NCBI RefSeq assembly: GCF_026278245.1
Contig: NZ_CP111079.1
Coordinates: forward strand, 1,738,501-1,802,500
Reading direction: 5' to 3'
Length of the DNA: 64,000 nucleotides
Origin: Pontibacter kalidii
GTDB taxonomy: Bacteria > Bacteroidota > Bacteroidia > Cytophagales > Hymenobacteraceae
Numbering within the stretch: position 1 is the stretch's first letter; each line of letters begins with the position of its first letter. The translations under genes were made by a program, and so were the position numbers. Shown one piece after another: positions 1 to 64,000 of the stretch. The notes under the pieces were generated by a model. The model worked only from the letters and a program-made list of their open reading frames with translations. It was not told the DNA's origin and made no database searches.

Positions 1-2
1 AC

Positions 3-1433
3 ATGGATCCAATAGTAGACTTAGATTTTATAGATAACCGCACACCGGAGCAAGCCGCTGCCTGCGATACCCAGGTAACGAAAGAGACCAATACCGGCAA
101 AGCACGAAAGCTGTACATCGAGAGCTACGGCTGCGCGATGAACTTCTCCGACAGCGAAATTGTATCGTCCATCATGTTTGAGCAGGGCTTCGACACGACA
201 GCGGACATTGCGCAGGCTGACCTTGTTTTCCTGAACACCTGCTCTATCCGGGAGAAGGCCGAGCAGACGGTGCGCAACCGTTTGGGCCAGATCAACTACT
301 ATAAAAAGAAGAAGCCGGAAATGATGATCGGCATCCTTGGCTGTATGGCTGAGCGCCTGAAAAAGTCCTTGCTGGAGGAAGAGAAGATCGTGGACATGGT
401 GGTGGGCCCGGACGCTTACCGCGACCTGCCCAACCTGATCAATGAGGTAGACGGCGGCCAGAAGGCAGTGAACGTGCTGCTCTCGCGCGAGGAAACGTAT
501 GCCGACATCAACCCGATCCGCCTCAACAGCAACGGTGTGAGTGCCTTTATCTCCATCATGCGCGGCTGCGACAACATGTGCTCGTTCTGTGTAGTGCCGT
601 TTACGCGCGGCCGTGAGCGCAGCCGCGACGCCCATTCCATTGTGCGCGAGGCGGAGGCCTTGGTAGCGCAGGGTTATAAAGAGGTCACCCTGCTGGGCCA
701 GAACGTGGATTCCTATAAGTGGGCTTCAGAGGACGGAGCTGAATCCGTGAACTTTGCCCAATTGCTGGAGAAAGTAGCCCTGGTGTCGCCTGACCTGCGG
801 GTACGCTTCTCTACCTCCCACCCGAAAGATATAACCGACGAGGTGTTGTATACGATGAAGAAGTATGACAACATCTGCAAATACATCCATCTGCCGGCGC
901 AAAGCGGCAACTCCCGCGTGCTGGAACTCATGAACCGCACCTACGACCGTGCCTGGTACATCAACCGCGTGGACGCCATCAGAAGTATACTTGGAGAGGA
1001 CTGCGGCATCTCATCAGATATGATCGCCGGGTTCTGCACCGAAACCGAGGAAGAGCACCAGGATACGCTCTCGTTGATGGACTACGTGCAGTACGATTAC
1101 TCCTACATGTTTTTTTACTCCGAGCGCCCAGGTACGCTGGCCGCCCGCAAGCTGGAGGACGATATTCCGCTGGAGGTAAAGAAACGCCGCCTGGCAGAGA
1201 TCATCGAGAAGCAGCGCGAAACATCGCTGGCGCGCAACAAACGCGACGTGGGCAAGGTGCATAAAGTGCTGGTGGAGGGTCCGTCTAAGAAGTCAGAAGA
1301 ACAGCTGAGCGGCCGCAACGACCAGAACAAGGTGGTGATCTTCGACAGGAAGCACTACAGAAAAGGCGACTATGTGAGCGTTTTCGTGCACGACTGCAGC
1401 GTAGGCACCCTATTTGGCGAGGCGGTAGAGTAA
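3..1433 (+). CDS. miaB: tRNA-2-methylthio-N6-dimethylallyladenosine synthase MiaB
   Basis: Radical-SAM methylthiotransferase that converts i6A37 to ms2i6A37 in tRNAs reading UNN codons. The 476-residue protein has the family's three parts: an N-terminal UPF0004 domain with cysteines at about 44, 80 and 114 for the auxiliary cluster, a radical-SAM CxxxCxxC motif (C189, C193, C196 in [10 protein letters not shown]), and a C-terminal TRAM domain. Length is normal for MiaB. The ATG lies two bases from the window edge, so an upstream start cannot be excluded. A repeat-rich gap of 97 bp separates it from the sigma-54 activator on the same strand. The cysteine pattern and the MiaB-like REKAEQ segment favour MiaB over the related MtaB and RimO. 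Confidence 0.96.
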
Positions 1434-1530
1434 TGTGTTAATTGATTAATGTGATAATGTGCTAATACTTCGAACCGGCACATTACATATTTAACACATC
1501 AACACATTAACTCATTAGTACATTAAATCC
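1434..1530. repeat. AATGTG/CACATT imperfect inverted repeat cluster
   Basis: The gap between miaB and the sigma-54 activator is almost wholly made of AATGTG-type units in its left half and CACATT-type units in its right half. One example is TAATGTGCTAAT opposite ATTAGTACATTA, with one mismatch. The two halves can fold into an imperfect hairpin. It looks like a short interspersed palindromic repeat, not a classical terminator, because no T-run follows a GC stem. Function is unknown. Confidence 0.6.
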
Positions 1531-2808
1531 ATGCGCACTATCGATATTCAAAGTATAAAACAGCGCTTCGGCATCATCGGCAACTCGCCGCTGCTTAACT
1601 ATGCCATCCAGGTGGCGGCGCAGGTGGCCCCTACCGAAATGACTGTGCTCATCACCGGCGAGAGCGGCAGCGGGAAGGAATCCTTTTCCAAGATCATCCA
1701 CCAACTCAGCCCGCGCAAGCACGGCCAGTTCATTGCCATCAACTGTGGCGCCATACCGGAAGGCACTATCGACTCCGAGCTGTTCGGCCACGAGAAAGGC
1801 TCTTTCACGGGTGCCCAGGAAGCCCGCAAAGGCTATTTTGAGGTTACGGACGGCGGCACGATTTTCCTGGATGAGATTGGTGAAATGCCCCTGGGCACGC
1901 AGGCGCGTTTGCTGCGTGTGCTGGAGAACGGCGAATTTATCAAAGTGGGCTCCTCTAAGGTGCAGAAAACCGATGTCCGCGTTGTGGCAGCCACGAACGT
2001 GAACCTGCTGAAGGCGGTGGAAAAGGGTACTTTCCGCGAGGACCTGTACTACCGCCTCAACACCGTACCGATCTCTGTTCCGGCCCTGCGCGACCGTGGG
2101 GACGACATACACCTGCTATTCCGCAAGTTTGCCGCAGATTTTTCGGAGAAGTATAAAGTACAGGCCATTTACCTGACACCCGATGCGGTAAAAGATTTAC
2201 TGGCTTACCGCTGGCCGGGCAACATCCGCCAGCTAAAGAATATTGTGGAGCAGATCTCGGTGCTGGAGTATGACCGCGAGATAAATGCTGAGAAGCTGCG
2301 CCACTACCTGCCCCGCGAGACAAGCACTTCGCTTCCGGCTGTACTGGCCAAAGAAAATGCCTCAGAAGGCCCTATCTCAGAGCGCGACCTGCTCTACAAG
2401 GTGCTCTTTGATATGCGCCGTGATATGTCGGAGCTGAAGAAACTGGTGTTTAACATGCTGGCGCACCAGCCAAAGGACGAGGACCTGCTGCGCGAGCACA
2501 GCCACTTGTTCGAGAACATGGAGAAGGCGCAGTACAACGGGCGTTCCTACAAACAGGAGCCTGTGCAAGCTGAACCCTATTACCTGCCCATCAAGCAAAG
2601 CCAGCCGCAGGAGTATGAGGATGATAAAGTAGAGGACATCCCGCACGAAACCGAGGAAGAAAGCCTATCTTTAGAAGACAAAGAGCGGGAAATGATACTG
2701 AAGGCGCTGAAGAAGCACAACAACAAGCGCAAGTATGCCGCCCAGGATTTGGGTATCTCGGAGCGCACCCTTTACCGCAAACTAAAGCAGTATGACATTG
2801 AAGATTAA
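1531..2808 (+). CDS. sigma-54-dependent transcriptional activator lacking a receiver domain
   Basis: Predicted bacterial enhancer-binding protein that activates RpoN-RNA polymerase. The 425-residue chain starts almost directly with the AAA+ domain: Walker A GESGSGKE near residue 45, a GSFTGA loop (Ser replacing the Ala of GAFTGA), and Walker B GGTIFLDEIGE. A glutamate/glutamine-rich linker follows, then a Fis-type helix-turn-helix at the C-terminus (residues ~385-425). There is no receiver, GAF or PAS input domain, so activity must be controlled by amount or by a partner. Its end overlaps the lptE-like gene by 17 nt, so they are probably co-transcribed with the TPR gene and secG. The target genes cannot be read from the window. 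Confidence 0.9.
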   Translation: MRTIDIQSIKQRFGIIGNSPLLNYAIQVAAQVAPTEMTVLITGESGSGKESFSKIIHQLSPRKHGQFIAINCGAIPEGTIDSELFGHEKGSFTGAQEARKGYFEVTDGGTIFLDEIGEMPLGTQARLLRVLENGEFIKVGSSKVQKTDVRVVAATNVNLLKAVEKGTFREDLYYRLNTVPISVPALRDRGDDIHLLFRKFAADFSEKYKVQAIYLTPDAVKDLLAYRWPGNIRQLKNIVEQISVLEYDREINAEKLRHYLPRETSTSLPAVLAKENASEGPISERDLLYKVLFDMRRDMSELKKLVFNMLAHQPKDEDLLREHSHLFENMEKAQYNGRSYKQEPVQAEPYYLPIKQSQPQEYEDDKVEDIPHETEEESLSLEDKEREMILKALKKHNNKRKYAAQDLGISERTLYRKLKQYDIED

Positions 2809-3319
2809 AACCCGTTTACTCAGCTACACACTGCTGTTACTGCTGCTTGTTAACGGCGGCTGCGGCATTTACTCATTTACCGGCACCAACCTGTCGCCCG
2901 ATATTAGAACCATCTCCATCCAAAACATCGAGAACAGCACCGGAGAGGGCCCTTCTAACCTGACGCAGGTAGTAACCGAAAACCTGAAGAATTATTACCG
3001 CCGCAATACCAACCTGGCCATTGTGCAGGGCGAGGGCGACTTGCAATTAGCAGGTCAGATCGTTAGCTTTACTTATTCGCCGGCGGCTATTCAGCGCGAG
3101 GGGCAGCAGGACATCGCCTCCCTTAACCGACTGACGCTTAGCGTACAGATTCGCTTTGCCAACGTGAAGCAGCCGGAGAAGGATTTCGAAAGAACTTTCA
3201 CCATCTCGCAGGATTTTCCGCAGAACGTGGACGTGACCCAGCTCTCCACTGCCCAGATCGAGCAGATGTCGGAGCAGTTGGTGGTGGATATATTCAACAA
3301 AACCGTGGCAGACTGGTAA
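2792..3319 (+). CDS. LptE-like LPS-assembly lipoprotein
   Basis: Predicted outer-membrane lipoprotein of 175 residues. The N-terminus has a hydrophobic stretch ending in LVNGGC, so lipidation is expected at Cys24. The following GIYSFTGTNLSPDIRTISI segment and the alternating beta pattern match the Bacteroidota LptE family, which plugs the LptD barrel during lipopolysaccharide insertion. LptD is not in the window. The start codon lies 17 nt inside the preceding activator gene, suggesting translational coupling. Assignment rests on the N-terminal pattern, length and gene order; sequence similarity in LptE is low, so confidence is moderate. Confidence 0.75.
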   Translation: MTLKIKTRLLSYTLLLLLLVNGGCGIYSFTGTNLSPDIRTISIQNIENSTGEGPSNLTQVVTENLKNYYRRNTNLAIVQGEGDLQLAGQIVSFTYSPAAIQREGQQDIASLNRLTLSVQIRFANVKQPEKDFERTFTISQDFPQNVDVTQLSTAQIEQMSEQLVVDIFNKTVADW

Positions 3320-3346
3320 CGCCGTCTTTTACAGAAATAGGTCAGC

Positions 3347-4768
3347 ATGAATAAATCGGCATTTCTCCAACTGATACAGCAGGCAGCCAACATCACAGAC
3401 CAGCAAACCGAAGAGCTGGAGAAGGTGGCGGCTACTTTTCCTTATTGCCAGACAGCACACCTGCTGCTAGCTAAATCAGCCTATGATAAAGGCAGCATGC
3501 TCTCCACCCAACGTTTGCGCCGCGCCTCGGCCTATGCCACCAACCGTCAGCTGCTAAAGCGCATCATTTATACTTCGCCGGTAGCCGAGCCCGTATTCGA
3601 CGAAACGGCTGTAGAAGAACAAATTATAACGCCTGCCCCAGCACAACCCATAGCCTCTTCCCCAGTTACAGAATCACCTGAAGCAGCGGCAGCTAACCAG
3701 CCTGCTCTAGAAGAGGTTACTCCTGAAGAGGACACGACTTCTATGGCAATTGTAGAGCCAGAGGAAGAGCACCCTGTAACAGCTTACACAGCAGCAGAAG
3801 AAGAAAGTATAACCGAGGAACCGCAGCAAAGTATTGCGGAAGAGGCAATACCGGAAATGGAGGACGCAGTTGTAGAGGAGGACGAAACCGAAAGCATCAA
3901 TTCCTTAAAGCCAACCAAGGACATACTGGAGCAGCCGATGGAGAAATTGGACTCTGAGCTGGCCCTGCTCCTGACGATCAAAAGCCTCAGCCCTTCCTTT
4001 ACCGACCTGCTGGCCCAAAAGCCGGACGTCGAACCTAAAGTGCCGGCAGCCCCTATGCCTCCTGCTGCCCCGCCGCATGATCTGCAGGAGCCAGAAGCGA
4101 TAGAGGCTCCTCAGCACCAGGAAGAGAAGCCAGAAGTATACCACCCCAAAGAAGACCTTGCCAGCCTCATCGCAGCAGAAGCGGCCACCGCTGCCCAGTT
4201 GTACTATAGTATAAAGGAGGCAGAAGAAGAGGATACTGCTATTTCAGCTGAAAAAGCAGCAGCCCCTGAGGAAACGGAGGTAAAGTATGCCTTTGATGCC
4301 ATAGACGACATGTACCAGCAGGACGTGTTGGGCTACTGGATGTCGTCGAGTCGCATGGGTGAGGTGCTGCAGCTGAAGGAAGAGAATGAGTTGACCCGGC
4401 CAAGGCCTTCCGGCTTCCATCCGGAGCTGATACTGGAGTACAGCAAAACCCATGGCCTGGTAAAGCAGGAGGAGACAGCCGGTCCGGCGCTGCATGGGCA
4501 ACAGGACATCATCGACCAGTTCCTGAAGATAAACCCGCGGCTCAAAACACTGAATAACATCAGGCTCAAGCCGGAACCGCAGGAAGACCTATCCCTGAAA
4601 AGCTCTAAGATAAAGCGGGGCACGGCCTCCGAAAGCCTGGCAAATATCTTCCTCAAGCAAGGCAAAGTAAAAAAAGCCATTAAAATATATGAGCAACTCA
4701 TTTTGAAAAGTCCGGAAAAAAAGAGTTACTTTGCCGAACAGATCGAAAAATTACAAAACTTAAGCTAA
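3347..4768 (+). CDS. acidic low-complexity protein with C-terminal TPR
   Basis: Protein of 473 residues with no catalytic motif. Residues ~1-80 are helical (QLIQQAANITDQQTEELEKV, FPYCQTAHLLLAKSAYDKG). Residues ~85-330 are a Glu/Pro/Ala-rich, probably disordered segment. The last ~45 residues form a tetratricopeptide-like unit (LANIFLKQGKVKKAIKIYEQLILKSPEKK). There is no signal peptide, so it is probably cytoplasmic. It sits 27 nt after the lptE-like gene and 1 nt before secG, implying one transcript. A scaffold role in envelope assembly or secretion is inference from position only. The disordered segment should diverge quickly between species. Confidence 0.8.
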   Translation: MNKSAFLQLIQQAANITDQQTEELEKVAATFPYCQTAHLLLAKSAYDKGSMLSTQRLRRASAYATNRQLLKRIIYTSPVAEPVFDETAVEEQIITPAPAQPIASSPVTESPEAAAANQPALEEVTPEEDTTSMAIVEPEEEHPVTAYTAAEEESITEEPQQSIAEEAIPEMEDAVVEEDETESINSLKPTKDILEQPMEKLDSELALLLTIKSLSPSFTDLLAQKPDVEPKVPAAPMPPAAPPHDLQEPEAIEAPQHQEEKPEVYHPKEDLASLIAAEAATAAQLYYSIKEAEEEDTAISAEKAAAPEETEVKYAFDAIDDMYQQDVLGYWMSSSRMGEVLQLKEENELTRPRPSGFHPELILEYSKTHGLVKQEETAGPALHGQQDIIDQFLKINPRLKTLNNIRLKPEPQEDLSLKSSKIKRGTASESLANIFLKQGKVKKAIKIYEQLILKSPEKKSYFAEQIEKLQNLS

Positions 4769-4769
4769 C

Positions 4770-5150
4770 ATGTATATCGCCCTTATTAGTATCATTATTT
4801 TTATCTGCGTGCTGCTTGTATTGGTTGTACTTGCTCAGAATCCTAAGGGAGGCGGCCTATCAAGCCAGTTTGGCGGTAGCACCAGCCAGCTAATGGGCGT
4901 TAAGCGCACCGGCGACCTGCTCGAGAAACTGACCTGGGGCTTTGCCATTGCATTGGTGGTGCTTACCCTGGGTACGCACATGATAGGTAGCTCAGGCGAA
5001 GGCACCATGCGAAGCGTAAACGAGGAGCGCGCGCGTCAGTCACAGCTGCCCACAGCCCCTGCCGGAGCTCTTCCGGGCGCTGACACTACTGCCGCTATCC
5101 CAGGCGCAGGTGAGATACCAACGATGGTAGATACTGCAACGCAAGAATAA
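4770..5150 (+). CDS. secG: preprotein translocase subunit SecG
   Basis: Small inner-membrane component of the SecYEG channel. Two membrane segments are visible (residues ~3-22 and ~55-72), separated by the characteristic loop NPKGGGLSSQFGGSTSQLMG. The 126-residue length exceeds the SecG core because of an Ala/Thr/Pro-rich C-terminal tail, common in Bacteroidota. It closes the operon and is followed by a stem-loop terminator. Confidence is high because the hydrophobic pattern and the glycine-rich loop are both diagnostic. Confidence 0.93.
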   Translation: MYIALISIIIFICVLLVLVVLAQNPKGGGLSSQFGGSTSQLMGVKRTGDLLEKLTWGFAIALVVLTLGTHMIGSSGEGTMRSVNEERARQSQLPTAPAGALPGADTTAAIPGAGEIPTMVDTATQE

Positions 5151-5175
5151 ACTAAAGACTCCCCCACTGTGGGTT

Positions 5176-5205
5176 AAGCCGGTCCTGCTAAAGGCCGGCT
5201 TTTTT
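5176..5205 (+). terminator. intrinsic terminator after secG
   Basis: Stem AAGCCGG (5176-5182) pairs with CCGGCTT (5195-5201), followed by a T-run. It ends the miaB/secG-side transcript before groES. Confidence 0.85.
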
Positions 5206-5287
5206 GTTTGTGCCCCTGCCGGGGAAAGCATGACAGATTTACAAAAAAGTTCCGCACTATGGCAGGAAATGACAAACCTGGCAGTTG

Positions 5288-5301
5288 TTCTAGCGTTAGA
5301 A
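5288..5301. promoter_or_regulatory. short palindrome upstream of groES
   Basis: TTCTA-N4-TAGAA dyad about 115 bp before the groES start. No CIRCE element (TTAGCACTC-N9-GAGTGCTAA) is present in this 266-bp gap. Whether the dyad is an operator is unknown; a five-base arm is short enough to arise by chance. Confidence 0.25.
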
Positions 5302-5416
5302 TCTGAAAAATTGGCTTAAAATGGCACCTTCTGCGTATTGGCACAGGAAATGATAAAGCACAGGTGTTATTGTAGGAACTTTAACAATAAACATAACTTA
5401 TAAATAACCAAAAACT

Positions 5417-5707
5417 ATGTCAATCAACATCAAACCATTAGCAGACAGAGTGATTGTGGCTCCGGCTGCAGCAGAAGAAAAGACCAAATCTGGTATCATT
5501 ATTCCTGACACTGCTAAAGAGAAACCTCAGCGTGGTGAGGTGGTAGCCGTTGGTGAAGGCAAAGTATCGGAGCAGGGAGCCCTGATGAAGCCACAGGTAA
5601 ACGTTGGCGACACTGTGTTGTATGGCAAGTATGCCGGTACTGAGATCTCCGTGGATGGTAACGATTACCTGATCATGCGTGAGTCAGACATCCTGGCAGT
5701 TCTTTAA
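5417..5707 (+). CDS. groES: co-chaperonin GroES
   Basis: Ten-kDa heptameric lid of the GroEL chamber, 96 residues, a typical full length. The family start ([10 protein letters not shown]), the mobile-loop region ([19 protein letters not shown]) and the end ([13 protein letters not shown]) are all present. The leader before the ATG is A-rich with no Shine-Dalgarno sequence, as usual in Bacteroidota. groEL follows after 50 bp on the same strand. Codon use looks optimised and the gene lacks the AAGTATA heptamer common elsewhere in the window. Confidence 0.98.
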
Positions 5708-5742
5708 TCTTATCTTATCCAATCAGTAAAACTAATCTGTAA

Positions 5743-7392
<1,650 letters not shown>

Positions 7393-7418
7393 TCCCCCCC
7401 GCACCTAAAGTATAGAAA

Positions 7419-7448
7419 GCCCTGAGCCAGATTAGCTCAGGGCTTTTT
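7419..7448 (+). terminator. intrinsic terminator after groEL
   Basis: Nine-base perfect stem GCCCTGAGC (7419-7427) with GCTCAGGGC (7435-7443), followed by five Ts. The AAGTATA heptamer lies just before it. Confidence 0.9.
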
Positions 7449-7468
7449 ACTTTCTGTAAGCGCTACTG

Positions 7469-7495
7469 AAGTATAAAAACCCTCAGTTTATACTT
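7469..7495. repeat. inverted pair of AAGTATAAA motifs
   Basis: AAGTATAAA (7469-7477) and TTTATACTT (7487-7495) form a nine-base inverted repeat between the convergent groEL and lipoprotein genes. The right copy touches the lipoprotein stop codon. It is the tidiest example of the heptamer enriched throughout this window. Confidence 0.6.
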
Positions 7496-8097
7496 TATTT
7501 TAGGTCTTTGATACGGATCGTGATGTCGTGAGGGGCGGTTTCGTCGCCACCAAAGTATGGGTAGAGCTGATAGCCCTCTGCCGCCCCGTTACAGGCACGT
7601 GGCATGCTAACTTCTTTTCCCAGCATTTCAAATACATAGGAGCCATCTTCCATGCGCAACTCAAGCGCTATTATCTGGCCCAGAGGAACCGGGCCCAGCA
7701 GCTTGTAATCCCACTTCTTGTTGCGATACGTATAGGCCAGTACCTCCAGGCGGTTGTTGTACCAGCGCCAGCCGAAACGTGCGCTGTTGGTGTGGTGGCT
7801 TGTGTTGCAGTCTGATAACCCATAGAGCTTGTTGATGTCTGCCTGGTTGTTAGACTTTGCGGAAGTATAAATGGCCGTGCTATCGAAGCTTACCTCAAAG
7901 CTGATGCGGTTGGACGTTAGCTTCCGGACGTTGTTCCTGTCTGAGTAATGGGATCCTTTTTTGATGGTGTAAACCGTGGCAGGCACCTCCTCTACTTTGG
8001 GGGCAACCTCGGTTACGGTATTGCAGGCTACAGAAGTGAAGCCCAGCAGCAACGGCAACAGCAACAGGAGCTGCCGAGCCCGAACATGAAGAAACAT
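7495..8097 (-). CDS. conserved lipoprotein of unknown function
   Basis: Secreted lipoprotein of 200 residues with a basic start, a Leu-rich core and lipobox TSVAC, so Cys25 should be lipidated. The rest looks like a beta-rich globular domain. The segment around residues 105-130 (SARFGWRWYNNRLEVLAYTY) is dense in aromatics, suggesting a carbohydrate- or ligand-binding beta-sandwich; that function is inference. It is transcribed alone, towards groEL, and is separated from the POT transporter gene by a bidirectional terminator. I recognise no named family. Confidence 0.75.
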   Translation of the reverse strand: MFLHVRARQLLLLLPLLLGFTSVACNTVTEVAPKVEEVPATVYTIKKGSHYSDRNNVRKLTSNRISFEVSFDSTAIYTSAKSNNQADINKLYGLSDCNTSHHTNSARFGWRWYNNRLEVLAYTYRNKKWDYKLLGPVPLGQIIALELRMEDGSYVFEMLGKEVSMPRACNGAAEGYQLYPYFGGDETAPHDITIRIKDLK

Positions 8098-8198
8098 TGG
8101 CTAAAAGTATAAATTGGCTAAAATAACTAATCCCGGAAAGAACACATGTAGAGTAGCTAAAGGTTCTCTCTTGCCGGCATAAGTATAAAATAAATCAT

Positions 8199-8236
8199 AA
8201 AAAAGCCCCTGACGATAAGTCGCCAGGGGCTTTTTT
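8199..8236. terminator. bidirectional terminator between lipoprotein and POT transporter genes
   Basis: Thirteen-base arms AAAAAAGCCCCTG (8199-8211) and CAGGGGCTTTTTT (8224-8236). It ends the minus-strand transporter transcript and has T-runs in both directions. Confidence 0.9.
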
Positions 8237-8260
8237 ATAGCATACTTTGTCAGGAGTGAA

Positions 8261-9712
8261 CTAGCTTACTTCAGCCTCCAGCAGCTGGCCGGTCTGGGCC
8301 TGCTGCTCATCCATTTTCTTGTCTTCCATGCCATGCGAGAGTTTGTTAATGCGCTTGGTCAGCACCATCAACACGATACCCAGGAAAATGGTGAAACCGG
8401 CGATGTACATGAAAACCTCCAGCTCACCTAAACGCACAGCCCAGATACCGATAAGGGAGGCCAGTTTATTCGCCAGGCCTGTTACGGCAAAGTATAAGCC
8501 CATCATGGAGGCCACGATACGCTTAGGCGCTACCTTGGTGATGAAGGAGAGCGATACCGGAGAAAGTGCCAGCTCACCGATGGTATGGAACATGTAGGCA
8601 AACACTAGCCAGTGTAACGAAGAAAGCCCGTCAGGAGAGGATGAACGCTGCAGCGAGGCAAACACCATGAAAATAAAGCCGATACCCAGGATAGAGGTAC
8701 CAAGGCCCATTTTAAAGATGGAAGGCAGGTTTATGCCACGTTTCGCTAAAATCAGCCAAACAGCAGCTACAATGCCACCTAATGTCAGGATGAAGAAGGA
8801 GTTAAGCCCTTGAAGCCAGGCAGTAGGAATCTCCCACCCAAAAATAACCCGATCGGTATACTGCTTGGCAAACAGGTTCATCAAACCGCCGGCCTGTTCA
8901 AACGAGGCCCAGAACACCAGTACAATAATAAAAGAGATCAGGATAACAATGATTCTGTCCCACTCTTGTCTTGTGAAGCCCATGAAGCCCGTAGCGGCAG
9001 CAGGAGTTCCGTGCTGATCCTTTGTAAAGATCCTGTCCTCGTCTTTTGTATTCTTCTCCAGGTTGCCTACTCCCGTCAGGTACTTGCGGCCCCAGATAAA
9101 TACGATCTGGCCCAGCACCATACCAAAGCCGGCAAGGCTAAAGCCGTAGTGCCAGCCGTAAACCTCTCCAACGTAACCAACGATCAGAGAGGCAAGCAAA
9201 GCGCCAAGGTTAATACCCATGTAGAAAATCGTGAAACCGGAGTCACGGCGGCTATCGCCCTCTCTGTAGAGGCCACCCACCATGGTAGAGATGTTAGGCT
9301 TCAGCAGGCCTGTGCCCAACACGATGAGCACCAGTGCCGTGTAGAATGCCCACTCCGGCGGATAGGCCATCAATAAGTGGCCCGCAACCAGCGTAAAACC
9401 GCCTATGATAACGGCCTTTTTCTGCCCCAGGAATTTATCCGCCAGAATCCCCCCCGGAATCGACATGAGGTAAACGAACATGGTGTAGGTACCGTAAAGC
9501 TCCAACGCCTGCTCGTCGGTCCAGCCATACCCCCCTTTTGTGTTGGATACGAGGAACAGCACCAAAATGCCACGCATGCCATAGTAGCTGAAACGTTCCC
9601 ACATTTCGGTAAAAAACAGTACCATCAGGCCTTTAGGATGACCGAACAGCGTGCCTTGTTTATCCATAAAACTCGGCGCTCTCCCTCCAGAGATATTCTG
9701 AGAATTTGACAT
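8261..9712 (-). CDS. POT/PTR-family proton-coupled oligopeptide transporter
   Basis: Inner-membrane peptide importer of the major facilitator superfamily, 483 residues with about 12-14 hydrophobic segments. It carries the POT signature ExxERFxYY in helix 1 (residues 36-44, EMWERFSYY) and the PTR2 signature FTIFYMGINLGALL near residue 165. The GGILADKFLGQKK loop is the usual MFS motif between helices 2 and 3. These residues couple protons to di- and tripeptide uptake. The gene stands alone, with a TAAATTTG element on its coding strand at 9791-9784. Substrate range cannot be read from sequence. Confidence 0.95.
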   Translation of the reverse strand: MSNSQNISGGRAPSFMDKQGTLFGHPKGLMVLFFTEMWERFSYYGMRGILVLFLVSNTKGGYGWTDEQALELYGTYTMFVYLMSIPGGILADKFLGQKKAVIIGGFTLVAGHLLMAYPPEWAFYTALVLIVLGTGLLKPNISTMVGGLYREGDSRRDSGFTIFYMGINLGALLASLIVGYVGEVYGWHYGFSLAGFGMVLGQIVFIWGRKYLTGVGNLEKNTKDEDRIFTKDQHGTPAAATGFMGFTRQEWDRIIVILISFIIVLVFWASFEQAGGLMNLFAKQYTDRVIFGWEIPTAWLQGLNSFFILTLGGIVAAVWLILAKRGINLPSIFKMGLGTSILGIGFIFMVFASLQRSSSPDGLSSLHWLVFAYMFHTIGELALSPVSLSFITKVAPKRIVASMMGLYFAVTGLANKLASLIGIWAVRLGELEVFMYIAGFTIFLGIVLMVLTKRINKLSHGMEDKKMDEQQAQTGQLLEAEVS

Positions 9713-9783
9713 AAATTGGTTGTTACTTTTTTAACGGTTTAGGGCATTATAAGACTAAAAATACGACTCAATTATGAGTTATA

Positions 9784-9791
9784 CAAATTTA
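9784..9791 (-). promoter_or_regulatory. candidate -7 element for the POT transporter gene
   Basis: On the minus strand this reads TAAATTTG, matching the Bacteroidota -7 consensus TAnnTTTG. It lies about 70 bp before the start codon. No clear TTG is seen at the -33 position. Confidence 0.4.
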
Positions 9792-10250
9792 ACGTCCCTC
9801 CTGTGTTATAGAAAAAGTGAGTAGAAGGCCCTGCCTGGGCTTTCAATCTGCAACGTAAGCGGGGACTCTGAGAACTTCATCATTCCTTGGGGCTCATAAT
9901 CAGGGGAAAAGCTCAAACAAGCACAACAAAATCGCAGTATACTATACGAAACGCCCTTGCTAAAGCTGCTAAATATAAGTAATACTATATAATAACAAGG
10001 CTTTTATTTTCTTGCTCTCGGTTAAACTCGCAGCAAACTCACGCGTAGTAAGCGGTACTACACCTCTTCACTGCTGAAGAAGCTTATTTGTTTGCCTCAA
10101 GATGCATTCAGGCTGATTATCAGTTGCTTTTAAAATTCTCATTGTGCATCAGGATCAGAAACTTAAGCATTTTTTTGCTGCTAAAAGTATGAAAGCAGGC
10201 GTATTAACAAAAGAAATGTGAGTAAACACTTAAAAAAATACTAGCACCTG
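9792..10250. other. non-coding stretch upstream of pckA
   Basis: No convincing gene is seen. The stretch is AT-rich in its right half and holds small inverted repeats: a GAAGGCCC/GGGCTTTC stem with a G-U pair near 9829-9849, and GTAGTA-AGCGG-TACTAC at 10044-10060. It could contain a small RNA or a long pckA leader, but no known RNA family was recognised. Confidence 0.35.
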
Positions 10251-10278
10251 TTAGAATATACATTTTTTGCTATTTTTG
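10251..10278 (+). promoter_or_regulatory. candidate pckA promoter
   Basis: TATTTTTG at 10271-10278 matches TAnnTTTG exactly. The -33 region (around GTTAG at 10250) is a poor match to TTG. The element lies 50 bp before the pckA ATG. Confidence 0.5.
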
Positions 10279-10327
10279 TACCATAGTTGCAACGAACCTA
10301 TCATTTAATCAAAACCCAAAAATTTCA

Positions 10328-11944
10328 ATGAAAGAATCTGGAGATAAATCTAACGCAGTAGGTCTCGAGAGTATTGGCATAAAGGAGGCAAAGGAGGTGC
10401 TCTGGAACCTTACTCCTGCTGAGTTGGTAGAGGAAGCTATTCAAAACGGTGAAGGCATGCTGACTGACAATGGAGCCCTGATGTGCGATACCGGCAAATT
10501 CACCGGCCGCTCGCCCAAAGACCGCTTTATTGTAAAGGATGCCAAAACAGCGGAATCCGTGTGGTGGGGAGATATTAACATCCCCTTTGATGCTGACAAG
10601 TTTGATCAGCTGCACGCTAAAATGGTTGACTTCCTGAAGGACAAGAAGCTGTACGTGCGCGACGCATACGCTGGTGCCCACCCCGATTACCGTCTGAACC
10701 TGCGTATCGTAAACACCCAGGCATGGCAGAACCTGTTCTGCAATAACATGTTCCTACGATTAACGAAAGAAGAGCTTAAAGACCACACCCCTGCCTTTAC
10801 CATTATCTGTGCTCCGGAATTTGAGGCCGACCCGGCCGTAGACGGAACCCGCCAGAACAACTTCGCCATCATCAACTTCACCAAAAACATGATCCTGATT
10901 GGTGGTACTGGCTATGCCGGCGAGATGAAAAAAGGCATCTTTGGCGTTCTGAACTACATCCTGCCGCATGAGAAAAACATCCTTTCCATGCACTGCTCTG
11001 CTAACGTAGGCAAAGAGAGCGACACAGCCATTTTCTTTGGCTTGTCGGGCACTGGTAAAACCACGCTCTCAGCTGATCCGAACAGAGGCCTGATCGGAGA
11101 TGACGAGCACGGCTGGACAGAAGACAGCGTATTTAACTTTGAGGGCGGCTGCTACGCCAAGGTTATCGACCTGACGCGTGAAAAAGAACCGCAGATCTGG
11201 GATGCGATTAAATTCGGCTCCATTGTGGAGAATACCCGCTTCTTCCCTGGCTCCCGAACCGTGGATTATACCAACAGCTCGGTCACTGAGAATACGCGTA
11301 CCGCCTACCCTATTAACTATATTGATAATGCGGTAGAACCCTCCAGAGCGGACATTCCTAAAAACATCTTCTTCCTGACAGCGGATGCTTTTGGCGTCCT
11401 GCCTCCGATCTCCCGATTGAATGCTAGCCAGGCGATGTACCACTTCATTTCCGGTTATACAGCCAAGGTAGCAGGTACCGAAGTGGGCGTAACAGAGCCG
11501 CAGACAACCTTCTCTGCTTGCTTTGGTGCTGCCTTCCTGCCCCTGCACCCCACCAAGTATGCAGAGATGCTGGGTAAGAAAATGGAGGAAAATAACGTAA
11601 ACGTTTGGCTGGTGAACACTGGCTGGACCGGCGGGCCTTACGGCGTAGGACACCGAATGAAGCTGCCTTACACACGTGCCATGATCACAGCAGCGCTGGA
11701 CGGCGAGTTGAATAACGTGCCATACACCAAACACCCAATTTTTGGCGTAGAGATGCCTACTACCTGCCCTAACGTGCCGGCGGAGGTACTGAACCCTCGC
11801 AATACCTGGGCTAATCAGGAAGCTTACGATGCTAAGGCCACAGACCTAGCCTCTAAGTTTGTGAAGAACTTTCAGAAGTTTGCCGACTATGCCAACGACA
11901 AGATCCTGGCAGGCGCTCCGCAGGTGGAGGTTACCATCGGCTAA
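10328..11944 (+). CDS. pckA: phosphoenolpyruvate carboxykinase (ATP)
   Basis: Gluconeogenic enzyme converting oxaloacetate and ATP to phosphoenolpyruvate, ADP and CO2. The 538-residue length is typical of the ATP-dependent class. The kinase-1a P-loop GLSGTGKTTLS lies near residues 238-248, followed by the metal-binding segment RGLIGDDEHGW. The substrate-binding GRSPKDRFIV segment is near residue 60. The gene is monocistronic with a candidate promoter upstream and a strong terminator downstream. It contains no AAGTATA heptamer, like groEL, which fits a highly expressed gene. The 221-residue open frame on the opposite strand is a shadow. Confidence 0.98.
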   Translation: MKESGDKSNAVGLESIGIKEAKEVLWNLTPAELVEEAIQNGEGMLTDNGALMCDTGKFTGRSPKDRFIVKDAKTAESVWWGDINIPFDADKFDQLHAKMVDFLKDKKLYVRDAYAGAHPDYRLNLRIVNTQAWQNLFCNNMFLRLTKEELKDHTPAFTIICAPEFEADPAVDGTRQNNFAIINFTKNMILIGGTGYAGEMKKGIFGVLNYILPHEKNILSMHCSANVGKESDTAIFFGLSGTGKTTLSADPNRGLIGDDEHGWTEDSVFNFEGGCYAKVIDLTREKEPQIWDAIKFGSIVENTRFFPGSRTVDYTNSSVTENTRTAYPINYIDNAVEPSRADIPKNIFFLTADAFGVLPPISRLNASQAMYHFISGYTAKVAGTEVGVTEPQTTFSACFGAAFLPLHPTKYAEMLGKKMEENNVNVWLVNTGWTGGPYGVGHRMKLPYTRAMITAALDGELNNVPYTKHPIFGVEMPTTCPNVPAEVLNPRNTWANQEAYDAKATDLASKFVKNFQKFADYANDKILAGAPQVEVTIG

Positions 11945-11964
11945 ATAAGAATAGTCAATTAAGG

Positions 11965-11999
11965 AAAAGCCCCTCTGTTTAAGGCCGAGGGGCTTTTTT
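11965..11999 (+). terminator. intrinsic terminator after pckA
   Basis: Arms AAAAGCCCCTC (11965-11975) and GAGGGGCTTTT (11987-11997) followed by Ts. Confidence 0.92.
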
Positions 12000-12094
12000 A
12001 ATTCCATGTGTTGGTTCAGCGTAAATTTTATACTTTCGTATACTTAAATCAGAGCGCTAGCTTATCAGTACACCCTTAAATCAGATTTCCCAAA

Positions 12095-12811
12095 GTGCAC
12101 CTATTCTATACCCCGGATATTACCCACGATATTTATACTTTAAACGAGGAGGAGTCGAAGCATTGTACGCGCGTGCTGCGCCTAAGCCACGGCGACACAG
12201 TATACCTGATAGATGGTGTGGGCGGTATGTATACGGCCATTATTCAGGAGGCGCACCAGAAACGCTGCCAGTTGCAGATTATAGAAAAACAGGTAGAGTA
12301 TGGTAAGCTGCCCTATGTGTCGCACATTGCAGTGGCCCCGACCAAGAACCTGGACCGTATGGAGTGGTTTGTGGAGAAGGCCGTGGAGATCGGCGTGAGC
12401 GAAATTACCTTCTTGTTGTGCGAGCACTCGGAGCGCCGCAACCTGCGCCTGGACCGGCTGGAGAAAATCGCGGTCAGCGCCATGAAACAGTCTAAGAAAG
12501 GCTACCTGCCCCTGCTCAACGACATGACTCCATTTCACCGCTTCATCCAGAAAGCCATACCTGAAAACACCTTCATAGCTCATTTAGAGGATGATGCCAC
12601 CAAAAGTATAAAGGATTACTACAAGCACGGGGAACCGCACTGCATCCTGATCGGCCCGGAAGGCGATTTCTCGACAGGCGAGATAGCAGCAGCCTACCAG
12701 GCCGGCGTAAGACCGGTGACACTTGGGCAAAGCCGGCTGCGCACCGAGACGGCCGCTTTGGTGGCCTGCCATACGTTAAATGTACTCCACGACATCTTCG
12801 CACCGTTATAA
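12095..12811 (+). CDS. rsmE: 16S rRNA (uracil1498-N3)-methyltransferase RsmE
   Basis: SPOUT-class methyltransferase of 238 residues that modifies U1498 in the small-subunit decoding region. The start is GTG, chosen because the product then begins MHLFYTPDI like family members and no in-frame ATG is close. The C-terminal knotted SAM site is visible as ILIGPEGDFSTGEI and LGQSRLRTETAAL. The N-terminal PUA-like part contains the conserved HCTRVLRLSHGD. The DUF4159 gene follows after 16 bp and is probably co-transcribed. Confidence 0.95.
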   Translation: MHLFYTPDITHDIYTLNEEESKHCTRVLRLSHGDTVYLIDGVGGMYTAIIQEAHQKRCQLQIIEKQVEYGKLPYVSHIAVAPTKNLDRMEWFVEKAVEIGVSEITFLLCEHSERRNLRLDRLEKIAVSAMKQSKKGYLPLLNDMTPFHRFIQKAIPENTFIAHLEDDATKSIKDYYKHGEPHCILIGPEGDFSTGEIAAAYQAGVRPVTLGQSRLRTETAALVACHTLNVLHDIFAPL

Positions 12812-12827
12812 AAGTAAATCATTGCCC

Positions 12828-13490
12828 ATGAACCGATTGCTGCTTATATTCCTCCTAGTGCTGGCCAGCCTTACCGTAGGTATAGCGCAGGCGCAAAGCT
12901 TTAAGATAGCCAAGCTCAAGTATAACGGCGGCGGTGATTGGTACGCCAACAAAACATCCCTGCCTAACCTGATCCGCTTTTGCAACCAAAACCTGAACAT
13001 GAATATGGCCCCTGATGAGGAGGTGGTGGAGGTTGGCAGCCCGGAGCTGTTCTCTTACCCGTTCGTGCACATGACAGGCCATGGAAACGTGGCTTTTTCA
13101 GCGGCTGAAGCGCAGAACCTGCGCACTTACCTGCTTAGCGGCGGCTTCCTGCACATCGACGACAACTACGGACTTGACCAGTTTATCAGAAAGGAAATGA
13201 AAAAGGTGTTCCCGGAGTATGAATTTGTGGAGTTGCCTTTTGACCACCCTATCTACAAACAGAAGTATGCTTTCCCCGGCGGGTTACCCAAGATACACGA
13301 GCACGACAACAAGCCTCCGCAAGGATTTGGGATAATCCACGAAGGGCGGCTGGTGTGTTTTTACACGTATGAAACCGATCTGGGAAATGGCTGGGAAGAT
13401 CAGGAGATCTATAACGACCCGGAGCCTATCCGCCAGCAAGCACTGCGCATGGGCGCCAACATCCTTACTTTCGCGCTAACGCAGGAGTAG
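12828..13490 (+). CDS. DUF4159-domain secreted protein
   Basis: Protein of 220 residues with a signal peptide (MNRLLLIFLLVLASLTVGIA, cleavage near AQA-Q). I place the start at 12828; a longer frame from 12780 would put 16 polar residues before the signal peptide and overlap rsmE. The mature part has the DUF4159 look, with a ThuA/glutamine-amidotransferase-like fold: YNGGGDWYANKTSLPNLIRFCN, MTGHGNVAFS and GGFLHIDDNYG. The role is unknown; in other species the domain is found near MoxR and VWA genes, which are not seen here. Confidence 0.85.
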   Translation: MNRLLLIFLLVLASLTVGIAQAQSFKIAKLKYNGGGDWYANKTSLPNLIRFCNQNLNMNMAPDEEVVEVGSPELFSYPFVHMTGHGNVAFSAAEAQNLRTYLLSGGFLHIDDNYGLDQFIRKEMKKVFPEYEFVELPFDHPIYKQKYAFPGGLPKIHEHDNKPPQGFGIIHEGRLVCFYTYETDLGNGWEDQEIYNDPEPIRQQALRMGANILTFALTQE

Positions 13491-13600
13491 CGATTTTTAA
13501 AAGGAGAGAGTTTCAGCAAGTATAGCACTCCTCTTTTCCGCTTCCGAATTCGCTTCCTGCATCAGATAGCTGCAGGAGGTATACCTTATTTCCTTCAGCC

Positions 13601-14131
13601 TTAGCTATACTTCCTGTTAAAGATCTCTGAAAGTATAACAGCATCGCGGGCGGTGGCGGGGTTTCGAAGCATTTCGGCGTAGCGGCTGGTTGCTGGTTTG
13701 CGTGGCTGCTCGTAGGCCGTAAAGCCAGCCTGCCTGCGCAGGCTCGACTGCTTAGCCGCCTCTATAGCCTCAGCCTTTTTTTCCCAGGACAAAACCTTCG
13801 GAGCGATCTCATCATAATTTCTATACTTCCGGGTAGCCTCCGCAACGGGAGCCATGGCTGGCTGCGCAAGTTCGCGCGTACGCTCTTTTGCCTGCTGCAC
13901 TACCTCTTGCCCCTGCTGCCGTGCCTGCTCCATCTTAGGCTGTAGCTCCCGCAAAATATCCTCAAACGAGGTGATCGGCTTTGGTGGCTGATGGCGTGGG
14001 CGCTGCCTTCGCGGCTCCAGTTCTTCCTCCTCCTCCACTTCCGCGCCTCCCTTAAAAGCCTTGCGCCACTGCGTTAGCACAAAGTAAGCCACAGCAGCAA
14101 GTATGTATATTATAATTTTAAAATCATCCAT
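13601..14131 (-). CDS. small membrane-anchored protein of unknown function
   Basis: Protein of 176 residues with one N-terminal membrane segment (residues ~5-20, FKIIIYILAAVAYFVLTQW). An acidic patch (EVEEEEELEP), an Arg/Pro-rich stretch and a helical Gln/Glu/Lys-rich region follow. It ends in RDAVILSEIFNRKYS, a compact C-terminal motif that looks conserved and may bind a partner. A TATATTTG -7 element lies 18 bp before the start. It is divergent from smc. I recognise no named domain. Confidence 0.75.
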   Translation of the reverse strand: MDDFKIIIYILAAVAYFVLTQWRKAFKGGAEVEEEEELEPRRQRPRHQPPKPITSFEDILRELQPKMEQARQQGQEVVQQAKERTRELAQPAMAPVAEATRKYRNYDEIAPKVLSWEKKAEAIEAAKQSSLRRQAGFTAYEQPRKPATSRYAEMLRNPATARDAVILSEIFNRKYS

Positions 14132-14148
14132 CGTTTCAGTGTCTTAAT

Positions 14149-14156
14149 CAAATATA
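14149..14156 (-). promoter_or_regulatory. candidate -7 element for the small membrane protein gene
   Basis: Reads TATATTTG on the minus strand, an exact TAnnTTTG match 18 bp before the start codon. No TTG at -33. Confidence 0.45.
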
Positions 14157-14234
14157 GGGAATTTATTAAGTATTTTAAGCGCTAGTAATCATTAATTATA
14201 CCTTCGCAAGAGATGAAGGATAGAAAAATCGTCT

Positions 14235-14242
14235 TATTTTTG
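14235..14242 (+). promoter_or_regulatory. candidate -7 element for smc
   Basis: TATTTTTG matches TAnnTTTG exactly and lies 32 bp before the smc ATG. The expected -33 position holds ATG, not TTG. Confidence 0.45.
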
Positions 14243-14274
14243 AGTTTAGTTATAAGATTTTCCGCAACACGCGA

Positions 14275-17200
14275 ATGCAAGTTTCAAAATTAGAGATTAA
14301 AGGGTTTAAGAGTTTCGGCGACCGCGTTGTCATTAACTTCGATGACGGGATTACAGGCATTGTGGGGCCAAACGGCTGCGGCAAGTCCAACATTGTGGAT
14401 GCCATACGCTGGGTACTGGGAGAGCAGAAAACGCGTAACCTCCGCTCCGACAAGATGGAGAACGTGATCTTCAATGGCTCCAAAACCCGCAAGCCGGTGC
14501 AGATGGCCGAGGTGTCCATCACCTTCGATAATAACAAAGGCATCCTGCCCACAGAGTACTCGCAGGTAACGGTTACGCGCAAGTACTACCGCACCGGCGA
14601 AAGCGAGTACATGTTGAACGGCGTGACCTGCCGCCTCAAAGATATCAACGAACTCTTCCTGGACACCGGTATCGGTTCTGACAGCTACGCCATCATCGAA
14701 CTGAAGATGGTGGACGAGATCCTGAACGACAAGGAAAACTCGCGCCGCCTGCTGTTCGAGGAAGCGGCCGGTATCTCCAAATTTCGGGTGCGTAAAAAGC
14801 AGACGCTGAAGAAACTGGAGGAAACGGACGCCGACCTGGAGCGCGTGGAGGACTTGTTGCACGAGATCGGCAAGAACATGAAGACCCTGGAGCGCCAGGC
14901 AAAGCAGGCCGTGAAGTACTTCAACCTGAAAGACGATTACAAGAAGCACAGCCTGGAGTTCGCCCGCCGCAACATATCCCAGTACCAGCAAACGCTGGAG
15001 CGCCTAGAGCAGGATGTGCAGCAGGAGGGATCGCTGAAAGAAAACTATATTGCCGTTGTATCGGAAGCCGAGGAAGCCATCGCCGGGCAAAAGGAAGAGC
15101 TGAACGAAACACAGGAGAGGCTGGCAGAGATGCAGCGCACCATGCAGGTGCAAACAGCCAAGCTGCGCCAGCTCGAGAACGATATCAAATTAAAATCTGA
15201 GCGCGGCACCTACCTGAAAGAGCGCATGCAGCAACTGCGCCAGCAGATCAGTCAGGACACAGCCAATGTAGAGCATACACAGGAAAGCATACTGGAACTG
15301 CGCGATGAGCTGATGGCAGTGCAGGATAACTTTGCCGAGGCTGAGGAACAGGTCTCTGCCATGAAGGAACAACTGCAGGAGGCTAACGAGCAAAAGGCCA
15401 CGCTGCAGGAGGCTTACCAGGAACTGGTGCAACAGCAGAAGACAAAGCAGAACGAAGTATACCAGCTGAGCAAGTCCCTGGAGATAAGCCAGGTGCAGAT
15501 ACAGAACATAAACCAAGAGCTGGAGCGCCTGCAACAGCAGCAGCTTACCGCCGACGAAGACGGTCGTGTGCTGCAGGAGCAACTGCAGGAGGCACAGCAA
15601 GTACTGGAGGAAAGCACCTCTGAGCTCGTGCGTCTGCAGGCCAAGGAGGAGACACTGCAGCAAAGTATAGAAGCCACCGAAGCTAACATTGAGGAGCTTA
15701 AGTTGCAGCTGGTAGCGCTAAACCGAACGCTGGACGCTAAGCAGAACCAGTACAATCTCACCAAATCCCTGGTGGAGAACATGGAGGGCTTCCCGGAGGC
15801 AATTAAGTTTTTGAGCAAGTCCGATAGCTGGAACAAGCCAGCCCCTCTCCTATCGGATATCCTCGTTTGTAAAGCTGATTACAAGCCGCTTATAGAGAGT
15901 TACCTGGAGCAGTACATGAACTACTTTGTAGTGGATGAACTCCAGGATGCCGTTGATGCCATCGCCCTTCTGAAAAAGGAGAACAAAGGCCGGGCAAACT
16001 TTATAGTACTCTCAGAGATAGAGGATCTGGAGCCAACGGCTACCTTCAGCGAAGGGAACCTGGAGGCTGCCTACGAGATGGTATCGGCAGACAAGAAGTA
16101 CAGCAATCTGCTAAAGTACATGCTTCGCAACGTTTACATCACCGATGACGCTGAGGAAGAGCTGTACGGACATGAGTATAAAACTATCATTCTGAAAGAT
16201 GGCAGCGCGATACGCAAGCCCTTAAGCCTGACCGGTGGCTCTGTAGGCGTATTTGATGGCAACAGGCTTGGCCGCAAGCAGAACCTCGAGAAGCTGGCCG
16301 AGGAAGTAGCGGAGCTGCAGGAGCAGGTAGAGGTCATGCAAGGCCGCATCAACACGCAGAACCAGATCCTGCAGAACCTCAGAAACGAGTCCGAGAAGGA
16401 GAAAATCAAAGCCCTGGAGAAAGAGGTAAGCAAACTGCAGCAAGACCTGCTCACTGTGCGCATCAAGCATGAGCAGCACCAGCAGAACATCCGCAATTTC
16501 GACCAGAAACGCGACGAGCTGCACGAGCGCCTGCTGGAACTGCGCGAACAAAGTATGGAAGTATCGCCGCAGGCTGAGGCAGACCAAAAAGAGCTGCAGC
16601 GCCTGGAGGGGGAAATCGCTGTGCATACTTCCAACCTGGAGCGCCAGCAAGAGCAGATCGCTGTTATCTCGGGCAGGTATAACCAGGAGAACATTCAGTA
16701 CCACCAACTCAAAAACCGCTTCGCCAGTTTGCAGCAGGAGATCAGCTACAAGCAAAAGTCTGTGGAGACCAACCAGGAACGTATTGAAGGGTTGAAACAG
16801 GAACTGGTAAAATCAGAGCAGGAAATAGCGGAAGCAGAGGAGTTTATACAGGAAAACCAGCAGGTGGTGGAAAGTATGAACGAAGCACGCCGGGAGTATG
16901 GCCAGGAGCTGGAGGAGATTGAGAAGGAGTACTTCTCCCTGCGCGGCGACCTGGACGAGAAAGAGAAGAGTATTCGCGAGATGCAGCGCAAGCGCCAGAA
17001 CTCGGACGAACTCCTCATGCGCATGCAGCAAGCCAAAAACGATACACAGTTAAAGCTGGTGGCCATTAGGGAGCGTCTGGCTGCGGAGTTTAATATTTCT
17101 GACGAAGACTTCGCCAGCCCAGTGCCTGAAGAGGAACTGCTGATCCCGCTCTCTAATGAGGAACTGAGTGAGCATATCGCTTCTGTGCGATCACAGCTGG

Positions 17201-17811
17201 ATAAGATGGGACCGGTGAATGCCATGGCTGCCGAGGCTTATGCAGAGATTGAGGAGCGCGAGAAATTCATTACTGAGCAGCGCAACGACCTAGTAAACGC
17301 CAAGAATGCACTCATTGACACCATCAACGAGATCGACACGGTGGCAAAGGAGAAGTTCATGGACTCTTTTAACCAGATCAAGGATAACTTTAAGCACGTT
17401 TTCCGTAGCCTGTTTACCGAGGAAGACAATTGCGACCTGGTTATTTCGGATCCGAAGAACCCATTGGAGGCCAAGATCGAGATCATGGCACAGCCAAAAG
17501 GCAAGCGTCCGCTCACAATTAACCAGCTGTCGGGTGGTGAGAAAACGCTTACGGCCATCTCGCTGCTGTTCGCGATCTATCTGCTGAAGCCGGCCCCGTT
17601 CTGTATATTCGATGAGGTGGACGCCCCGCTGGATGATGCCAATATCGACAAGTTCAACAACATCATCCGCAAGTTCTCCAACGAGTCGCAGTTTATCGTG
17701 GTGACGCACAACAAGCGCACCATGTCCTCTACTGACGTGATGTACGGCATTACGATGATCGAGGCAGGCATCTCCAGGGTAATCCCAGTAGACCTTCGCC
17801 AGATAGCCTAG
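14275..17811 (+). CDS. smc: chromosome segregation protein SMC
   Basis: Condensin ATPase of 1178 residues that compacts and separates replicated chromosomes. Walker A GPNGCGKSN is at residues 31-39. Two long coiled coils flank a hinge domain (about 500-660, ending in SLTGGSVGVFDGNRLGRK). The ABC signature LSGGEKTL and Walker B FCIFDEVDAPLDD lie near residues 1085-1120. The full architecture is intact. It has its own promoter element and a 19-bp-stem terminator, so it appears monocistronic. Its ScpA and ScpB partners are not in the window. Confidence 0.99.
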   Translation: MQVSKLEIKGFKSFGDRVVINFDDGITGIVGPNGCGKSNIVDAIRWVLGEQKTRNLRSDKMENVIFNGSKTRKPVQMAEVSITFDNNKGILPTEYSQVTVTRKYYRTGESEYMLNGVTCRLKDINELFLDTGIGSDSYAIIELKMVDEILNDKENSRRLLFEEAAGISKFRVRKKQTLKKLEETDADLERVEDLLHEIGKNMKTLERQAKQAVKYFNLKDDYKKHSLEFARRNISQYQQTLERLEQDVQQEGSLKENYIAVVSEAEEAIAGQKEELNETQERLAEMQRTMQVQTAKLRQLENDIKLKSERGTYLKERMQQLRQQISQDTANVEHTQESILELRDELMAVQDNFAEAEEQVSAMKEQLQEANEQKATLQEAYQELVQQQKTKQNEVYQLSKSLEISQVQIQNINQELERLQQQQLTADEDGRVLQEQLQEAQQVLEESTSELVRLQAKEETLQQSIEATEANIEELKLQLVALNRTLDAKQNQYNLTKSLVENMEGFPEAIKFLSKSDSWNKPAPLLSDILVCKADYKPLIESYLEQYMNYFVVDELQDAVDAIALLKKENKGRANFIVLSEIEDLEPTATFSEGNLEAAYEMVSADKKYSNLLKYMLRNVYITDDAEEELYGHEYKTIILKDGSAIRKPLSLTGGSVGVFDGNRLGRKQNLEKLAEEVAELQEQVEVMQGRINTQNQILQNLRNESEKEKIKALEKEVSKLQQDLLTVRIKHEQHQQNIRNFDQKRDELHERLLELREQSMEVSPQAEADQKELQRLEGEIAVHTSNLERQQEQIAVISGRYNQENIQYHQLKNRFASLQQEISYKQKSVETNQERIEGLKQELVKSEQEIAEAEEFIQENQQVVESMNEARREYGQELEEIEKEYFSLRGDLDEKEKSIREMQRKRQNSDELLMRMQQAKNDTQLKLVAIRERLAAEFNISDEDFASPVPEEELLIPLSNEELSEHIASVRSQLDKMGPVNAMAAEAYAEIEEREKFITEQRNDLVNAKNALIDTINEIDTVAKEKFMDSFNQIKDNFKHVFRSLFTEEDNCDLVISDPKNPLEAKIEIMAQPKGKRPLTINQLSGGEKTLTAISLLFAIYLLKPAPFCIFDEVDAPLDDANIDKFNNIIRKFSNESQFIVVTHNKRTMSSTDVMYGITMIEAGISRVIPVDLRQIA

Positions 17812-17837
17812 CATTCGCGACAAGTATAAGCAAGTAT

Positions 17838-17884
17838 AAAAGAAAGAGAGCCGCTACAGTAAGTATAGCGGCTCTCTTTCTTTT
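17838..17884. terminator. long bidirectional terminator between smc and acyltransferase genes
   Basis: Perfect 19-base arms (17838-17856 and 17866-17884) with a nine-base loop; the arms begin and end in A- or T-runs. It serves convergent genes. The AAGTATA heptamer occurs twice just before it and once across the loop. Confidence 0.93.
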
Positions 17885-17922
17885 ATGATGATTAACAGGG
17901 TCTATTTTATAGCACAGTCCAT

Positions 17923-18474
17923 TTACCTAACGCCCTGCTCCGGATACTTACCGGTTTTAGTACGGTAAAAAGCCATGATCTTTTCAATGTCGGCCTCCAC
18001 ATCGCCCGATGGAATAATGGTTGGCCCTATGCCGGCCTCTTTTTTGGCATAATCCAGGTATCCCAGCACGATGGGAACATTAGCCCCCATGGCCACATGG
18101 TAGAAGCCGCGGCGCCAACGCGGCTGATACTTTCTGGTACCCTCCGGGGTTACCATCACGCACATATCGCCCGGTGTTTCTTCAAAAATACGGATCATGG
18201 CATCTACCATGCGGGTATTACGGGAGCGATCGATGGGCAAGGCTCCTATTGCCTTCAGGATCGGTCCGAAGGGAAATTTCATAAACTCTTTTTTGATGGT
18301 GTACCTGATGGGCGCATCCATTATAAAAAATGCAGCGCGGGCATAAACAAAATCCCAATTGCTGGTGTGTGGGGCTGCCACCATAACGCATCGCCTGTCC
18401 TGCGGAGCCAGCGTTCCTTTTAGTTTCCAACCCGTTGCTTTAAAAAACAGTTTAGAAATAAACTTTCCGATCAT
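17923..18474 (-). CDS. PlsC-type 1-acylglycerol-3-phosphate acyltransferase
   Basis: Predicted lysophospholipid acyltransferase of 183 residues, close to the short Bacteroidota form. The catalytic HxxxxD box is HTSNWD (residues 36-41), and the substrate-binding EGTR lies at 111-114 (TPEGTRKY). The conserved GALPIDRS segment between them is also present. It probably adds the second acyl chain during phospholipid synthesis or remodels envelope lipids. It may instead acylate another lipid, as this family is broad. Transcribed leftward after the outer-membrane barrel gene with about 100 bp between. Confidence 0.9.
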   Translation of the reverse strand: MIGKFISKLFFKATGWKLKGTLAPQDRRCVMVAAPHTSNWDFVYARAAFFIMDAPIRYTIKKEFMKFPFGPILKAIGALPIDRSRNTRMVDAMIRIFEETPGDMCVMVTPEGTRKYQPRWRRGFYHVAMGANVPIVLGYLDYAKKEAGIGPTIIPSGDVEADIEKIMAFYRTKTGKYPEQGVR

Positions 18475-18498
18475 GTATAGTAAAGGGTATAAAGTATA

Positions 18499-18530
18499 AA
18501 AGTAGGCTAAAGCCTAAGCTTGCCTACTTT
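18499..18530 (-). terminator. possible terminator after the outer-membrane barrel gene
   Basis: Nine-base arms AAAGTAGGC (18499-18507) and GCCTACTTT (18522-18530), followed on the minus strand by a short T-rich tract. Confidence 0.5.
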
Positions 18531-18570
18531 GAAAATAAAGAGACGTATAGTTACGCACTTTCGCGCGGTT

Positions 18571-19200
18571 TTACAAGCCCTCTTTAATAGTTTGGGACGT
18601 TCTGCGCCATAGATAAGCTTGTATACCTACGCCAAGCATGGGGCCAAAGGAGACGTTGGCGTCATTACCCTGCCACTCCCTGGTATAACGAAAGGACAGC
18701 ATCGGCTCAACAGCTATTTTCTCGTTTACGAAAATAGCATACCCTACACCCAGTGTTCCCTGCGCAATGTCAGTCTTATCCCCCGTTGAAAAATTCAGCA
18801 AGCCGCCCTTCAATGCCAACTCTCCAAAAAAGCCATTATCCAGATAATAACGGGTAAATGGGCCGCCCAACAGATAGGTTCTTCTGAAAGTTTGCTTAGC
18901 ACCCTCTACCGATACAATATAGCTCTCATGGTTAAGACCCAAATCTAAGCCGATGGCCAGGTCGTGTATCAGGAAGTAGCCCCCTTTAAAATTTAGGTTT
19001 GCCAGGATGTTAGTGCCCTCTTCCGGGCCGAGCGGCTGGTTCAGCTCCCGTGTCGTTTTTTGAATGGCAGCATCCAGGTTACCGCCAATCAGAATAGAGC
19101 CATGCTTCACTTTTGCTTTCCACATGAAGCTCTTATTTTCCTGTGCCTGCGCCGCAACAGAAATCAAATACAGCAATACAATAAGTCTAAATCTTTTCAT
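18571..19200 (-). CDS. outer-membrane beta-barrel protein
   Basis: Exported protein of 209 residues with a signal peptide (residues 1-19, ending AQA-Q). The mature chain alternates polar and hydrophobic residues in 8-12-residue strands rich in Gly and aromatics (NFKGGYFLIHDLAIGLDLGL, FGPMLGVGIQAYLW), as in small OmpA/OmpW-like barrels. It ends in a short charged tail, not the terminal Phe of many barrels. Ligand and role are unknown. The gene stands alone, downstream of the patatin gene on the same strand after 87 bp. Confidence 0.8.
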   Translation of the reverse strand: MKRFRLIVLLYLISVAAQAQENKSFMWKAKVKHGSILIGGNLDAAIQKTTRELNQPLGPEEGTNILANLNFKGGYFLIHDLAIGLDLGLNHESYIVSVEGAKQTFRRTYLLGGPFTRYYLDNGFFGELALKGGLLNFSTGDKTDIAQGTLGVGYAIFVNEKIAVEPMLSFRYTREWQGNDANVSFGPMLGVGIQAYLWRRTSQTIKEGL

Positions 19201-19287
19201 GGTCTATTCAACTCCATCTTCCACCCCTTTACGATAAAACCATTAAGAGATATACATAAAACCATATTTATTTTATCAAATTAAATA

Positions 19288-20052
19288 TTAATTATTTACC
19301 AGTTTCCGAATATACCGTTCCATCTGCATCGTGTAGTGGTAACCGACCTCAAAAATCTCATCTGCCTTGCGAAAACTAGTAAGCCGATATGATTTAAGTT
19401 CTTTGGGCTCCAGGAACAGATCGCATTGGTTTAACCGTAGTTTTATGTTATTGTAAATGGCCAGCATAACCGTACGCTCTACCATACCTGTAAGCGATGT
19501 TACCTGAGCCTGGTGATTGATAGGGTTTACATGAACGGCAATTTTAACGTCACAGTTACCGTATAACGGCTCAATAGGCAAATTGTTGAGCAAACCACCA
19601 TCATTCAATGTTTTGCCATTGAAAAGAATGGGTTGATAAAGTATGGGCACGGCTGAGGAAGCAAGCAAGGGCTTGATTACTTCGCCGGTAGAGAAGTAGG
19701 CTGTCACGCCTTCGTTCATCTCCGTGGCGCTCACCACAACCGGTATTTTCAGCTCTTCAAACGTAAGGTGAGGGCCAAGGTATTTATGGTAGAGTTTCTC
19801 TACCTCCTCCAGGTGCAGCAGCCCCCGTTTGCCGAATACCGGCCGCATCACATGAAAGACGCTGAGTTCCTTGATCAGTTTGAGTATCTCCTCAGGTGAA
19901 TAGCCATAAGCGTAGAGCACGCCGGCAATAGCCCCGGAGCTAACACCGGATATCATACTTACCTTTACTCCCTGCTCGTCCAGTGCCTTGAGCACCCCTA
20001 AATGTGCAATGCCTCTGGCACCGCCGCCAGATAAAGCCAGCCCAACACGCAT
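19288..20052 (-). CDS. patatin-like phospholipase (RssA-like)
   Basis: Serine acyl hydrolase of 254 residues. The oxyanion-hole glycine motif GGGARG is at residues 9-14, the nucleophile elbow GVSSG at 36-40 (Ser38), and the second dyad residue in NDGG at Asp151. No signal peptide is seen, so it is probably cytoplasmic. Family members release fatty acids from phospholipids; the true substrate is unknown. Its start is one base after the stop codon of the MBL-fold gene upstream, so the two should be translated from one message. Confidence 0.92.
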   Translation of the reverse strand: MRVGLALSGGGARGIAHLGVLKALDEQGVKVSMISGVSSGAIAGVLYAYGYSPEEILKLIKELSVFHVMRPVFGKRGLLHLEEVEKLYHKYLGPHLTFEELKIPVVVSATEMNEGVTAYFSTGEVIKPLLASSAVPILYQPILFNGKTLNDGGLLNNLPIEPLYGNCDVKIAVHVNPINHQAQVTSLTGMVERTVMLAIYNNIKLRLNQCDLFLEPKELKSYRLTSFRKADEIFEVGYHYTMQMERYIRKLVNN

Positions 20053-20053
20053 G

Positions 20054-20896
20054 CTACAGTTCCGAAAGACTAAATGTTTCCTTCAGACGGACGCCTTTTT
20101 CTGTGTGCTGCACCGTACAGCACTGGTTTACGGCATCATGCTCTAAAAACAGCACCATGTCTTCATCAGCGGCACGGTTCAGGAAGCTTGCTTTTTCATC
20201 CAGCGTCAACAGGGGGCGCGTATCATATCCCATCACGTAAGGCAACGGTATATGCCCCACAGAAGGCAGGAGGTCAGCCATATAAGCTATCTTCCGGCCT
20301 TTATAAGTCATGATCGGCACCATCATTTTGTCCGTATGCCCGTCTGCATAAAAGATCTCGAACTGCGGAATGGGTGAAGGTGCTTTAGGATCGATGAACT
20401 TCAGATGCCCGCTTTCCTGCATCGGAAGGATGTTTTCTTTCAGGAAAGAAGCTTTCTCGCGTGCGTTCGGTTTGGTTGCCCACTCCCAGTGGTCGGCATT
20501 GGACCAGTAGGTGGCATTCGGGAACACCAGTTCCAGAGCGCCATCCTTGTTTTTATACTTCACTCCACCCCCGCAATGGTCAAAGTGCAGGTGGGTGAGG
20601 AACATATCGGTGACATCCTCAGGAGAAAATCCTGCCGCCTTCAGGGAGCCTTGTAGCGTATCATCACCGTGCAGGTAATAATGGCTGAAGAACCTGGCGT
20701 CTTGCTTATCTCCTATCCCATTATCGATTAAAATCAACCTATCCCCATCCTCTATCAGCATACAGCGCATGGCCCACGTACAGAGGTTGTTTTCGTCGGC
20801 GGGGTTAGTACGTTGCCAAAGCGTTTTGGGCACCACGCCAAACATGGCACCGCCGTCTAATTTGAAAAATCCCGTGTCGATTACGTGTAGTTTCAT
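20054..20896 (-). CDS. MBL-fold metallo-hydrolase
   Basis: Metallo-beta-lactamase-fold hydrolase of 280 residues. The zinc motif HxHxDH is at residues 102-107 (HLHFDH), with further metal ligands likely in GHTDKMM and EHD later in the chain. There is no signal peptide. The long HGDDTLQGSLKAAGFSPEDV insert resembles lactonase or quorum-quenching and general MBL hydrolases; substrate cannot be set. It is followed by the patatin gene after one base, so both probably act in the same lipid or ester pathway (inference). Confidence 0.9.
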   Translation of the reverse strand: MKLHVIDTGFFKLDGGAMFGVVPKTLWQRTNPADENNLCTWAMRCMLIEDGDRLILIDNGIGDKQDARFFSHYYLHGDDTLQGSLKAAGFSPEDVTDMFLTHLHFDHCGGGVKYKNKDGALELVFPNATYWSNADHWEWATKPNAREKASFLKENILPMQESGHLKFIDPKAPSPIPQFEIFYADGHTDKMMVPIMTYKGRKIAYMADLLPSVGHIPLPYVMGYDTRPLLTLDEKASFLNRAADEDMVLFLEHDAVNQCCTVQHTEKGVRLKETFSLSEL

Positions 20897-20950
20897 TTTG
20901 CTGTGTGGGTGATGGGTTATACTTTAAATTGGCAGATAGGCTCAAAATAA

Positions 20951-20996
20951 AAATGAATTAGGGTTAAGAACTGCTGCTCTCACCCCTAATTCATTT
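20951..20996 (-). terminator. terminator after accA
   Basis: Thirteen-base arms AAATGAATTAGGG (20951-20963) and CCCTAATTCATTT (20984-20996); on the minus strand a T-rich tract follows. Confidence 0.75.
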
Positions 20997-21017
20997 CTAC
21001 GATTTTATGGTGTCAGG

Positions 21018-21968
21018 TTATGCTTCCAGAACAACCCCCATATTAGAGAACTTCTCAATGCGTTCCATGATACGTTCTTCAGGGTCCATGGTTCCGAGTT
21101 CGTCCAACAATCTGATAATTTCCTTCTTCAGGGTCGCCATCATCTTGTTCGGGTTAAGATGAGCGCCACCAAGCGGTTCCTTGATGATGCCGTCGATCAG
21201 CTTGTTCTGCAGCATATCAGTAGCGGTTAGCTTAAGCGCCTCTGCCGCCTGTTCTTTGTAATTCCAGCTGCGCCAAAGTATGGAGGAGCAGGATTCCGGG
21301 GAGATAACGGAGTACCAGGTGTTCTCCAGCATCATCACACGGTCGCCGATGGCAATACCCAGAGCACCGCCGGAAGCTCCCTCACCGATGATAACACAGA
21401 TAACCGGCACCTTCAGCATGAACATCTCTTTCAGATTGCGGGCAATGGCCTCCCCTTGGCCGCGCTCCTCGGCCTCCAGTCCCGGAAACGCCCCCGGAGT
21501 ATCGATGAACGTAACGATAGGCTTGTTGAACTTCTCAGCCATCTTCATCATCCGAAGTGCTTTACGGTAGCCCTCCGGATTGGCCATGCCGAAATTACGC
21601 ATTTGACGCTGCTTGGTGTTACGGCCCTTCTGCTGGCCAATAAACATCACACTGCGTCCGTCTACCTCACCAAAACCGCCTACCATGGCCTTGTCATCAC
21701 TCACGGTACGGTCGCCGTGCAGCTCTACAAATTTATCAGTGATGCCGTGGATGTAATCCAGCGTGTAGGGCCTGTCGGGGTGGCGCGAAAGCTGCACGCG
21801 CTGCCAGCGGGTTAGATTGGCGTATGTTTCTTTTTTAAGTGTCCTGATTTTCTCTTCCAGAGCCTTAACCGCCTCCGATACATCAACCTGACTCTCATCG
21901 GCCAGTTTTTTCATCTCCTGCAGTTTGCCCTCCAGGGCAGCAATGGGCTGTTCGAAATCTAAAAGCAT
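21018..21968 (-). CDS. accA: acetyl-CoA carboxylase carboxyltransferase subunit alpha
   Basis: Alpha half of the carboxyltransferase that moves CO2 from biotin to acetyl-CoA, making malonyl-CoA for fatty-acid synthesis. The start at 21968 gives 316 residues, the usual AccA length, beginning [17 protein letters not shown] longer frame to 22037 would include a TAAATTTG promoter element, so it is rejected. Conserved segments include the [17 protein letters not shown] oxyanion region and [13 protein letters not shown]. The gene is alone here; accD and the accBC pair are not in the window. Confidence 0.97.
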
Positions 21969-21994
21969 AAGTTCGTAGCTTGTGTTTAGTGTCA

Positions 21995-22002
21995 CAAATT
22001 TA
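21995..22002 (-). promoter_or_regulatory. candidate accA -7 element
   Basis: Reads TAAATTTG on the minus strand, about 27 bp before the chosen accA start. It lies inside the longer alternative frame and helps decide the start codon. Confidence 0.5.
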
Positions 22003-22126
22003 AGATTTTCCGCCAATGCACGTAGCACAAGTGACAATTTATACTTGACAATAAAATTAATTGACCTGTAAATGAAGTGGTTTGCCCAAAGCGCTTAAAA
22101 TATAGCCCCAAAATGATGCTTTGGAT

Positions 22127-22157
22127 TTGCACATTTAAATCCGGAAACATACCTTTG
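22127..22157 (+). promoter_or_regulatory. promoter of the tRNA-Asp cluster
   Basis: TTG (22127-22129), 20 bases, then TACCTTTG (22150-22157): a near-ideal Bacteroidota promoter. The first tRNA starts 38 bases further on. Confidence 0.75.
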
Positions 22158-22194
22158 CAACACTTTAACACTCACAGTTAAGGAAAAGACAAAC

Positions 22195-22268
22195 GGTCTG
22201 GTAGTTCAGTTGGTTAGAATGCCGCCCTGTCACGGCGGAGGTCGCGGGTTCGAGTCCCGTCCAGACCG
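22195..22268 (+). tRNA. tRNA-Asp (GUC), copy 1
   Basis: Cloverleaf of 74 bases: acceptor GGTCTGG with CCAGACC, anticodon loop with GTC, T-arm GGTTCGAGTCC, discriminator G. The 3' CCA is not encoded. The downstream spacer folds into two hairpins, the first using the tRNA's own ACCG end (ACCGCAG with CTGCGGT). Confidence 0.98.
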
Positions 22269-22328
22269 CAGGTAAAACTGCGGTAAACATAAGCAGCGCA
22301 AGAGGCGCTGCAAAGCATCAAAATTATT

Positions 22329-22402
22329 GGTCTGGTAGTTCAGTTGGTTAGAATGCCGCCCTGTCACGGCGGAGGTCGCGGGTTCGAGTCCCGTCCAGAC
22401 CG
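22329..22402 (+). tRNA. tRNA-Asp (GUC), copy 2
   Basis: Identical in sequence to copy 1. Its spacer again begins with ACCGCAG paired to CTGCGGT, then an imperfect AAAGGAGC/GCTCTTT stem. Confidence 0.98.
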
Positions 22403-22461
22403 CAGAATTTAAACTGCGGTTTTAGTAAAGGAGCAAAAGGCTCTTTGTTTACAAAAGTATT

Positions 22462-22535
22462 GGTCTGGTAGTTCAGTTGGTTAGAATGCCGCCCTGTCAC
22501 GGCGGAGGTCGCGGGTTCGAGTCCCGTCCAGACCG
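22462..22535 (+). tRNA. tRNA-Asp (GUC), copy 3
   Basis: Identical to copies 1 and 2. It is followed directly by a terminator, so the three tRNAs form one transcription unit. Confidence 0.98.
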
Positions 22536-22542
22536 CTCCCTT

Positions 22543-22576
22543 AAAAGAGCCTGTGTAGAAACGCAGGCTCTTTTTT
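22543..22576 (+). terminator. terminator of the tRNA-Asp cluster
   Basis: Arms AAAAGAGCCTG (22543-22553) and CAGGCTCTTTT (22564-22574) with further Ts. Confidence 0.92.
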
Positions 22577-22606
22577 GTTGCCCATACTTTCGAGGCAGGA
22601 ATAAAT

Positions 22607-22640
22607 AAAAGGCCGGCTGAAAGAATTCAACCGGCCTTTT
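22607..22640 (-). terminator. terminator after gmd
   Basis: Arms AAAAGGCCGG (22607-22616) and CCGGCCTTTT (22631-22640); works in both directions. A TATACTT heptamer abuts it. Confidence 0.85.
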
Positions 22641-22679
22641 ATACTTTATAACTATAGCCTTTTCAGCTGTGCATACTTT

Positions 22680-23798
22680 CTACTGAAGCTCGTGGTAGTT
22701 GTATACCTTGTGTCCACCTTCTACCAAGTAGCTGTCGCGCTTGAAGAGTTCAATATCCGACTCCATCATATCTTTCACCAGAGCAGGCAGGTCATACTTC
22801 GGCACCCACTGCAGCTTCTCCTTGGCTTTGGTAGCGTCGCCGATCAAGAGCTCCACCTCGGTTGGGCGGAAATAGTTCGGATCCACGCACACCACCTCAC
22901 GGCCCAGCTCCAGCTGGTATTCCGGGTTGTTGCAGGCGGCTACGTAGCCTTTCTCCTCCACTCCTTCTCCCCGGAACTCGATCTCTATGCCCAACTCTGC
23001 AAATGACATTTTCACGAAATCACGCACTGTCGTCGTCACGCCCGTTGCGATCACATAATCCTCCGGCTCTTCCTGCTGTAGGATGCGCCACATGGCCTCC
23101 ACATAGTCCTTGGCATGGCCCCAATCACGCTTAGCGTCCATATTACCCAGGTATAATTTATCCTGCAGGCCCATACCGATACGGGCAGCGGCGCGGGTGA
23201 TCTTTCTCGTTACGAAGGTTTCGCCTCTCAGCGGCGACTCATGGTTGAACAAGATACCGTTGCAGGCATACATGCCGTAGGCCTCGCGGTAGTTCACTGT
23301 AATCCAGTAGCCGTAAAGCTTGGCCACGGCATAAGGCGAGCGCGGATAGAACGGCGTTGTCTCTGACTGCGGCACGGCCTGCACCAAGCCGTAGAGCTCA
23401 GAGGTGGAAGCCTGGTACACTTTAGTCTTCTTGGTCAGGCCCAGGATGCGAATCGCCTCCAGGATGCGTAGCGTTCCCAAACCATCGGCATTGGCCGTGT
23501 ACTCAGGCGTATCAAAGCTTACCTTCACGTGGCTCATGGCAGCCAGGTTGTAGATCTCGTCCGGCTGTGTCTCCTGTATGATGCGGATCAGGTTCGTGGA
23601 ATCGGTCAGGTCACCGTAGTGCAACTTGAAGTTGATGTTCTTCTCGTGCGGATCCTGGTAGAGGTGGTCGATTCTGTCTGTATTGAAGCTGGAGCTACGG
23701 CGCTTGATGCCGTGCACCTTGTATCCTTTGCTCAGAAGTAACTCCGCCAGGTATGCTCCATCCTGACCGGTTACACCAGTTATAAGGGCAGTTTTCAT
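22680..23798 (-). CDS. gmd: GDP-mannose 4,6-dehydratase
   Basis: NADP-dependent short-chain dehydrogenase that makes GDP-4-keto-6-deoxymannose, the first step to GDP-L-fucose. The 372 residues include the Rossmann motif [11 protein letters not shown] near residues 7-17 and the catalytic YxxxK (SPYAVAK). The [18 protein letters not shown] segment is diagnostic for Gmd. It lies 56 bp after fcl in the direction of transcription, so the pair supplies GDP-fucose to the adjacent export system. A terminator follows, making it the last gene of the cluster. Confidence 0.97.
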
Positions 23799-23854
23799 TA
23801 TGTAAAGGGTTTGTGATAAGTATAGTGAAGTATTATAGTAAACGGATATATATA

Positions 23855-24790
23855 CTATACTTCCACAATTTTGTTCTTAAAATCTTCGTAGGCGAGTGCA
23901 ATTCCCTCCTCTAAACTTGTAGAGTGCTTAAAACCAACAGAATGCAATTTCGACACATCCATTAATTTCCTGGGCGTACCATCGGGTTTAGTGGTATCGA
24001 ACTCCAGCTCTCCCTCAAAACCCACCACTTTCTTTACCAGCAGCGCCAGTTCCTTGATCGTGATGTCCTCCCCTGTTCCGATATTAACCAGTTCGCGACC
24101 GTCGTAGTGCTCCATCAGATAAAGGCAGGCCTCCGCCAGGTCATCGGCAAAAAGGAACTCCCGGCGCGGGCTGCCCGTGCCCCACACCGTTACCGATGGC
24201 GCACTACTCTCCTTCGCCTCGTGAAACTTGCGGATAAGGGCCGGCAATACGTGTGAGTTATTTAGGTCATAGTTGTCGTTATAGCCGTAGAGGTTAGTAG
24301 GCATTACGCTGATGAAGTTGCAGCCATACTGATCGCGGTAGGCCTCGCAAAGCTTAATGCCCGCTATCTTGGCAATAGCATAAGGCTCGTTGGTGGGCTC
24401 CAGCGGTCCGGTTAACAAGTACTCTTCCTTTAGCGGCTGGGGCGCCAGCTTGGGGTAGATGCAGGAAGACCCTAGGAACATGAGTTTCTGTACACCTTGC
24501 CTGTAGGCGCCATGTATGATGTTCGCCTCTATCATGAGGTTGTCGTAGAGGAACTCAGCTCGGTAGGTGTTGTTGGCCTGTATGCCTCCTACCTTTGCAG
24601 CGGCCAGAAAAACGTACTCCGGTTGCTCCTCGACAAAGAATCTCTCCACTGCCAACTGATTTCGCAGGTCCAGTTCTTTAGATGTTCGGGTGATGATATT
24701 GTTAAAGCCCTCTTTCTGGAGCTTACGTACAATGGCTGAGCCAACCATACCTCTATGGCCCGCCACGTAAATTTTTGAATCTTGATGCAT
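23855..24790 (-). CDS. fcl: GDP-L-fucose synthase
   Basis: Epimerase-reductase (also called WcaG) of 311 residues that converts the Gmd product to GDP-L-fucose. The Rossmann motif [10 protein letters not shown] is at the N-terminus, and the catalytic YxxxK appears as YAIAK. The FLGSSCIYP and PTNLYG(Y/P) segments are typical of the family. It lies between wzc and gmd, 39 bp after the tyrosine kinase gene. Confidence 0.96.
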
Positions 24791-24829
24791 AAAGTGTGTT
24801 CAGAAAGGTATATAAACAAAAAAGGGGAA

Positions 24830-27202
24830 TTACCCCCTTATTCGTTTCCACCAGGACTTTGTTTCGTTATCCTCAGCATAATACCCGTATCCGTAACCAT
24901 ACCCATAGCCATAACCGTAGTTTAGCTTCTTATAATCAACATCATTGAAAAGGATGGCTGTATTACGAATCTTCCCGGACTCATGCTGCAACTGCACATT
25001 TTTAATGAAATCCTTTATCGTATAGTCCTGGCGCACCATGAACACATTGGCATCTGAAATCTGCATTAACTCCAGGCCATCAGAAAGTATACCCACAGGC
25101 GGCGTATCCATGATGATGTAATCATAGCGCTTCTTCAGCTCTACAATAAGATCGGACATACGGCTGCTGAGCAGTAACTCCGACGGATTGGGTGGAATGT
25201 CGCCTGAAGGCAGTACATGCAGGTTTTCCTGGATAGTTGTATGGATCACCTCATCCATGGAAATATGCCCTGCCAGGTAGTTGCTCAGGCCCGTGCTGCT
25301 GCTCACTCCCAGGTCTGAGTTGTTGTTAGGCTTACGCATATCAGCATTAACCAGCAAAGTCCGCTCCCCGGAAATGGAGATGATATAAGCCAAGTTTTTG
25401 GCAGAGAACGTCTTCCCCTCCCCGCTTATGGAAGAAGTAATCACGATAATCTTTCCTCCTTCGGTAGCAGTGTCGGTCACGCCTGTCATATAGCGTAGGT
25501 TTGAACGTACCGTTCTGAACGCCTCAGCTAAGGCCGACTTCGGGCTCAGGTTCGCCAGCAGGTTGTCTTCCTTCTTGTTATGGCCAACGAGCCCCAGCAA
25601 AGGCAGCGCCGTATACTTGGCAATATCCTCCACCGTATGAATCTTGTTGTTCATCAGTTCCTTCAGAAATATAAAGGCAAACGGAAGGCCAAGGCCAATA
25701 GCAAGCGCGATACCATAGTTGCGAAGGGGGAGCGGAGCAGTTTGTTTACTCACGGAAGCCTCTCTCAGAATGGTAATATCAGAGGTGTTGGCAGCTTTAG
25801 AGATCCCCGCCTCGGTGCGCTTCTCCATCAAGAAAACATAGAGATTCTCACTTAAACTGTAAAGGCGCTGAATATTGATCAGTTGTCGCTCAGAAGAAGG
25901 GAGTTTTTGCATCTCCGCAGCTGCTGCATCTATCCGCTGATCCAGGTTACGCAACCCGATCTGGTTGGCGTCTTTCAAACTGCTTAAGTTTTCCAACAAT
26001 GAGGCCCTCACCTCATTTAGCTGCTGTCGCTTGATCTTAATTCCCGGATTCTCCTGCCCCTGACCGGTAGAGGCAACACTAAGTTCCGTTTGTAGCGTCA
26101 CTAGTTGGGAAACCAGAGCATTAAGCACAGGATCGCTCACCCCCAGCGTAGCCGGGGCCTGAATCACTTCCTCCGGATTCTCCTTGTTAAGATAGGTAGA
26201 TAAGTAATCGTAATAACGGGCGGTTAACAGCAACTCAGCCTTCCGCTCCTCTAGCGCCTGTAACTCACCAGCCACTTTGGCTCCAGCAGCACTCAGGTCC
26301 ATCGCCGCGTTGCGCTGCTTAAACTCCTCCAGCCTCGACTCTATGAAGTAGAGGGAGTCTCCGATTTGCTGTAGCTGCACGTCAATGAAGTTAAGCGTCC
26401 CGATAGCCTTGGCATTTTTGATATCCAGGTTGTTCTGCCTGTACGTCTCCATGTGAGCGTTCAGGTAATCAATGTCCTTTTTAGGGGTCGTTCCCGCCAC
26501 CGTCATCACTAAGGCAGAGGCATCGCCCCCGTAGGGTGAAACGGAAAGATTAGAGGCATACTTTTTTGCCAGATCATCCAGGTTATGGATCGTGAACATA
26601 ACCTCATTTCCGGAAAAAGGCTCCGGTTTCAGCAGTTCAATCGTAAAAGCAAAGTCATCAATTAAATAAGACTGTCCAAACCTGAAAGTCTTTTCAGCCA
26701 CCTTCGCGTTCCAGCTCAAGTTCTCAGAGGACAGCGAATAATTCCCATCATCCAGCAGGGCAATCTTGAACATGACATTGTAGGGAATGCTAGCCGCTGT
26801 GGAGTCAAATACCACATGTATAGGGGCGTCGCCTTTATAAGCCTCTAAGAGCAACACATTACCTTTTATATAATAGCTTACCTGGAAGTCCAACTTGTCC
26901 AAGGTCTTTCGCGCCAGTGTCTTGGTCTTCAATAAAATAGACTCGTTTGTAAGTCCCTGCGTACCTTTAAACATCTCGTTGCCAAACAACAATGCGGCAG
27001 CTGCACCGTTACTAGCCTCCCCGGAAAACATGACGGAGGAGGAAACCTCATACTCCGGCACGGTATAACGGTTGATCAGATAGGCTACAGATAGGGCAAC
27101 CACGGCGCCTAAAACAAACAGATACCACTTTGAAATGGCAGCGTTTAAAAGCGCCTTAAAATCGATGAAGCTGTTCTCTTCGGGATTAAAGGTAGATTCC
27201 AA
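24830..27202 (-). CDS. Wzc-type polysaccharide co-polymerase / tyrosine autokinase
   Basis: Inner-membrane protein of 790 residues that controls chain export and length. It has a Wzz domain with membrane segments near residues 28-46 and ~500-520, a coiled periplasmic part, and a cytoplasmic BY-kinase: Walker A SISGEGKT (~590), Walker A' LLVNADMRKP and Walker B YIIMDTPPVG. The C-terminus has seven alternating Tyr-Gly steps (YGYGYGYGYGYGYY), the expected autophosphorylation cluster. The only usable start is TTG at 27202: a stop codon lies four codons upstream and the next ATG is internal at residue 58. It begins 9 bp after the Wza-like gene. Confidence 0.93.
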   Translation of the reverse strand: MESTFNPEENSFIDFKALLNAAISKWYLFVLGAVVALSVAYLINRYTVPEYEVSSSVMFSGEASNGAAAALLFGNEMFKGTQGLTNESILLKTKTLARKTLDKLDFQVSYYIKGNVLLLEAYKGDAPIHVVFDSTAASIPYNVMFKIALLDDGNYSLSSENLSWNAKVAEKTFRFGQSYLIDDFAFTIELLKPEPFSGNEVMFTIHNLDDLAKKYASNLSVSPYGGDASALVMTVAGTTPKKDIDYLNAHMETYRQNNLDIKNAKAIGTLNFIDVQLQQIGDSLYFIESRLEEFKQRNAAMDLSAAGAKVAGELQALEERKAELLLTARYYDYLSTYLNKENPEEVIQAPATLGVSDPVLNALVSQLVTLQTELSVASTGQGQENPGIKIKRQQLNEVRASLLENLSSLKDANQIGLRNLDQRIDAAAAEMQKLPSSERQLINIQRLYSLSENLYVFLMEKRTEAGISKAANTSDITILREASVSKQTAPLPLRNYGIALAIGLGLPFAFIFLKELMNNKIHTVEDIAKYTALPLLGLVGHNKKEDNLLANLSPKSALAEAFRTVRSNLRYMTGVTDTATEGGKIIVITSSISGEGKTFSAKNLAYIISISGERTLLVNADMRKPNNNSDLGVSSSTGLSNYLAGHISMDEVIHTTIQENLHVLPSGDIPPNPSELLLSSRMSDLIVELKKRYDYIIMDTPPVGILSDGLELMQISDANVFMVRQDYTIKDFIKNVQLQHESGKIRNTAILFNDVDYKKLNYGYGYGYGYGYGYYAEDNETKSWWKRIRG

Positions 27203-27211
27203 AGTATATTT

Positions 27212-27994
27212 TTATCTTGAGAGTCTGGTGAATAGAAGAACCACAGAAGCCACAAGGCCAAAGCCCAGGGAGAAAGTACCGAGGACGTTCTCTCGGAAAA
27301 ACTTGGCTGGAAGCGGGTCGACCACAATCATATCGTCCGGCTGGAGGTAGAAATTGTTCATGGTCAGCATATCCCTATCTAGCAGGCTGAAAGCATACAT
27401 CTTAGCCTTTCCTTCCTCGTAGCGAACAAGCTTGATTTTGCCCCGGTTGGCATAAGGATTAAAGCCACCTGCCGTGGCGATAGCTTCCATCACGTTGATG
27501 TTATCCTGGTAAGTCGTATACTGGCCTTGGCTACCTACCTCACCCACTATAGTATAGCGGAAGGTAAGCAGTCGGAGGTTAACGGTTGGGTTAGCCAGGA
27601 AAGGTTTCAGGGCATCCGTAACAGCTGCACGGGCCTCTGGCATAGAAAGCCCTCCGAGATGGACTTTGCCGACAACCGGAAGCAGGATATCGCCCGCGTC
27701 ATCAATCGTATAACCATCAAGCACAGGGTCTGTGGCACCGAAAGTGGTTGTGCCAGCACTCAGGAAGTCATACTCCTGAGGGGTGGTAGTCTGCACCCGC
27801 AGCGACAGCACATCGCCAGCTCTGAGGGTGTAAACTGGCTTTTTGAGGTCAAAGGTCTTTAAAAGCTCGTCTGCCTCCCCCTGGTTCTTCACCTCGGGGT
27901 TCTCCTGCAGCAAGAGGAGCTTCTTTTGTGGAACGCAGGAGGCAAAGATTGCTATGCCAAGTACGAACCACCATGCGATAAGGGTTTTGCGCAT
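27212..27994 (-). CDS. Wza-like polysaccharide export lipoprotein
   Basis: Outer-membrane export channel subunit of 260 residues. Lipobox IFASC gives a lipidated Cys20. The polysaccharide export domain (YTLRAGDVLSLRV near residue 55) is followed by SLBB-type repeats (YTIVGEVGSQGQYTTY, DNINVMEAIATAGG). A C-terminal hydrophobic helix (LGTFSLGFGLVASVVLLF) is typical of the Bacteroidota form. It precedes wzc by 9 bp, and the two should form the trans-envelope export machine for a fucose-containing EPS or capsule (inference from gmd and fcl). Confidence 0.93.
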   Translation of the reverse strand: MRKTLIAWWFVLGIAIFASCVPQKKLLLLQENPEVKNQGEADELLKTFDLKKPVYTLRAGDVLSLRVQTTTPQEYDFLSAGTTTFGATDPVLDGYTIDDAGDILLPVVGKVHLGGLSMPEARAAVTDALKPFLANPTVNLRLLTFRYTIVGEVGSQGQYTTYQDNINVMEAIATAGGFNPYANRGKIKLVRYEEGKAKMYAFSLLDRDMLTMNNFYLQPDDMIVVDPLPAKFFRENVLGTFSLGFGLVASVVLLFTRLSR

Positions 27995-28133
27995 CAGTTA
28001 TGTTATTCCTTACGAATTAAAATGAACCTACTGGTTATTTTTATTTTAGGTGTTCTATCGACTCAAAAGGTAAAATTATGAAAATATTGCGGGAGTAAGC
28101 AGAAATAACTACAATAAAATTTGGTTGATTCCC

Positions 28134-28985
28134 TTAAAACTGCAGCTGAATACCGTTCGAGATGGCATATACAAACCTGGTAACCGGGACAATTGGCTCA
28201 TCCTCATAAACACAGCTGAAGTTGGTCCTGAAGGAGAACTTATTTGTGAGCTTAACCTGCAGTGTCACATCCCCGCTCACCCGGTTGCGGAACCTGCTGA
28301 TGGTATCATCATACCCAACCTGGTAGTATACGATGCCCTCCGTGCTTACCTGCTCATTCAGTTTTACCTTACCGCTCACGTAGTTAGTGGACTTGAGGAG
28401 GTCGGCCACCATAAGCCTTTGTTCCAACTCCGGGTTCTCCCACTCCTCGTGCTCGTGCATAAAGCCTGTACCAAAGTATATACTACTGTTCTGGCTCCGG
28501 AGCACGCGGTACCGTATGCCGCCGCCGGCCAAGGTTCTTAACTCCAGCCCCCGCGCCTTGTCAGCCTGCGCTTGGGCAAAAAGCTCGTAAGACAGCTTCA
28601 TCTTGCGCAACAAGTTAACCCTGAAGTGCGAGTAGCCCGTGCTGGCCACCGTATTACGGAGCTCCTGGGAGTCGTAGTTCACGAGCAGGTAATTGTAGTA
28701 GTTGAGCAGCAGGTAACTGTGCCTCTCAGATATGTAGGCCACATCGCCGTTAAAGGTGAGTTGCAGGTAGTTGTTGGGGTTATCTTTGCCGGCGTTCCGG
28801 TTAAACATCGAAAAACTTATACCGCCCTTCCCGGTAAAATAGCCCGCCGAGTCAGGGTTCAGGCGAGAACGCTCTATGTTGAGGATCTGCCCTTGTGCTG
28901 CGAGCGGGGCAAAGTATAAAACCAGCAGCACGGCGAAGGTATACGTTCTATAAAGCGTAAGCGCTGAAGATGATTTTTTGAACAT
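28134..28985 (-). CDS. outer-membrane barrel protein, DUF481-like
   Basis: Exported protein of 283 residues from the chosen ATG at 28985, which places a signal peptide (LYRTYTFAVLLVLYFAPLAA) near the N-terminus. A start at 29009 would add eight residues. The mature chain is full of amphipathic strands with aromatic girdles (SYLLLNYYNYLLVNYDS, GIRYRVLRSQNSSIYFGTGFMHEHEEW) and ends in Phe (GIQLQF), the usual barrel-sorting signal. The pattern resembles DUF481/YdiY proteins. It lies directly upstream of wza on the same strand after 139 bp, so it may take part in surface polysaccharide work; that is inference. Confidence 0.8.
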   Translation of the reverse strand: MFKKSSSALTLYRTYTFAVLLVLYFAPLAAQGQILNIERSRLNPDSAGYFTGKGGISFSMFNRNAGKDNPNNYLQLTFNGDVAYISERHSYLLLNYYNYLLVNYDSQELRNTVASTGYSHFRVNLLRKMKLSYELFAQAQADKARGLELRTLAGGGIRYRVLRSQNSSIYFGTGFMHEHEEWENPELEQRLMVADLLKSTNYVSGKVKLNEQVSTEGIVYYQVGYDDTISRFRNRVSGDVTLQVKLTNKFSFRTNFSCVYEDEPIVPVTRFVYAISNGIQLQF

Positions 28986-29145
28986 CAATCTGAAAAAAAA
29001 CCTGAACATTTAGCCAATTGTAACGGATATACTACAAAGGAACAAACCGGGACCGGGTAATAAAAGGCGGGATGTGCTTAATTTTCCCCTACCCTGCCCC
29101 ACCAGGCTTGGCCAAACTTTATATACCATTAATGCATCAGAAACC

Positions 29146-29607
29146 ATGGCAAAGAGTTCTTCAGTGCTGATAGCGGCTTTGCGCGAAACTGCCGGAAGGC
29201 TGGGCAAGGGCGCCACCTATGAGTGGGGGCACATGGGCAGTTGCAATTGCGGCCACCTGGCCCAGACCATCACCAAGTACTCAAAAGGACAGATACATGG
29301 TGCGGCCATGTGGCGCTATGGCGACTGGCGGGAGCAGCTGCGCGACTACTGCCCGCTGAGCGGCATGCCGCTGGATGAAATTATTGACCAGATGCTGGAT
29401 ATGGGCATTACACGGGAAAACCTCGCGCACCTGGAAACGCTTTCGCACCCGGATATAACCGATCGTTTACCACCCCACCACAAGCACCTGAAGCACAACC
29501 TGCGCGACGATGTAGTGCTGTACCTGCACACCTGGGCCGACCTGCTGGAGGTACAGCTGCTGACCCATACTTTAGCAGCCAAGCCCCTGGAGCTTGTAGA
29601 GGTATAA
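29146..29607 (+). CDS. conserved cytoplasmic protein of unknown function
   Basis: Protein of 153 residues starting at ATG 29146; a longer frame from 29074 adds 24 residues lacking family-like character. The N-terminus holds a compact motif, GATYEWGHMGSCNCGHLAQ, with two cysteines spaced CxC and two histidines, which could bind metal. A second conserved-looking patch is MWRYGDWREQLRDYCPLSG. No membrane segment or signal peptide is present. I do not recognise a named family. It precedes the HD-domain gene by 76 bp on the same strand. Confidence 0.75.
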   Translation: MAKSSSVLIAALRETAGRLGKGATYEWGHMGSCNCGHLAQTITKYSKGQIHGAAMWRYGDWREQLRDYCPLSGMPLDEIIDQMLDMGITRENLAHLETLSHPDITDRLPPHHKHLKHNLRDDVVLYLHTWADLLEVQLLTHTLAAKPLELVEV

Positions 29608-29683
29608 ATCATTCCCAGGCTTCCATACTTCGTCGGAAAAAAGTTTTTCTTTAGCTTTAGGCGGATAAAGTATAAAGTAAGCC

Positions 29684-30337
29684 ATGTATAAGGAAGAAAC
29701 TATAACCGCAGCGGCAAGGTATGTACGGGAGCTGCTGTCTGGCGAAGGATCGGGCCATGACTGGTGGCATGTGCTGCGGGTCTGGAATAATGCCAAGCAT
29801 ATTGCCGCTTCAGAGAAGGCTGATGTGTACGTAGTGGAACTGGCTGCGCTGCTGCATGACATAGGAGACCATAAGTTCCATAACGGGGATGACACCGTGG
29901 GGCCACGCATGGCGCGGGAGTGGCTGGAGCAACAGCAGGTGGAGGAAGAGGTAATTAGCCACGTCTGTAGCATCATCCGGGACCTATCCTTTAAAGGGGC
30001 TGGCACCTCCCCGGCCATGCTAACGCTGGAGGGGAAAATCGTGCAGGACGCCGACCGGCTGGATGCCATTGGTGCCATCGGCATTGCCCGCACCTTTGCC
30101 TACGGCGGACACAGGAACCGCGAAATGTATAACCCAGGTATAAAACCCGAGCTGCATGAGACTTTCGAGGCGTATAAGAGCAGTACTGCCCCCACCATCA
30201 ATCATTTCTACGAAAAGCTATTGCTCCTGAAAGACAGGATGCATACGGCCACCGCTAAAAAAATAGCGCTGCAGCGCCACCAGTACATGGAGGGATTTCT
30301 GGAGCAGTTTTTTGCGGAGTGGGAGGGCAAGAGATAG
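29684..30337 (+). CDS. HD-domain phosphohydrolase
   Basis: Soluble metal-dependent phosphohydrolase of 217 residues. HD-superfamily ligands are visible: His25 (GSGHDWWHVLRV), the HD pair at 58-59 (ALLHDIGDHKF), and Asp in QDADRLDAIG near 122-126. This matches the YedJ/YpgQ-like subgroup, some members of which act on nucleotides. The physiological substrate is unknown. The antiporter gene follows after 101 bp and may be co-transcribed. Confidence 0.92.
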   Translation: MYKEETITAAARYVRELLSGEGSGHDWWHVLRVWNNAKHIAASEKADVYVVELAALLHDIGDHKFHNGDDTVGPRMAREWLEQQQVEEEVISHVCSIIRDLSFKGAGTSPAMLTLEGKIVQDADRLDAIGAIGIARTFAYGGHRNREMYNPGIKPELHETFEAYKSSTAPTINHFYEKLLLLKDRMHTATAKKIALQRHQYMEGFLEQFFAEWEGKR

Positions 30338-30438
30338 GCCGCGCAGCAGAACCTGCTGTCGCATAGTGTTATACTTGCAGGAGGTATACGTTATAACCCA
30401 GGCCGACCAGTGCACAAACAATAAGGAACAACGCTTTT

Positions 30439-32433
30439 ATGGAGATACCATTACTCCCGGACATAGTCATCATACTTGGATTGTCGGTAATTGTCATCCT
30501 GCTTTTCCAGCGCCTGAAACTGCCGACCATCCTTGGCTTTCTGGCCACAGGCGTAATCGCCGGCCCATACGGGCTTAGCCTTATCGCTGCCTCCCACAAT
30601 ATTGAGATACTGGCTGAGATAGGGATCATCCTGCTGCTCTTTATCATTGGCATGGAGTTCTCCCTCAAGCAGTTGGCCATGATAAAGCGAACCGTTATAC
30701 TGGGCGGCTCTACCCAGGTACTGGCCACCATTGGCCTGTCGGCGCTGGTGATGGTGCTCCTCAACTTTAGCTGGGGAGAGGCCGTTTTCATGGGCTTCCT
30801 GATCGCGATGAGCAGCACGGCCATCGTCTTGAAGATCCTCCAGGACCGCGGGGAGATAAATAGTCCGCAGGGACGCGTGGTGCTGGGCATTCTCATCTTT
30901 CAGGATATTATAGTGGTGCCTATGATGTTGCTGGCCCCGCTGATGGCGGGTGGCTCAGAAAACATAGGTACAGCCCTGCTGCTGATGGCCCTGAAAGGTG
31001 CCTTTGTGATTGTGTTTGTACTGATCAGTGCGCATTACCTCGTGCCTCGCCTGCTGTACCTGGTGGCAGAAACCAAAAGCAAGGAGCTCTTCATACTTAG
31101 TATCGTGGTCATCTGCTTCGCCGTCGCCTGGCTTACCTCCAGTTTGGGGCTCTCCCTGGCGCTGGGTGCCTTTATGGCCGGCCTTATCATTTCTGAGTCA
31201 GAGTATAGCCACCAGGCAACCAGCAACATCCTTCCCTTCCGGGAGATCTTCACGAGCTTCTTCTTTGTATCCATCGGCATGCTGCTGGACTTTGGCTTTC
31301 TGCTGGAGAACCTGCCTATTATCCTGCTCTTTACGGCGCTCACCTTCCTGCTTAAAAGTATGGTGGCTACTTTGGCCGCCCGTATGCTGCAGTACCCGCT
31401 CCGGGTGTCGCTGCTGGTCGGCCTGTCACTTTTCCAGGTTGGTGAGTTTGCCTTTATACTTTCAAAAACGGGCATAAGCACGGGGCTGCTGTCCAAGGAA
31501 ACCTATCAGTACTTTCTGTCGGTGTCGCTGCTGACCATGGCCATTACTCCTTTCGTGATGGGTTCCTACCGGAGGCTGGCAGATATCATCGCTTCCCCCT
31601 TTGTGTCAAGCCAGGAGCCAATGCCATTCGCGCAGCAACCGAACAATACCCATACTGATCTTCCAGATCTTAATGATCATATCATCATTATAGGTTATGG
31701 CATAAATGGGCGAAACGTAGCCAAGGCTGCCCGTTATGCCAACATCCCCTATGTCATAGTGGAGCTAAATGCCGCGACAGTTAAGAACGAGGGGAAAAAG
31801 GGAGAGCCGATTGTTTACGGAGACGCTGTTCACCCCATGATCCTGTCTCATATCAGCATTCATAAAGCCAGGGTGGTTGTGGTCGCCATTTCGGATCCTG
31901 AAGCTACCAAACGCATCATCACGACTATCAGGGAAATTTCGGATAAAATACACATCATCGTGCGTACACGCTTCCTGCAGGAAATGGAGGAGAACTACAG
32001 GCTTGGGGCCGATGAGGTAATCCCGGAGGAGTTCGAGACAAGTATAGAGATCTTTACCAGGACATTGAGCAAATACCTGATGCCGCGGGACGAGATTGAG
32101 GCTTTCACACAGAAGATTCGGGCCGACAACTATGAGATGCTCCGGAGCCTGACCACCAGCCGCGACTCTGATAGGGCAAAGCTCAGTGTGGACCTGCCGG
32201 ATATCGAGGTGGCCACCCTGCGTGTTCTCACCAGCGAGCCAGATATCATCGGCAAACCTTTGCTTGAATCAAACATACGGAACAGGTTTGCGATCACTGT
32301 GGTCGCAATTAAACGAAAAGAGCAAATGATCCTTAACATTCATGCTGACACACAACTACAACGGGGCGACCTGATCTATGTGATCGGCAAACCGTCGGAT
32401 GTGGCGCGCTTCAACAACTATATTAAAGAGTAA
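30439..32433 (+). CDS. Kef/CPA2-type cation:proton antiporter with RCK domains
   Basis: Inner-membrane monovalent cation antiporter of 664 residues. About twelve membrane helices fill residues 1-385. A TrkA-N/RCK nucleotide-binding domain begins at HIIIIGYGINGRNVAKAA (residue ~413), and a TrkA-C domain (residues ~575-660, IIGKPLLESNIRNRFAITVVAI) follows. The order matches the YbaL/KefB group, which moves K+ or Na+ in exchange for H+ under NAD(H) or nucleotide control. Ion choice cannot be read. It converges on the DUF4136 gene with 24 bp between. Confidence 0.93.
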   Translation: MEIPLLPDIVIILGLSVIVILLFQRLKLPTILGFLATGVIAGPYGLSLIAASHNIEILAEIGIILLLFIIGMEFSLKQLAMIKRTVILGGSTQVLATIGLSALVMVLLNFSWGEAVFMGFLIAMSSTAIVLKILQDRGEINSPQGRVVLGILIFQDIIVVPMMLLAPLMAGGSENIGTALLLMALKGAFVIVFVLISAHYLVPRLLYLVAETKSKELFILSIVVICFAVAWLTSSLGLSLALGAFMAGLIISESEYSHQATSNILPFREIFTSFFFVSIGMLLDFGFLLENLPIILLFTALTFLLKSMVATLAARMLQYPLRVSLLVGLSLFQVGEFAFILSKTGISTGLLSKETYQYFLSVSLLTMAITPFVMGSYRRLADIIASPFVSSQEPMPFAQQPNNTHTDLPDLNDHIIIIGYGINGRNVAKAARYANIPYVIVELNAATVKNEGKKGEPIVYGDAVHPMILSHISIHKARVVVVAISDPEATKRIITTIREISDKIHIIVRTRFLQEMEENYRLGADEVIPEEFETSIEIFTRTLSKYLMPRDEIEAFTQKIRADNYEMLRSLTTSRDSDRAKLSVDLPDIEVATLRVLTSEPDIIGKPLLESNIRNRFAITVVAIKRKEQMILNIHADTQLQRGDLIYVIGKPSDVARFNNYIKE

Positions 32434-32437
32434 AAAT

Positions 32438-32464
32438 GCTGTAGTTGCACGAAAAAACTACAGC
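32438..32464. terminator. hairpin between convergent antiporter and DUF4136 genes
   Basis: Nine-base arms GCTGTAGTT (32438-32446) and AACTACAGC (32456-32464). The A/T run lies in the loop, so it is a weak terminator at best; the right arm overlaps the DUF4136 stop. Confidence 0.35.
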
Positions 32465-33033
32465 TGCTCCAGCACCTCCTCTACCTTCTTCCGTACTGCC
32501 CCCGGGCCAGCGTTAAAGTTAATGGCGCCTTCGGCCCAGCCGCGCCAGAGTAGCATCTTCGATCTCGGGTTAATCAGATCGATGATGAGCGTCCCTTCTT
32601 TGAACAGGTCCACGCTGCGGTAGCCGGGCATATCGGCGTGGCCGTAGTCGTAGCGGTAGCCGCTCATGTAGCCGTAGCTGTAGCCAAAGCCCTCTGCAAA
32701 ATTCTCTGCCTTGTCCTGCTCTTCCGGCACGGACACACTCACGTCGTAAGCCACCAATACATCGGGGTTCTGCTCCACCTTGGTATAACCCTGCTCCTGC
32801 ATTTCCTGCTCCACGGCCTGCACCATGTTTTGGTGCAGGGAAGCCTTAAACCCCTTCAGGTACACAGCGGGGGCAGGAGGAGCAGGTTGGTACCAGGCAT
32901 AGGTCTTCGCATTCCGAAGGCTGGCAGCATAAGGCGCCTTGATAGACTTAGCCCCCAACGATGCAGAGGTGGTGACACAGGAAGGCAGGGAGGAGATCCC
33001 TATCAGGAGGCAGGCAAAGAGGAGTCTTTTCAT
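32458..33033 (-). CDS. DUF4136-domain lipoprotein
   Basis: Lipoprotein of 191 residues with lipobox SLPSC, lipidated at Cys19. The mature part fits DUF4136: a YAWYQPAPPAP segment, helical QNMVQAVEQEMQEQGYTKV, then NPDVLVAYDVSV and the C-terminal LFKEGTLIIDLINPRSKMLLWRGWAEG. A Tyr/Gly-rich insert (GFGYSYGYMSGYRYDYG) sits in the middle. Function is unknown; location at the periplasmic face of a membrane is expected. It is divergent from the DUF1206 gene. Confidence 0.88.
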   Translation of the reverse strand: MKRLLFACLLIGISSLPSCVTTSASLGAKSIKAPYAASLRNAKTYAWYQPAPPAPAVYLKGFKASLHQNMVQAVEQEMQEQGYTKVEQNPDVLVAYDVSVSVPEEQDKAENFAEGFGYSYGYMSGYRYDYGHADMPGYRSVDLFKEGTLIIDLINPRSKMLLWRGWAEGAINFNAGPGAVRKKVEEVLEQL

Positions 33034-33338
33034 AGTTCAGAAGTATAATTCGGGCCGTGTACGCTGTACATCGAAACTACAGCGCCAGGCAGCACATCCG
33101 GGCAAATATAGTAAAAAGTATAATCCAGCTGTGGAAGCAGCCCCAACGCTTCTTTTCCCCATTTATACTTTCTGATTCTCCATACCTCAAAACCAGTACA
33201 ATAGTTTGCACCACAGCCAAAACCCTGCTTTAGATAAAAAAACACAAATACTCCACCGGACAGGTATGGCAACAACAAAGTATACGCTTTATCCGTGTAT
33301 GGGAGAGAAAACAGCAATTAATCTTAACGACATATACA
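33034..33338. other. divergent intergenic region between DUF4136 and DUF1206 genes
   Basis: No gene is seen in these 305 bp. Four AAGTATA/TATACTT heptamers lie here. Promoters must fire both ways, but no exact TAnnTTTG element could be fixed. Confidence 0.4.
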
Positions 33339-34166
33339 ATGGCAGATCTATCAACTTATGTTCCGAGTCCGCCCCCGAAGTGGGTGGAGAACTTTGCCCG
33401 TTTCGGGCTTACCGCCAAGGGTGTGGTCTATTGCCTGCTGGGGATCCTGGCGTTTATGGCGGCCTTCGAAATTGGCGGGCAATCCACTGAAAGCACGGAG
33501 CGCTCCGGCATTTTCAGAACCATACAGGACATGCCCGCCGGTAACGTACTGCTGGCCTTAACCGCACTCGGCCTGTTCTGCTACGCCATCTGGCGCTTCA
33601 TTCAGGCTGCCAGAGATACAGAGGACAAGGGCTCCGATGCCAAGGGCGTCGCCAAGCGGCTGCGGTATGTGTTCAGCGGCCTGGTGTATGGCAGTTTCGC
33701 GGTACTCGCAGCGCGCATCGTGCTTGGCAGCGGCGGCGGCGGGAGCGATACCCGCCAGACAGTGACAGCCAAGCTGCTGGAGCAACCCTTTGGCCAATGG
33801 CTGGTGGGTATTTTGGCCGTCGGTACTATCATTGCCGGTATTTACCAGATCTATTATGGGTACTCCGACAAGTATAGAAAAGAGGTGCAGTCGGGTGGTT
33901 TGAAACATGAGGTGGAGCACCAAATGATACGGGCCGGCAAATTGGGTTATATGGCCCGCGGCATCGTCTGGCTTGTGATCGGTTACCTGTTCCTGCAGGC
34001 GGCCCTGAAGTCCAGTTCTTCGGAGGCAGGCGGTAACAAAGCAGCATTCCAGTTACTTGAGAACGCCTCGTATGGTTCCTTTATACTTGGGGCGGTAGCA
34101 CTGGGCCTTATCTGCTATGGTATCTTTATGTTCATGCGCGCCAAGTACCAACCCATCCATTCTTAA
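33339..34166 (+). CDS. DUF1206-domain membrane protein
   Basis: Integral membrane protein of 275 residues with six hydrophobic segments in three pairs: ~22-45 and 70-88, 110-130 and 152-172, 197-220 and 247-268. Each pair begins with a related motif, FGLTAKGVVYCLLGILAF, LRYVFSGLVYGSFAVLA and LGYMARGIVWLVIGYLF, so the protein is an internal threefold repeat, as in DUF1206. Its function is unknown. It is monocistronic with a terminator directly after it. Confidence 0.92.
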   Translation: MADLSTYVPSPPPKWVENFARFGLTAKGVVYCLLGILAFMAAFEIGGQSTESTERSGIFRTIQDMPAGNVLLALTALGLFCYAIWRFIQAARDTEDKGSDAKGVAKRLRYVFSGLVYGSFAVLAARIVLGSGGGGSDTRQTVTAKLLEQPFGQWLVGILAVGTIIAGIYQIYYGYSDKYRKEVQSGGLKHEVEHQMIRAGKLGYMARGIVWLVIGYLFLQAALKSSSSEAGGNKAAFQLLENASYGSFILGAVALGLICYGIFMFMRAKYQPIHS

Positions 34167-34190
34167 AGAATAATAATTTTAGAAGTATAG

Positions 34191-34232
34191 GCCTCTTTCT
34201 TCGGATGCGACTCCTAAGAAAGAGGCTTTTTT
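34191..34232 (+). terminator. terminator after the DUF1206 gene
   Basis: Eleven-base arms GCCTCTTTCTT (34191-34201) and AAGAAAGAGGC (34216-34226) with a T-run. An AAGTATA heptamer directly precedes it. Confidence 0.9.
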
Positions 34233-34487
34233 ATGCCTTAGCCCCAGGTCTTGCAAAAGTTCAAAACAGCGGCATACAAAAGCAGCTGATAAAGTATGGG
34301 GTTTCCCTGGGGTAAATGTGCTCGTTCCGTTACAGTAAAAATTGCCCATAGTTGCAAAAGAATGTAGAATTCAATTACTTAGAGCCCACATTGCTCAAAC
34401 CAAGGAGAAGCATCGGCGGTTATGATTTTTAACTAATCTGAACATGCTATCTTTATAAATAACGGCCTGCTACTACCGATTAGGAAG
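34233..34487. other. intergenic region upstream of the response regulator
   Basis: No gene seen. TATCTTTA about 34 bp before the regulator ATG is a seven-of-eight match to TAnnTTTG and may be its -7 element. No sigma-54 site (GGCAC-N5-TTGC) was found. Confidence 0.3.
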
Positions 34488-35846
34488 ATGAAGAATACCC
34501 CATTTAAAATTTTTATCTTAGACGATGATGTATGGTATAGCGAGCTGCTGGAATATCATCTGTCCCTCAACCCCGACTATGAGCTGCGGAAATTCCACTC
34601 CGCCAAGGACTGCCTCAGTATCCTGCATGAGCGCCCCAATGTGATTACCCTCGACTACTCTCTGCCGGACAAAAACGGCGCCGAGGTACTTAACAAGATC
34701 AAGGAACAGAGCCCCGATACCCAGATCGTTATTATCTCCGGCCAGAAAGACGTGGCCACGGCCGTAGATTTGCTCAAGAGAGGAGCTTACGACTACATTG
34801 TGAAGGACGAGGACACGCCGGAGCGTCTCTGGAATACGGTAAACAAAATACGCGAGAACGTGTCGCTCCGCAAGGAGATAGACCAGCTGCGCGAGGAGAT
34901 CGGCCAGAAGTATGACTTCAGCAACTTCATCATCGGCAACAGCGACGCCATGAAACGGGTGTTCACTATGATGGGGAAGGCTGCCAAAACCAACATCACG
35001 GTATCCATTAGCGGGGAAACGGGCACCGGCAAAGAACTGGTGGCCAAGGCCATCCATTATAATAGCGGCAAGAAGAAAATGCCCTACGTGACCGTGAACG
35101 TGGCCGCCATACCCCGCGAGCTTATCGAAAGCGAGCTGTTCGGGCATGAGAAGGGCGCTTTCACCGGGGCCGTTGCCCGCAGGCTAGGCAAGTTTGAGGA
35201 GGCCAACAAAGGCACGATTTTCCTGGATGAGATCGGGGAACTGGACATCAGCCTGCAGGCCAAGCTGCTGCGGGTACTGCAGGAGAAAGAAATTACGCGC
35301 GTTGGTGGTAACACTGTAGTACCCATTGATGCCCGAATTATAGTTGCCACGCACAAAGACCTGGCCGAGGAAGTGAAGAAAGGGAATTTCCGGGAGGACC
35401 TATACTACCGCCTGCTGGGCCTGCCGATCCATTTGCCGCCTTTGCGCGACCGGGGTGCCGATATTCTGGTACTGGCCAAGCACTTTATAGATGCCTTCGC
35501 TAAGGAGAACGACATGGGCAGGAAAACACTAACGGAGGAGGCGCAGGAGAAGCTCCTCTCCCACTCTTTCCCGGGAAACGTGCGCGAGCTCCGCGCTGTG
35601 GTGGAGTTGGCCGTGGTGATGGCAGACGAAAGTATGATAGAGGCTCACGATATAAACCTGGCAGCCAACAGCACAGAAAGGGACTTCCTGGCAAAGGAAC
35701 GACCGCTGCGCGAGTACACCATTGAGATCATTCAGCGCTTTCTGGATAAGTATGACAGCAATGTGCTGCTAGTGGCCGATAAGCTGGACATCGGCAAGTC
35801 CACCATCTACCGCATGATCCAGAACAACGAACTGGTCACAAAATAG
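34488..35846 (+). CDS. NtrC-family sigma-54 response regulator
   Basis: Two-component regulator of 452 residues. The receiver has the acidic pocket DDD at 12-14, phospho-acceptor Asp56 (ITLDYSLPDKNG) and Lys in YIVKDED. The AAA+ domain has Walker A SGETGTGKE, an intact GAFTGA loop for sigma-54 contact, and GTIFLDEIGE. A Fis-type DNA-binding helix pair ends the protein (LLVADKLDIGKSTIYRMIQNN). It lies 149 bp before a large hybrid kinase on the same strand. That kinase, with its own receiver and HPt domain, is the obvious candidate partner but this is inference. Confidence 0.95.
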   Translation: MKNTPFKIFILDDDVWYSELLEYHLSLNPDYELRKFHSAKDCLSILHERPNVITLDYSLPDKNGAEVLNKIKEQSPDTQIVIISGQKDVATAVDLLKRGAYDYIVKDEDTPERLWNTVNKIRENVSLRKEIDQLREEIGQKYDFSNFIIGNSDAMKRVFTMMGKAAKTNITVSISGETGTGKELVAKAIHYNSGKKKMPYVTVNVAAIPRELIESELFGHEKGAFTGAVARRLGKFEEANKGTIFLDEIGELDISLQAKLLRVLQEKEITRVGGNTVVPIDARIIVATHKDLAEEVKKGNFREDLYYRLLGLPIHLPPLRDRGADILVLAKHFIDAFAKENDMGRKTLTEEAQEKLLSHSFPGNVRELRAVVELAVVMADESMIEAHDINLAANSTERDFLAKERPLREYTIEIIQRFLDKYDSNVLLVADKLDIGKSTIYRMIQNNELVTK

Positions 35847-35995
35847 TATCACGAATCACTCCTTCCCATCATCAGCGGAACTTATACTTCCTATCAAGGT
35901 TTCCAGCTAAAACCACAAAGTATAAAGTAGGGTGAGATAACGCCTTCAATCAGATTATTCAAAGTACAACATCAAGTACAGCCGGCGCATTTTAA

Positions 35996-38900
35996 ATGGG
36001 CTTTCGGTATGGCAACAATTCATATTATATGCTAAGTAAAGAAGAAGTGCTCCAGCAGTTGGAGGAGGAAAGAAATGCCCGGAAGGCCGCTGAGGAGCTT
36101 GCCCAGGCACGACTGCTTGCGCTGGAGCAACTTCAGAGGCAACACTTTTCTGCTAGAAACTCAATTAATCAGGAGCCCCGATCTTTTTTCCCGGATACGG
36201 CAACAGCGCCTGACTGGCAAATGCTTCAGGCCGAAGTACAGGACGAGTACCCCAGCCCGGTGTTCCGTCTAAGCTTTTCGGGAGAGATTCTTTCGGCCAA
36301 CCTGGCTGCGCAGGATTTTATGTATGGCGTGATCAGGCTGCGGCAACAAGGCCTTCGGCGGTTACTGCTGATGCATATCCGGCGCATTAAACGAAAGCGC
36401 GGCAACAGGCCAGCCTCATTCGACATCTGCATATCCGGCCGCTACTACCATGTTCTTTTCTACCCGGTTCCTAAAAGAGGGTACTTTAACTTGTACATGA
36501 CCGATTTTACGGAGCGGCGCAAGGCAGAGACCGCCCTTTCTGAAAGTCAGAGCCTTCTGAGGAATATTGCCCACACCATACCAAACATCGTTTACATCTA
36601 TCATTTAGAGGAAGATAGGTGCATATACATAAACGAACAGATCATGTCAGCTCTGGGCTATAGTGTGATGGATATTGCCGAGATGGAGGGGCAGATCTTC
36701 AAGCATATCGTCGTTCCGGAACAACAGCATAAGATTCAGGAGCATACACAGCGCATGCGCAGCGCCCGGGATGGCGAGGTGATGGAAGTAGAATATTTGG
36801 TACACACGAAGGATAAAGGCATTAAGAACCTCTACTGCCGTGAGAGTGTGTACAAACGCAGGGACAGCGGACAGGTACAGCTGGTAATCGGGTCGGCGGA
36901 AGATGTAACGCAGCTACGCCGGCAAAGCCATGAATTGTTTCACCAGAAAGAATTTTACGAGGCTATCCTCAACCACATACCCTCCGATGTGGCCGTGTAC
37001 AACAACCGGCTGCAATACCTCTTCGTGAACCCCGCCGCTATTGGCGATAGTGAATTACGCCGCTGGATAATCGGGAGGACGAACGAGGACTATAGTGCCC
37101 GGCGCAATATCCCGCCTACCCGCATGAGGCAACGGAGCCAGCACCTGCAGCGTGTGCTGGAGACCAGAAGCCGCGTGGAGTTTGAGGAGCAGGTTGCTTA
37201 CCCCGGTGGCAACAAATCCTATTTCCTGCGCAGGTTGAACCCGGTGCTAAACCCACAGGGCGAGGTGGAACTCATCATTGGCCACGGGCTGAACATTACG
37301 GACCTGCGTCGCGCCCAGGAGGTACTTATGGCCAGTGAGGAAAAGAATCGCGCCATACTTGCCGCCATCCCCGACCTGATGTTCATCATCGATGGGCAGG
37401 GCCAGTACCTCGATATGAGAAACGAGGAACAGAAACACCTGTTCGTACCCAAAGAGCAACTGGTCGGTCAGAATATTTACCAGCTGCTGCCTTCGGAGCT
37501 TGCCACAAAATTTATGGAACTGATCGCCAAAGTGATTAGTACGGGGCAGTATGAATGCGTACAATACGAGCTTGATTTGCCAGGCGGGCTGCGCTACTAC
37601 GACGGCCGTATTCTGAAGTACAGCAACTCGGAGGTTCTGGCCATCATTAGGGATATCACCGAGGAGAAAAAGGCCGGGCAGGAAGTAAAGGAGAAGAATG
37701 AGTTTATCCGGCAGGTGCTCGACGCAAGCCCCAGCTTGATTTATGTGAAGGATACCGAAGGAAATATAGTGCTGGCGAACCAGGAGTTTGCCAGGTTGTA
37801 CGGTAAGCCACTGCATGAAGTACTGGGGCATAATACCGTTGATATTCACCATAATAAAAGCGAAGCAGAGTTCTATCTTGAAACAGACAGGCAGGTAATT
37901 GCCGAGCACCGGGAACTACGGTTAGAAGAGCGCCACACAAGTATAACCGGAGAAACCCTTTGGTTCAGTACGATAAAAAAGCCGCTTATAACCAGTGATG
38001 GGCAGGTTAACGTGTTGAGTATTTCTACCAATGTGACAGAGCAACGCCTGGCCAACAGCCGCCTGAAAGCAAACGAGGAGCTGCACCGGCTGCTGTCGGA
38101 GAACTCCAAGGACATGGTGAGCCTGCACAACCTGGACGGCAGCATTATTTATGTCTCCAAGGCGGTGGAGGAGATGCTGGGCTATTCGCAGGAAGAGATC
38201 ATGAAGCTGCATCCGAAGGAGGTGATGCATCCGGAGGAGGTAGAGACGGTCTGGGCTCAAATAGAGGAAGAGGTGCTGGAGCTGAAGAAGAATGTCACGC
38301 TGCGGCACCGCATGGTCCATCGGGATGGCACTACGTTTTGGGTGGAAGCCAATGTCCGTCCAATCCTCAACGAGCGGGGTGAGCCGCTGAAGTTCCAGTC
38401 TGCCGTCCATGATATCTCACATCGCCGGGAATCAGAAATGGCTCTGAAAAACAGCGAGAAAAAGTACCGCGACCTGATCAACTACAGCCCGGCCTTCATC
38501 TGCACCCACGACCTGGACGGCGTGATCCTGACGGTAAACCCGTACCTGCTGAACATGCTGGGCTACACAGCCGAAGAAATGACTGGCCACAGCCTGGTTG
38601 AGTTCTTCCCAAAGCAGAACGAGGAAAAATTTCTACTTTACCTGCAGCAGTTCAACACTCAGAGCCTGGTAGATGGCATCTTGACGATCCTGAACAAAGA
38701 GAACGAGGAGCGCTACTTGTATTACAAGAACTACAAAGTGGAGGAGCCAAACCTGGCCCCTTACATCATCGCCATTGCCCAGGATATAACCGACCGAATG
38801 CGTACAGAGCAGGAGCTAACACGGGCCAAGGAGGCTGCAGAAGAATCGGCACGCGTGAAAGAGAACTTCATGGCCAACATGAGCCACGAGATCCGGACAC

Positions 38901-40369
38901 CGATGAACGGTATACTGGGCATGGCCACCCTCCTGCGTAGAACCGAGCTGGATGAGGCCCAGCAGAATTACCTGGACATCATCTGCCAATCTGCCGAGAA
39001 CCTGCTCGTCATCATCAACGACATCCTGGATATCGCTAAAATTGAGGCGGGTAAGCTGGAGCTGGAGGAGATTCCCTTCAACCTGAGTGAAACTGTACAG
39101 CACGCCTTCAAGACCTTTATCTATAAGGCGGAGGAAAAAGAGATTGCCTATACCCTCAAGGCAGTTCAACAGAGTTACCCGACCTTGCTCGGCGACCCAT
39201 ACCGGCTAAACCAGGTGTTGCTGAACCTTCTCAGCAACGCCATTAAATTTACAGAGGAAGGCAGTGTTACGCTTAGCTGCCAGGTACTGGAGGAGCAGCA
39301 GGACAGGCTTACCGTTGAGTTTGCCGTAACAGACACTGGTATCGGCATCCCTCCCTCCAAGATCGATTATATCTTTGAAGGATTTAGCCAGGCCTACTCC
39401 AGCACCACGCGCAAGTACGGCGGCACGGGACTTGGCCTCAGCATCTGCAAAACCCTGATAGAAATGCAACACGGCCAGATCTGGGTGGAGAGCAGCGAGA
39501 ATGAGGGCAGCACGTTCACCTTTATACTTACCTTCCCTAAATCGGCTGTGGAGCAGCCGGATCTGCAGGAGGAGGAGATTGATTTCAGCAGCCTGGGCAA
39601 GATAAAGGTGCTGTTGGCAGAGGATAACGAGATAAACATTTTCCTGGCGCAGGCAATACTGGAGGGTTGGGGTGCGCAGGTGGAAGTGGCCCGCAATGGC
39701 CGGGAGGCGGTGGAGATGGCCGAGCAAGGCCTCTACGACGTGATCCTGATGGATATACAGATGCCGGAAATGAGCGGAATAGATGCTACGCTGGAGATCA
39801 GAAACCTGCCTGATGCACAAAAATCGCTCGTCCCGATCATTGCCCTGACAGCCAATGCCCTAAAAGGCGATGCGGAGAAATACCTGGCCGCAGGAATGAA
39901 CGACTACATATCCAAGCCCTTTGAAGAGGATAAGCTGTTCCGGAAAATCGAGGTGCTCCTACCCCACCGCAGGCAGCAGGGGACAGTAGAAGCTACAGCA
40001 GCGGCGGCAGAAAGCTCGCCCCGGGAGCCAATTTACGACCTTGCGTTGTTGGAGAAGATCGCCCGTGGCAACGAGGAGTTCATGCGGCGCAGCAAGCGGT
40101 TGATCGTGGAGTCTGTGCCGCCCACGCTCGCAGGCATGCAGCAAATGCGCGATACGCAGGATTGGGATGGGGTAAGTGCGGCAGCCCACAAGCTAAAATC
40201 CACCATAGACACCTTACGGATTGAACAGTTGAAAGAAGTGGTGCGCCGGATAGAGAGCGATGCCAAAAACCGCGCCAGCCAGCCTCAGGTGAAAGCGGAT
40301 ATCACCCTGCTCCAACACGTGATGGAGCAGGTGCTAACACTGCTGAGGGCCGATCTGGAACATGAGTAA
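35996..40369 (+). CDS. multi-PAS hybrid histidine kinase with receiver and HPt domains
   Basis: Very large sensor kinase of 1457 residues without obvious membrane helices, so probably cytosolic. A degenerate N-terminal region is followed by about six PAS domains starting near residues 195, 328, 459, 578, 703 and 831. The HisKA box FMANMSHEIRTPMNG (His near 963), an ATPase domain (LLSNAIKF, DTGIGIP, GGTGLGLSI), a receiver (LLAEDNEINIF to VILMDIQMPEMSG, ~1204-1320) and a C-terminal HPt (AAAHKLKSTIDTL, ~1395) follow. A full phosphorelay is thus in one chain. An alternative ATG lies 11 codons in. The signal is unknown. Confidence 0.94.
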   Translation: MGFRYGNNSYYMLSKEEVLQQLEEERNARKAAEELAQARLLALEQLQRQHFSARNSINQEPRSFFPDTATAPDWQMLQAEVQDEYPSPVFRLSFSGEILSANLAAQDFMYGVIRLRQQGLRRLLLMHIRRIKRKRGNRPASFDICISGRYYHVLFYPVPKRGYFNLYMTDFTERRKAETALSESQSLLRNIAHTIPNIVYIYHLEEDRCIYINEQIMSALGYSVMDIAEMEGQIFKHIVVPEQQHKIQEHTQRMRSARDGEVMEVEYLVHTKDKGIKNLYCRESVYKRRDSGQVQLVIGSAEDVTQLRRQSHELFHQKEFYEAILNHIPSDVAVYNNRLQYLFVNPAAIGDSELRRWIIGRTNEDYSARRNIPPTRMRQRSQHLQRVLETRSRVEFEEQVAYPGGNKSYFLRRLNPVLNPQGEVELIIGHGLNITDLRRAQEVLMASEEKNRAILAAIPDLMFIIDGQGQYLDMRNEEQKHLFVPKEQLVGQNIYQLLPSELATKFMELIAKVISTGQYECVQYELDLPGGLRYYDGRILKYSNSEVLAIIRDITEEKKAGQEVKEKNEFIRQVLDASPSLIYVKDTEGNIVLANQEFARLYGKPLHEVLGHNTVDIHHNKSEAEFYLETDRQVIAEHRELRLEERHTSITGETLWFSTIKKPLITSDGQVNVLSISTNVTEQRLANSRLKANEELHRLLSENSKDMVSLHNLDGSIIYVSKAVEEMLGYSQEEIMKLHPKEVMHPEEVETVWAQIEEEVLELKKNVTLRHRMVHRDGTTFWVEANVRPILNERGEPLKFQSAVHDISHRRESEMALKNSEKKYRDLINYSPAFICTHDLDGVILTVNPYLLNMLGYTAEEMTGHSLVEFFPKQNEEKFLLYLQQFNTQSLVDGILTILNKENEERYLYYKNYKVEEPNLAPYIIAIAQDITDRMRTEQELTRAKEAAEESARVKENFMANMSHEIRTPMNGILGMATLLRRTELDEAQQNYLDIICQSAENLLVIINDILDIAKIEAGKLELEEIPFNLSETVQHAFKTFIYKAEEKEIAYTLKAVQQSYPTLLGDPYRLNQVLLNLLSNAIKFTEEGSVTLSCQVLEEQQDRLTVEFAVTDTGIGIPPSKIDYIFEGFSQAYSSTTRKYGGTGLGLSICKTLIEMQHGQIWVESSENEGSTFTFILTFPKSAVEQPDLQEEEIDFSSLGKIKVLLAEDNEINIFLAQAILEGWGAQVEVARNGREAVEMAEQGLYDVILMDIQMPEMSGIDATLEIRNLPDAQKSLVPIIALTANALKGDAEKYLAAGMNDYISKPFEEDKLFRKIEVLLPHRRQQGTVEATAAAAESSPREPIYDLALLEKIARGNEEFMRRSKRLIVESVPPTLAGMQQMRDTQDWDGVSAAAHKLKSTIDTLRIEQLKEVVRRIESDAKNRASQPQVKADITLLQHVMEQVLTLLRADLEHE

Positions 40370-40517
40370 AGCACATGCTGCTGCTTCATGTAGAGGGAAA
40401 CGGCATGTGCGTTACAAGCTTGTGCATGCATTGAGAGAAGTATCGGCAGCCTCACCAAGTATAAACCTCTGCCGCAGATTTCGTATCTTACCCTATCTAG
40501 GTAAAATATGAACCGCT

Positions 40518-41681
40518 ATGCAGCACCCACCACTCCAAGACCTGTCCGAACTGATACAACTGCGCCATGCCCTGCACCGGCACCCCGAGCTATCCGGAGC
40601 CGAAGCCGCCACGGCTGAACGCATCGTGTCCTCTCTGGAAAAGTATAAACCCAGCTCCATACTTACGCAGGTGGGGGGCACAGGCGTAGTGGCTGTGTTC
40701 GAGGGTACTGAACCAACTGCCGGGCCAACCATACTTTTCCGTTGCGAGCTGGACGCCTTGCCTATCCTGGAGGATAACCCGGACTTAAAGTATACTTCAG
40801 AAGTTGCAGGAACAGCCCATCTTTGCGGCCACGACGGGCATATGGCCATTCTAACCGGGCTCGCCAGCCTGCTGCACGCCAATAAACCGGCCACAGGCAG
40901 GGTGGTCCTCCTTTATCAGCCGGCAGAGGAAACCGGCATGGGCGCCCGGGAGATGCTCCAAGACGAGCGGCTCCTGCCACTGCAGCCGGATTACGTGTTT
41001 GCGCTGCACAACCTGCCGGGCTACCCGCTGCACCAGGTGATCGTGAGGGAGAATGCCTTTGCCGCAGCCTCTACAGGGATGGTTGTGGAGCTGCAGGGGC
41101 ACCCCTCACATGCTGCCGAACCTGAGAATGGTCTGAACCCGGGCGAGGCAATGGCAGAAATCATACTTGCTTTTAACCAGGTTGTCCGGCAGAAAGAGCT
41201 TTTCCGGGACCTCACGCTGCTCACTGTAATTCATGCCCGGCTAGGCGAGGTGGCCTTTGGGACTAACCCGGGCTTTGGCACTGTAATGGCCACCCTCCGC
41301 TCCTTCCAGGCCGAGGACCTGCAAAAGCTGAAGCAGTTGACGGCACAACAGGTGCAACAGGTCGCCGAGAAGTATGGCCTGAAGTATAAGATCCGTTTTG
41401 TGGAAGAGTTTCCGGCAACTATAAATGACCCCGAGGCAGTGCAACTGGTGCGGCAGGCGGCGGAAAGTCTGCAACTGGAGGCGCAGGAGAGCGTACAGCC
41501 TTTCAGGTGGTCCGAAGACTTCGGGCATTTCACGGCAAAGTATAAGGGGGCGCTTTTCGGGCTTGGCGCGGGCACTTCGCAACCGCAGCTGCACCACGCC
41601 AACTATAACTTCCCCGATGAACTCATCCCGACCGGTGCCACTTTTTTTTACGAGATCGCGCGGCAGATACTACAGCCATAA
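40518..41681 (+). CDS. M20-family amidohydrolase
   Basis: Zinc aminoacylase-type hydrolase of 387 residues, close to N-acyl-L-amino-acid or hippurate amidohydrolases. Metal-binding segments are LRHALHRHPELSG (start), LCGHDGHM (~101-108) and the catalytic Glu pair in QPAEETG (~136). HPSHAA marks the dimerisation/lid domain. No signal peptide is seen. The alr gene follows after 6 bp, so the two are co-transcribed; a link to amino-acid or peptidoglycan turnover is inference. Confidence 0.92.
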   Translation: MQHPPLQDLSELIQLRHALHRHPELSGAEAATAERIVSSLEKYKPSSILTQVGGTGVVAVFEGTEPTAGPTILFRCELDALPILEDNPDLKYTSEVAGTAHLCGHDGHMAILTGLASLLHANKPATGRVVLLYQPAEETGMGAREMLQDERLLPLQPDYVFALHNLPGYPLHQVIVRENAFAAASTGMVVELQGHPSHAAEPENGLNPGEAMAEIILAFNQVVRQKELFRDLTLLTVIHARLGEVAFGTNPGFGTVMATLRSFQAEDLQKLKQLTAQQVQQVAEKYGLKYKIRFVEEFPATINDPEAVQLVRQAAESLQLEAQESVQPFRWSEDFGHFTAKYKGALFGLGAGTSQPQLHHANYNFPDELIPTGATFFYEIARQILQP

Positions 41682-41687
41682 ACTACT

Positions 41688-42839
41688 ATGCTTCATAGCT
41701 CTTATATCGAGATAAGTAAATCAGCCCTTCAAAACAACATAGATTTTCTGCGCAGCGAGATAGGCCCTGACGTTCAGTTCTCATCGGTGGTGAAGGGCAA
41801 TGCCTATGGCCATGGCATAGAGCCATTTGCCCGCATAGCGCAGGAGTGTGGCGTCAGCCATTTTGCTGTGTTTAGTGCCGATGAGGCCGACCGCCTGCTG
41901 AAAGCCATTCAGCAGCCCGCCACCATCTTGGTCATGGGCTACCTGGATAACCCCGAACTGGAGTGGGCCATCCAGCATGACATGGAGTTTTTTGTGTTTG
42001 AGCTGGATAGGCTGCAGGAAGCCTCCGCCATAGCAAGAAAGCTTGGAAAGCGCGCCAAAATACACCTGGAACTGGAGACCGGCATGAACCGCACCGGCTT
42101 TAACAAAGCAGCTCTGGCCAAGGCAGAGACATTCCTGGACAGCCACGCATCTGAGATGGAACTACAAGGCATCTGCACCCATTTTGCCGGTGCCGAGAGC
42201 ATGCAGAACCACGACCGGGTGCTGCAGCAACTGCAGGCCTACAACCAACAGGTGGAGCGCATGCAGAAAGCCGGCCACCTGCCCAGGCAACGTCACACAG
42301 CCTGCTCTGCCGCTATGATCTCCTACCCCGAGACCCGCATGGACATGGTGCGGGTGGGCATTATGCAGTATGGTTTCTGGCCCAGCCCCGAGACGTACAG
42401 TCAGTACATTAGCGGGCGGGAGGAGAAAAAAGATCCGCTGCACCGCCTGATCAACTGGAAAAGCCGCATCATGAGCCTTAAGAGTGTGCCGCAGGGCGAG
42501 TACATCGGTTACGGCACCTCGTTCCGTGCTCCCCGCGATCTGTTACTGGCCGTGGTGCCGGTAGGTTACGCCTGGGGCTACAGCCGCTCCCTTAGTAACC
42601 AGGGGCAGGTACTGATAAAGGGCACACGCGCTGCCGTGGTAGGCACGGTGAACATGAACGTGATGATGGTGGACGTGACGGACATACCGGGTGTGGGGAA
42701 AGACGACGAAGTGGTGCTACTGGGCAAACAAGGCGATGAAAGTATAACGGTGGCCTCTTTTGGGGAGCTGAGCACGCAGCTGAATTACGAGCTGCTTACG
42801 CGCCTTCCGCTAAACATACCACGCTATGTCATAGATTGA
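41688..42839 (+). CDS. alr: alanine racemase
   Basis: PLP enzyme of 383 residues that makes D-alanine for peptidoglycan. The Schiff-base lysine is Lys36 in SVVKGNAYGHG. The substrate-face segment LETGMNRTGF and the C-terminal catalytic tyrosine region (IGYGTSFRAPRD) are visible. Length is typical for stand-alone Alr without a fused MurF. It is 6 bp after the M20 gene and converges on the AsmA-like gene. Confidence 0.93.
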   Translation: MLHSSYIEISKSALQNNIDFLRSEIGPDVQFSSVVKGNAYGHGIEPFARIAQECGVSHFAVFSADEADRLLKAIQQPATILVMGYLDNPELEWAIQHDMEFFVFELDRLQEASAIARKLGKRAKIHLELETGMNRTGFNKAALAKAETFLDSHASEMELQGICTHFAGAESMQNHDRVLQQLQAYNQQVERMQKAGHLPRQRHTACSAAMISYPETRMDMVRVGIMQYGFWPSPETYSQYISGREEKKDPLHRLINWKSRIMSLKSVPQGEYIGYGTSFRAPRDLLLAVVPVGYAWGYSRSLSNQGQVLIKGTRAAVVGTVNMNVMMVDVTDIPGVGKDDEVVLLGKQGDESITVASFGELSTQLNYELLTRLPLNIPRYVID

Positions 42840-42858
42840 TCCACGCCTCTTCTTCAAG

Positions 42859-44532
42859 TTATTGCTCAGCCATTCCCTCCAGCCCCATACTCGACATAAA
42901 TCCGCTGGTCAGGCAATCTTTCCAGTAGCTAAAAACAGACTTTCCCGGATCTCTGGTGACGGTGATCGTGCCCTGGCGCGGCTTCTCTCCCGGACTGGGG
43001 TTGCTCTCTTTTATGGCTACTTTGTTTGCCAGTAGCGAGAGCACCTCTTTCCCGATACTCTGTTCCCCGCCGGTGCCCTTGGTCAGCAGGTCCAGCTTCA
43101 GGTTGCTGTAGAGCAGGCGCATGGTTCCGTTTGCCTGCGACTTATTAAGCTCAACCGTGAATCTCCCGCTGTTAACATGGCCGCTTTCTACCCTGACAAA
43201 GCCGGTTGGAATAAGCATGGGATTGAGCAGCTGCAGGTTCGCCTCCCCGATAGTGCCCTCCAGCGTATGGTAGCCGCTTGGGTCGAGCAGTGGCAGGCGG
43301 ATAATTACCTCCAGCCTTGCCCTGTCCATCACCTGGGTACTTGCAGTAACTATAGCGGGATTTTCTCTGGTTATTTGTCCCTGTATGTTGGACAAGTTAC
43401 TGAAGCCTGCGTTTAGGTGGTGAAAGGTGATGTGCCCGCGCTCCACAGCCTCCGGTACCAGCTCCGAATACCGGATGTAGCCGTCTTGCAGGTCGAGGGA
43501 GTCGATCAGAAAGGGCGTTTTTATACTTTGCACCAGCTGGTGCGGCAGCTTCTTGGTCCCCCTATCCTGAAAGTTCTGCTTATCCTTGAAAGCCACAAGC
43601 GACGGGGTCTGCAGCAGTGCATACTTCACCCGGATGCTGTTGTTGCGAGAGTGTCGCGCAAAGTCAACTCCCTCAAGTGATACCAGCTTCGCCTCCGCCT
43701 CCTGGTGCGTCACAGCCTCTCCCTTGGCACGCGCCATAGCGGCCGGATCAGCCAACGGCACGATTTTCATACTTTGCAGCAGCACATTACCAGCTTGTGT
43801 ATCCACGTTAATAGAATCGGTGCTGAGCTGATATAATCCATCAGAGAAAAGAAACCCGGCATCTGCAGCCGCCAGCCTGTACCTTTGTCCATAGTAGGCC
43901 CTATCTTCCCCCATAAAAGATGCGCTATCCAGCCTGAAGTCATCTACGGCAAGCTGGAAGCTTGGCAACGAGAAAAGCGTGTCTGAGGCAGTGCCGTCCC
44001 GGTAGTACAGACCTGCCTGCCGCACATTTATTTTACCGATAGCGAGTCCCTGTAGAAACCCTTTCGCCGTTTCGTGCAGCGGTTTAGGGGCTGATGTAGT
44101 GTCTGCCCGCATCACCGACAGCAGCAAGGTGGGCTGCTGCACCTCCAACTCATCCAGCTGTACCTCCTGTTTTAAAAGGGCCTTGGTATAGCTCAGCTTT
44201 CTCAGGTGTATAGCTCCGGTGCGAAGCCCCAGCAAAGTACGCGGTACCTCCTGCTCTTGCTCGCTTAGTTCCTGCCACCTTCTGTAATCCGGCACCAGGG
44301 ACAAACTATCTACGGATAGGCTACCCAGAAAAGGCGAGGTTTCCAAACCGTGCAGCTGCAGGCTGTAGATGCCTTTCGACTGCTCTGCCACCGTACGCTC
44401 TATCCTGTTCTGCAGCCAAATCGTAAAGAAGAAAAGCCCCACGAAAAGAAAAAGGGCCACGCCCACTACCCAGGCTATCACTTTCAGCCACTTTATTGCT
44501 TTAAAAGAACTTTTATCGGAATTGTGTCGCAT
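42859..44532 (-). CDS. AsmA/DUF748-like membrane-anchored protein
   Basis: Protein of 557 residues from the ATG at 44532; ten more residues are possible from 44562. One N-terminal membrane helix (VIAWVVGVALFLFVGLFFFTIW) precedes a long periplasmic region of repeating beta strands, for example LHGLETSPFLGSLSVDSLSL, VQLDELEVQQPTLLLS and FLIDSLDLQDGYIRYSEL. This is the layout of AsmA-like proteins, several of which carry lipids between membranes. No catalytic motif is visible, so function remains a fold-level inference. Confidence 0.8.
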   Translation of the reverse strand: MRHNSDKSSFKAIKWLKVIAWVVGVALFLFVGLFFFTIWLQNRIERTVAEQSKGIYSLQLHGLETSPFLGSLSVDSLSLVPDYRRWQELSEQEQEVPRTLLGLRTGAIHLRKLSYTKALLKQEVQLDELEVQQPTLLLSVMRADTTSAPKPLHETAKGFLQGLAIGKINVRQAGLYYRDGTASDTLFSLPSFQLAVDDFRLDSASFMGEDRAYYGQRYRLAAADAGFLFSDGLYQLSTDSINVDTQAGNVLLQSMKIVPLADPAAMARAKGEAVTHQEAEAKLVSLEGVDFARHSRNNSIRVKYALLQTPSLVAFKDKQNFQDRGTKKLPHQLVQSIKTPFLIDSLDLQDGYIRYSELVPEAVERGHITFHHLNAGFSNLSNIQGQITRENPAIVTASTQVMDRARLEVIIRLPLLDPSGYHTLEGTIGEANLQLLNPMLIPTGFVRVESGHVNSGRFTVELNKSQANGTMRLLYSNLKLDLLTKGTGGEQSIGKEVLSLLANKVAIKESNPSPGEKPRQGTITVTRDPGKSVFSYWKDCLTSGFMSSMGLEGMAEQ

Positions 44533-44729
44533 GTATACTTGGGTTTTGCGTACCATACGCAAATTTTAGGGTACAGCCGTAGAGCTGACCGCAAATATTC
44601 GGTAGTAGTATACCGAACGGGGTGTTTTATACGTGTGCTCCTGTAGTAAGTATAGAAATCTGTCGATGGAGCAGTATCTTAGCCTTACGTTGCTGCATCA
44701 TTCAATAAACCTTTCAAAGACCTGAAACT

Positions 44730-45596
44730 ATGAATTCCCCTAAATGGCTCGACCGTATCCTCTATCCTTTTGCGCACCATTCGTTGGATCTGCCGACAGG
44801 TAAAATGCATTTCGTGGACGAAGGCGCTGGCGATCCGATTGTGTTTGTGCATGGCACGCCCACTTGGTCTTTTGTGTGGCGGCAGCAACTAAAATCCCTC
44901 AGCCGAAACTACCGCTGCATCGCCCCCGATCATCTCGGCTTTGGCTTATCTGAGAAGCCAACTAACTTTGCGTATACACCAGAGGCACATGCCGATAACC
45001 TGGAGCAGCTCATTGATTCCTTACAACTAAAGAACATCACGCTGGTGGTGCATGATTATGGAGGGCCGATAGGCCTACGCTATGCGCTGCGGCACCCGGA
45101 GAACGTGAAGAACCTGGTAATCCTGAATACCTGGATGTGGAGCCTAGAGGGCGAAGCCAGAATCATGAAGGTCAGCCGGTTTATGGCCGGTGGCATCGGT
45201 CGTTTTTTATACTTGCAGCTAGGTTTTTCGGCCAAGGTGCTCCTGCCACAAGGCTACCACGAAAACAATCACCTGACCAAAGACATCAAGCAACACTACC
45301 AGAAGCCCCTCTCCACAGCTGCCAGCAGAAAAGGGACCTGGCAGTTTGCAAAAGCCCTGCACGACTCCGGCCCCTACTTTGCAGAGCTGTGGCAGCAACG
45401 CGATAAACTACGAAGTATAAATAAGCTTATACTTTGGGGGGAGAAGGACAAACTGCTGCCGCTGCACTTACTGACTAAATGGGAGCAGGAGTTTCCAGAA
45501 GCAAAAGTGGTAAAGTATAAAGCCGGCCATTTTGTGCAGGAAGAGCGCGGCAGCGAAGTGGCAGATGCTATCCGTAGTTTTGTGGAAGCCCGCTAA
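44730..45596 (+). CDS. alpha/beta-fold hydrolase related to haloalkane dehalogenases
   Basis: Soluble hydrolase of 288 residues. The nucleophile is Asp109 in VVHDYGGPIG, the oxyanion segment HGTPTWS is at 41-47, and the catalytic His is in AGHFVQEE (~267). An Asp nucleophile suggests haloalkane dehalogenase or epoxide hydrolase chemistry. The Trp that normally follows the nucleophile and the Asn of HGNPTS, both halide-binding, are replaced by Tyr110 and Thr43. So dehalogenase activity is doubtful. A convergent terminator separates it from hisIE. Confidence 0.9.
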   Translation: MNSPKWLDRILYPFAHHSLDLPTGKMHFVDEGAGDPIVFVHGTPTWSFVWRQQLKSLSRNYRCIAPDHLGFGLSEKPTNFAYTPEAHADNLEQLIDSLQLKNITLVVHDYGGPIGLRYALRHPENVKNLVILNTWMWSLEGEARIMKVSRFMAGGIGRFLYLQLGFSAKVLLPQGYHENNHLTKDIKQHYQKPLSTAASRKGTWQFAKALHDSGPYFAELWQQRDKLRSINKLILWGEKDKLLPLHLLTKWEQEFPEAKVVKYKAGHFVQEERGSEVADAIRSFVEAR

Positions 45597-45600
45597 CGTA

Positions 45601-45642
45601 AAACCACCGGGAGATAAAGCATACTTTACTTCCCGGTGGTTT
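45601..45642. terminator. bidirectional terminator between the alpha/beta hydrolase and hisIE genes
   Basis: Twelve-base arms AAACCACCGGGA (45601-45612) and TCCCGGTGGTTT (45631-45642) between convergent genes. Confidence 0.85.
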
Positions 45643-45658
45643 CGAGCATTACCTCCTG

Positions 45659-46267
45659 TTACTTTTTCTGATGGCGCTCTTGTAGCACTGACACCACATC
45701 CTTTAGCTCTAGCCCGGTGGCAGCTAGCAGCACCAGCAAGTGGTACAGCAGATCAGCCGCTTCGCCTTTCATGGTGTCCTGCTTGCCGGCCACGGCGTCA
45801 ATCACTGTTTCTACGGCTTCTTCCCCTACTTTCTGGGCAATTTTGTTTACGCCTTTCTCAAAAAGGAAATTAGTGTAAGAACCTTCCACCGGATTAGCCT
45901 TGCGTTCCTGAATCACCTGTTCCAGCTGCGCGATAAACTGAATGGCCCTGGCTCTGTTAGCTGTTTCTTCCTCGCCAAAGCAACTGGTGCTGCCGGTGTG
46001 GCAGGTAGGGCCAGTTGGTGTTACTTTGATGAGCAGCGAATCGGCATCGCAATCCTGGGCAATGCTCACCACCTGCAAGGTATGGCCGGATGTTTCGCCT
46101 TTGGTCCAGAGGCGGTTTTTGGAACGGGAGAAGAAAGTAACCAGCCCCTGCTGCCTGGTTTTCTCCAGTGCTTCCTGGTTCATGTAGCCCAGCATCAGCA
46201 CCTGGCCGGTTTGGTTGTCCTGTATCACGGCGGGTATCAAGCCACCTGCTTTCTCGAAATCTAACAT
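45659..46267 (-). CDS. hisIE: phosphoribosyl-AMP cyclohydrolase / phosphoribosyl-ATP pyrophosphatase
   Basis: Fused enzyme of 202 residues for steps two and three of histidine synthesis. The HisI half (~1-105) shows MLGYMNQEAL, the zinc-binding DCDADSLL and HTGSTSCF. The HisE half (~110-202) shows the helical EKGVNKIAQKVGEEAVETVIDA and the DLLYHLLVLL helix. It is the last gene of the hisH-A-F-IE run, 92 bp after hisF; that gap holds tandem repeats. Confidence 0.96.
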   Translation of the reverse strand: MLDFEKAGGLIPAVIQDNQTGQVLMLGYMNQEALEKTRQQGLVTFFSRSKNRLWTKGETSGHTLQVVSIAQDCDADSLLIKVTPTGPTCHTGSTSCFGEEETANRARAIQFIAQLEQVIQERKANPVEGSYTNFLFEKGVNKIAQKVGEEAVETVIDAVAGKQDTMKGEAADLLYHLLVLLAATGLELKDVVSVLQERHQKK

Positions 46268-46359
46268 AGTTAGAGAGTTAAAAAGTTAGAGAGTTAAAGA
46301 GTTTAGGAGTTAGAGAAGGAGTTAGCCATTCACTCAGTCACTCATCCGCTCAATCAAAA
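46268..46359. repeat. tandem AGTTAGAG / CACTCA repeats between hisF and hisIE
   Basis: The left half has several copies of units like AGTTAGAGAGTTAAA, and the right half has CACTCA/TCACTCAT units. It is low-complexity, non-coding and lies inside the his operon. No terminator structure is apparent. Confidence 0.6.
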
Positions 46360-47118
46360 TTAAATTCGTACCGCTACGCCCTGCTCTTTCAGGTACTGCT
46401 TCAGGTCCGGAATGCCCAGCTCGCGAAAGTGGAACAAACTGGCAGCCAGGGCAGCATCCGCATCGGCTTTCAGGAAAGCGTCAGCAAAATGCTCCATACT
46501 TCCGGCCCCACCGGAGGCAATCACGGGCACAGAAACGGCTTTGGCGACTTCTCTGGTAATACCCAGCGCGAAGCCTGCCTTGGTGCCGTCGTTGTTCATA
46601 CTTGTCAGCAGGATCTCACCGGCACCCAACTCCACCACCCGCTTTGCCCAATCCACTGTTTTGTGTTCAGTTTCTATAGTGCCGGCGCGGGTGTACACTT
46701 TCCAGCCGGTGACTTCAGTATACTTGGTATCGATGGCCACGGTAACGCACTGGCTGCCAAAGTGCTTGGCCAGCTCTTCTACCAACTGAGGGCTTTTAAT
46801 GGCAGAGGAGTTTACAGATACTTTATCGGCCCCGTTCTGCAGCAACACCTCCACATCGGCCACAGCGCTAATGCCACCACCCACGGTAAAGGGAATGTCG
46901 ATGTGCCGGGCAATGTCGCGCACCAGCTCGGCAAAGGTTTTACGACCTTCGTTGGTAGCGGTGATGTCCAGGAACACGAGCTCGTCGGCTCCCTGCCCGG
47001 CATACCACTTCGCCAGCTCCACAGGGTCACCGGCGTCGCGGATGTTTTCGAACTGCACCCCTTTCACGCAGCGGCCGTTCTTGATATCGAGGCAAGGTAT
47101 AATTCGCTTGGTTAACAT
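46360..47118 (-). CDS. hisF: imidazole glycerol phosphate synthase, cyclase subunit
   Basis: TIM-barrel half of the HisF-HisH enzyme, 252 residues, turning PRFAR and ammonia into IGP and AICAR. The start [16 protein letters not shown] with the catalytic Asp (CLDIK) is diagnostic; DITATNEGR and the second Asp ([12 protein letters not shown]) are also in place. It overlaps hisA by 7 nt, showing translational coupling. Confidence 0.98.
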
Positions 47119-47834
47119 AAGAATCGCACTAAATCTTTTAACTGAATGGTACCTTCGTATATGGCTTTCCCGATGATGGCTCCTTTCACGCCTATCTCCT
47201 GCAGTTGCTCCAGGTCCTCTACAGTAGTAACGCCGCCGCTTGCAATGATACCGGCTTCCGGTAAGGTGAGCTTCAGGTGGCGGTATGTATTGAGCGATGG
47301 GCCCTGCAATTTGCCGTCTTTGCTCACGTCAGTACAGATAAATAGCTTCGCACCTGTCTGTACGTAGCCGGAAATAAAGTCCTGCAGCGGGTATTTGCTC
47401 TCTTCGGTCCAGGCGGAGATGGCAATGTTGGTACCTTTAAAATCTGCCCCAATGATGATCTTCTCGGCGCCATATTTCAAAAGCCAGCTTTTCACGGTCT
47501 CCGGTTCGCGCACGGCAATGCTTCCGGCTGTGATTTGAGCAGCGCCGGCGTCGAACGCCTGCCTCACCGCCTCATCCGACTGCAAGCCGCCGCCAAAGTC
47601 TATTGTAAGGTTCGTACTGGCCGCTATACTTTCCAGCACCGCCAGGTTAACCGGTTTCTTGGCTCGCGCACCGTCTAGGTCTACCAGGTGCAGGCGCTTG
47701 ATGCCGTTGGCTTCGAATCGTTTGGCTACCTCCAGCGGGTTGCTGTCGTAGGTGGTCTGCTGCGCGAAATCGCCTTCGGTCAGGCGCACGCATTGGCCGC
47801 CGATTATGTCTATCGCTGGGATGATCTCCATCAT
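47112..47834 (-). CDS. hisA: phosphoribosylformimino-AICAR-phosphate isomerase
   Basis: TIM-barrel isomerase of 240 residues that makes PRFAR from Pro[19 protein letters not shown] carries the catalytic Asp, and phosphate loops are at FGGGLQ and ASGGV. The start is MM: the first ATG overlaps the hisH stop (ATGATG containing TGA), and either Met may be used. Neighbours hisH and hisF are both overlapping. Confidence 0.97.
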
Positions 47835-48412
47835 AGGGCAAGGAAGTTTTTAAGTATCTGTGAACCGGCAGGCCCGCTTTTCTCGGGGTGAAACTGCGCG
47901 GCGTAGAAGTTTTTATACTGTAAAGCAGCCGAAAAAGGCTCCGGATAAGAGGTCTGTGCGATAGTATAGGTACTTACCGGCACGTAATAGCTGTGCACAT
48001 AATACACGTACTCTTTCTCCTGCAGCCCCCCAAACAGCGGCGACTCAAGTTGTTCCAGCTGGTTCCAGCCCATGTGCGGCACTTTCAGGTCGGTATCGAA
48101 ATGCTTTACCGGCAGCGGAATGATGTTGAGCAGCTCGGTATTGCCTTCTTCGGAGTGCTGGCAGAGCAGCTGCATGCCCAGGCAAACGCCAAAGAACGGC
48201 TGCTCCAATGTTGGCAAAAGCTTATCGAGGTTACGAGCCTTAAGCTGCGCCATAGCCGAAGCCGCCTGCCCTACCCCCGGGAAAATCACTTTATCCGCAG
48301 CCTTGATGGTTTCGGCATCAGCGCTCAGCGTGGCCTGCACGCCCAGCCGCTCCAGTGCAAACTGCACCGACTGCACGTTTCCGGCCTTGTAATCAACTAT
48401 AACCAGGTTCAT
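47831..48412 (-). CDS. hisH: imidazole glycerol phosphate synthase, glutaminase subunit
   Basis: Class-I glutamine amidotransferase of 193 residues that feeds ammonia to HisF. The nucleophile Cys is in GVCLGMQLL, and His/Glu of the triad are in QFHPEKSG. The start VIVDYKAGNVQSV is the usual HisH beginning. It is the first structural gene of this his segment. A His-rich leader ORF and a perfect hairpin terminator lie upstream, consistent with attenuation control. Confidence 0.97.
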   Translation of the reverse strand: MNLVIVDYKAGNVQSVQFALERLGVQATLSADAETIKAADKVIFPGVGQAASAMAQLKARNLDKLLPTLEQPFFGVCLGMQLLCQHSEEGNTELLNIIPLPVKHFDTDLKVPHMGWNQLEQLESPLFGGLQEKEYVYYVHSYYVPVSTYTIAQTSYPEPFSAALQYKNFYAAQFHPEKSGPAGSQILKNFLAL

Positions 48413-48417
48413 TTTTT

Positions 48418-48453
48418 ATAATTACGAATGAATATTGATGCATTATGAATTAG
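48418..48453. repeat. degenerate AATTACGAAT/CATTATGAATT repeat
   Basis: AT-rich direct and inverted units in the untranslated region between the his terminator and hisH. Too short and simple to assign firmly. Confidence 0.3.
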
Positions 48454-48494
48454 TGCTAAAGTATAAATCCTGTTCATTTGAATATCCTGATCGT

Positions 48495-48532
48495 AAACAA
48501 AAAAGCCTGACTCTGGTCGGAGTCAGGCTTTT
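48495..48532 (-). terminator. his attenuator terminator
   Basis: Perfect 13-base arms AAAAGCCTGACTC (48501-48513) and GAGTCAGGCTTTT (48520-48532) with a six-base loop. On the minus strand it ends in TTTTTTG. It stands between the His leader ORF and hisH, with no other gene for it to terminate. Confidence 0.85.
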
Positions 48533-48554
48533 GGATGTATAGGTTAATATACGT

Positions 48555-48635
48555 TTAGCAAATCCATAGGCTAGCGGCTCCGAAACTGTTGTTTCGTGCA
48601 TGATGATGGTGGATATGAGCCATGTTGCCTTTCAT
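48555..48635 (-). CDS. histidine leader peptide
   Basis: Predicted 26-residue ORF, too short for routine gene calling. Residues 7-12 read H-I-H-H-H-H, giving five His codons in six positions; a Cys codon precedes the TAA. The stop lies 22 nt before the terminator stem. TCGGAG in codons 18-20 (fwd complement 48578-48583) can pair with CTCCGA of the terminator loop and 5' arm (48517-48522), a possible six-base antiterminator. A ribosome stalled on scarce His-tRNA would leave that segment free. The His codons, position and terminator together argue for attenuation of hisH-A-F-IE. Confidence 0.8.
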   Translation of the reverse strand: MKGNMAHIHHHHARNNSFGAASLWIC

Positions 48636-48640
48636 TGCCA

Positions 48641-48648
48641 CAAATATA
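48641..48648 (-). promoter_or_regulatory. candidate -7 element of the his leader transcript
   Basis: Reads TATATTTG on the minus strand, an exact TAnnTTTG match. It ends only five bases before the leader ATG, so if used the transcript would be nearly leaderless. The -33 site reads TGG, not TTG. Confidence 0.4.
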
Positions 48649-48746
48649 AGGGCCAAGAGGTATAAAACCATAAAACTATACACTTTCTTTGCGGCTATAC
48701 TTGATTCTGCATTTTTAGATGTAGGGATTTAGCTTATTTTTGAAAT

Positions 48747-50795
48747 ATGAAAAAGATACTAATACTGGCTGGTGTGTTTGCCGTGAGCTTTGCGCAGGCA
48801 CAACAGCGCATGACACCCGAACTACTCTGGAAACTGGGCCGGGTTTCTGCCGAAACGGTAACACCAGACGGCAAGGCGGTGATATATGGTGTTACGCACA
48901 TCAACATGGAGGAAAATAGTGGTGAACGCAACCTCTACGCTATTCCAGTTTCCGGCGGACAACCCACGCAGCTGACTTCTACCAAAGGCGGCGAAAGCGT
49001 GGTGCATATCGATAAGGCCAGCGGTACTATCGTTTACCTGCACAAGGGCCAGTTGTGGCAGCTAAACGGCGGAAAAGGCGAGCCAAAGCAGCTGACAAGT
49101 GTGGAAGGCGGCCTGAGCAACGTGCGTTTCTCCCCCGACGGAAAACACCTACTCTTCTCCCGCGAAGTAGAAGTAAAGGAGGTACACAGCACCGATATTT
49201 ACCCGGAGCTGCAAAAATCTAATGCGTACGTGTACGATGACCTGAACTACCGCCACTGGGATACCTGGGAAGACGGTAAGTTTCAGCATGTTTTCTTCGC
49301 GCCTTACCAGGACGGCAAAGTTGGCACTCCCGTAGACATCATGAAAGGAGAGCCTTATGACACGCCACAGATGCCTTTTGGCGGCAAGGAAGACATGATC
49401 TGGAGCCCGGACAGCAAATCCATACTTTACGTGAGCAAGAAGAAGTATGGCAAAGACTACGCCGTGAGCACCAACACCGATATCTACCGCTACGATGTCT
49501 CCACCGGCAAAACAACGAATCTTACAGAAGGCAACCTTGGTTACGACACCCACCCCACCTACAGTGCCGACGGCTCTAAACTGGCCTGGTTGGCGATGGA
49601 CGAAGAGGGAAACGAAGCCGACCAGAACGAGCTGATCATACTTGATACCAAGACCGGTAAGAAGTATAACCTGACCAAGGATTGGGACGAGACGATCAAC
49701 TCTTTTGAGTGGAGCCACGACGGCAGCAAAATCTGGCTCGTAGCGCCTACTAAGGGCACGATCCAGGTGTTCGAGGTTCCACTCCCGAAAAACCTCGACA
49801 AGTTTGCCGCTAAAAGTATAAAGCAGGTTACCAAAGGACAGTTCGACGTGAACGGCATCGTGGGGCAGGCTGGTAGTAACCTGATCGTGTCGCGCACCGA
49901 CATGAACCACGCGCCGGAGCTGTACCGCCTGGAGCCAAAATCCGGCAAGCTGACGCAACTCACCAAGGTGAATGACGAAATTTACAGCAAGCTTTCACTG
50001 AGCAAAGTAGAGCCACGCATCACCAAAGCCAGCGACGGCAAGGACCTGTTCTCGTGGGTGGTGTATCCGCCGGATTTCGACCCGAACAAAAAGTACCCTA
50101 CCCTGTTGTACTGCCAGGGCGGTCCGCAGTCGGCGCTAACGCAGTTTTACTCTTACCGCTGGAACCTTCAGTTGATGGCTGCACAGGGTTATATCGTGGT
50201 GGCGCCGAACCGCCGCGGCATGCCGGGCCATGGTGAGGAATGGAACCGCCAGATCAGCGGCGACTGGGGAGGCCAACCCATCCGCGACTACCTGGCCGCC
50301 ATTGACGATGTGGCCAAAGAGCCTTATGTAGACAAGGAAAGACTGGGTGCAGTAGGTGCCAGCTACGGCGGTTACTCTGTCTTCATGCTGGCTGGTCTGC
50401 ACGAGGGCCGCTTCAAAACTTTTATCGCCCACGACGGCCTGTTTGACATGCGTAGCTGGTATGGCACTACGGAAGAGATGTTCTTTGCCAACAACGAGCT
50501 GAAAGGCCCTTACTGGGATACCAAGTCGCCGCAGAGCTATAAGGAGTTCAACCCAAGCGAGTACGCTAACAAATGGGATACCCCGATCCTGATCGTGCAG
50601 GGCGGCCAGGACTTCCGGGTAGGTATTGAGCAAGGGCTGCAGGCGTTTCAGTTGGCGCAGCTCAAAGGCATCAAGAGCCGCCTGTTATACTTGCCGGAAG
50701 AAAACCACTGGGTACTCCAGCCGCAAAACGCGATTGTGTGGCAGCGCGAGTTCTTCAACTGGTTAGACGAGACGCTGAACAAAGAAGTAAACTAA
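48747..50795 (+). CDS. S9-family prolyl-oligopeptidase-type peptidase
   Basis: Secreted or periplasmic serine peptidase of 682 residues with a signal peptide (residues 1-18, ending AQAQ). A seven-bladed beta-propeller (about 30-400, with repeats such as NVRFSPDGKHLLFS and HPTYSADGSKLAWL) gates an alpha/beta-hydrolase domain. The catalytic Ser is in GASYGG (~539), Asp in GGQDFRVG (~620) and His in ENHWVL (~653). It probably trims peptides at the periplasm. It is the sole plus-strand gene between the split his and trp runs. Confidence 0.94.
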   Translation: MKKILILAGVFAVSFAQAQQRMTPELLWKLGRVSAETVTPDGKAVIYGVTHINMEENSGERNLYAIPVSGGQPTQLTSTKGGESVVHIDKASGTIVYLHKGQLWQLNGGKGEPKQLTSVEGGLSNVRFSPDGKHLLFSREVEVKEVHSTDIYPELQKSNAYVYDDLNYRHWDTWEDGKFQHVFFAPYQDGKVGTPVDIMKGEPYDTPQMPFGGKEDMIWSPDSKSILYVSKKKYGKDYAVSTNTDIYRYDVSTGKTTNLTEGNLGYDTHPTYSADGSKLAWLAMDEEGNEADQNELIILDTKTGKKYNLTKDWDETINSFEWSHDGSKIWLVAPTKGTIQVFEVPLPKNLDKFAAKSIKQVTKGQFDVNGIVGQAGSNLIVSRTDMNHAPELYRLEPKSGKLTQLTKVNDEIYSKLSLSKVEPRITKASDGKDLFSWVVYPPDFDPNKKYPTLLYCQGGPQSALTQFYSYRWNLQLMAAQGYIVVAPNRRGMPGHGEEWNRQISGDWGGQPIRDYLAAIDDVAKEPYVDKERLGAVGASYGGYSVFMLAGLHEGRFKTFIAHDGLFDMRSWYGTTEEMFFANNELKGPYWDTKSPQSYKEFNPSEYANKWDTPILIVQGGQDFRVGIEQGLQAFQLAQLKGIKSRLLYLPEENHWVLQPQNAIVWQREFFNWLDETLNKEVN

Positions 50796-50800
50796 AGTAT

Positions 50801-50833
50801 AAAAGCCCGGTGCAGATGATGTACCGGGCTTTT
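50801..50833 (+). terminator. terminator after the S9 peptidase gene
   Basis: Arms AAAAGCCCGGT (50801-50811) and ACCGGGCTTTT (50823-50833) plus Ts. An AAGTATA heptamer immediately precedes the stem. Confidence 0.9.
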
Positions 50834-50917
50834 TTACTTATAAAGGTTTGTTCACTCAGGGAGACTACAGGGGTATTTGCTCATGCACGAAGAATCATCC
50901 CCCTACTTTTGCTGGTT

Positions 50918-50980
50918 CGGATTTGCAATCCGGACCTTACTATAAAATCGGATTTGTAATCCGACTGGGCCTGAGGCCCA
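50918..50980. repeat. paired CGGATT-TGY-AATCCG hairpins plus a TGGGCCT palindrome
   Basis: Two near-identical 15-base palindromes, CGGATTTGCAATCCG (50918-50932) and CGGATTTGTAATCCG (50949-50963), are followed by TGGGCCTGAGGCCCA (50966-50980). The spacing and near-identity suggest a REP-like or MITE-like interspersed element. No transposase is nearby. Confidence 0.7.
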
Positions 50981-51052
50981 AGCTATTGTCAGTCACAAGC
51001 AAGGAGGCTCGCCCCATAAAAGTATCAATCAACGAACAACGTTTAACGAATC

Positions 51053-52063
51053 CTAGAAACTCTCCCGCAGTTCATACGCCTGCCGCATCCGCTTTATCAA
51101 CCGCTCCGACTCCTGGAAGTTCAGTGTCTGCTGTCCGTCCGAGAAAGCTTTTTCCGGCGTGTAGTGCGTCTCGTAGATCACACCGTCGGCCCCAGCCATA
51201 ACGGAGGCCAAGGCCATACTGGCCACATAGTCGCGCAGGCCAATGCCGTGCGACGGGTCCACGATGACCGGCAAGTGCGTTTTCTCCTTCAGCACCGGCA
51301 CTGCGTTCAGGTCCAGTATGTTGCGGTAGGCTTTTTCGTAACCACGGATGCCGCGCTCGCAGAGCATGATCTTTTCGTTTCCGTTGGAGAAGATATACTC
51401 GGCTGCCTGCAGCAGTTCTTCCAGCGTGCCGGAGATACCACGTTTTAGCAGTACCGGCTTCTGTGCCTCGCCCAGCGCATCGAGCAGGTTGAAGTTCTGG
51501 CTGTTGCGCGCGCCCACCTGGAACACATCCACATAATCAGCCATCTCCTCTATCTGCGACACCTGCATCACTTCGGTAATGATCTTGATGCCGTTCTCGC
51601 GACAGATACGGTGAAACATCTTCAGCCCGTCTATCCCCAAACCACGGAACGCATAAGGCGAGCTGCGCGGCTTAAACACGCCACCACGCATGATCTTCAC
51701 GTTATTCTCCACCAGGTGCGCCACCACACGCTCAATCTGCTCCTCGCTCTCGATTGAACAAGGACCCGCCATGATGCTGAAGTTACCTTCGCCTACCGTC
51801 ACGCCGTCGCCCAAATCGATGACAGAAGGATTTACGCGCCACCTGCGGGAAATGAGTTTATACTCTTCCGATACCCGGTGAATATCGGCCACACCCGGCA
51901 ATTGCCCAATCTGGCGAATATCGAATTCCTTCTTGCCAATGGCTACCAGGTAGTGCGCCTGCTGGGTTCTCACTTCGTTGGCTTTATAGCCGATTTCCTG
52001 CACCTGCTTCAGAATGTTCTCTTTTAGCTCTGCTGGTATCCCTTGCTGCAGTTGTATGATCAT
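51053..52063 (-). CDS. aroF: 3-deoxy-7-phosphoheptulonate synthase, type I-beta with N-terminal ferredoxin-like domain
   Basis: First enzyme of the shikimate pathway, 336 residues. Residues ~1-70 form the small regulatory domain seen in the Thermotoga-type enzyme. The catalytic barrel shows IMAGPCSIES, MRGGVFKPRSSPYAFRG and VDPSHGIG. There is no chorismate mutase fusion. It follows trpA by 1 nt as the last gene of the trp operon, so the entry step to chorismate is set by the same signal as tryptophan synthesis. The symbol aroF is by family usage. Confidence 0.95.
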   Translation of the reverse strand: MIIQLQQGIPAELKENILKQVQEIGYKANEVRTQQAHYLVAIGKKEFDIRQIGQLPGVADIHRVSEEYKLISRRWRVNPSVIDLGDGVTVGEGNFSIMAGPCSIESEEQIERVVAHLVENNVKIMRGGVFKPRSSPYAFRGLGIDGLKMFHRICRENGIKIITEVMQVSQIEEMADYVDVFQVGARNSQNFNLLDALGEAQKPVLLKRGISGTLEELLQAAEYIFSNGNEKIMLCERGIRGYEKAYRNILDLNAVPVLKEKTHLPVIVDPSHGIGLRDYVASMALASVMAGADGVIYETHYTPEKAFSDGQQTLNFQESERLIKRMRQAYELRESF

Positions 52064-52064
52064 G

Positions 52065-52841
52065 TTAGTTTTTGATGCTTTGGATGAATGTTTTGATGTT
52101 TTCCGAAAGGCTTCCCTCCCGCTGCAGCGCCTTCACGAAAGCACTGCCGATAATGGCCCCGCTGGCGTGGTTGCAGGCAGCGGCAAAAGTTTCTTTGTCG
52201 TGAATGCCGAAGCCGATGACGCCCGGGTTTTGCAGCTGCATACCAGCCACCCGCTGGAAATAGGCCTGGCTCTGCTCGGCCAAACCCACTGTTTTGCCCG
52301 TGGTAGAGGCCGACGACACCATGTAAATAAAGCCGTTGCTGTGGCTGTCTATCTCCCGGATGCGGGCTTCCGGTGTTTGCGGCGTAACCAGGAACACTTT
52401 GCTCAGGTTATACCGCTCGAACAGCTCCTTGTACTCCTCCACATACTGGTGCAGGGGTAGATCAGGCAGAATAATGCCGTCCACACCTACCTCAGCGGCT
52501 TTCTGGCAAAAGCGCTCCACGCCATACTGCATCACCGGGTTCAGGTAACCCATCAGCACCAGCGGAATCTGGGTTTTCTGGCGGATTTCCTGCAGCTGCT
52601 CAAACAGCTTCGGAATGGTCATGCCGTTCTTTAGCGACACGGTGCTGCTGGCCTGAATCGTAGGGCCATCGGCAAGCGGATCGGAGAAAGGCATGCCGAT
52701 CTCAATCAGGTCCACACCGTTCTTCTCCAGCTCCAGTATGATCGTTTCTGTGTCGTTCAGCTTCGGGAAGCCAGCCGTAAAGTATACCGACAGCAAACCC
52801 TTAGGCTTCTGTGCAAACAGGCTTTTGATTCTATTTTTCAT
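52065..52841 (-). CDS. trpA: tryptophan synthase alpha chain
   Basis: TIM-barrel lyase of 258 residues that splits indole-3-glycerol phosphate and passes indole to TrpB. The catalytic Glu is in [11 protein letters not shown] and the Asp in [12 protein letters not shown]. Phosphate-binding residues are near GFGIHDKE. Its start overlaps the end of trpB by 11 nt. Confidence 0.97.
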
Positions 52842-54021
52842 CGAAGTGAAAATGCTTTAGGTAGGTTGATAAGTCTTTGTCGCCACGACCGGAAAGGTTG
52901 ATCACCACAATATCCTCCGGCTTGGCCTGCAGGCGCTCCAGCACCGCCAGCGCGTGTGCACTTTCCAGCGCCGGAATAATGCCTTCCAGCCTGGTCAGCT
53001 CCAATACCGCCTGCAGGGCATCCTCGTCGGTGGCGCTCTCGAAGCGGGCACGGCCGCTCTCAAACAAATGCGCGTGCAAAGGACCTACTCCCGGATAGTC
53101 CAAGCCAGCAGAAATGGAGTATGGTTCGGTAATCTGCCCGTCCTCCGTCTGCATCAGCAACGTGCGACTGCCGTGGATGATCCCGTCTTTACCAAGAACA
53201 GATGTAGCCGCCGACTCTCCGGAAAGAATACCTTTGCCGGCAGCCTCCACGGCTACCAGCTGTACTTGCGGCTCATCCAGGTAATGGTAAAAAGCGCCCG
53301 CCGCATTGCTGCCGCCGCCCACGCAAGCCACCACATAACTTGGCAGCTCAGTTCCTTCTTTCTCCAGCAACTGTGCCCTTATCTCCTCCGAAATCACCGC
53401 CTGGAAACGGGCCACCATGTCGGGGTACGGATGCGGCCCTACCACAGAACCGATGATGTAATAAGTGTTCTCTGGGTTGTTAATCCAGTCACGGATAGCC
53501 TCGTTGGTAGCGTCTTTTAACGTTTTACTGCCGCTGGTCGCCGCCACTACCTGTGCGCCCAGCATCTTCATGCGGGCCACGTTCGGCGCCTGCCGCTCAA
53601 TGTCCACTTCGCCCATGTACACGATGCACTCCAGGCCCATTAAGGCGCACACTGTGGCTGTGGCCACGCCATGCTGCCCGGCACCTGTTTCCGCAATGAT
53701 GCGTTTTTTGCCCAATCGTTTGGCCAGCAAAACCTGCCCAATGGTGTTGTTGATCTTGTGCGCACCGGTGTGGTTCAGGTCCTCGCGCTTAAGGTATACT
53801 TTGGTGTTATACTTTTCGGAAAGGCGCGGTGCCAAGTATAAAGGCGAAGGGCGGCCCACATAGTCCTTTAGCAGCGCCTGCAGCTCCTCCTGAAAGCTCG
53901 GTTCCTGCAGGATGCGCAGGTAGTTCTGCCGCAGCTCCTCCACATTGGGGTACAGCATCTCCGGGACGTAGGCCCCACCGAACTTGCCGTAAAATCCTTT
54001 TTCGTTAACGTGATAGCTCAT
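52831..54021 (-). CDS. trpB: tryptophan synthase beta chain
   Basis: PLP enzyme of 396 residues joining indole and serine. The Schiff-base Lys is in [10 protein letters not shown], the PLP phosphate loop is GGGSNA, and AETGAGQHG is the substrate loop, so this is the standard TrpB1 type. It begins 107 bp after trpF; that gap is filled by a GC-rich inverted repeat. Confidence 0.98.
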
Positions 54022-54040
54022 GTTTATACTTTCTATATGT

Positions 54041-54119
54041 AACCCACCCCTGCCCCTCCCAAGAGGGGACCTCCCAGTGATACCTGACTCCCCTCCACGG
54101 AGGGGTTAGGGGTGGGTTC
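54041..54119. repeat. AACCCACCCCT inverted repeat between trpF and trpB
   Basis: Outer arms AACCCACCCCTGCCCCTCC (54041-54059) and GGAGGGGTTAGGGGTGGGTT (54100-54119) match except for one indel and substitution. Inside are CCCCTCCCAAGAGGGG and CCCCTCCACGGAGGGG hairpins. It is flanked by TATACTT heptamers. It resembles REP-like repeats of Bacteroidota intergenic regions. Confidence 0.7.
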
Positions 54120-54128
54120 TCGTTTTAT

Positions 54129-54752
54129 CTATACTTTCCTTATCAACTCAAAAAGCTTGTCCAATTCCTCCACCTTCTTCAGTGCCGGCTTCTCTTCAAA
54201 ACCGCTGTTTACATCAATCGCATAAGGCTGAGGCCGTACTTTATCCAGATGCTTTACATTCTCCAGGTTCAGGCCTCCGCTCAGGAAGTATGGTTTAGGG
54301 GATAAATAACCCTTAAGCAGCTCCCAATCGAAGGGAATGCCGTTGCCGCCGTACTCCTGGCCTTTGGTGTCGAATAAAAAGTAGTCGGCGGAGGATTCGT
54401 AGAGCAGCGTGTTTTCGAAGACGAAGCGATCATCCACTGAAAAAACCTTGATCACCTCCACGCCCAAGCCCTTCACCAAGGCACATCCTCTCGGCGACTC
54501 CTTCCCGTGCAGCTGCACCGCATCGAGTTTATACTTCTCCACGGTGGCTTTTATACTTTCGAAAGGAGCATTCACGAACACGCCAGTCTTTTTTATACTT
54601 GCTGGGAGCTCGGCCAGAAGCTCCGGAGTGATGTGGCCCTCTGCAAAGCGTTTGGAGGCTTCGTAGAAGATAAAGCCCATGTAGTCGGGCCGGAGCGCCG
54701 CCACCTGCCGGATGTTCTCCGGATCGCGCATGCCGCATACTTTTATTTTCAT
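54129..54752 (-). CDS. trpF: phosphoribosylanthranilate isomerase
   Basis: TIM-barrel isomerase of 207 residues. The catalytic Cys is in IKVCGMRDPEN, and the Asp is in PYAIDVNSGFE. The QLHGKESP segment is typical. It overlaps the end of trpC by 4 nt (ATGA-type), showing coupling. Confidence 0.96.
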   Translation of the reverse strand: MKIKVCGMRDPENIRQVAALRPDYMGFIFYEASKRFAEGHITPELLAELPASIKKTGVFVNAPFESIKATVEKYKLDAVQLHGKESPRGCALVKGLGVEVIKVFSVDDRFVFENTLLYESSADYFLFDTKGQEYGGNGIPFDWELLKGYLSPKPYFLSGGLNLENVKHLDKVRPQPYAIDVNSGFEEKPALKKVEELDKLFELIRKV

Positions 54753-55564
54753 GCCGATACCTCCTGTTGCGCCAGCAGCTGTTTATATTCTTTGATGAAA
54801 GCGGCAGCAGATTGGCCTGGGCGGCTGTTCTGCATAAACGTCTCCCCGATCAGGAAACCGTTATAACCTGCCTTACGAAGCGTCACCAATGTCTCGGGTT
54901 TGCTGATGCCGCTCTCCGAAACTTTGGTGATGCCGCCCGGAATATGGTTGGCCAGCTCCAGCGAAGTGTTTACGTCGGTCACAAAGTCCTTCAGGTTGCG
55001 GTTGTTCACGCCCACCACGGTTACTTCCTCGCAAAGCGTTTGCTGCAGCTCTTCCAGGTTATGTACCTCCAGCAGCACCTCCAGGCCAAAGGAGCGGGCA
55101 AATGCCGCCAGTTCCTTCAGGCGGGCTGGCTCCAGTGCTGCGGCAATCAAAAGTATGGCATCCGCTCCGATTGACTTTGCTTCCACGATCTGGTATTCAT
55201 CCACCGTAAAATCCTTGCGCAGGATCGGGCAGTAATTAAACTTGCGGGCCGTCAGCAGGTCTTCGTTCTTACCGCCAAAGTATGGCCCGTCCGTCAGCAC
55301 CGACAGCGCCGAGGCACCTGCCTGCATGTAGCTGATCGAGGTGCGCTCTACCGAAACATAAGGGTTGATGTCGCCCTTGGAAGGAGATTTACGCTTGATC
55401 TCGGCAATGATACCGCTCTTGTCGGGACGCAGCAGGTAACGCTCCAGCGAAATGCAGGGCGTTTCGAAGTATAAACTCTTCTCCAGCAGCTTAACGGGGT
55501 AAAGCTCTTTGCGTTCGGCTACTTCCTTATACTTGGTGGCGATGATCTGATCGAGTATGTTCAT
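54749..55564 (-). CDS. trpC: indole-3-glycerol-phosphate synthase
   Basis: TIM-barrel enzyme of 271 residues that closes the indole ring. Catalytic residues sit in IIAEIKRKSPSKG (Lys) and PILRKDFTVDEYQI. The later VVGVNNRNLKDF and SESGI segments are diagnostic. It lies 45 bp after trpD in the operon. Confidence 0.97.
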   Translation of the reverse strand: MNILDQIIATKYKEVAERKELYPVKLLEKSLYFETPCISLERYLLRPDKSGIIAEIKRKSPSKGDINPYVSVERTSISYMQAGASALSVLTDGPYFGGKNEDLLTARKFNYCPILRKDFTVDEYQIVEAKSIGADAILLIAAALEPARLKELAAFARSFGLEVLLEVHNLEELQQTLCEEVTVVGVNNRNLKDFVTDVNTSLELANHIPGGITKVSESGISKPETLVTLRKAGYNGFLIGETFMQNSRPGQSAAAFIKEYKQLLAQQEVSA

Positions 55565-55609
55565 GTTGTTCTGATTTGAAAATTTGTAGATGTGGAGACT
55601 TTATAATGC

Positions 55610-56617
55610 TTATGCCTCCACCAGCTTCTGATCGTTTATTAAGCTATTAAATAACTGGTAAGCTTTTCCTGATGCAAGCGTTTCTTTGGCTATACTTACA
55701 GCCTCCTGCAGTGCCAACTCCGGGCGGGCACATTGCAGGGCCATGGCGGCGTTGGCCGATACCACGGCAGTCTGCGCTTCGGTACCCTCTCCTTTCAGCA
55801 CCTTCAGAAAGATCTCGGCAGCCGATCCTATACTTCCGCCTCCTTTTATTTGCTCTTGCTTCAGCGTAGGCAGACCAAGAGCTGCCGGATCCAACAAGGC
55901 TTCTTTGTTGTCGGAGATCACTTTGAAAGGACTCGTCAACGATACCTCATCATAGCCGTCCAGGCTGTGCAAAATGGTATAGCGGGTATCGGTTTGCTGA
56001 TACAGGTAGCTGTACATGCGGGCCAGCTCCAGACTGTATACACCCACCAGCTGGCGCTTCGGGAAAGCCGGGTTCACCATCGGGCCAAGGATGTTGAAGA
56101 AGGTTTTCACGCCCAGGTCTTTGCGAATGGCTCCTACGCCTTTCATGGCTGGGTGGAACAGCGGCGCATGCAGGAAACAGATATTATACTTCTCAATGCT
56201 TCGCTGGATAGCATCTGTATCGGTCGTGAACTTAACACCCAGCGCCTCCAGCACATTAGACGAGCCACAGGAGGACGACACGCCATAGTTTCCGTGTTTC
56301 GCCACCGCCACGCCATTGGCCGCTACCACAAAGGAAGATAACGTGGAGATGTTAAAGGTATCCTTTCCATCGCCGCCGGTGCCGCACAGGTCAATCGGGT
56401 TGTAGGCATCCAGGTCTACGCGGTGGCATAGCTCCAGCAGTGCATCGCGAAAGCCTTCCAGTTCCTCCACCGTAATACTGCGCATCATGAACACGGTCAG
56501 GAAGCAGGACACCTGGCTCTGGTTATACTTGCCTTTGGTAATATCGGCCAGCACCTCCCGTGCCTGCGCCTTGGTCAGGGTTTTATGTTCAAATAAGTGG
56601 TTTAGTATTTCTTTCAT
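55610..56617 (-). CDS. trpD: anthranilate phosphoribosyltransferase
   Basis: Transfers the phosphoribosyl group of PRPP to anthranilate. I set the start at 56617, giving 335 residues beginning MKEILNHLFEHKTLTKAQ. An extended frame to 56686 adds 23 residues rich in Lys, Phe and Ser that are encoded by a GACAAAGGAC repeat, so it is rejected. The PRPP motif GTGGDGKDTFNIST (CGTGGDG) and the HGNYGVSS region are present. Confidence 0.97.
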   Translation of the reverse strand: MKEILNHLFEHKTLTKAQAREVLADITKGKYNQSQVSCFLTVFMMRSITVEELEGFRDALLELCHRVDLDAYNPIDLCGTGGDGKDTFNISTLSSFVVAANGVAVAKHGNYGVSSSCGSSNVLEALGVKFTTDTDAIQRSIEKYNICFLHAPLFHPAMKGVGAIRKDLGVKTFFNILGPMVNPAFPKRQLVGVYSLELARMYSYLYQQTDTRYTILHSLDGYDEVSLTSPFKVISDNKEALLDPAALGLPTLKQEQIKGGGSIGSAAEIFLKVLKGEGTEAQTAVVSANAAMALQCARPELALQEAVSIAKETLASGKAYQLFNSLINDQKLVEA

Positions 56618-56635
56618 TTCTTTTCTCTTGACAAA

Positions 56636-56698
56636 TGATTCTTTGACAAAAGACAAAGGACTTTTTTCTCTTTTGTCCTTTGTCACACAGTCCTATGT
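56636..56698. repeat. GACAAAGGAC inverted repeat between trpG and trpD
   Basis: GACAAAGGAC (56652-56661) and GTCCTTTGTC (56675-56684) are perfect ten-base arms in an A/C-rich, T/G-rich hairpin. Related CTTTGACAAA units lie beside it. It lies within the trp operon and creates a spurious extension of trpD. Confidence 0.65.
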
Positions 56699-57262
56699 CT
56701 AGCTTTCCAGCCAGTTCTTAATTATCTCCCGGCCATACTTTGTCAGCACTGACTCGGGGTGGAACTGTACGCCGCGTACTTTATGGTTTTTGTGGCGCAG
56801 TGCCATGATGCGGCCTTGCTCATCCACGGCCGTGGGCACCAAGCAATCCGGCAGCTCCTCTTCTACCAGCCATGAATGATAGCGGCCGGTTTCAAACTCT
56901 TTGGGTAGTCCCTTAAAAAGAGGTTCTTCCTCACAAACAACCTGCACCGGCGTTGCCACCCCGTGCCATACTTCGCTGCTGTTAAACAGCTTACCGCCAT
57001 ATACTTCCCCTATGGCTTGATGCCCGAGGCACACGCCGAACAGGTCTTTTCTGGAGCCGTAGGTGCGGATGATCTCTTTCAGCAGCCCCGCCTCGTCCGG
57101 AATACCCGGGCCCGGCGATAGCATGATCTTCTCAAATTGGCTTACCTCTTCGAGTGTGGTTTTGTCGTTGCGGCGCACCGTTACGGTGGCCCCCAGTTCC
57201 TGCAGCAGGTGCACCAGGTTATAGGTAAATGAGTCGTAGTTGTCGATTACGAGTACGTCCAT
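56699..57262 (-). CDS. trpG: anthranilate synthase glutaminase subunit
   Basis: Class-I amidotransferase of 187 residues that supplies ammonia to TrpE. The nucleophile Cys is in GVCLGHQAIGE, with the triad His and Glu in FHPESVLT. The N-terminus VLVIDNYDSFTYNLVHLLQELG is typical. It begins one base after the trpE stop. It may also serve p-aminobenzoate synthesis, as TrpG does in some bacteria; no pabB is seen here. Confidence 0.97.
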   Translation of the reverse strand: MDVLVIDNYDSFTYNLVHLLQELGATVTVRRNDKTTLEEVSQFEKIMLSPGPGIPDEAGLLKEIIRTYGSRKDLFGVCLGHQAIGEVYGGKLFNSSEVWHGVATPVQVVCEEEPLFKGLPKEFETGRYHSWLVEEELPDCLVPTAVDEQGRIMALRHKNHKVRGVQFHPESVLTKYGREIIKNWLES

Positions 57263-57263
57263 G

Positions 57264-58676
57264 TTAGTTGATGTTTTGGGCCAGTTCCAGGGCGCGGCGC
57301 AGCGCCATTAATTTATTGTCTACCTCCTGCAGTTCGCTTTCCGGGTTAGAGGCGGCCACAATGCCTGCACCTGCCTGGAAGTATAACCGATAGTCTTTGC
57401 TCAGGAACGAGCGGATCATGATAGCGCTGTTGAAGTTGCCGTTGAAGTCGAGGAAGCCGATGCAGCCGCCGTAGAAGTTGCGGTTGGTAGTTTCATACTT
57501 GTCGATGAGTTGCATGGCCTTGTGCTTGGGAGCTCCGGACAGCGTACCGGCGGGAAAAGTGCTGGCCACCATTCTCAAGGCATCCTCCTGGTTGTGCAGC
57601 GTGCCGGACACTTTAGATACCAGGTGAATCACGTGCGAGTAGTACTGAATCTCGCGGAAGGTCTCCACCTCCACGCTGTGGCCGTTGCGGCTCAGGTCAT
57701 TACGTGCCAGGTCCACCAGCATGACGTGCTCTGCATTTTCCTTCGGGTCGGCCAGCAGTTTCTCAGCCAGCGCGGCGTCGGCAGCGTCGTCCCCGGTTCT
57801 CCTAAAGGTGCCGGCAATCGGGAAGATGCTCGCCTTTTGATCTTTTATCACCAGCTGCGCCTCCGGCGAGGAGCCGAAGATCTTAAAGCTGCCGTAGTCG
57901 AAGTAGAACAAGTAGGGCGACGGGTTTATAGAGCGCAGGGCACGGTAGACATTAAACTCATCTCCCTGAAAACCCTGTGCAAAGCGGCGGGAAAGAACGA
58001 GTTGGAATACATCGCCGCGGAAGCAATGCTCCTTAGCTTTGGCAATGTTTTTCAGGAACTCCTGACCAGAGATATTGTGCTCTTCTGCACCCGTGGTTTT
58101 GAAAGAAAAGCTGGGAATGTTGCGGCTGTTCAGGATAGCCTCCAACTGGCCAATGCCTTCATCATCTCCCTGGTTATAGTTGTGCGCAAAGATGTAGGCT
58201 TGGTTGGTGAAGTGGTTGATGGCGATGATGTGGCGGTACACCGCATAGTATAGATCCGGAATACTGGCGCGGCCTTCTTTCTTGCTGATCTCAACATCCT
58301 CGTAGTAGCGCACCGCATCGTAGCTCATGTAGCCAAACAAGCCGTTGTGGATGAAGTTAAACTGCTTGTTCTCCTCCACCTCAAAGCTCTTGGAAAACTC
58401 CCCCAACAGGCTTGGCACATCCGTATCTTTCGTGATATCAGTGGTACGCATGCTGCCGTCCGGGAAGGTTTCTGTCAGCACCTCGTTCTCGGCTTTTATA
58501 CTTGCCATAGGATTGCAGCAGATGTAGGAGAAGCTGTTCTCGGCGCCGTGGTAGTCGGAGCTTTCCAGCAGGATGCTGTTCGGGAACTTGTCGCGCAGCT
58601 TCAGGTACACGCTCACCGGCGTCAGCGTGTCGGCCAGGAGTTGTTTGTAGGTGGTTGTTAGTTTATACTTACTCAT
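57264..58676 (-). CDS. trpE: anthranilate synthase component I
   Basis: Chorismate-using subunit of 470 residues that makes anthranilate. I use the ATG at 58676. A TTG-start frame to 58703 would begin inside the T-run of the attenuator hairpin. The N-terminal LLESSD motif, associated with tryptophan feedback binding, is present (SILLESSDYHG). Catalytic segments are GSSPEAQLVI, PIAGTFRRTG and LSGAPKHKAMQLI. First structural gene of the operon, preceded by leader ORF, hairpin and promoter. Confidence 0.97.
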   Translation of the reverse strand: MSKYKLTTTYKQLLADTLTPVSVYLKLRDKFPNSILLESSDYHGAENSFSYICCNPMASIKAENEVLTETFPDGSMRTTDITKDTDVPSLLGEFSKSFEVEENKQFNFIHNGLFGYMSYDAVRYYEDVEISKKEGRASIPDLYYAVYRHIIAINHFTNQAYIFAHNYNQGDDEGIGQLEAILNSRNIPSFSFKTTGAEEHNISGQEFLKNIAKAKEHCFRGDVFQLVLSRRFAQGFQGDEFNVYRALRSINPSPYLFYFDYGSFKIFGSSPEAQLVIKDQKASIFPIAGTFRRTGDDAADAALAEKLLADPKENAEHVMLVDLARNDLSRNGHSVEVETFREIQYYSHVIHLVSKVSGTLHNQEDALRMVASTFPAGTLSGAPKHKAMQLIDKYETTNRNFYGGCIGFLDFNGNFNSAIMIRSFLSKDYRLYFQAGAGIVAASNPESELQEVDNKLMALRRALELAQNIN

Positions 58677-58700
58677 GTTGCTTTGAGGTGATGAAAAAAA

Positions 58701-58736
58701 CAAAAAAGGCCTGCCATTCTAGTGAACAGCAGGCCT
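58701..58736 (-). terminator. trp attenuator terminator
   Basis: Arms AGGCCTGC (58707-58714) and GCAGGCCT (58729-58736) with a 14-base loop; the minus strand then runs into six Ts, 25 nt before the trpE ATG. GTGAACAGC (58722-58730) is complementary to the leader segment at 58791-58799. Confidence 0.88.
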
Positions 58737-58766
58737 CTTATACCCTTGGATTAATGCTTTTATATG

Positions 58767-58850
58767 TTACTTCATATGCGGCATAGAATGGCTGTTCACG
58801 ATACTTTGCGTAACGTGCCACCACCATGCCATATGAAGATTTTGAATCAT
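58767..58850 (-). CDS. tryptophan leader peptide (trpL-like)
   Basis: Predicted 27-residue ORF ending in TAA, with three consecutive Trp codons at positions 9-11 (Ala-Trp-Trp-Trp-His). It sits between the promoter and the terminator hairpin. RNA segments of the leader at 58784-58799 are complementary to the terminator: nine bases to 58722-58730 and nine to 58713-58721. A ribosome stalled at the Trp codons (58818-58826) leaves 58784-58799 free to form an antiterminator. One reaching the stop covers part of it and allows termination. This is the classical attenuator logic; no upstream Shine-Dalgarno is obvious. Confidence 0.87.
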   Translation of the reverse strand: MIQNLHMAWWWHVTQSIVNSHSMPHMK

Positions 58851-58902
58851 TGTGTCTTTTTTCTAATTGTATGGGACTGATCTTTTATTCCCACTACGCT
58901 TG

Positions 58903-58932
58903 CAAATGTAGAAGCTAAAGCGGATAAAACAA
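58903..58932 (-). promoter_or_regulatory. trp operon promoter
   Basis: On the minus strand: TTG (58932-58930), 19 bases, TACATTTG (58910-58903). This is an ideal Bacteroidota promoter. Transcription would start near 58898, about 50 nt before the leader ATG. Confidence 0.8.
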
Positions 58933-58959
58933 ATCTTCTTCCGAATTAATTTCCCAGGC

Positions 58960-60450
58960 TCATTCCGTGTCTATGCCCAAGATGGCCGCTTCGGCATCAG
59001 CCAAGTGCTCCAACTCAGCACTGCCACAGGTGTTTCGAACAAGGGTAGCATAAAAGCTTATACTTCTTTCCAGTACACTCAGCGCCAGCCGCTCATTCAC
59101 GTTATGGACAAGCTGCGCGGACTCCCGATCCACAACCTGGGGCGCGAACCGAAAAATGTTGGATGTCAGGCTATCGTAATGCCTGGCATCTGTAGCACCG
59201 GGGAAAAGCGCGGGCACGACCAGTGCATCCGGGAACGATTGCTGTATGGTGGTTTTCAAGGCATCGTACACCCAGGTATTGGTAGGAGTTTCAGGCGAAG
59301 GAGGCGTATAAACACCATACTGGGAAATCTCCACCCGGTCATCTTTTATCACCTTGCGCACATAGTCTAGTACCGTCTGGTCATTCTCACCATTCAGGAT
59401 ACGCACGTTAAGTACGGCGCTTGCCTGGCGGGGCAAAACGTTGTTTTTTTCACCCCCGGCGATGATGGTAGGTACCAACTTGGTGCGGATCAGGACATCC
59501 GTGGCCTGATCGGATGCCAGCTTTTTCAGGATCTTTTTCTTAAACAACCCATAGTGCCGCATCGCAAACCGGTACTTGCCGCCCATCCGCTCCGTCAGGA
59601 TTTCCAGCGACTCGCGGGTAGTGGAGGTCAGCCTCGGCTTAAAGGGGTTCTGCTGCAATCGGCTAATGGCGCGGCTCAGGATGCTGATGGGTGTCTCTGC
59701 GGGGGGCGCGGACGAGTGGCCTCCGGTGCCGTTCACCGTCAGAAGCAGGTTCAAACTGCCCTTGGCAGCCGTGCCCACCAGGGCCAGGGGTTCCTTTATT
59801 CCGGGAATTACCCGCTCTGCCACGGCCAGGCCCTCATCAAAAACCGCCTCCAGCTGCACATCCAGTTGCTGCAGGTGCTCGCTGATTTTCCCTGCCCCTT
59901 CGTCGCCCCCTATTTCTTCATCGTGGCCGAAGGCCAGATACAAGGTACGCTCCGGCTCATACCCCTGTTCCAGAAGCCGCTCCACCGCCTCCAGCATTGC
60001 CACCACCCTATACTTATCGTCCATGGTGCCACGGCCCCAAACGTAGCCGTCTTTCACTATTCCAGCAAACGGCTCCTCCAGCCATTCCTCCTCCGAGGCG
60101 GCTTCCACGGGTACCACATCCATATGGGCAGTGAACAGCACCGGTTTAAGCTGCTCATCCTGACCTGCCCAGGTATAGAGCAGGCTATAGTTGTTAATCA
60201 CCTCCACCTGCAGCCGCTCATGTACCAACGGAAACGCCTGTGCTAAGTACGCGTGTAGCCGCTCAAACTCGCTGTACCTGAAGTTAGCGGAATCTAAAGC
60301 TGAGACAGTTTCATAGCGTACTACAGCAGCTAACTTTTCGACTGCACCAGCACGCGTGCCCACAGCCGTACTATCTGTAGCGGAAAAAGCAAGAACATTA
60401 GTCCCAAGAAAAAAGAGGAAGGAAAACAGTAAAAAAAAGAAGTACTTCAT
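58960..60450 (-). CDS. M20-family metallopeptidase (carboxypeptidase PM20D1-like)
   Basis: Exported di-zinc peptidase. The start at 60450 gives 496 residues and a clean signal peptide (MKYFFFLLFSFLFFLGTNVL); a longer frame to 60492 adds 14 residues in front of it. Metal ligands are in TAHMDVVPV, GRGTMDDK and GHDEEIGG (Glu-Glu catalytic), and later GTGGHSSAPP and GGEKNNVLP. It acts at the periplasm or cell surface on peptides or N-acyl amino acids. It is separated from trpE by the trp promoter region. Confidence 0.92.
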   Translation of the reverse strand: MKYFFFLLFSFLFFLGTNVLAFSATDSTAVGTRAGAVEKLAAVVRYETVSALDSANFRYSEFERLHAYLAQAFPLVHERLQVEVINNYSLLYTWAGQDEQLKPVLFTAHMDVVPVEAASEEEWLEEPFAGIVKDGYVWGRGTMDDKYRVVAMLEAVERLLEQGYEPERTLYLAFGHDEEIGGDEGAGKISEHLQQLDVQLEAVFDEGLAVAERVIPGIKEPLALVGTAAKGSLNLLLTVNGTGGHSSAPPAETPISILSRAISRLQQNPFKPRLTSTTRESLEILTERMGGKYRFAMRHYGLFKKKILKKLASDQATDVLIRTKLVPTIIAGGEKNNVLPRQASAVLNVRILNGENDQTVLDYVRKVIKDDRVEISQYGVYTPPSPETPTNTWVYDALKTTIQQSFPDALVVPALFPGATDARHYDSLTSNIFRFAPQVVDRESAQLVHNVNERLALSVLERSISFYATLVRNTCGSAELEHLADAEAAILGIDTE

Positions 60451-60667
60451 AACTACGGACGCTCCATGCAGGAAATACACCTGTAAAGGCATCTTTAAAT
60501 AATAAAATAAAATTCCCCGAAACCACAGAGAACATGTCTAAGTTATTGATTTCCTTCCACATTATCAATTTAAACATGTTATCTGTACCAGTTAGGGCAG
60601 GACCCTGGCGTGATCCGGGTTTCTTAGCAAGTAGGTGCGACGGCTGGACAGGAAATGCAGGTTTTGT

Positions 60668-60699
60668 TTGAATTCCTCCCTATATGGTGCTTACCTTTG
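60668..60699 (+). promoter_or_regulatory. promoter of the small SpoIIAA-like gene
   Basis: TTG (60668-60670), 21 bases, TACCTTTG (60692-60699), the latter an exact TAnnTTTG match. It lies 33 bp before the ATG. Confidence 0.6.
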
Positions 60700-60732
60700 T
60701 AGTCCTTCCGCCAAAACGTTGATAATTTCCTT

Positions 60733-61143
60733 ATGAGACGAACGCGCACTGAACTGCTATATAGAAGTACCTCCCTGGCTATTGAGTTTAATCCGGTAGA
60801 AGAGTGGATCTACGCGAACTGGCGTGGGTATCAGAACTATGAGTCGGTGGTGTTAGGGTGCGAGAAACTGCTGGAGCTGATGAAGGAGAAAGCTTGCTTC
60901 CGAATCCTGAATGACAACACGCACGTGGAGGGGCAATGGTCTACGGCAGCCGGCTGGGTGGCCGCAGACTGGTTCCCGCGGATGCGTGCAAGCGGGCTGC
61001 AGGTGTTTGCATGGGTATACTCTCCAAGTGTTTTCAGCAGGCTTTCAGTTGATAAAAGTATAAAACTGGCGGAGTTTCCGGACTACATCAAAGTCTTTGA
61101 GGACATCGCCCTGGCCAAAGACTGGCTTAGAGCACATATTTAG
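60733..61143 (+). CDS. small STAS/SpoIIAA-like protein
   Basis: Soluble protein of 136 residues. The order of short strands and helices (LAIEFNPVEEWIYANWRGYQNYESV, helix LGCEKLLELMKE, CFRILNDNTHVEG, LQVFAWVYSP, VFEDIALAKDWL) fits the SpoIIAA-like/STAS fold known in Bacteroidota hypotheticals. No cysteine-metal or catalytic motif is evident. It converges on hisB, and a long wobble-paired terminator lies between. Function unknown; a regulatory or phospho-switch role is only fold inference. Confidence 0.75.
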   Translation: MRRTRTELLYRSTSLAIEFNPVEEWIYANWRGYQNYESVVLGCEKLLELMKEKACFRILNDNTHVEGQWSTAAGWVAADWFPRMRASGLQVFAWVYSPSVFSRLSVDKSIKLAEFPDYIKVFEDIALAKDWLRAHI

Positions 61144-61157
61144 TGTACCAGAAGTAT

Positions 61158-61205
61158 AAACCGAAAGAGGTGCTAACTTAACAGTAGTAGCGCCTCTTTC
61201 GGTTT
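61158..61205. terminator. bidirectional terminator between the SpoIIAA-like gene and hisB
   Basis: Eighteen-base arms (61158-61175 and 61188-61205) with one G-U pair. It ends hisB, and thus the hisD-C-B segment, on the minus strand. Confidence 0.88.
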
Positions 61206-61214
61206 TAGGTCTTG

Positions 61215-62318
61215 TTAAAGCACCCCCTTGGTGCTTGGGATGGAGGTATCGTGCAGGTTTCGCTCCACGGCCACCCGAACAGCTCGTGCGAAGCCTTTAA
61301 AAATCGCCTCTATCTTGTGGTGCTCGTTATCGCCCTCCACCTTCACGTTCAGATTAGCCCTGGCCGCATCAGAGAAAGATTTGAAGAAGTGGAAGAACAT
61401 CTCTGTGGGCATATCCCCTACTTTCTCGCGCTTAAACGCACAGTTCCAGACGGTCCAGGGGCGCCCGCTGAAATCAATGGCCACCTGTGCCAGCGCCTCA
61501 TCCATGGGAAGTATAAAAAAGCCGTAGCGGCTGATGCCCCGCTTGTCTCCCAGGGCCTTTAGAAACGCCTCGCCCAGTGCCAGACCGGTATCCTCTATGG
61601 TATGGTGCTCGTCGATGTGCAGGTCTCCTTTTACGTTGATGTTCAGGTCAATCTTTGCGTGTTTGGCCACCTGCTCCAGCATGTGGTCGAAAAAGCCGAT
61701 GCCGGTGCTGATATTCATTTTGCCAGAGCCATCCAGGTTCAGGTCTACCTGTATATCTGTCTCGGAGGTGCTGCGGCGGACGCTGGCTGTGCGGCCGGTG
61801 CCCCGCTGCTTCAGGAAAGTATAAATCTCATCCCAGTCGGTGGTGTTGAGGGCTGCACCCTCAGCCGCAGCTTCCCCGATAAAGATAGCTTTGGCCCCCA
61901 GGTTCTGCGCCAGTTTCACGTCTGTCTGCCTGTCGCCTATCACGAAGCTGTTGGCCAGGTCATACTCCCCGGCAAGGTAGTTCTTCATCATACCGATGCC
62001 TGGCTTGCGTGTCTCCAGCCCCTCATGCTCAAAGCTGCGGTCGATCAGTATCTCATCAAATTGGATCCCCTCGCTTTCCAGGATCTCCAGCATCTTGTTC
62101 TGATAGGGCCAAAACGTATGCTCCGGGTATGAGTCGGTGCCCAGGCCATCCTGGTTCGTCACCATCACAAATTCATAATCCATCTCGCGGTAAATACGCG
62201 CCAGGTTGGTAATGGCCTTCGGAATAAAGGCAAACTTCTCGAAGGAATCTACCTGGAAATCGGTTGGCGGCTCTACCAGTATGGTGCCGTCACGGTCTAT
62301 AAAAAGTGCTTTTTTCAT
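61215..62318 (-). CDS. hisB: histidinol-phosphatase / imidazoleglycerol-phosphate dehydratase
   Basis: Fused enzyme of 367 residues. The N-terminal HAD phosphatase starts [13 protein letters not shown] with catalytic Asps. The C-terminal IGPD domain (about 180-367) has the metal-binding [13 protein letters not shown] and [10 protein letters not shown] motifs. It lies 88 bp after hisC, with a CGTATCA repeat in the gap. In most genomes with this fusion hisH would follow; here a terminator does, and hisH is about 12.8 kb away. Confidence 0.97.
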
Positions 62319-62324
62319 CTTTTA

Positions 62325-62397
62325 CGTATCATGTAGCACGTATCAGGTATCACGACTTTGGGAGATCGTCTTTGTATGAGTCTTGCTACGTGATACG
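62325..62397. repeat. CGTATCA inverted and direct repeats between hisC and hisB
   Basis: CGTATCATGTAGC (62325-62337) faces GCTACGTGATACG (62385-62397) with one mismatch, with CACGTATCAG and GTATCACGAC units between. A REP-like intergenic repeat of unknown function inside the his operon. Confidence 0.6.
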
Positions 62398-62406
62398 CGC
62401 TTCGAT

Positions 62407-63453
62407 TTAGTTAAACTGAGAAATGGCTTGCAGCAGCTGCTGGTTTTCCTCCAGCGTACCTACGGATATGCGTAGGCAGCCCTCGCAGCCAGGCAAGGAT
62501 GATCTATTCCGCACAACAATCCCTTTATCCAGCAGGTATTTATACATACCATTTGGATCTTTTACTTTAACAAGTATAAAGTTGGCGTCTGATGGGAAAA
62601 CAGTTTCTACGGAAGGCATATTGGGCAGCGCTTCCATCAGAAGTTCCCGCTCCTGCACGATCTCCTCGATCATGTCTCTCAGCGCCTCCTCCCGCCCCAG
62701 CGCCTGCAGCGCCAGCTCCTGCGTCGCCTCGTTGATGTTGTAGGGGGGCTTTATTTTATCCAAAACAGCAATAATTTCCGGAGAAGCGAAAGCCAGGCCC
62801 AGGCGCAGACCGGCCATGCCCCAGGCCTTGGAGAAGGTCTGCAGCACCACCAGGTTCGGAAACTCCTGCAGGCGGCTTGTCCAGCTGCGAGCATCGGCGA
62901 AATCAATGTAAGCCTCATCAATCACCACCAATCCGTTAAAGGCGCGCAGCAGCTCACTTATACTTTCAGGCTCAATTAAATTGCCCGTTGGATTGTTGGG
63001 CGAGCAGATAAAGATGATTTTGGTCGTTGGTTTTACGTTCAGCAGCACCTCCTCCACCGGCAACTGGAAATCGTCGGTTAGTTGCACCGCCTGCAGCGCC
63101 ACATCGTTTAGGTTAGCCGATACTTCATACATGCCATACGTAGGCGGCAGGTGCAGCATGCTATCCTGGCCCGGGCGGCACACCATCCGGAACAGCAGAT
63201 CAATAGCCTCATCGGAGCCGTTGCCCAGGAAGATCTGTTCCGGCTGCACACCCTTCAACTCCGCAATTCTGGTTTTAAGCTTCCTCTGGTGCGGGTCCGG
63301 GTAGCGGTTATATTTGTCGCCAGCCAGGCTGCCGAGGCTGTTTTCGTTGGCGTCCAGAAACACACTGGCAGCGCCCTTAAATTCGTCGCGGGCCGAAGAA
63401 TAAGCTTTCATCTTCAGCACGTTCGGGCGAATGATATCTTTCAGGTTAAACAC
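62407..63453 (-). CDS. hisC: histidinol-phosphate aminotransferase
   Basis: Fold-type I PLP aminotransferase of 348 residues converting imidazole acetol phosphate to histidinol phosphate. The PLP Lys is in TFSKAWGMAGLRLG, and the Asn/Asp/Tyr pocket in CSPNNPTGN and VIDEAYIDFA. Substrate-binding arginine is near the end (CLRISVGT). It overlaps hisD by 8 nt. Confidence 0.97.
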   Translation of the reverse strand: MFNLKDIIRPNVLKMKAYSSARDEFKGAASVFLDANENSLGSLAGDKYNRYPDPHQRKLKTRIAELKGVQPEQIFLGNGSDEAIDLLFRMVCRPGQDSMLHLPPTYGMYEVSANLNDVALQAVQLTDDFQLPVEEVLLNVKPTTKIIFICSPNNPTGNLIEPESISELLRAFNGLVVIDEAYIDFADARSWTSRLQEFPNLVVLQTFSKAWGMAGLRLGLAFASPEIIAVLDKIKPPYNINEATQELALQALGREEALRDMIEEIVQERELLMEALPNMPSVETVFPSDANFILVKVKDPNGMYKYLLDKGIVVRNRSSLPGCEGCLRISVGTLEENQQLLQAISQFN

Positions 63454-64000
63454 GGTTCAGTTCTTTAAGTCGTATACTTACGGCGTTCTTGTGCGCCTCC
63501 AACCCCTCGGCCTCTGCCATGGTTTCGATGGTTTTGCCGATGTGCTGCAGCCCCTCGCGGGTAATGTACTGGAAGGTGATCTTCTTTACAAAGCTATCCA
63601 GTGACACGCCACTGTAGGCTCGGGCGTAGCCGTTGGTGGGCAAGGTATGATTGGTTCCGGAGGCATAATCTCCGGCAGACTCCGGGCTATAGTGGCCCAG
63701 AAAAACAGAGCCCGCGTTACTGATGCCATCCAGCAGTTCCTCAAAATCAGAAACAGAAAGTATGAGGTGCTCCGGCGCATAAAGGTTGGAGAAACGGAGC
63801 ATTTCCTGGCGACTGTTAAGTATAATGCCAAGGCTGTTGCGCAGTGCCGGGGCTGCAAACTCCCTGCGCGGCAGCACGTTTAGCTGTGCCTCCAGCTCCT
63901 GCTCCACCTGCTGCAGCACCTCTTGTGAGGTGGTCAACAGTACCACCTGCGAGTCGGCACCATGCTCGGCCTGCGAGAGCAAGTCAGCGGCCACGAAAGC
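63446..64000 (-). CDS. hisD: histidinol dehydrogenase, C-terminal part (cut by window edge)
   Basis: Only the last 184 residues are in view; the frame is open to the right edge. They match the C-terminal portion of HisD, which oxidises histidinol to histidine: AADLLSQAEHGADSQ, NLYAPEHL and SAGDYASGTNHTLPTNGYAR are diagnostic zinc- and substrate-binding segments. A GTG inside the edge should not be read as a start. hisG and any leader region should lie beyond 64000. Confidence 0.95.
   Translation of the reverse strand, partial: AFVAADLLSQAEHGADSQVVLLTTSQEVLQQVEQELEAQLNVLPRREFAAPALRNSLGIILNSRQEMLRFSNLYAPEHLILSVSDFEELLDGISNAGSVFLGHYSPESAGDYASGTNHTLPTNGYARAYSGVSLDSFVKKITFQYITREGLQHIGKTIETMAEAEGLEAHKNAVSIRLKELNRV

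Follow-up and report, generated by a model that had tools for sequence, protein, structure and literature searches.

How is the part of the histidine pathway that begins with hisH regulated in Pontibacter kalidii? In the window analysed here, a stretch of 64,000 nucleotides (contig NZ_CP111079.1, positions 1,738,501 to 1,802,500), the genes hisH-A-F-IE are preceded by a short His-rich ORF and a hairpin, which had been taken as a leader peptide and attenuator from the letters alone. A leader peptide and attenuator ahead of these genes is now strongly supported by sequence comparison, and we consider it very probable that ribosome-mediated transcription attenuation, governed by the supply of His-tRNA, controls hisHAF-IE. 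The features of the locus, in window coordinates, are:

48641..48648, minus strand: Bacteroidetes sigma-A -7 box TATATTTG, 5 nt ahead of the leader ATG
48555..48635, minus strand: leader ORF MKGNMAHIHHHHARNNSFGAASLWIC followed by a stop, 26 codons, aligned in 40 sequences
48600..48617, minus strand: regulatory His codons (codon 7 and codons 9-12)
48581..48596, minus strand: protector hairpin of strands 1 and 2, CGAAAC-AACA-GTTTCG, in which 48596-48591 pairs with 48586-48581
48578..48586, minus strand: antiterminator strand (strand 2) GTTTCGGAG, with its partner at 48517-48522 (6 bp in the window)
48562..48566, minus strand: inner antiterminator strand TGGAT, with its partner ATCCA at 48532-48536
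48501..48532, minus strand: predicted intrinsic terminator hairpin formed by strands 3 and 4, with a 13-bp stem in the window and a U-run to 48499 after it
47831..48412, minus strand: hisH, first gene of the putatively controlled operon, with its ATG at 48412
45659..47834, minus strand: hisA, hisF and hisIE, in the order hisH-hisA-hisF-hisIE

Direct reading of the sequence bore out the original prediction to the base: the 26-residue ORF has His at positions 7, 9, 10, 11 and 12, the hairpin 22 nt past its stop codon is perfect over 13 bp and is followed by a U-run, and the proposed six-base antiterminator exists, TCGGAG (48583-48578) being complementary to CTCCGA (48522-48517). The terminator arms, AAAAGCCTGACTC on the left (48532-48520) and GAGTCAGGCTTTT on the right (48513-48501), are paired at 13/13 positions. 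The claim that nothing structural lies between leader and hisH also holds, same-strand ORFs of at least 60 codons being absent there. The upstream neighbour at 48747, by appearance an S9-type peptidase gene, is divergent from the leader, which leaves the leader transcript as the only one, judging by the ORFs seen, that can run into this terminator. Gene names are from translations read by eye, except for hisG (Pfam PF01634) and phhA (PF00351). When the window was shuffled with dinucleotide composition kept, an ORF of 60 codons or fewer with five His in six codons turned up in 2 of 400 shuffles, and such an ORF together with a terminator in none of the 400; the real window has one, with a terminator. 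The minimum free energy of the leader is -42.4 kcal/mol, compared to -24.8 (sd 3.4) in 200 shuffles (z -5.1).

The HisH scan of genome contigs gave 521 loci, of which the best 80 were used. The element was found in 39 of the 50 closest hisH loci (38 Pontibacter and 1 Botryobacter, i.e. 39/39 of that group) and is absent from the other 11 (10 Rufibacter and 1 Sabulibacter), where hisH comes straight after the end of hisB. The remaining 30 of the best 80 loci show no His-run ORF (three His in seven residues) within the available part of the 500 nt before hisH. The 39 loci and the window make up the alignment of 40 sequences (A1) on which the RNA model R1 is based. Throughout this alignment the ORF is 23-27 codons long, the maximum number of His per six residues is five in 34 sequences, four in 5 and three in 1, and CGAA, TTTCGGAGC, AAAGCCTGACTCCG and five U are invariant (40/40). 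With R1, 50/50 genus genomes gave a match of at least 107.9 bits, a set that overlaps the 40 training sequences and is therefore not independent of them, and in each the match lies 60-823 nt upstream of hisH on the same strand; an extra ORF of 118-257 codons stands between terminator and hisH in loci L010, L024 and L026. It had been suggested that the region upstream of hisH be aligned, and that loss of the His codons or of the hairpin in close relatives would speak against an attenuator. Both are kept in 39/39 Pontibacter/Botryobacter loci and in 50/50 genus genomes, i.e. no such loss is seen inside the genus, while the 11 Rufibacter/Sabulibacter loci lack the element as a whole.

Of 154 family genomes from outside the genus, 35 gave an R1 match at E <=0.001, the best with 42.4 bits; this genome search ran with stricter filters, by which weak matches are lost. 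Three of the weak matches in other genera were examined: L148 proved to be a Tyr leader in front of phhA (see below), and L149 and L150 are like plain terminators. Four of the second R1 matches inside the genus were inspected (L144-L147). The second match in the P. kalidii genome itself, at C1:2242912 (29 bits), was rejected as a leader, being by eye a plain terminator after a transporter-like gene.

Two mutually exclusive pairings are kept across the alignment. The protector hairpin 1:2 has 6/6 pairs in 39 of the 40 sequences and five in one, and the terminator 3:4 keeps 12/12 aligned pairs in 36 sequences and loses one pair in four, whereas the antiterminator 2:3, with a 5-bp core in 40/40, varies in extent (9 bp in 12 sequences, 8 in 4, 7 in 11, 6 in 4 and 5 in 9); in the window a 6-bp core is joined by five inner pairs. 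Taken together, 1:2 and 3:4 are 99.3% paired, against 19-56% when the strands are slid along each other as a control. The left arm of the terminator is invariant in 40/40, whereas the right arm varies, with seven cells changed to G-U and four to a mismatch, which might be the expectation if the left arm has two partners. Covariation is weak support for the pairings. No compensatory double change occurs in any of the 18 pairs of 1:2 and 3:4 among the 40 sequences, so for these helices covariation adds nothing beyond invariance and the slide control. In 2:3, 86.4% of the cells are paired and three are changed on both sides, which was equalled by 4 of 500 shuffles, and in the inner antiterminator 87.4% of the cells are paired and 3/5 pairs are changed on both sides, in one sequence each. 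The stems AGGC/GCCU and GGCUC/GAGCC, found in the minimum free energy structure of the window, were discarded as general features, the second of them losing one U-A pair in 17/40 sequences by column counts.

The coding sequence carries a further trace of constraint. The wobble base of His codons 9-12 varies (C in 25 and T in 14 sequences for the first, then T in 35 and C in 5 three times over), and His is mostly retained; it gives way to Tyr in two sequences (L005, L011) and to Pro in two others (L028, L036), and the run is one codon shorter in L015 and one longer in L024. In the pairing strands, the codons CGA (Arg), TTC (Phe) and GGA (Gly) are identical in 40/40, although across 15 his/trp region genes CGA makes up 5% of Arg codons and GGA 10% of Gly codons. 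For hisH itself, only 1 of 103 invariant residues has a single codon in all 40. With codons frozen in the pairing strands and a varying wobble base in the His run, both the RNA and the peptide of the hisH leader seem to be under selection. His codons of the 40 leaders are mostly CAT (155/194), compared to 73% CAC in 15 nearby genes.

To our knowledge, Bacteroidota mRNAs do without Shine-Dalgarno sequences. A TAnnTTTG box precedes the leader in 37 of the 40 sequences, and the other three have TATCTTTA, which was added to the pattern by eye; the box stands 5 nt before the ATG in 36/40 and 7, 4, 4 and 8 nt before it in the others. In Flavobacterium psychrophilum the sigma-A box is placed at -12 to -5 of the transcription start site in the part of PMC9723704 available. 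This placement, together with the 5-nt spacing, leads to a predicted start at about 48636, one base before the ATG, and we infer that the mRNA from which the hisH leader is read is near-leaderless. Such mRNAs are a minority elsewhere in the phylum, as far as the available parts of the sources go: leaderless mRNAs make up 5.5% in F. psychrophilum (PMC9723704), and in Bacteroides thetaiotaomicron 5' UTRs shorter than 10 nt account for about 3.7% (PMC7366714).

The arrangement suggests the following model of attenuation. Transcription would begin at, or 1-2 bases from, the leader ATG. With charged His-tRNA at hand, the ribosome would pass the His codons and hairpin 1:2 (CGAARC/GUUUCG) would re-form behind it, hiding strand 2; the terminator 3:4, of 12-13 bp, could then form and RNA polymerase would stop before hisH. 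Under a shortage of His-tRNA, the ribosome would stall within the run of His codons, for the most part at codons 10-12, masking strand 1, which starts one codon past the last His codon. The freed strand 2 would pair with the left arm and loop of the terminator (2:3) while the right arm is still to be transcribed, leading to readthrough into hisH. A codon run for the end product (3-5 His in six residues), a predicted terminator and an antiterminator excluding that terminator are each present in 40/40 sequences.

Folding with a masked ribosome fits this model in part, under an assumed footprint of 14 nt upstream and 13 nt downstream of the A site that we chose ourselves and with the polymerase placed before the right arm; means are over the 40 sequences. 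The probability of 2:3 averages 0.17 with no ribosome (0.002 in the window), and with the A site at codons 10, 11 and 12 it is 0.81, 0.91 and 0.72 (window 0.86, 1.00 and 0.69). At His codon 9 the mean is 0.62 (window 0.41) and at codons 13 and 14 it is 0.74 and 0.65; codons 2-8 also give high values (0.85-0.87), and at codons 16-24 the probability is 0. The protector hairpin 1:2 has a probability of 0.01 at codon 11 and 0 at codon 12, and by codons 24-28 it has recovered to 0.72-0.98. Once the transcript is complete, 3:4 dominates at equilibrium for every ribosome position (0.91-0.99), so that antitermination, if it occurs, must be kinetic, as the switching of known attenuators is.

Other readings of the locus have to be weighed against attenuation. 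The ORF could encode a functional His-rich microprotein, e.g. a metal-binding one, with the hairpin only its terminator and hisH under a promoter of its own, and the C-terminal FGAxxLWI is indeed as conserved as the His run. The codons of the FGA part, however, are frozen at their wobble positions, which points to the RNA, two of the 40 ORFs (L022 and L039) stop after residue 23 and thus have no WI, and the place ahead of hisH is kept in all 50 genomes; we give this explanation hardly any credence. Still less can be said for a metal- or protein-responsive RNA element in which the His codons are incidental, for which we found no supporting point, no Rfam family reaching its gathering score at this locus. 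The distance from the His run to the protector strand is nearly fixed, and the genes downstream make histidine, both of which argue against such an element, and we consider it the least probable of all.

It is also conceivable, though very unlikely in our estimate, that a His-codon leader acts here via translation or Rho, i.e. through ribosome occupancy, and not by an intrinsic terminator switch. In this genus the leader found before hisG combines a His run with the lack of a visible U-tract terminator, so other mechanisms may exist in the genus. The hisH leader, in contrast, has a hairpin of 11-12 aligned pairs and at least five U in every one of the 40 sequences, and its variable distance from hisH, with a gene inserted in three loci, is a poor fit to direct control of hisH initiation. 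The terminator switch is thus the reading we prefer.

The hisG leader bears on the scope of the original prediction, according to which the regulation would concern an internal half of the pathway and not the usual hisG end. The first part stands, since hisH-A-F-IE has its probable attenuator; the second does not, since hisG has a His-rich leader of its own, which rules out a leaderless hisG. A second leader upstream of hisG had been thought worth looking for beyond the window, and there it was found, hisG lying at C1:1803243-1804091, 0.7-1.6 kb past the window end. Two further leaders thus belong to the histidine and tryptophan region, the first in genome and the second in window coordinates:

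C1:1804205-1804303, minus strand: His-rich leader MSIYDTYSAPLSQTTPVALAAHVHFHHIHHSS followed by a stop, before hisG, in the same genome beyond the window
58767-58850, minus strand: Trp leader MIQNLHMAWWWHVTQSIVNSHSMPHMK followed by a stop, before trpE, with a terminator at 58708-58735 and the antiterminator pairing GTGAACAGC/GCTGTTCAC

A His-rich ORF (at least four His in eight residues) precedes hisG in 30/30 genus loci examined (L083-L112), the genus having 50 genomes in the set. In 33 of the best 80 hisH loci hisG is present, and the ORF was found in 27/27 of those with at least 200 nt of upstream sequence, including eight from Rufibacter/Sabulibacter; the remaining six had too little upstream sequence. 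The stop codon of the hisG leader lies inside a hairpin, UUCCUC-N4-GAGGAA, in 30/30 genus loci, and a like hairpin occurs in 7 of the 8 Rufibacter/Sabulibacter hisG loci; by eye, no U-tract terminator follows it in the 30 genus loci. With hisG behind its own His-rich leader, the split pathway seems to be His-sensed in both its halves, by leaders of different design.

The two halves lie far apart in the genus. The distance between hisG and hisH is 12.6-18.3 kb in 49/49 genus genomes that carry the two on a single contig (in one more they are split over contigs), compared to 3.5-6.0 kb in 81/81 genomes of four other genera, which are part of the 154. In 12/12 genus intervals fetched, trpEGDCFBA-aroF stands between hisB and hisH and separates hisGDCB from hisHAF-IE, and an ORF with WWW lies ahead of trpE. 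Rufibacter has the hisG leader only and no hisH leader. As the hisH leader occurs in the genus with the split operon, the attenuator goes with the split, and the sequences make it look like something gained in this lineage in connection with operon fission. Genome G036 carries, in the stretch from aroF to the hisH leader, a leader-like ORF (MEHSSYPTPGSTGSGTVGLWLCQ, then a stop) and a terminator before an MgtE Mg transporter-like gene, and genome G034 has a similar place (L146 2129-2269; L147 2401-2529, the latter on the reverse strand).

R1 also matches Tyr-run leaders before phenylalanine 4-hydroxylase genes (phhA), e.g. MNLMNNAYYYYYYHQSRRFGVGCVCS followed by a stop. Of eight phhA regions given to the model, five matched, at 59.2, 56.0, 42.4, 32.5 and 29.4 bits, and three did not; the two weakest are carried largely by the terminator, and scores of up to 39 bits are seen for plain terminators elsewhere (L149). 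The phhA leader has the layout of the hisH leader, a AAAGCCTG..CAGGCTTTT terminator and, in three loci (L209-L211), the antiterminator GTTTYGGA/TCCRAAAC; it differs in having Tyr codons for His, and it is a putative attenuator too. When the coding parts were compared with hisH leaders, two of the three Tyr leaders beat all 500 shuffles and for the third 5/500 were as good, while in the controls 28/500 shuffles were as good for the trp leader and 425/500 for the hisG leader. A Tyr-rich ORF stands before phhA in 16 of 18 regions that we chose (10/10 from the genus, 3/3 from g5, 3/3 from g6 and 0/2 from g4; L194-L205 and L208-L211), as well as before phhA of P. kalidii itself (L212; phhA at C1:356555-357229). 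Among anchored g4 loci only 1/23 has one; seven more g4 loci are without an anchor. Within the genus, most Tyr leaders before phhA belong to a different type. By eye, terminators follow several of the Tyr-rich ORFs. The one review that came up on the subject names no such leader in its title or abstract opening. On sequence grounds it is possible that the hisH His leader and the phhA Tyr leader share ancestry. The further idea that both derive from one attenuator chassis, in which first-position changes between TAY and CAY codons switched the amino acid sensed and which was recruited by hisHAF-IE after its orphaning by trp, is speculative and in our estimate rather unlikely.

His-leader attenuation is textbook knowledge in Proteobacteria, where hisL has seven His codons in a row. 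The hisH leader is unlike hisL in standing at hisH and not at hisG, in its presumed near-leaderless mRNA, in its five His codons and in belonging to Bacteroidota. The enterobacterial hisL (RF00514, His_leader) nevertheless offers the same plan, with a His-codon peptide, exclusive antiterminator and terminator pairings and control by His-tRNA (in part after the available text of PMC9413887). The hisH leader is matched by RF00514 neither at the gathering score nor at E 1, the best weak match to an Rfam leader family is Thr_leader (20.7 bits compared to a gathering score of 55), and an Rfam T-box search gave no match at this leader. Elsewhere in the window, three tandem tRNA genes at 22195-22535 (plus strand) have identical Rfam scores.

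His-leader attenuators have been proposed in Firmicutes (PMC9413887, and PMC2965389 for hisS/hisZ, in their available parts), which, likened here by description, have a short ORF with a His run (three to five, PMC9413887) just before the attenuator, as the hisH leader does, yet belong to another phylum and other genes; separate origins of His leaders are proposed there too (same sources). Within Bacteroidota, the available part of a study of F. psychrophilum speaks of “strong clues” for leader-peptide attenuation before amino-acid biosynthesis operons, and its main text does not contain the word histidine (PMC9723704). A study of his genes in Bacteroidota, in the part available, mentions attenuation only for Salmonella and E. 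coli and does not use the word leader (PMC8305728). The hisG leaders of the genus and of other Bacteroidota resemble the hisH leader in having a His-run ORF, which ends about 100-130 nt before hisG, and differ from it in the hairpin at the stop codon, the missing visible U-tract and the lack of coding similarity. The hisH attenuator is absent from the literature titles and abstract openings listed, two of the lists showing 20 of 860 and 10 of 967 papers, a body to which subscription papers (e.g. Lopatovskaya et al. 2010) largely do not belong. The mechanism appears to be of a known kind and this instance of it new.

What we describe is a well-conserved, probable leader-peptide attenuator in Bacteroidota, for which the literature found has little on attenuation, and it may serve as a handle on transcription-translation coupling in this phylum. 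Its presence in one genus and its absence from the remaining genera searched in the family, taken with the operon split, make its gain placeable on the tree, and this gain may be tied to genome rearrangement. If the hisH and phhA leaders do share one chassis, attenuators would be retargetable modules, the gain of this one having a place on the tree.
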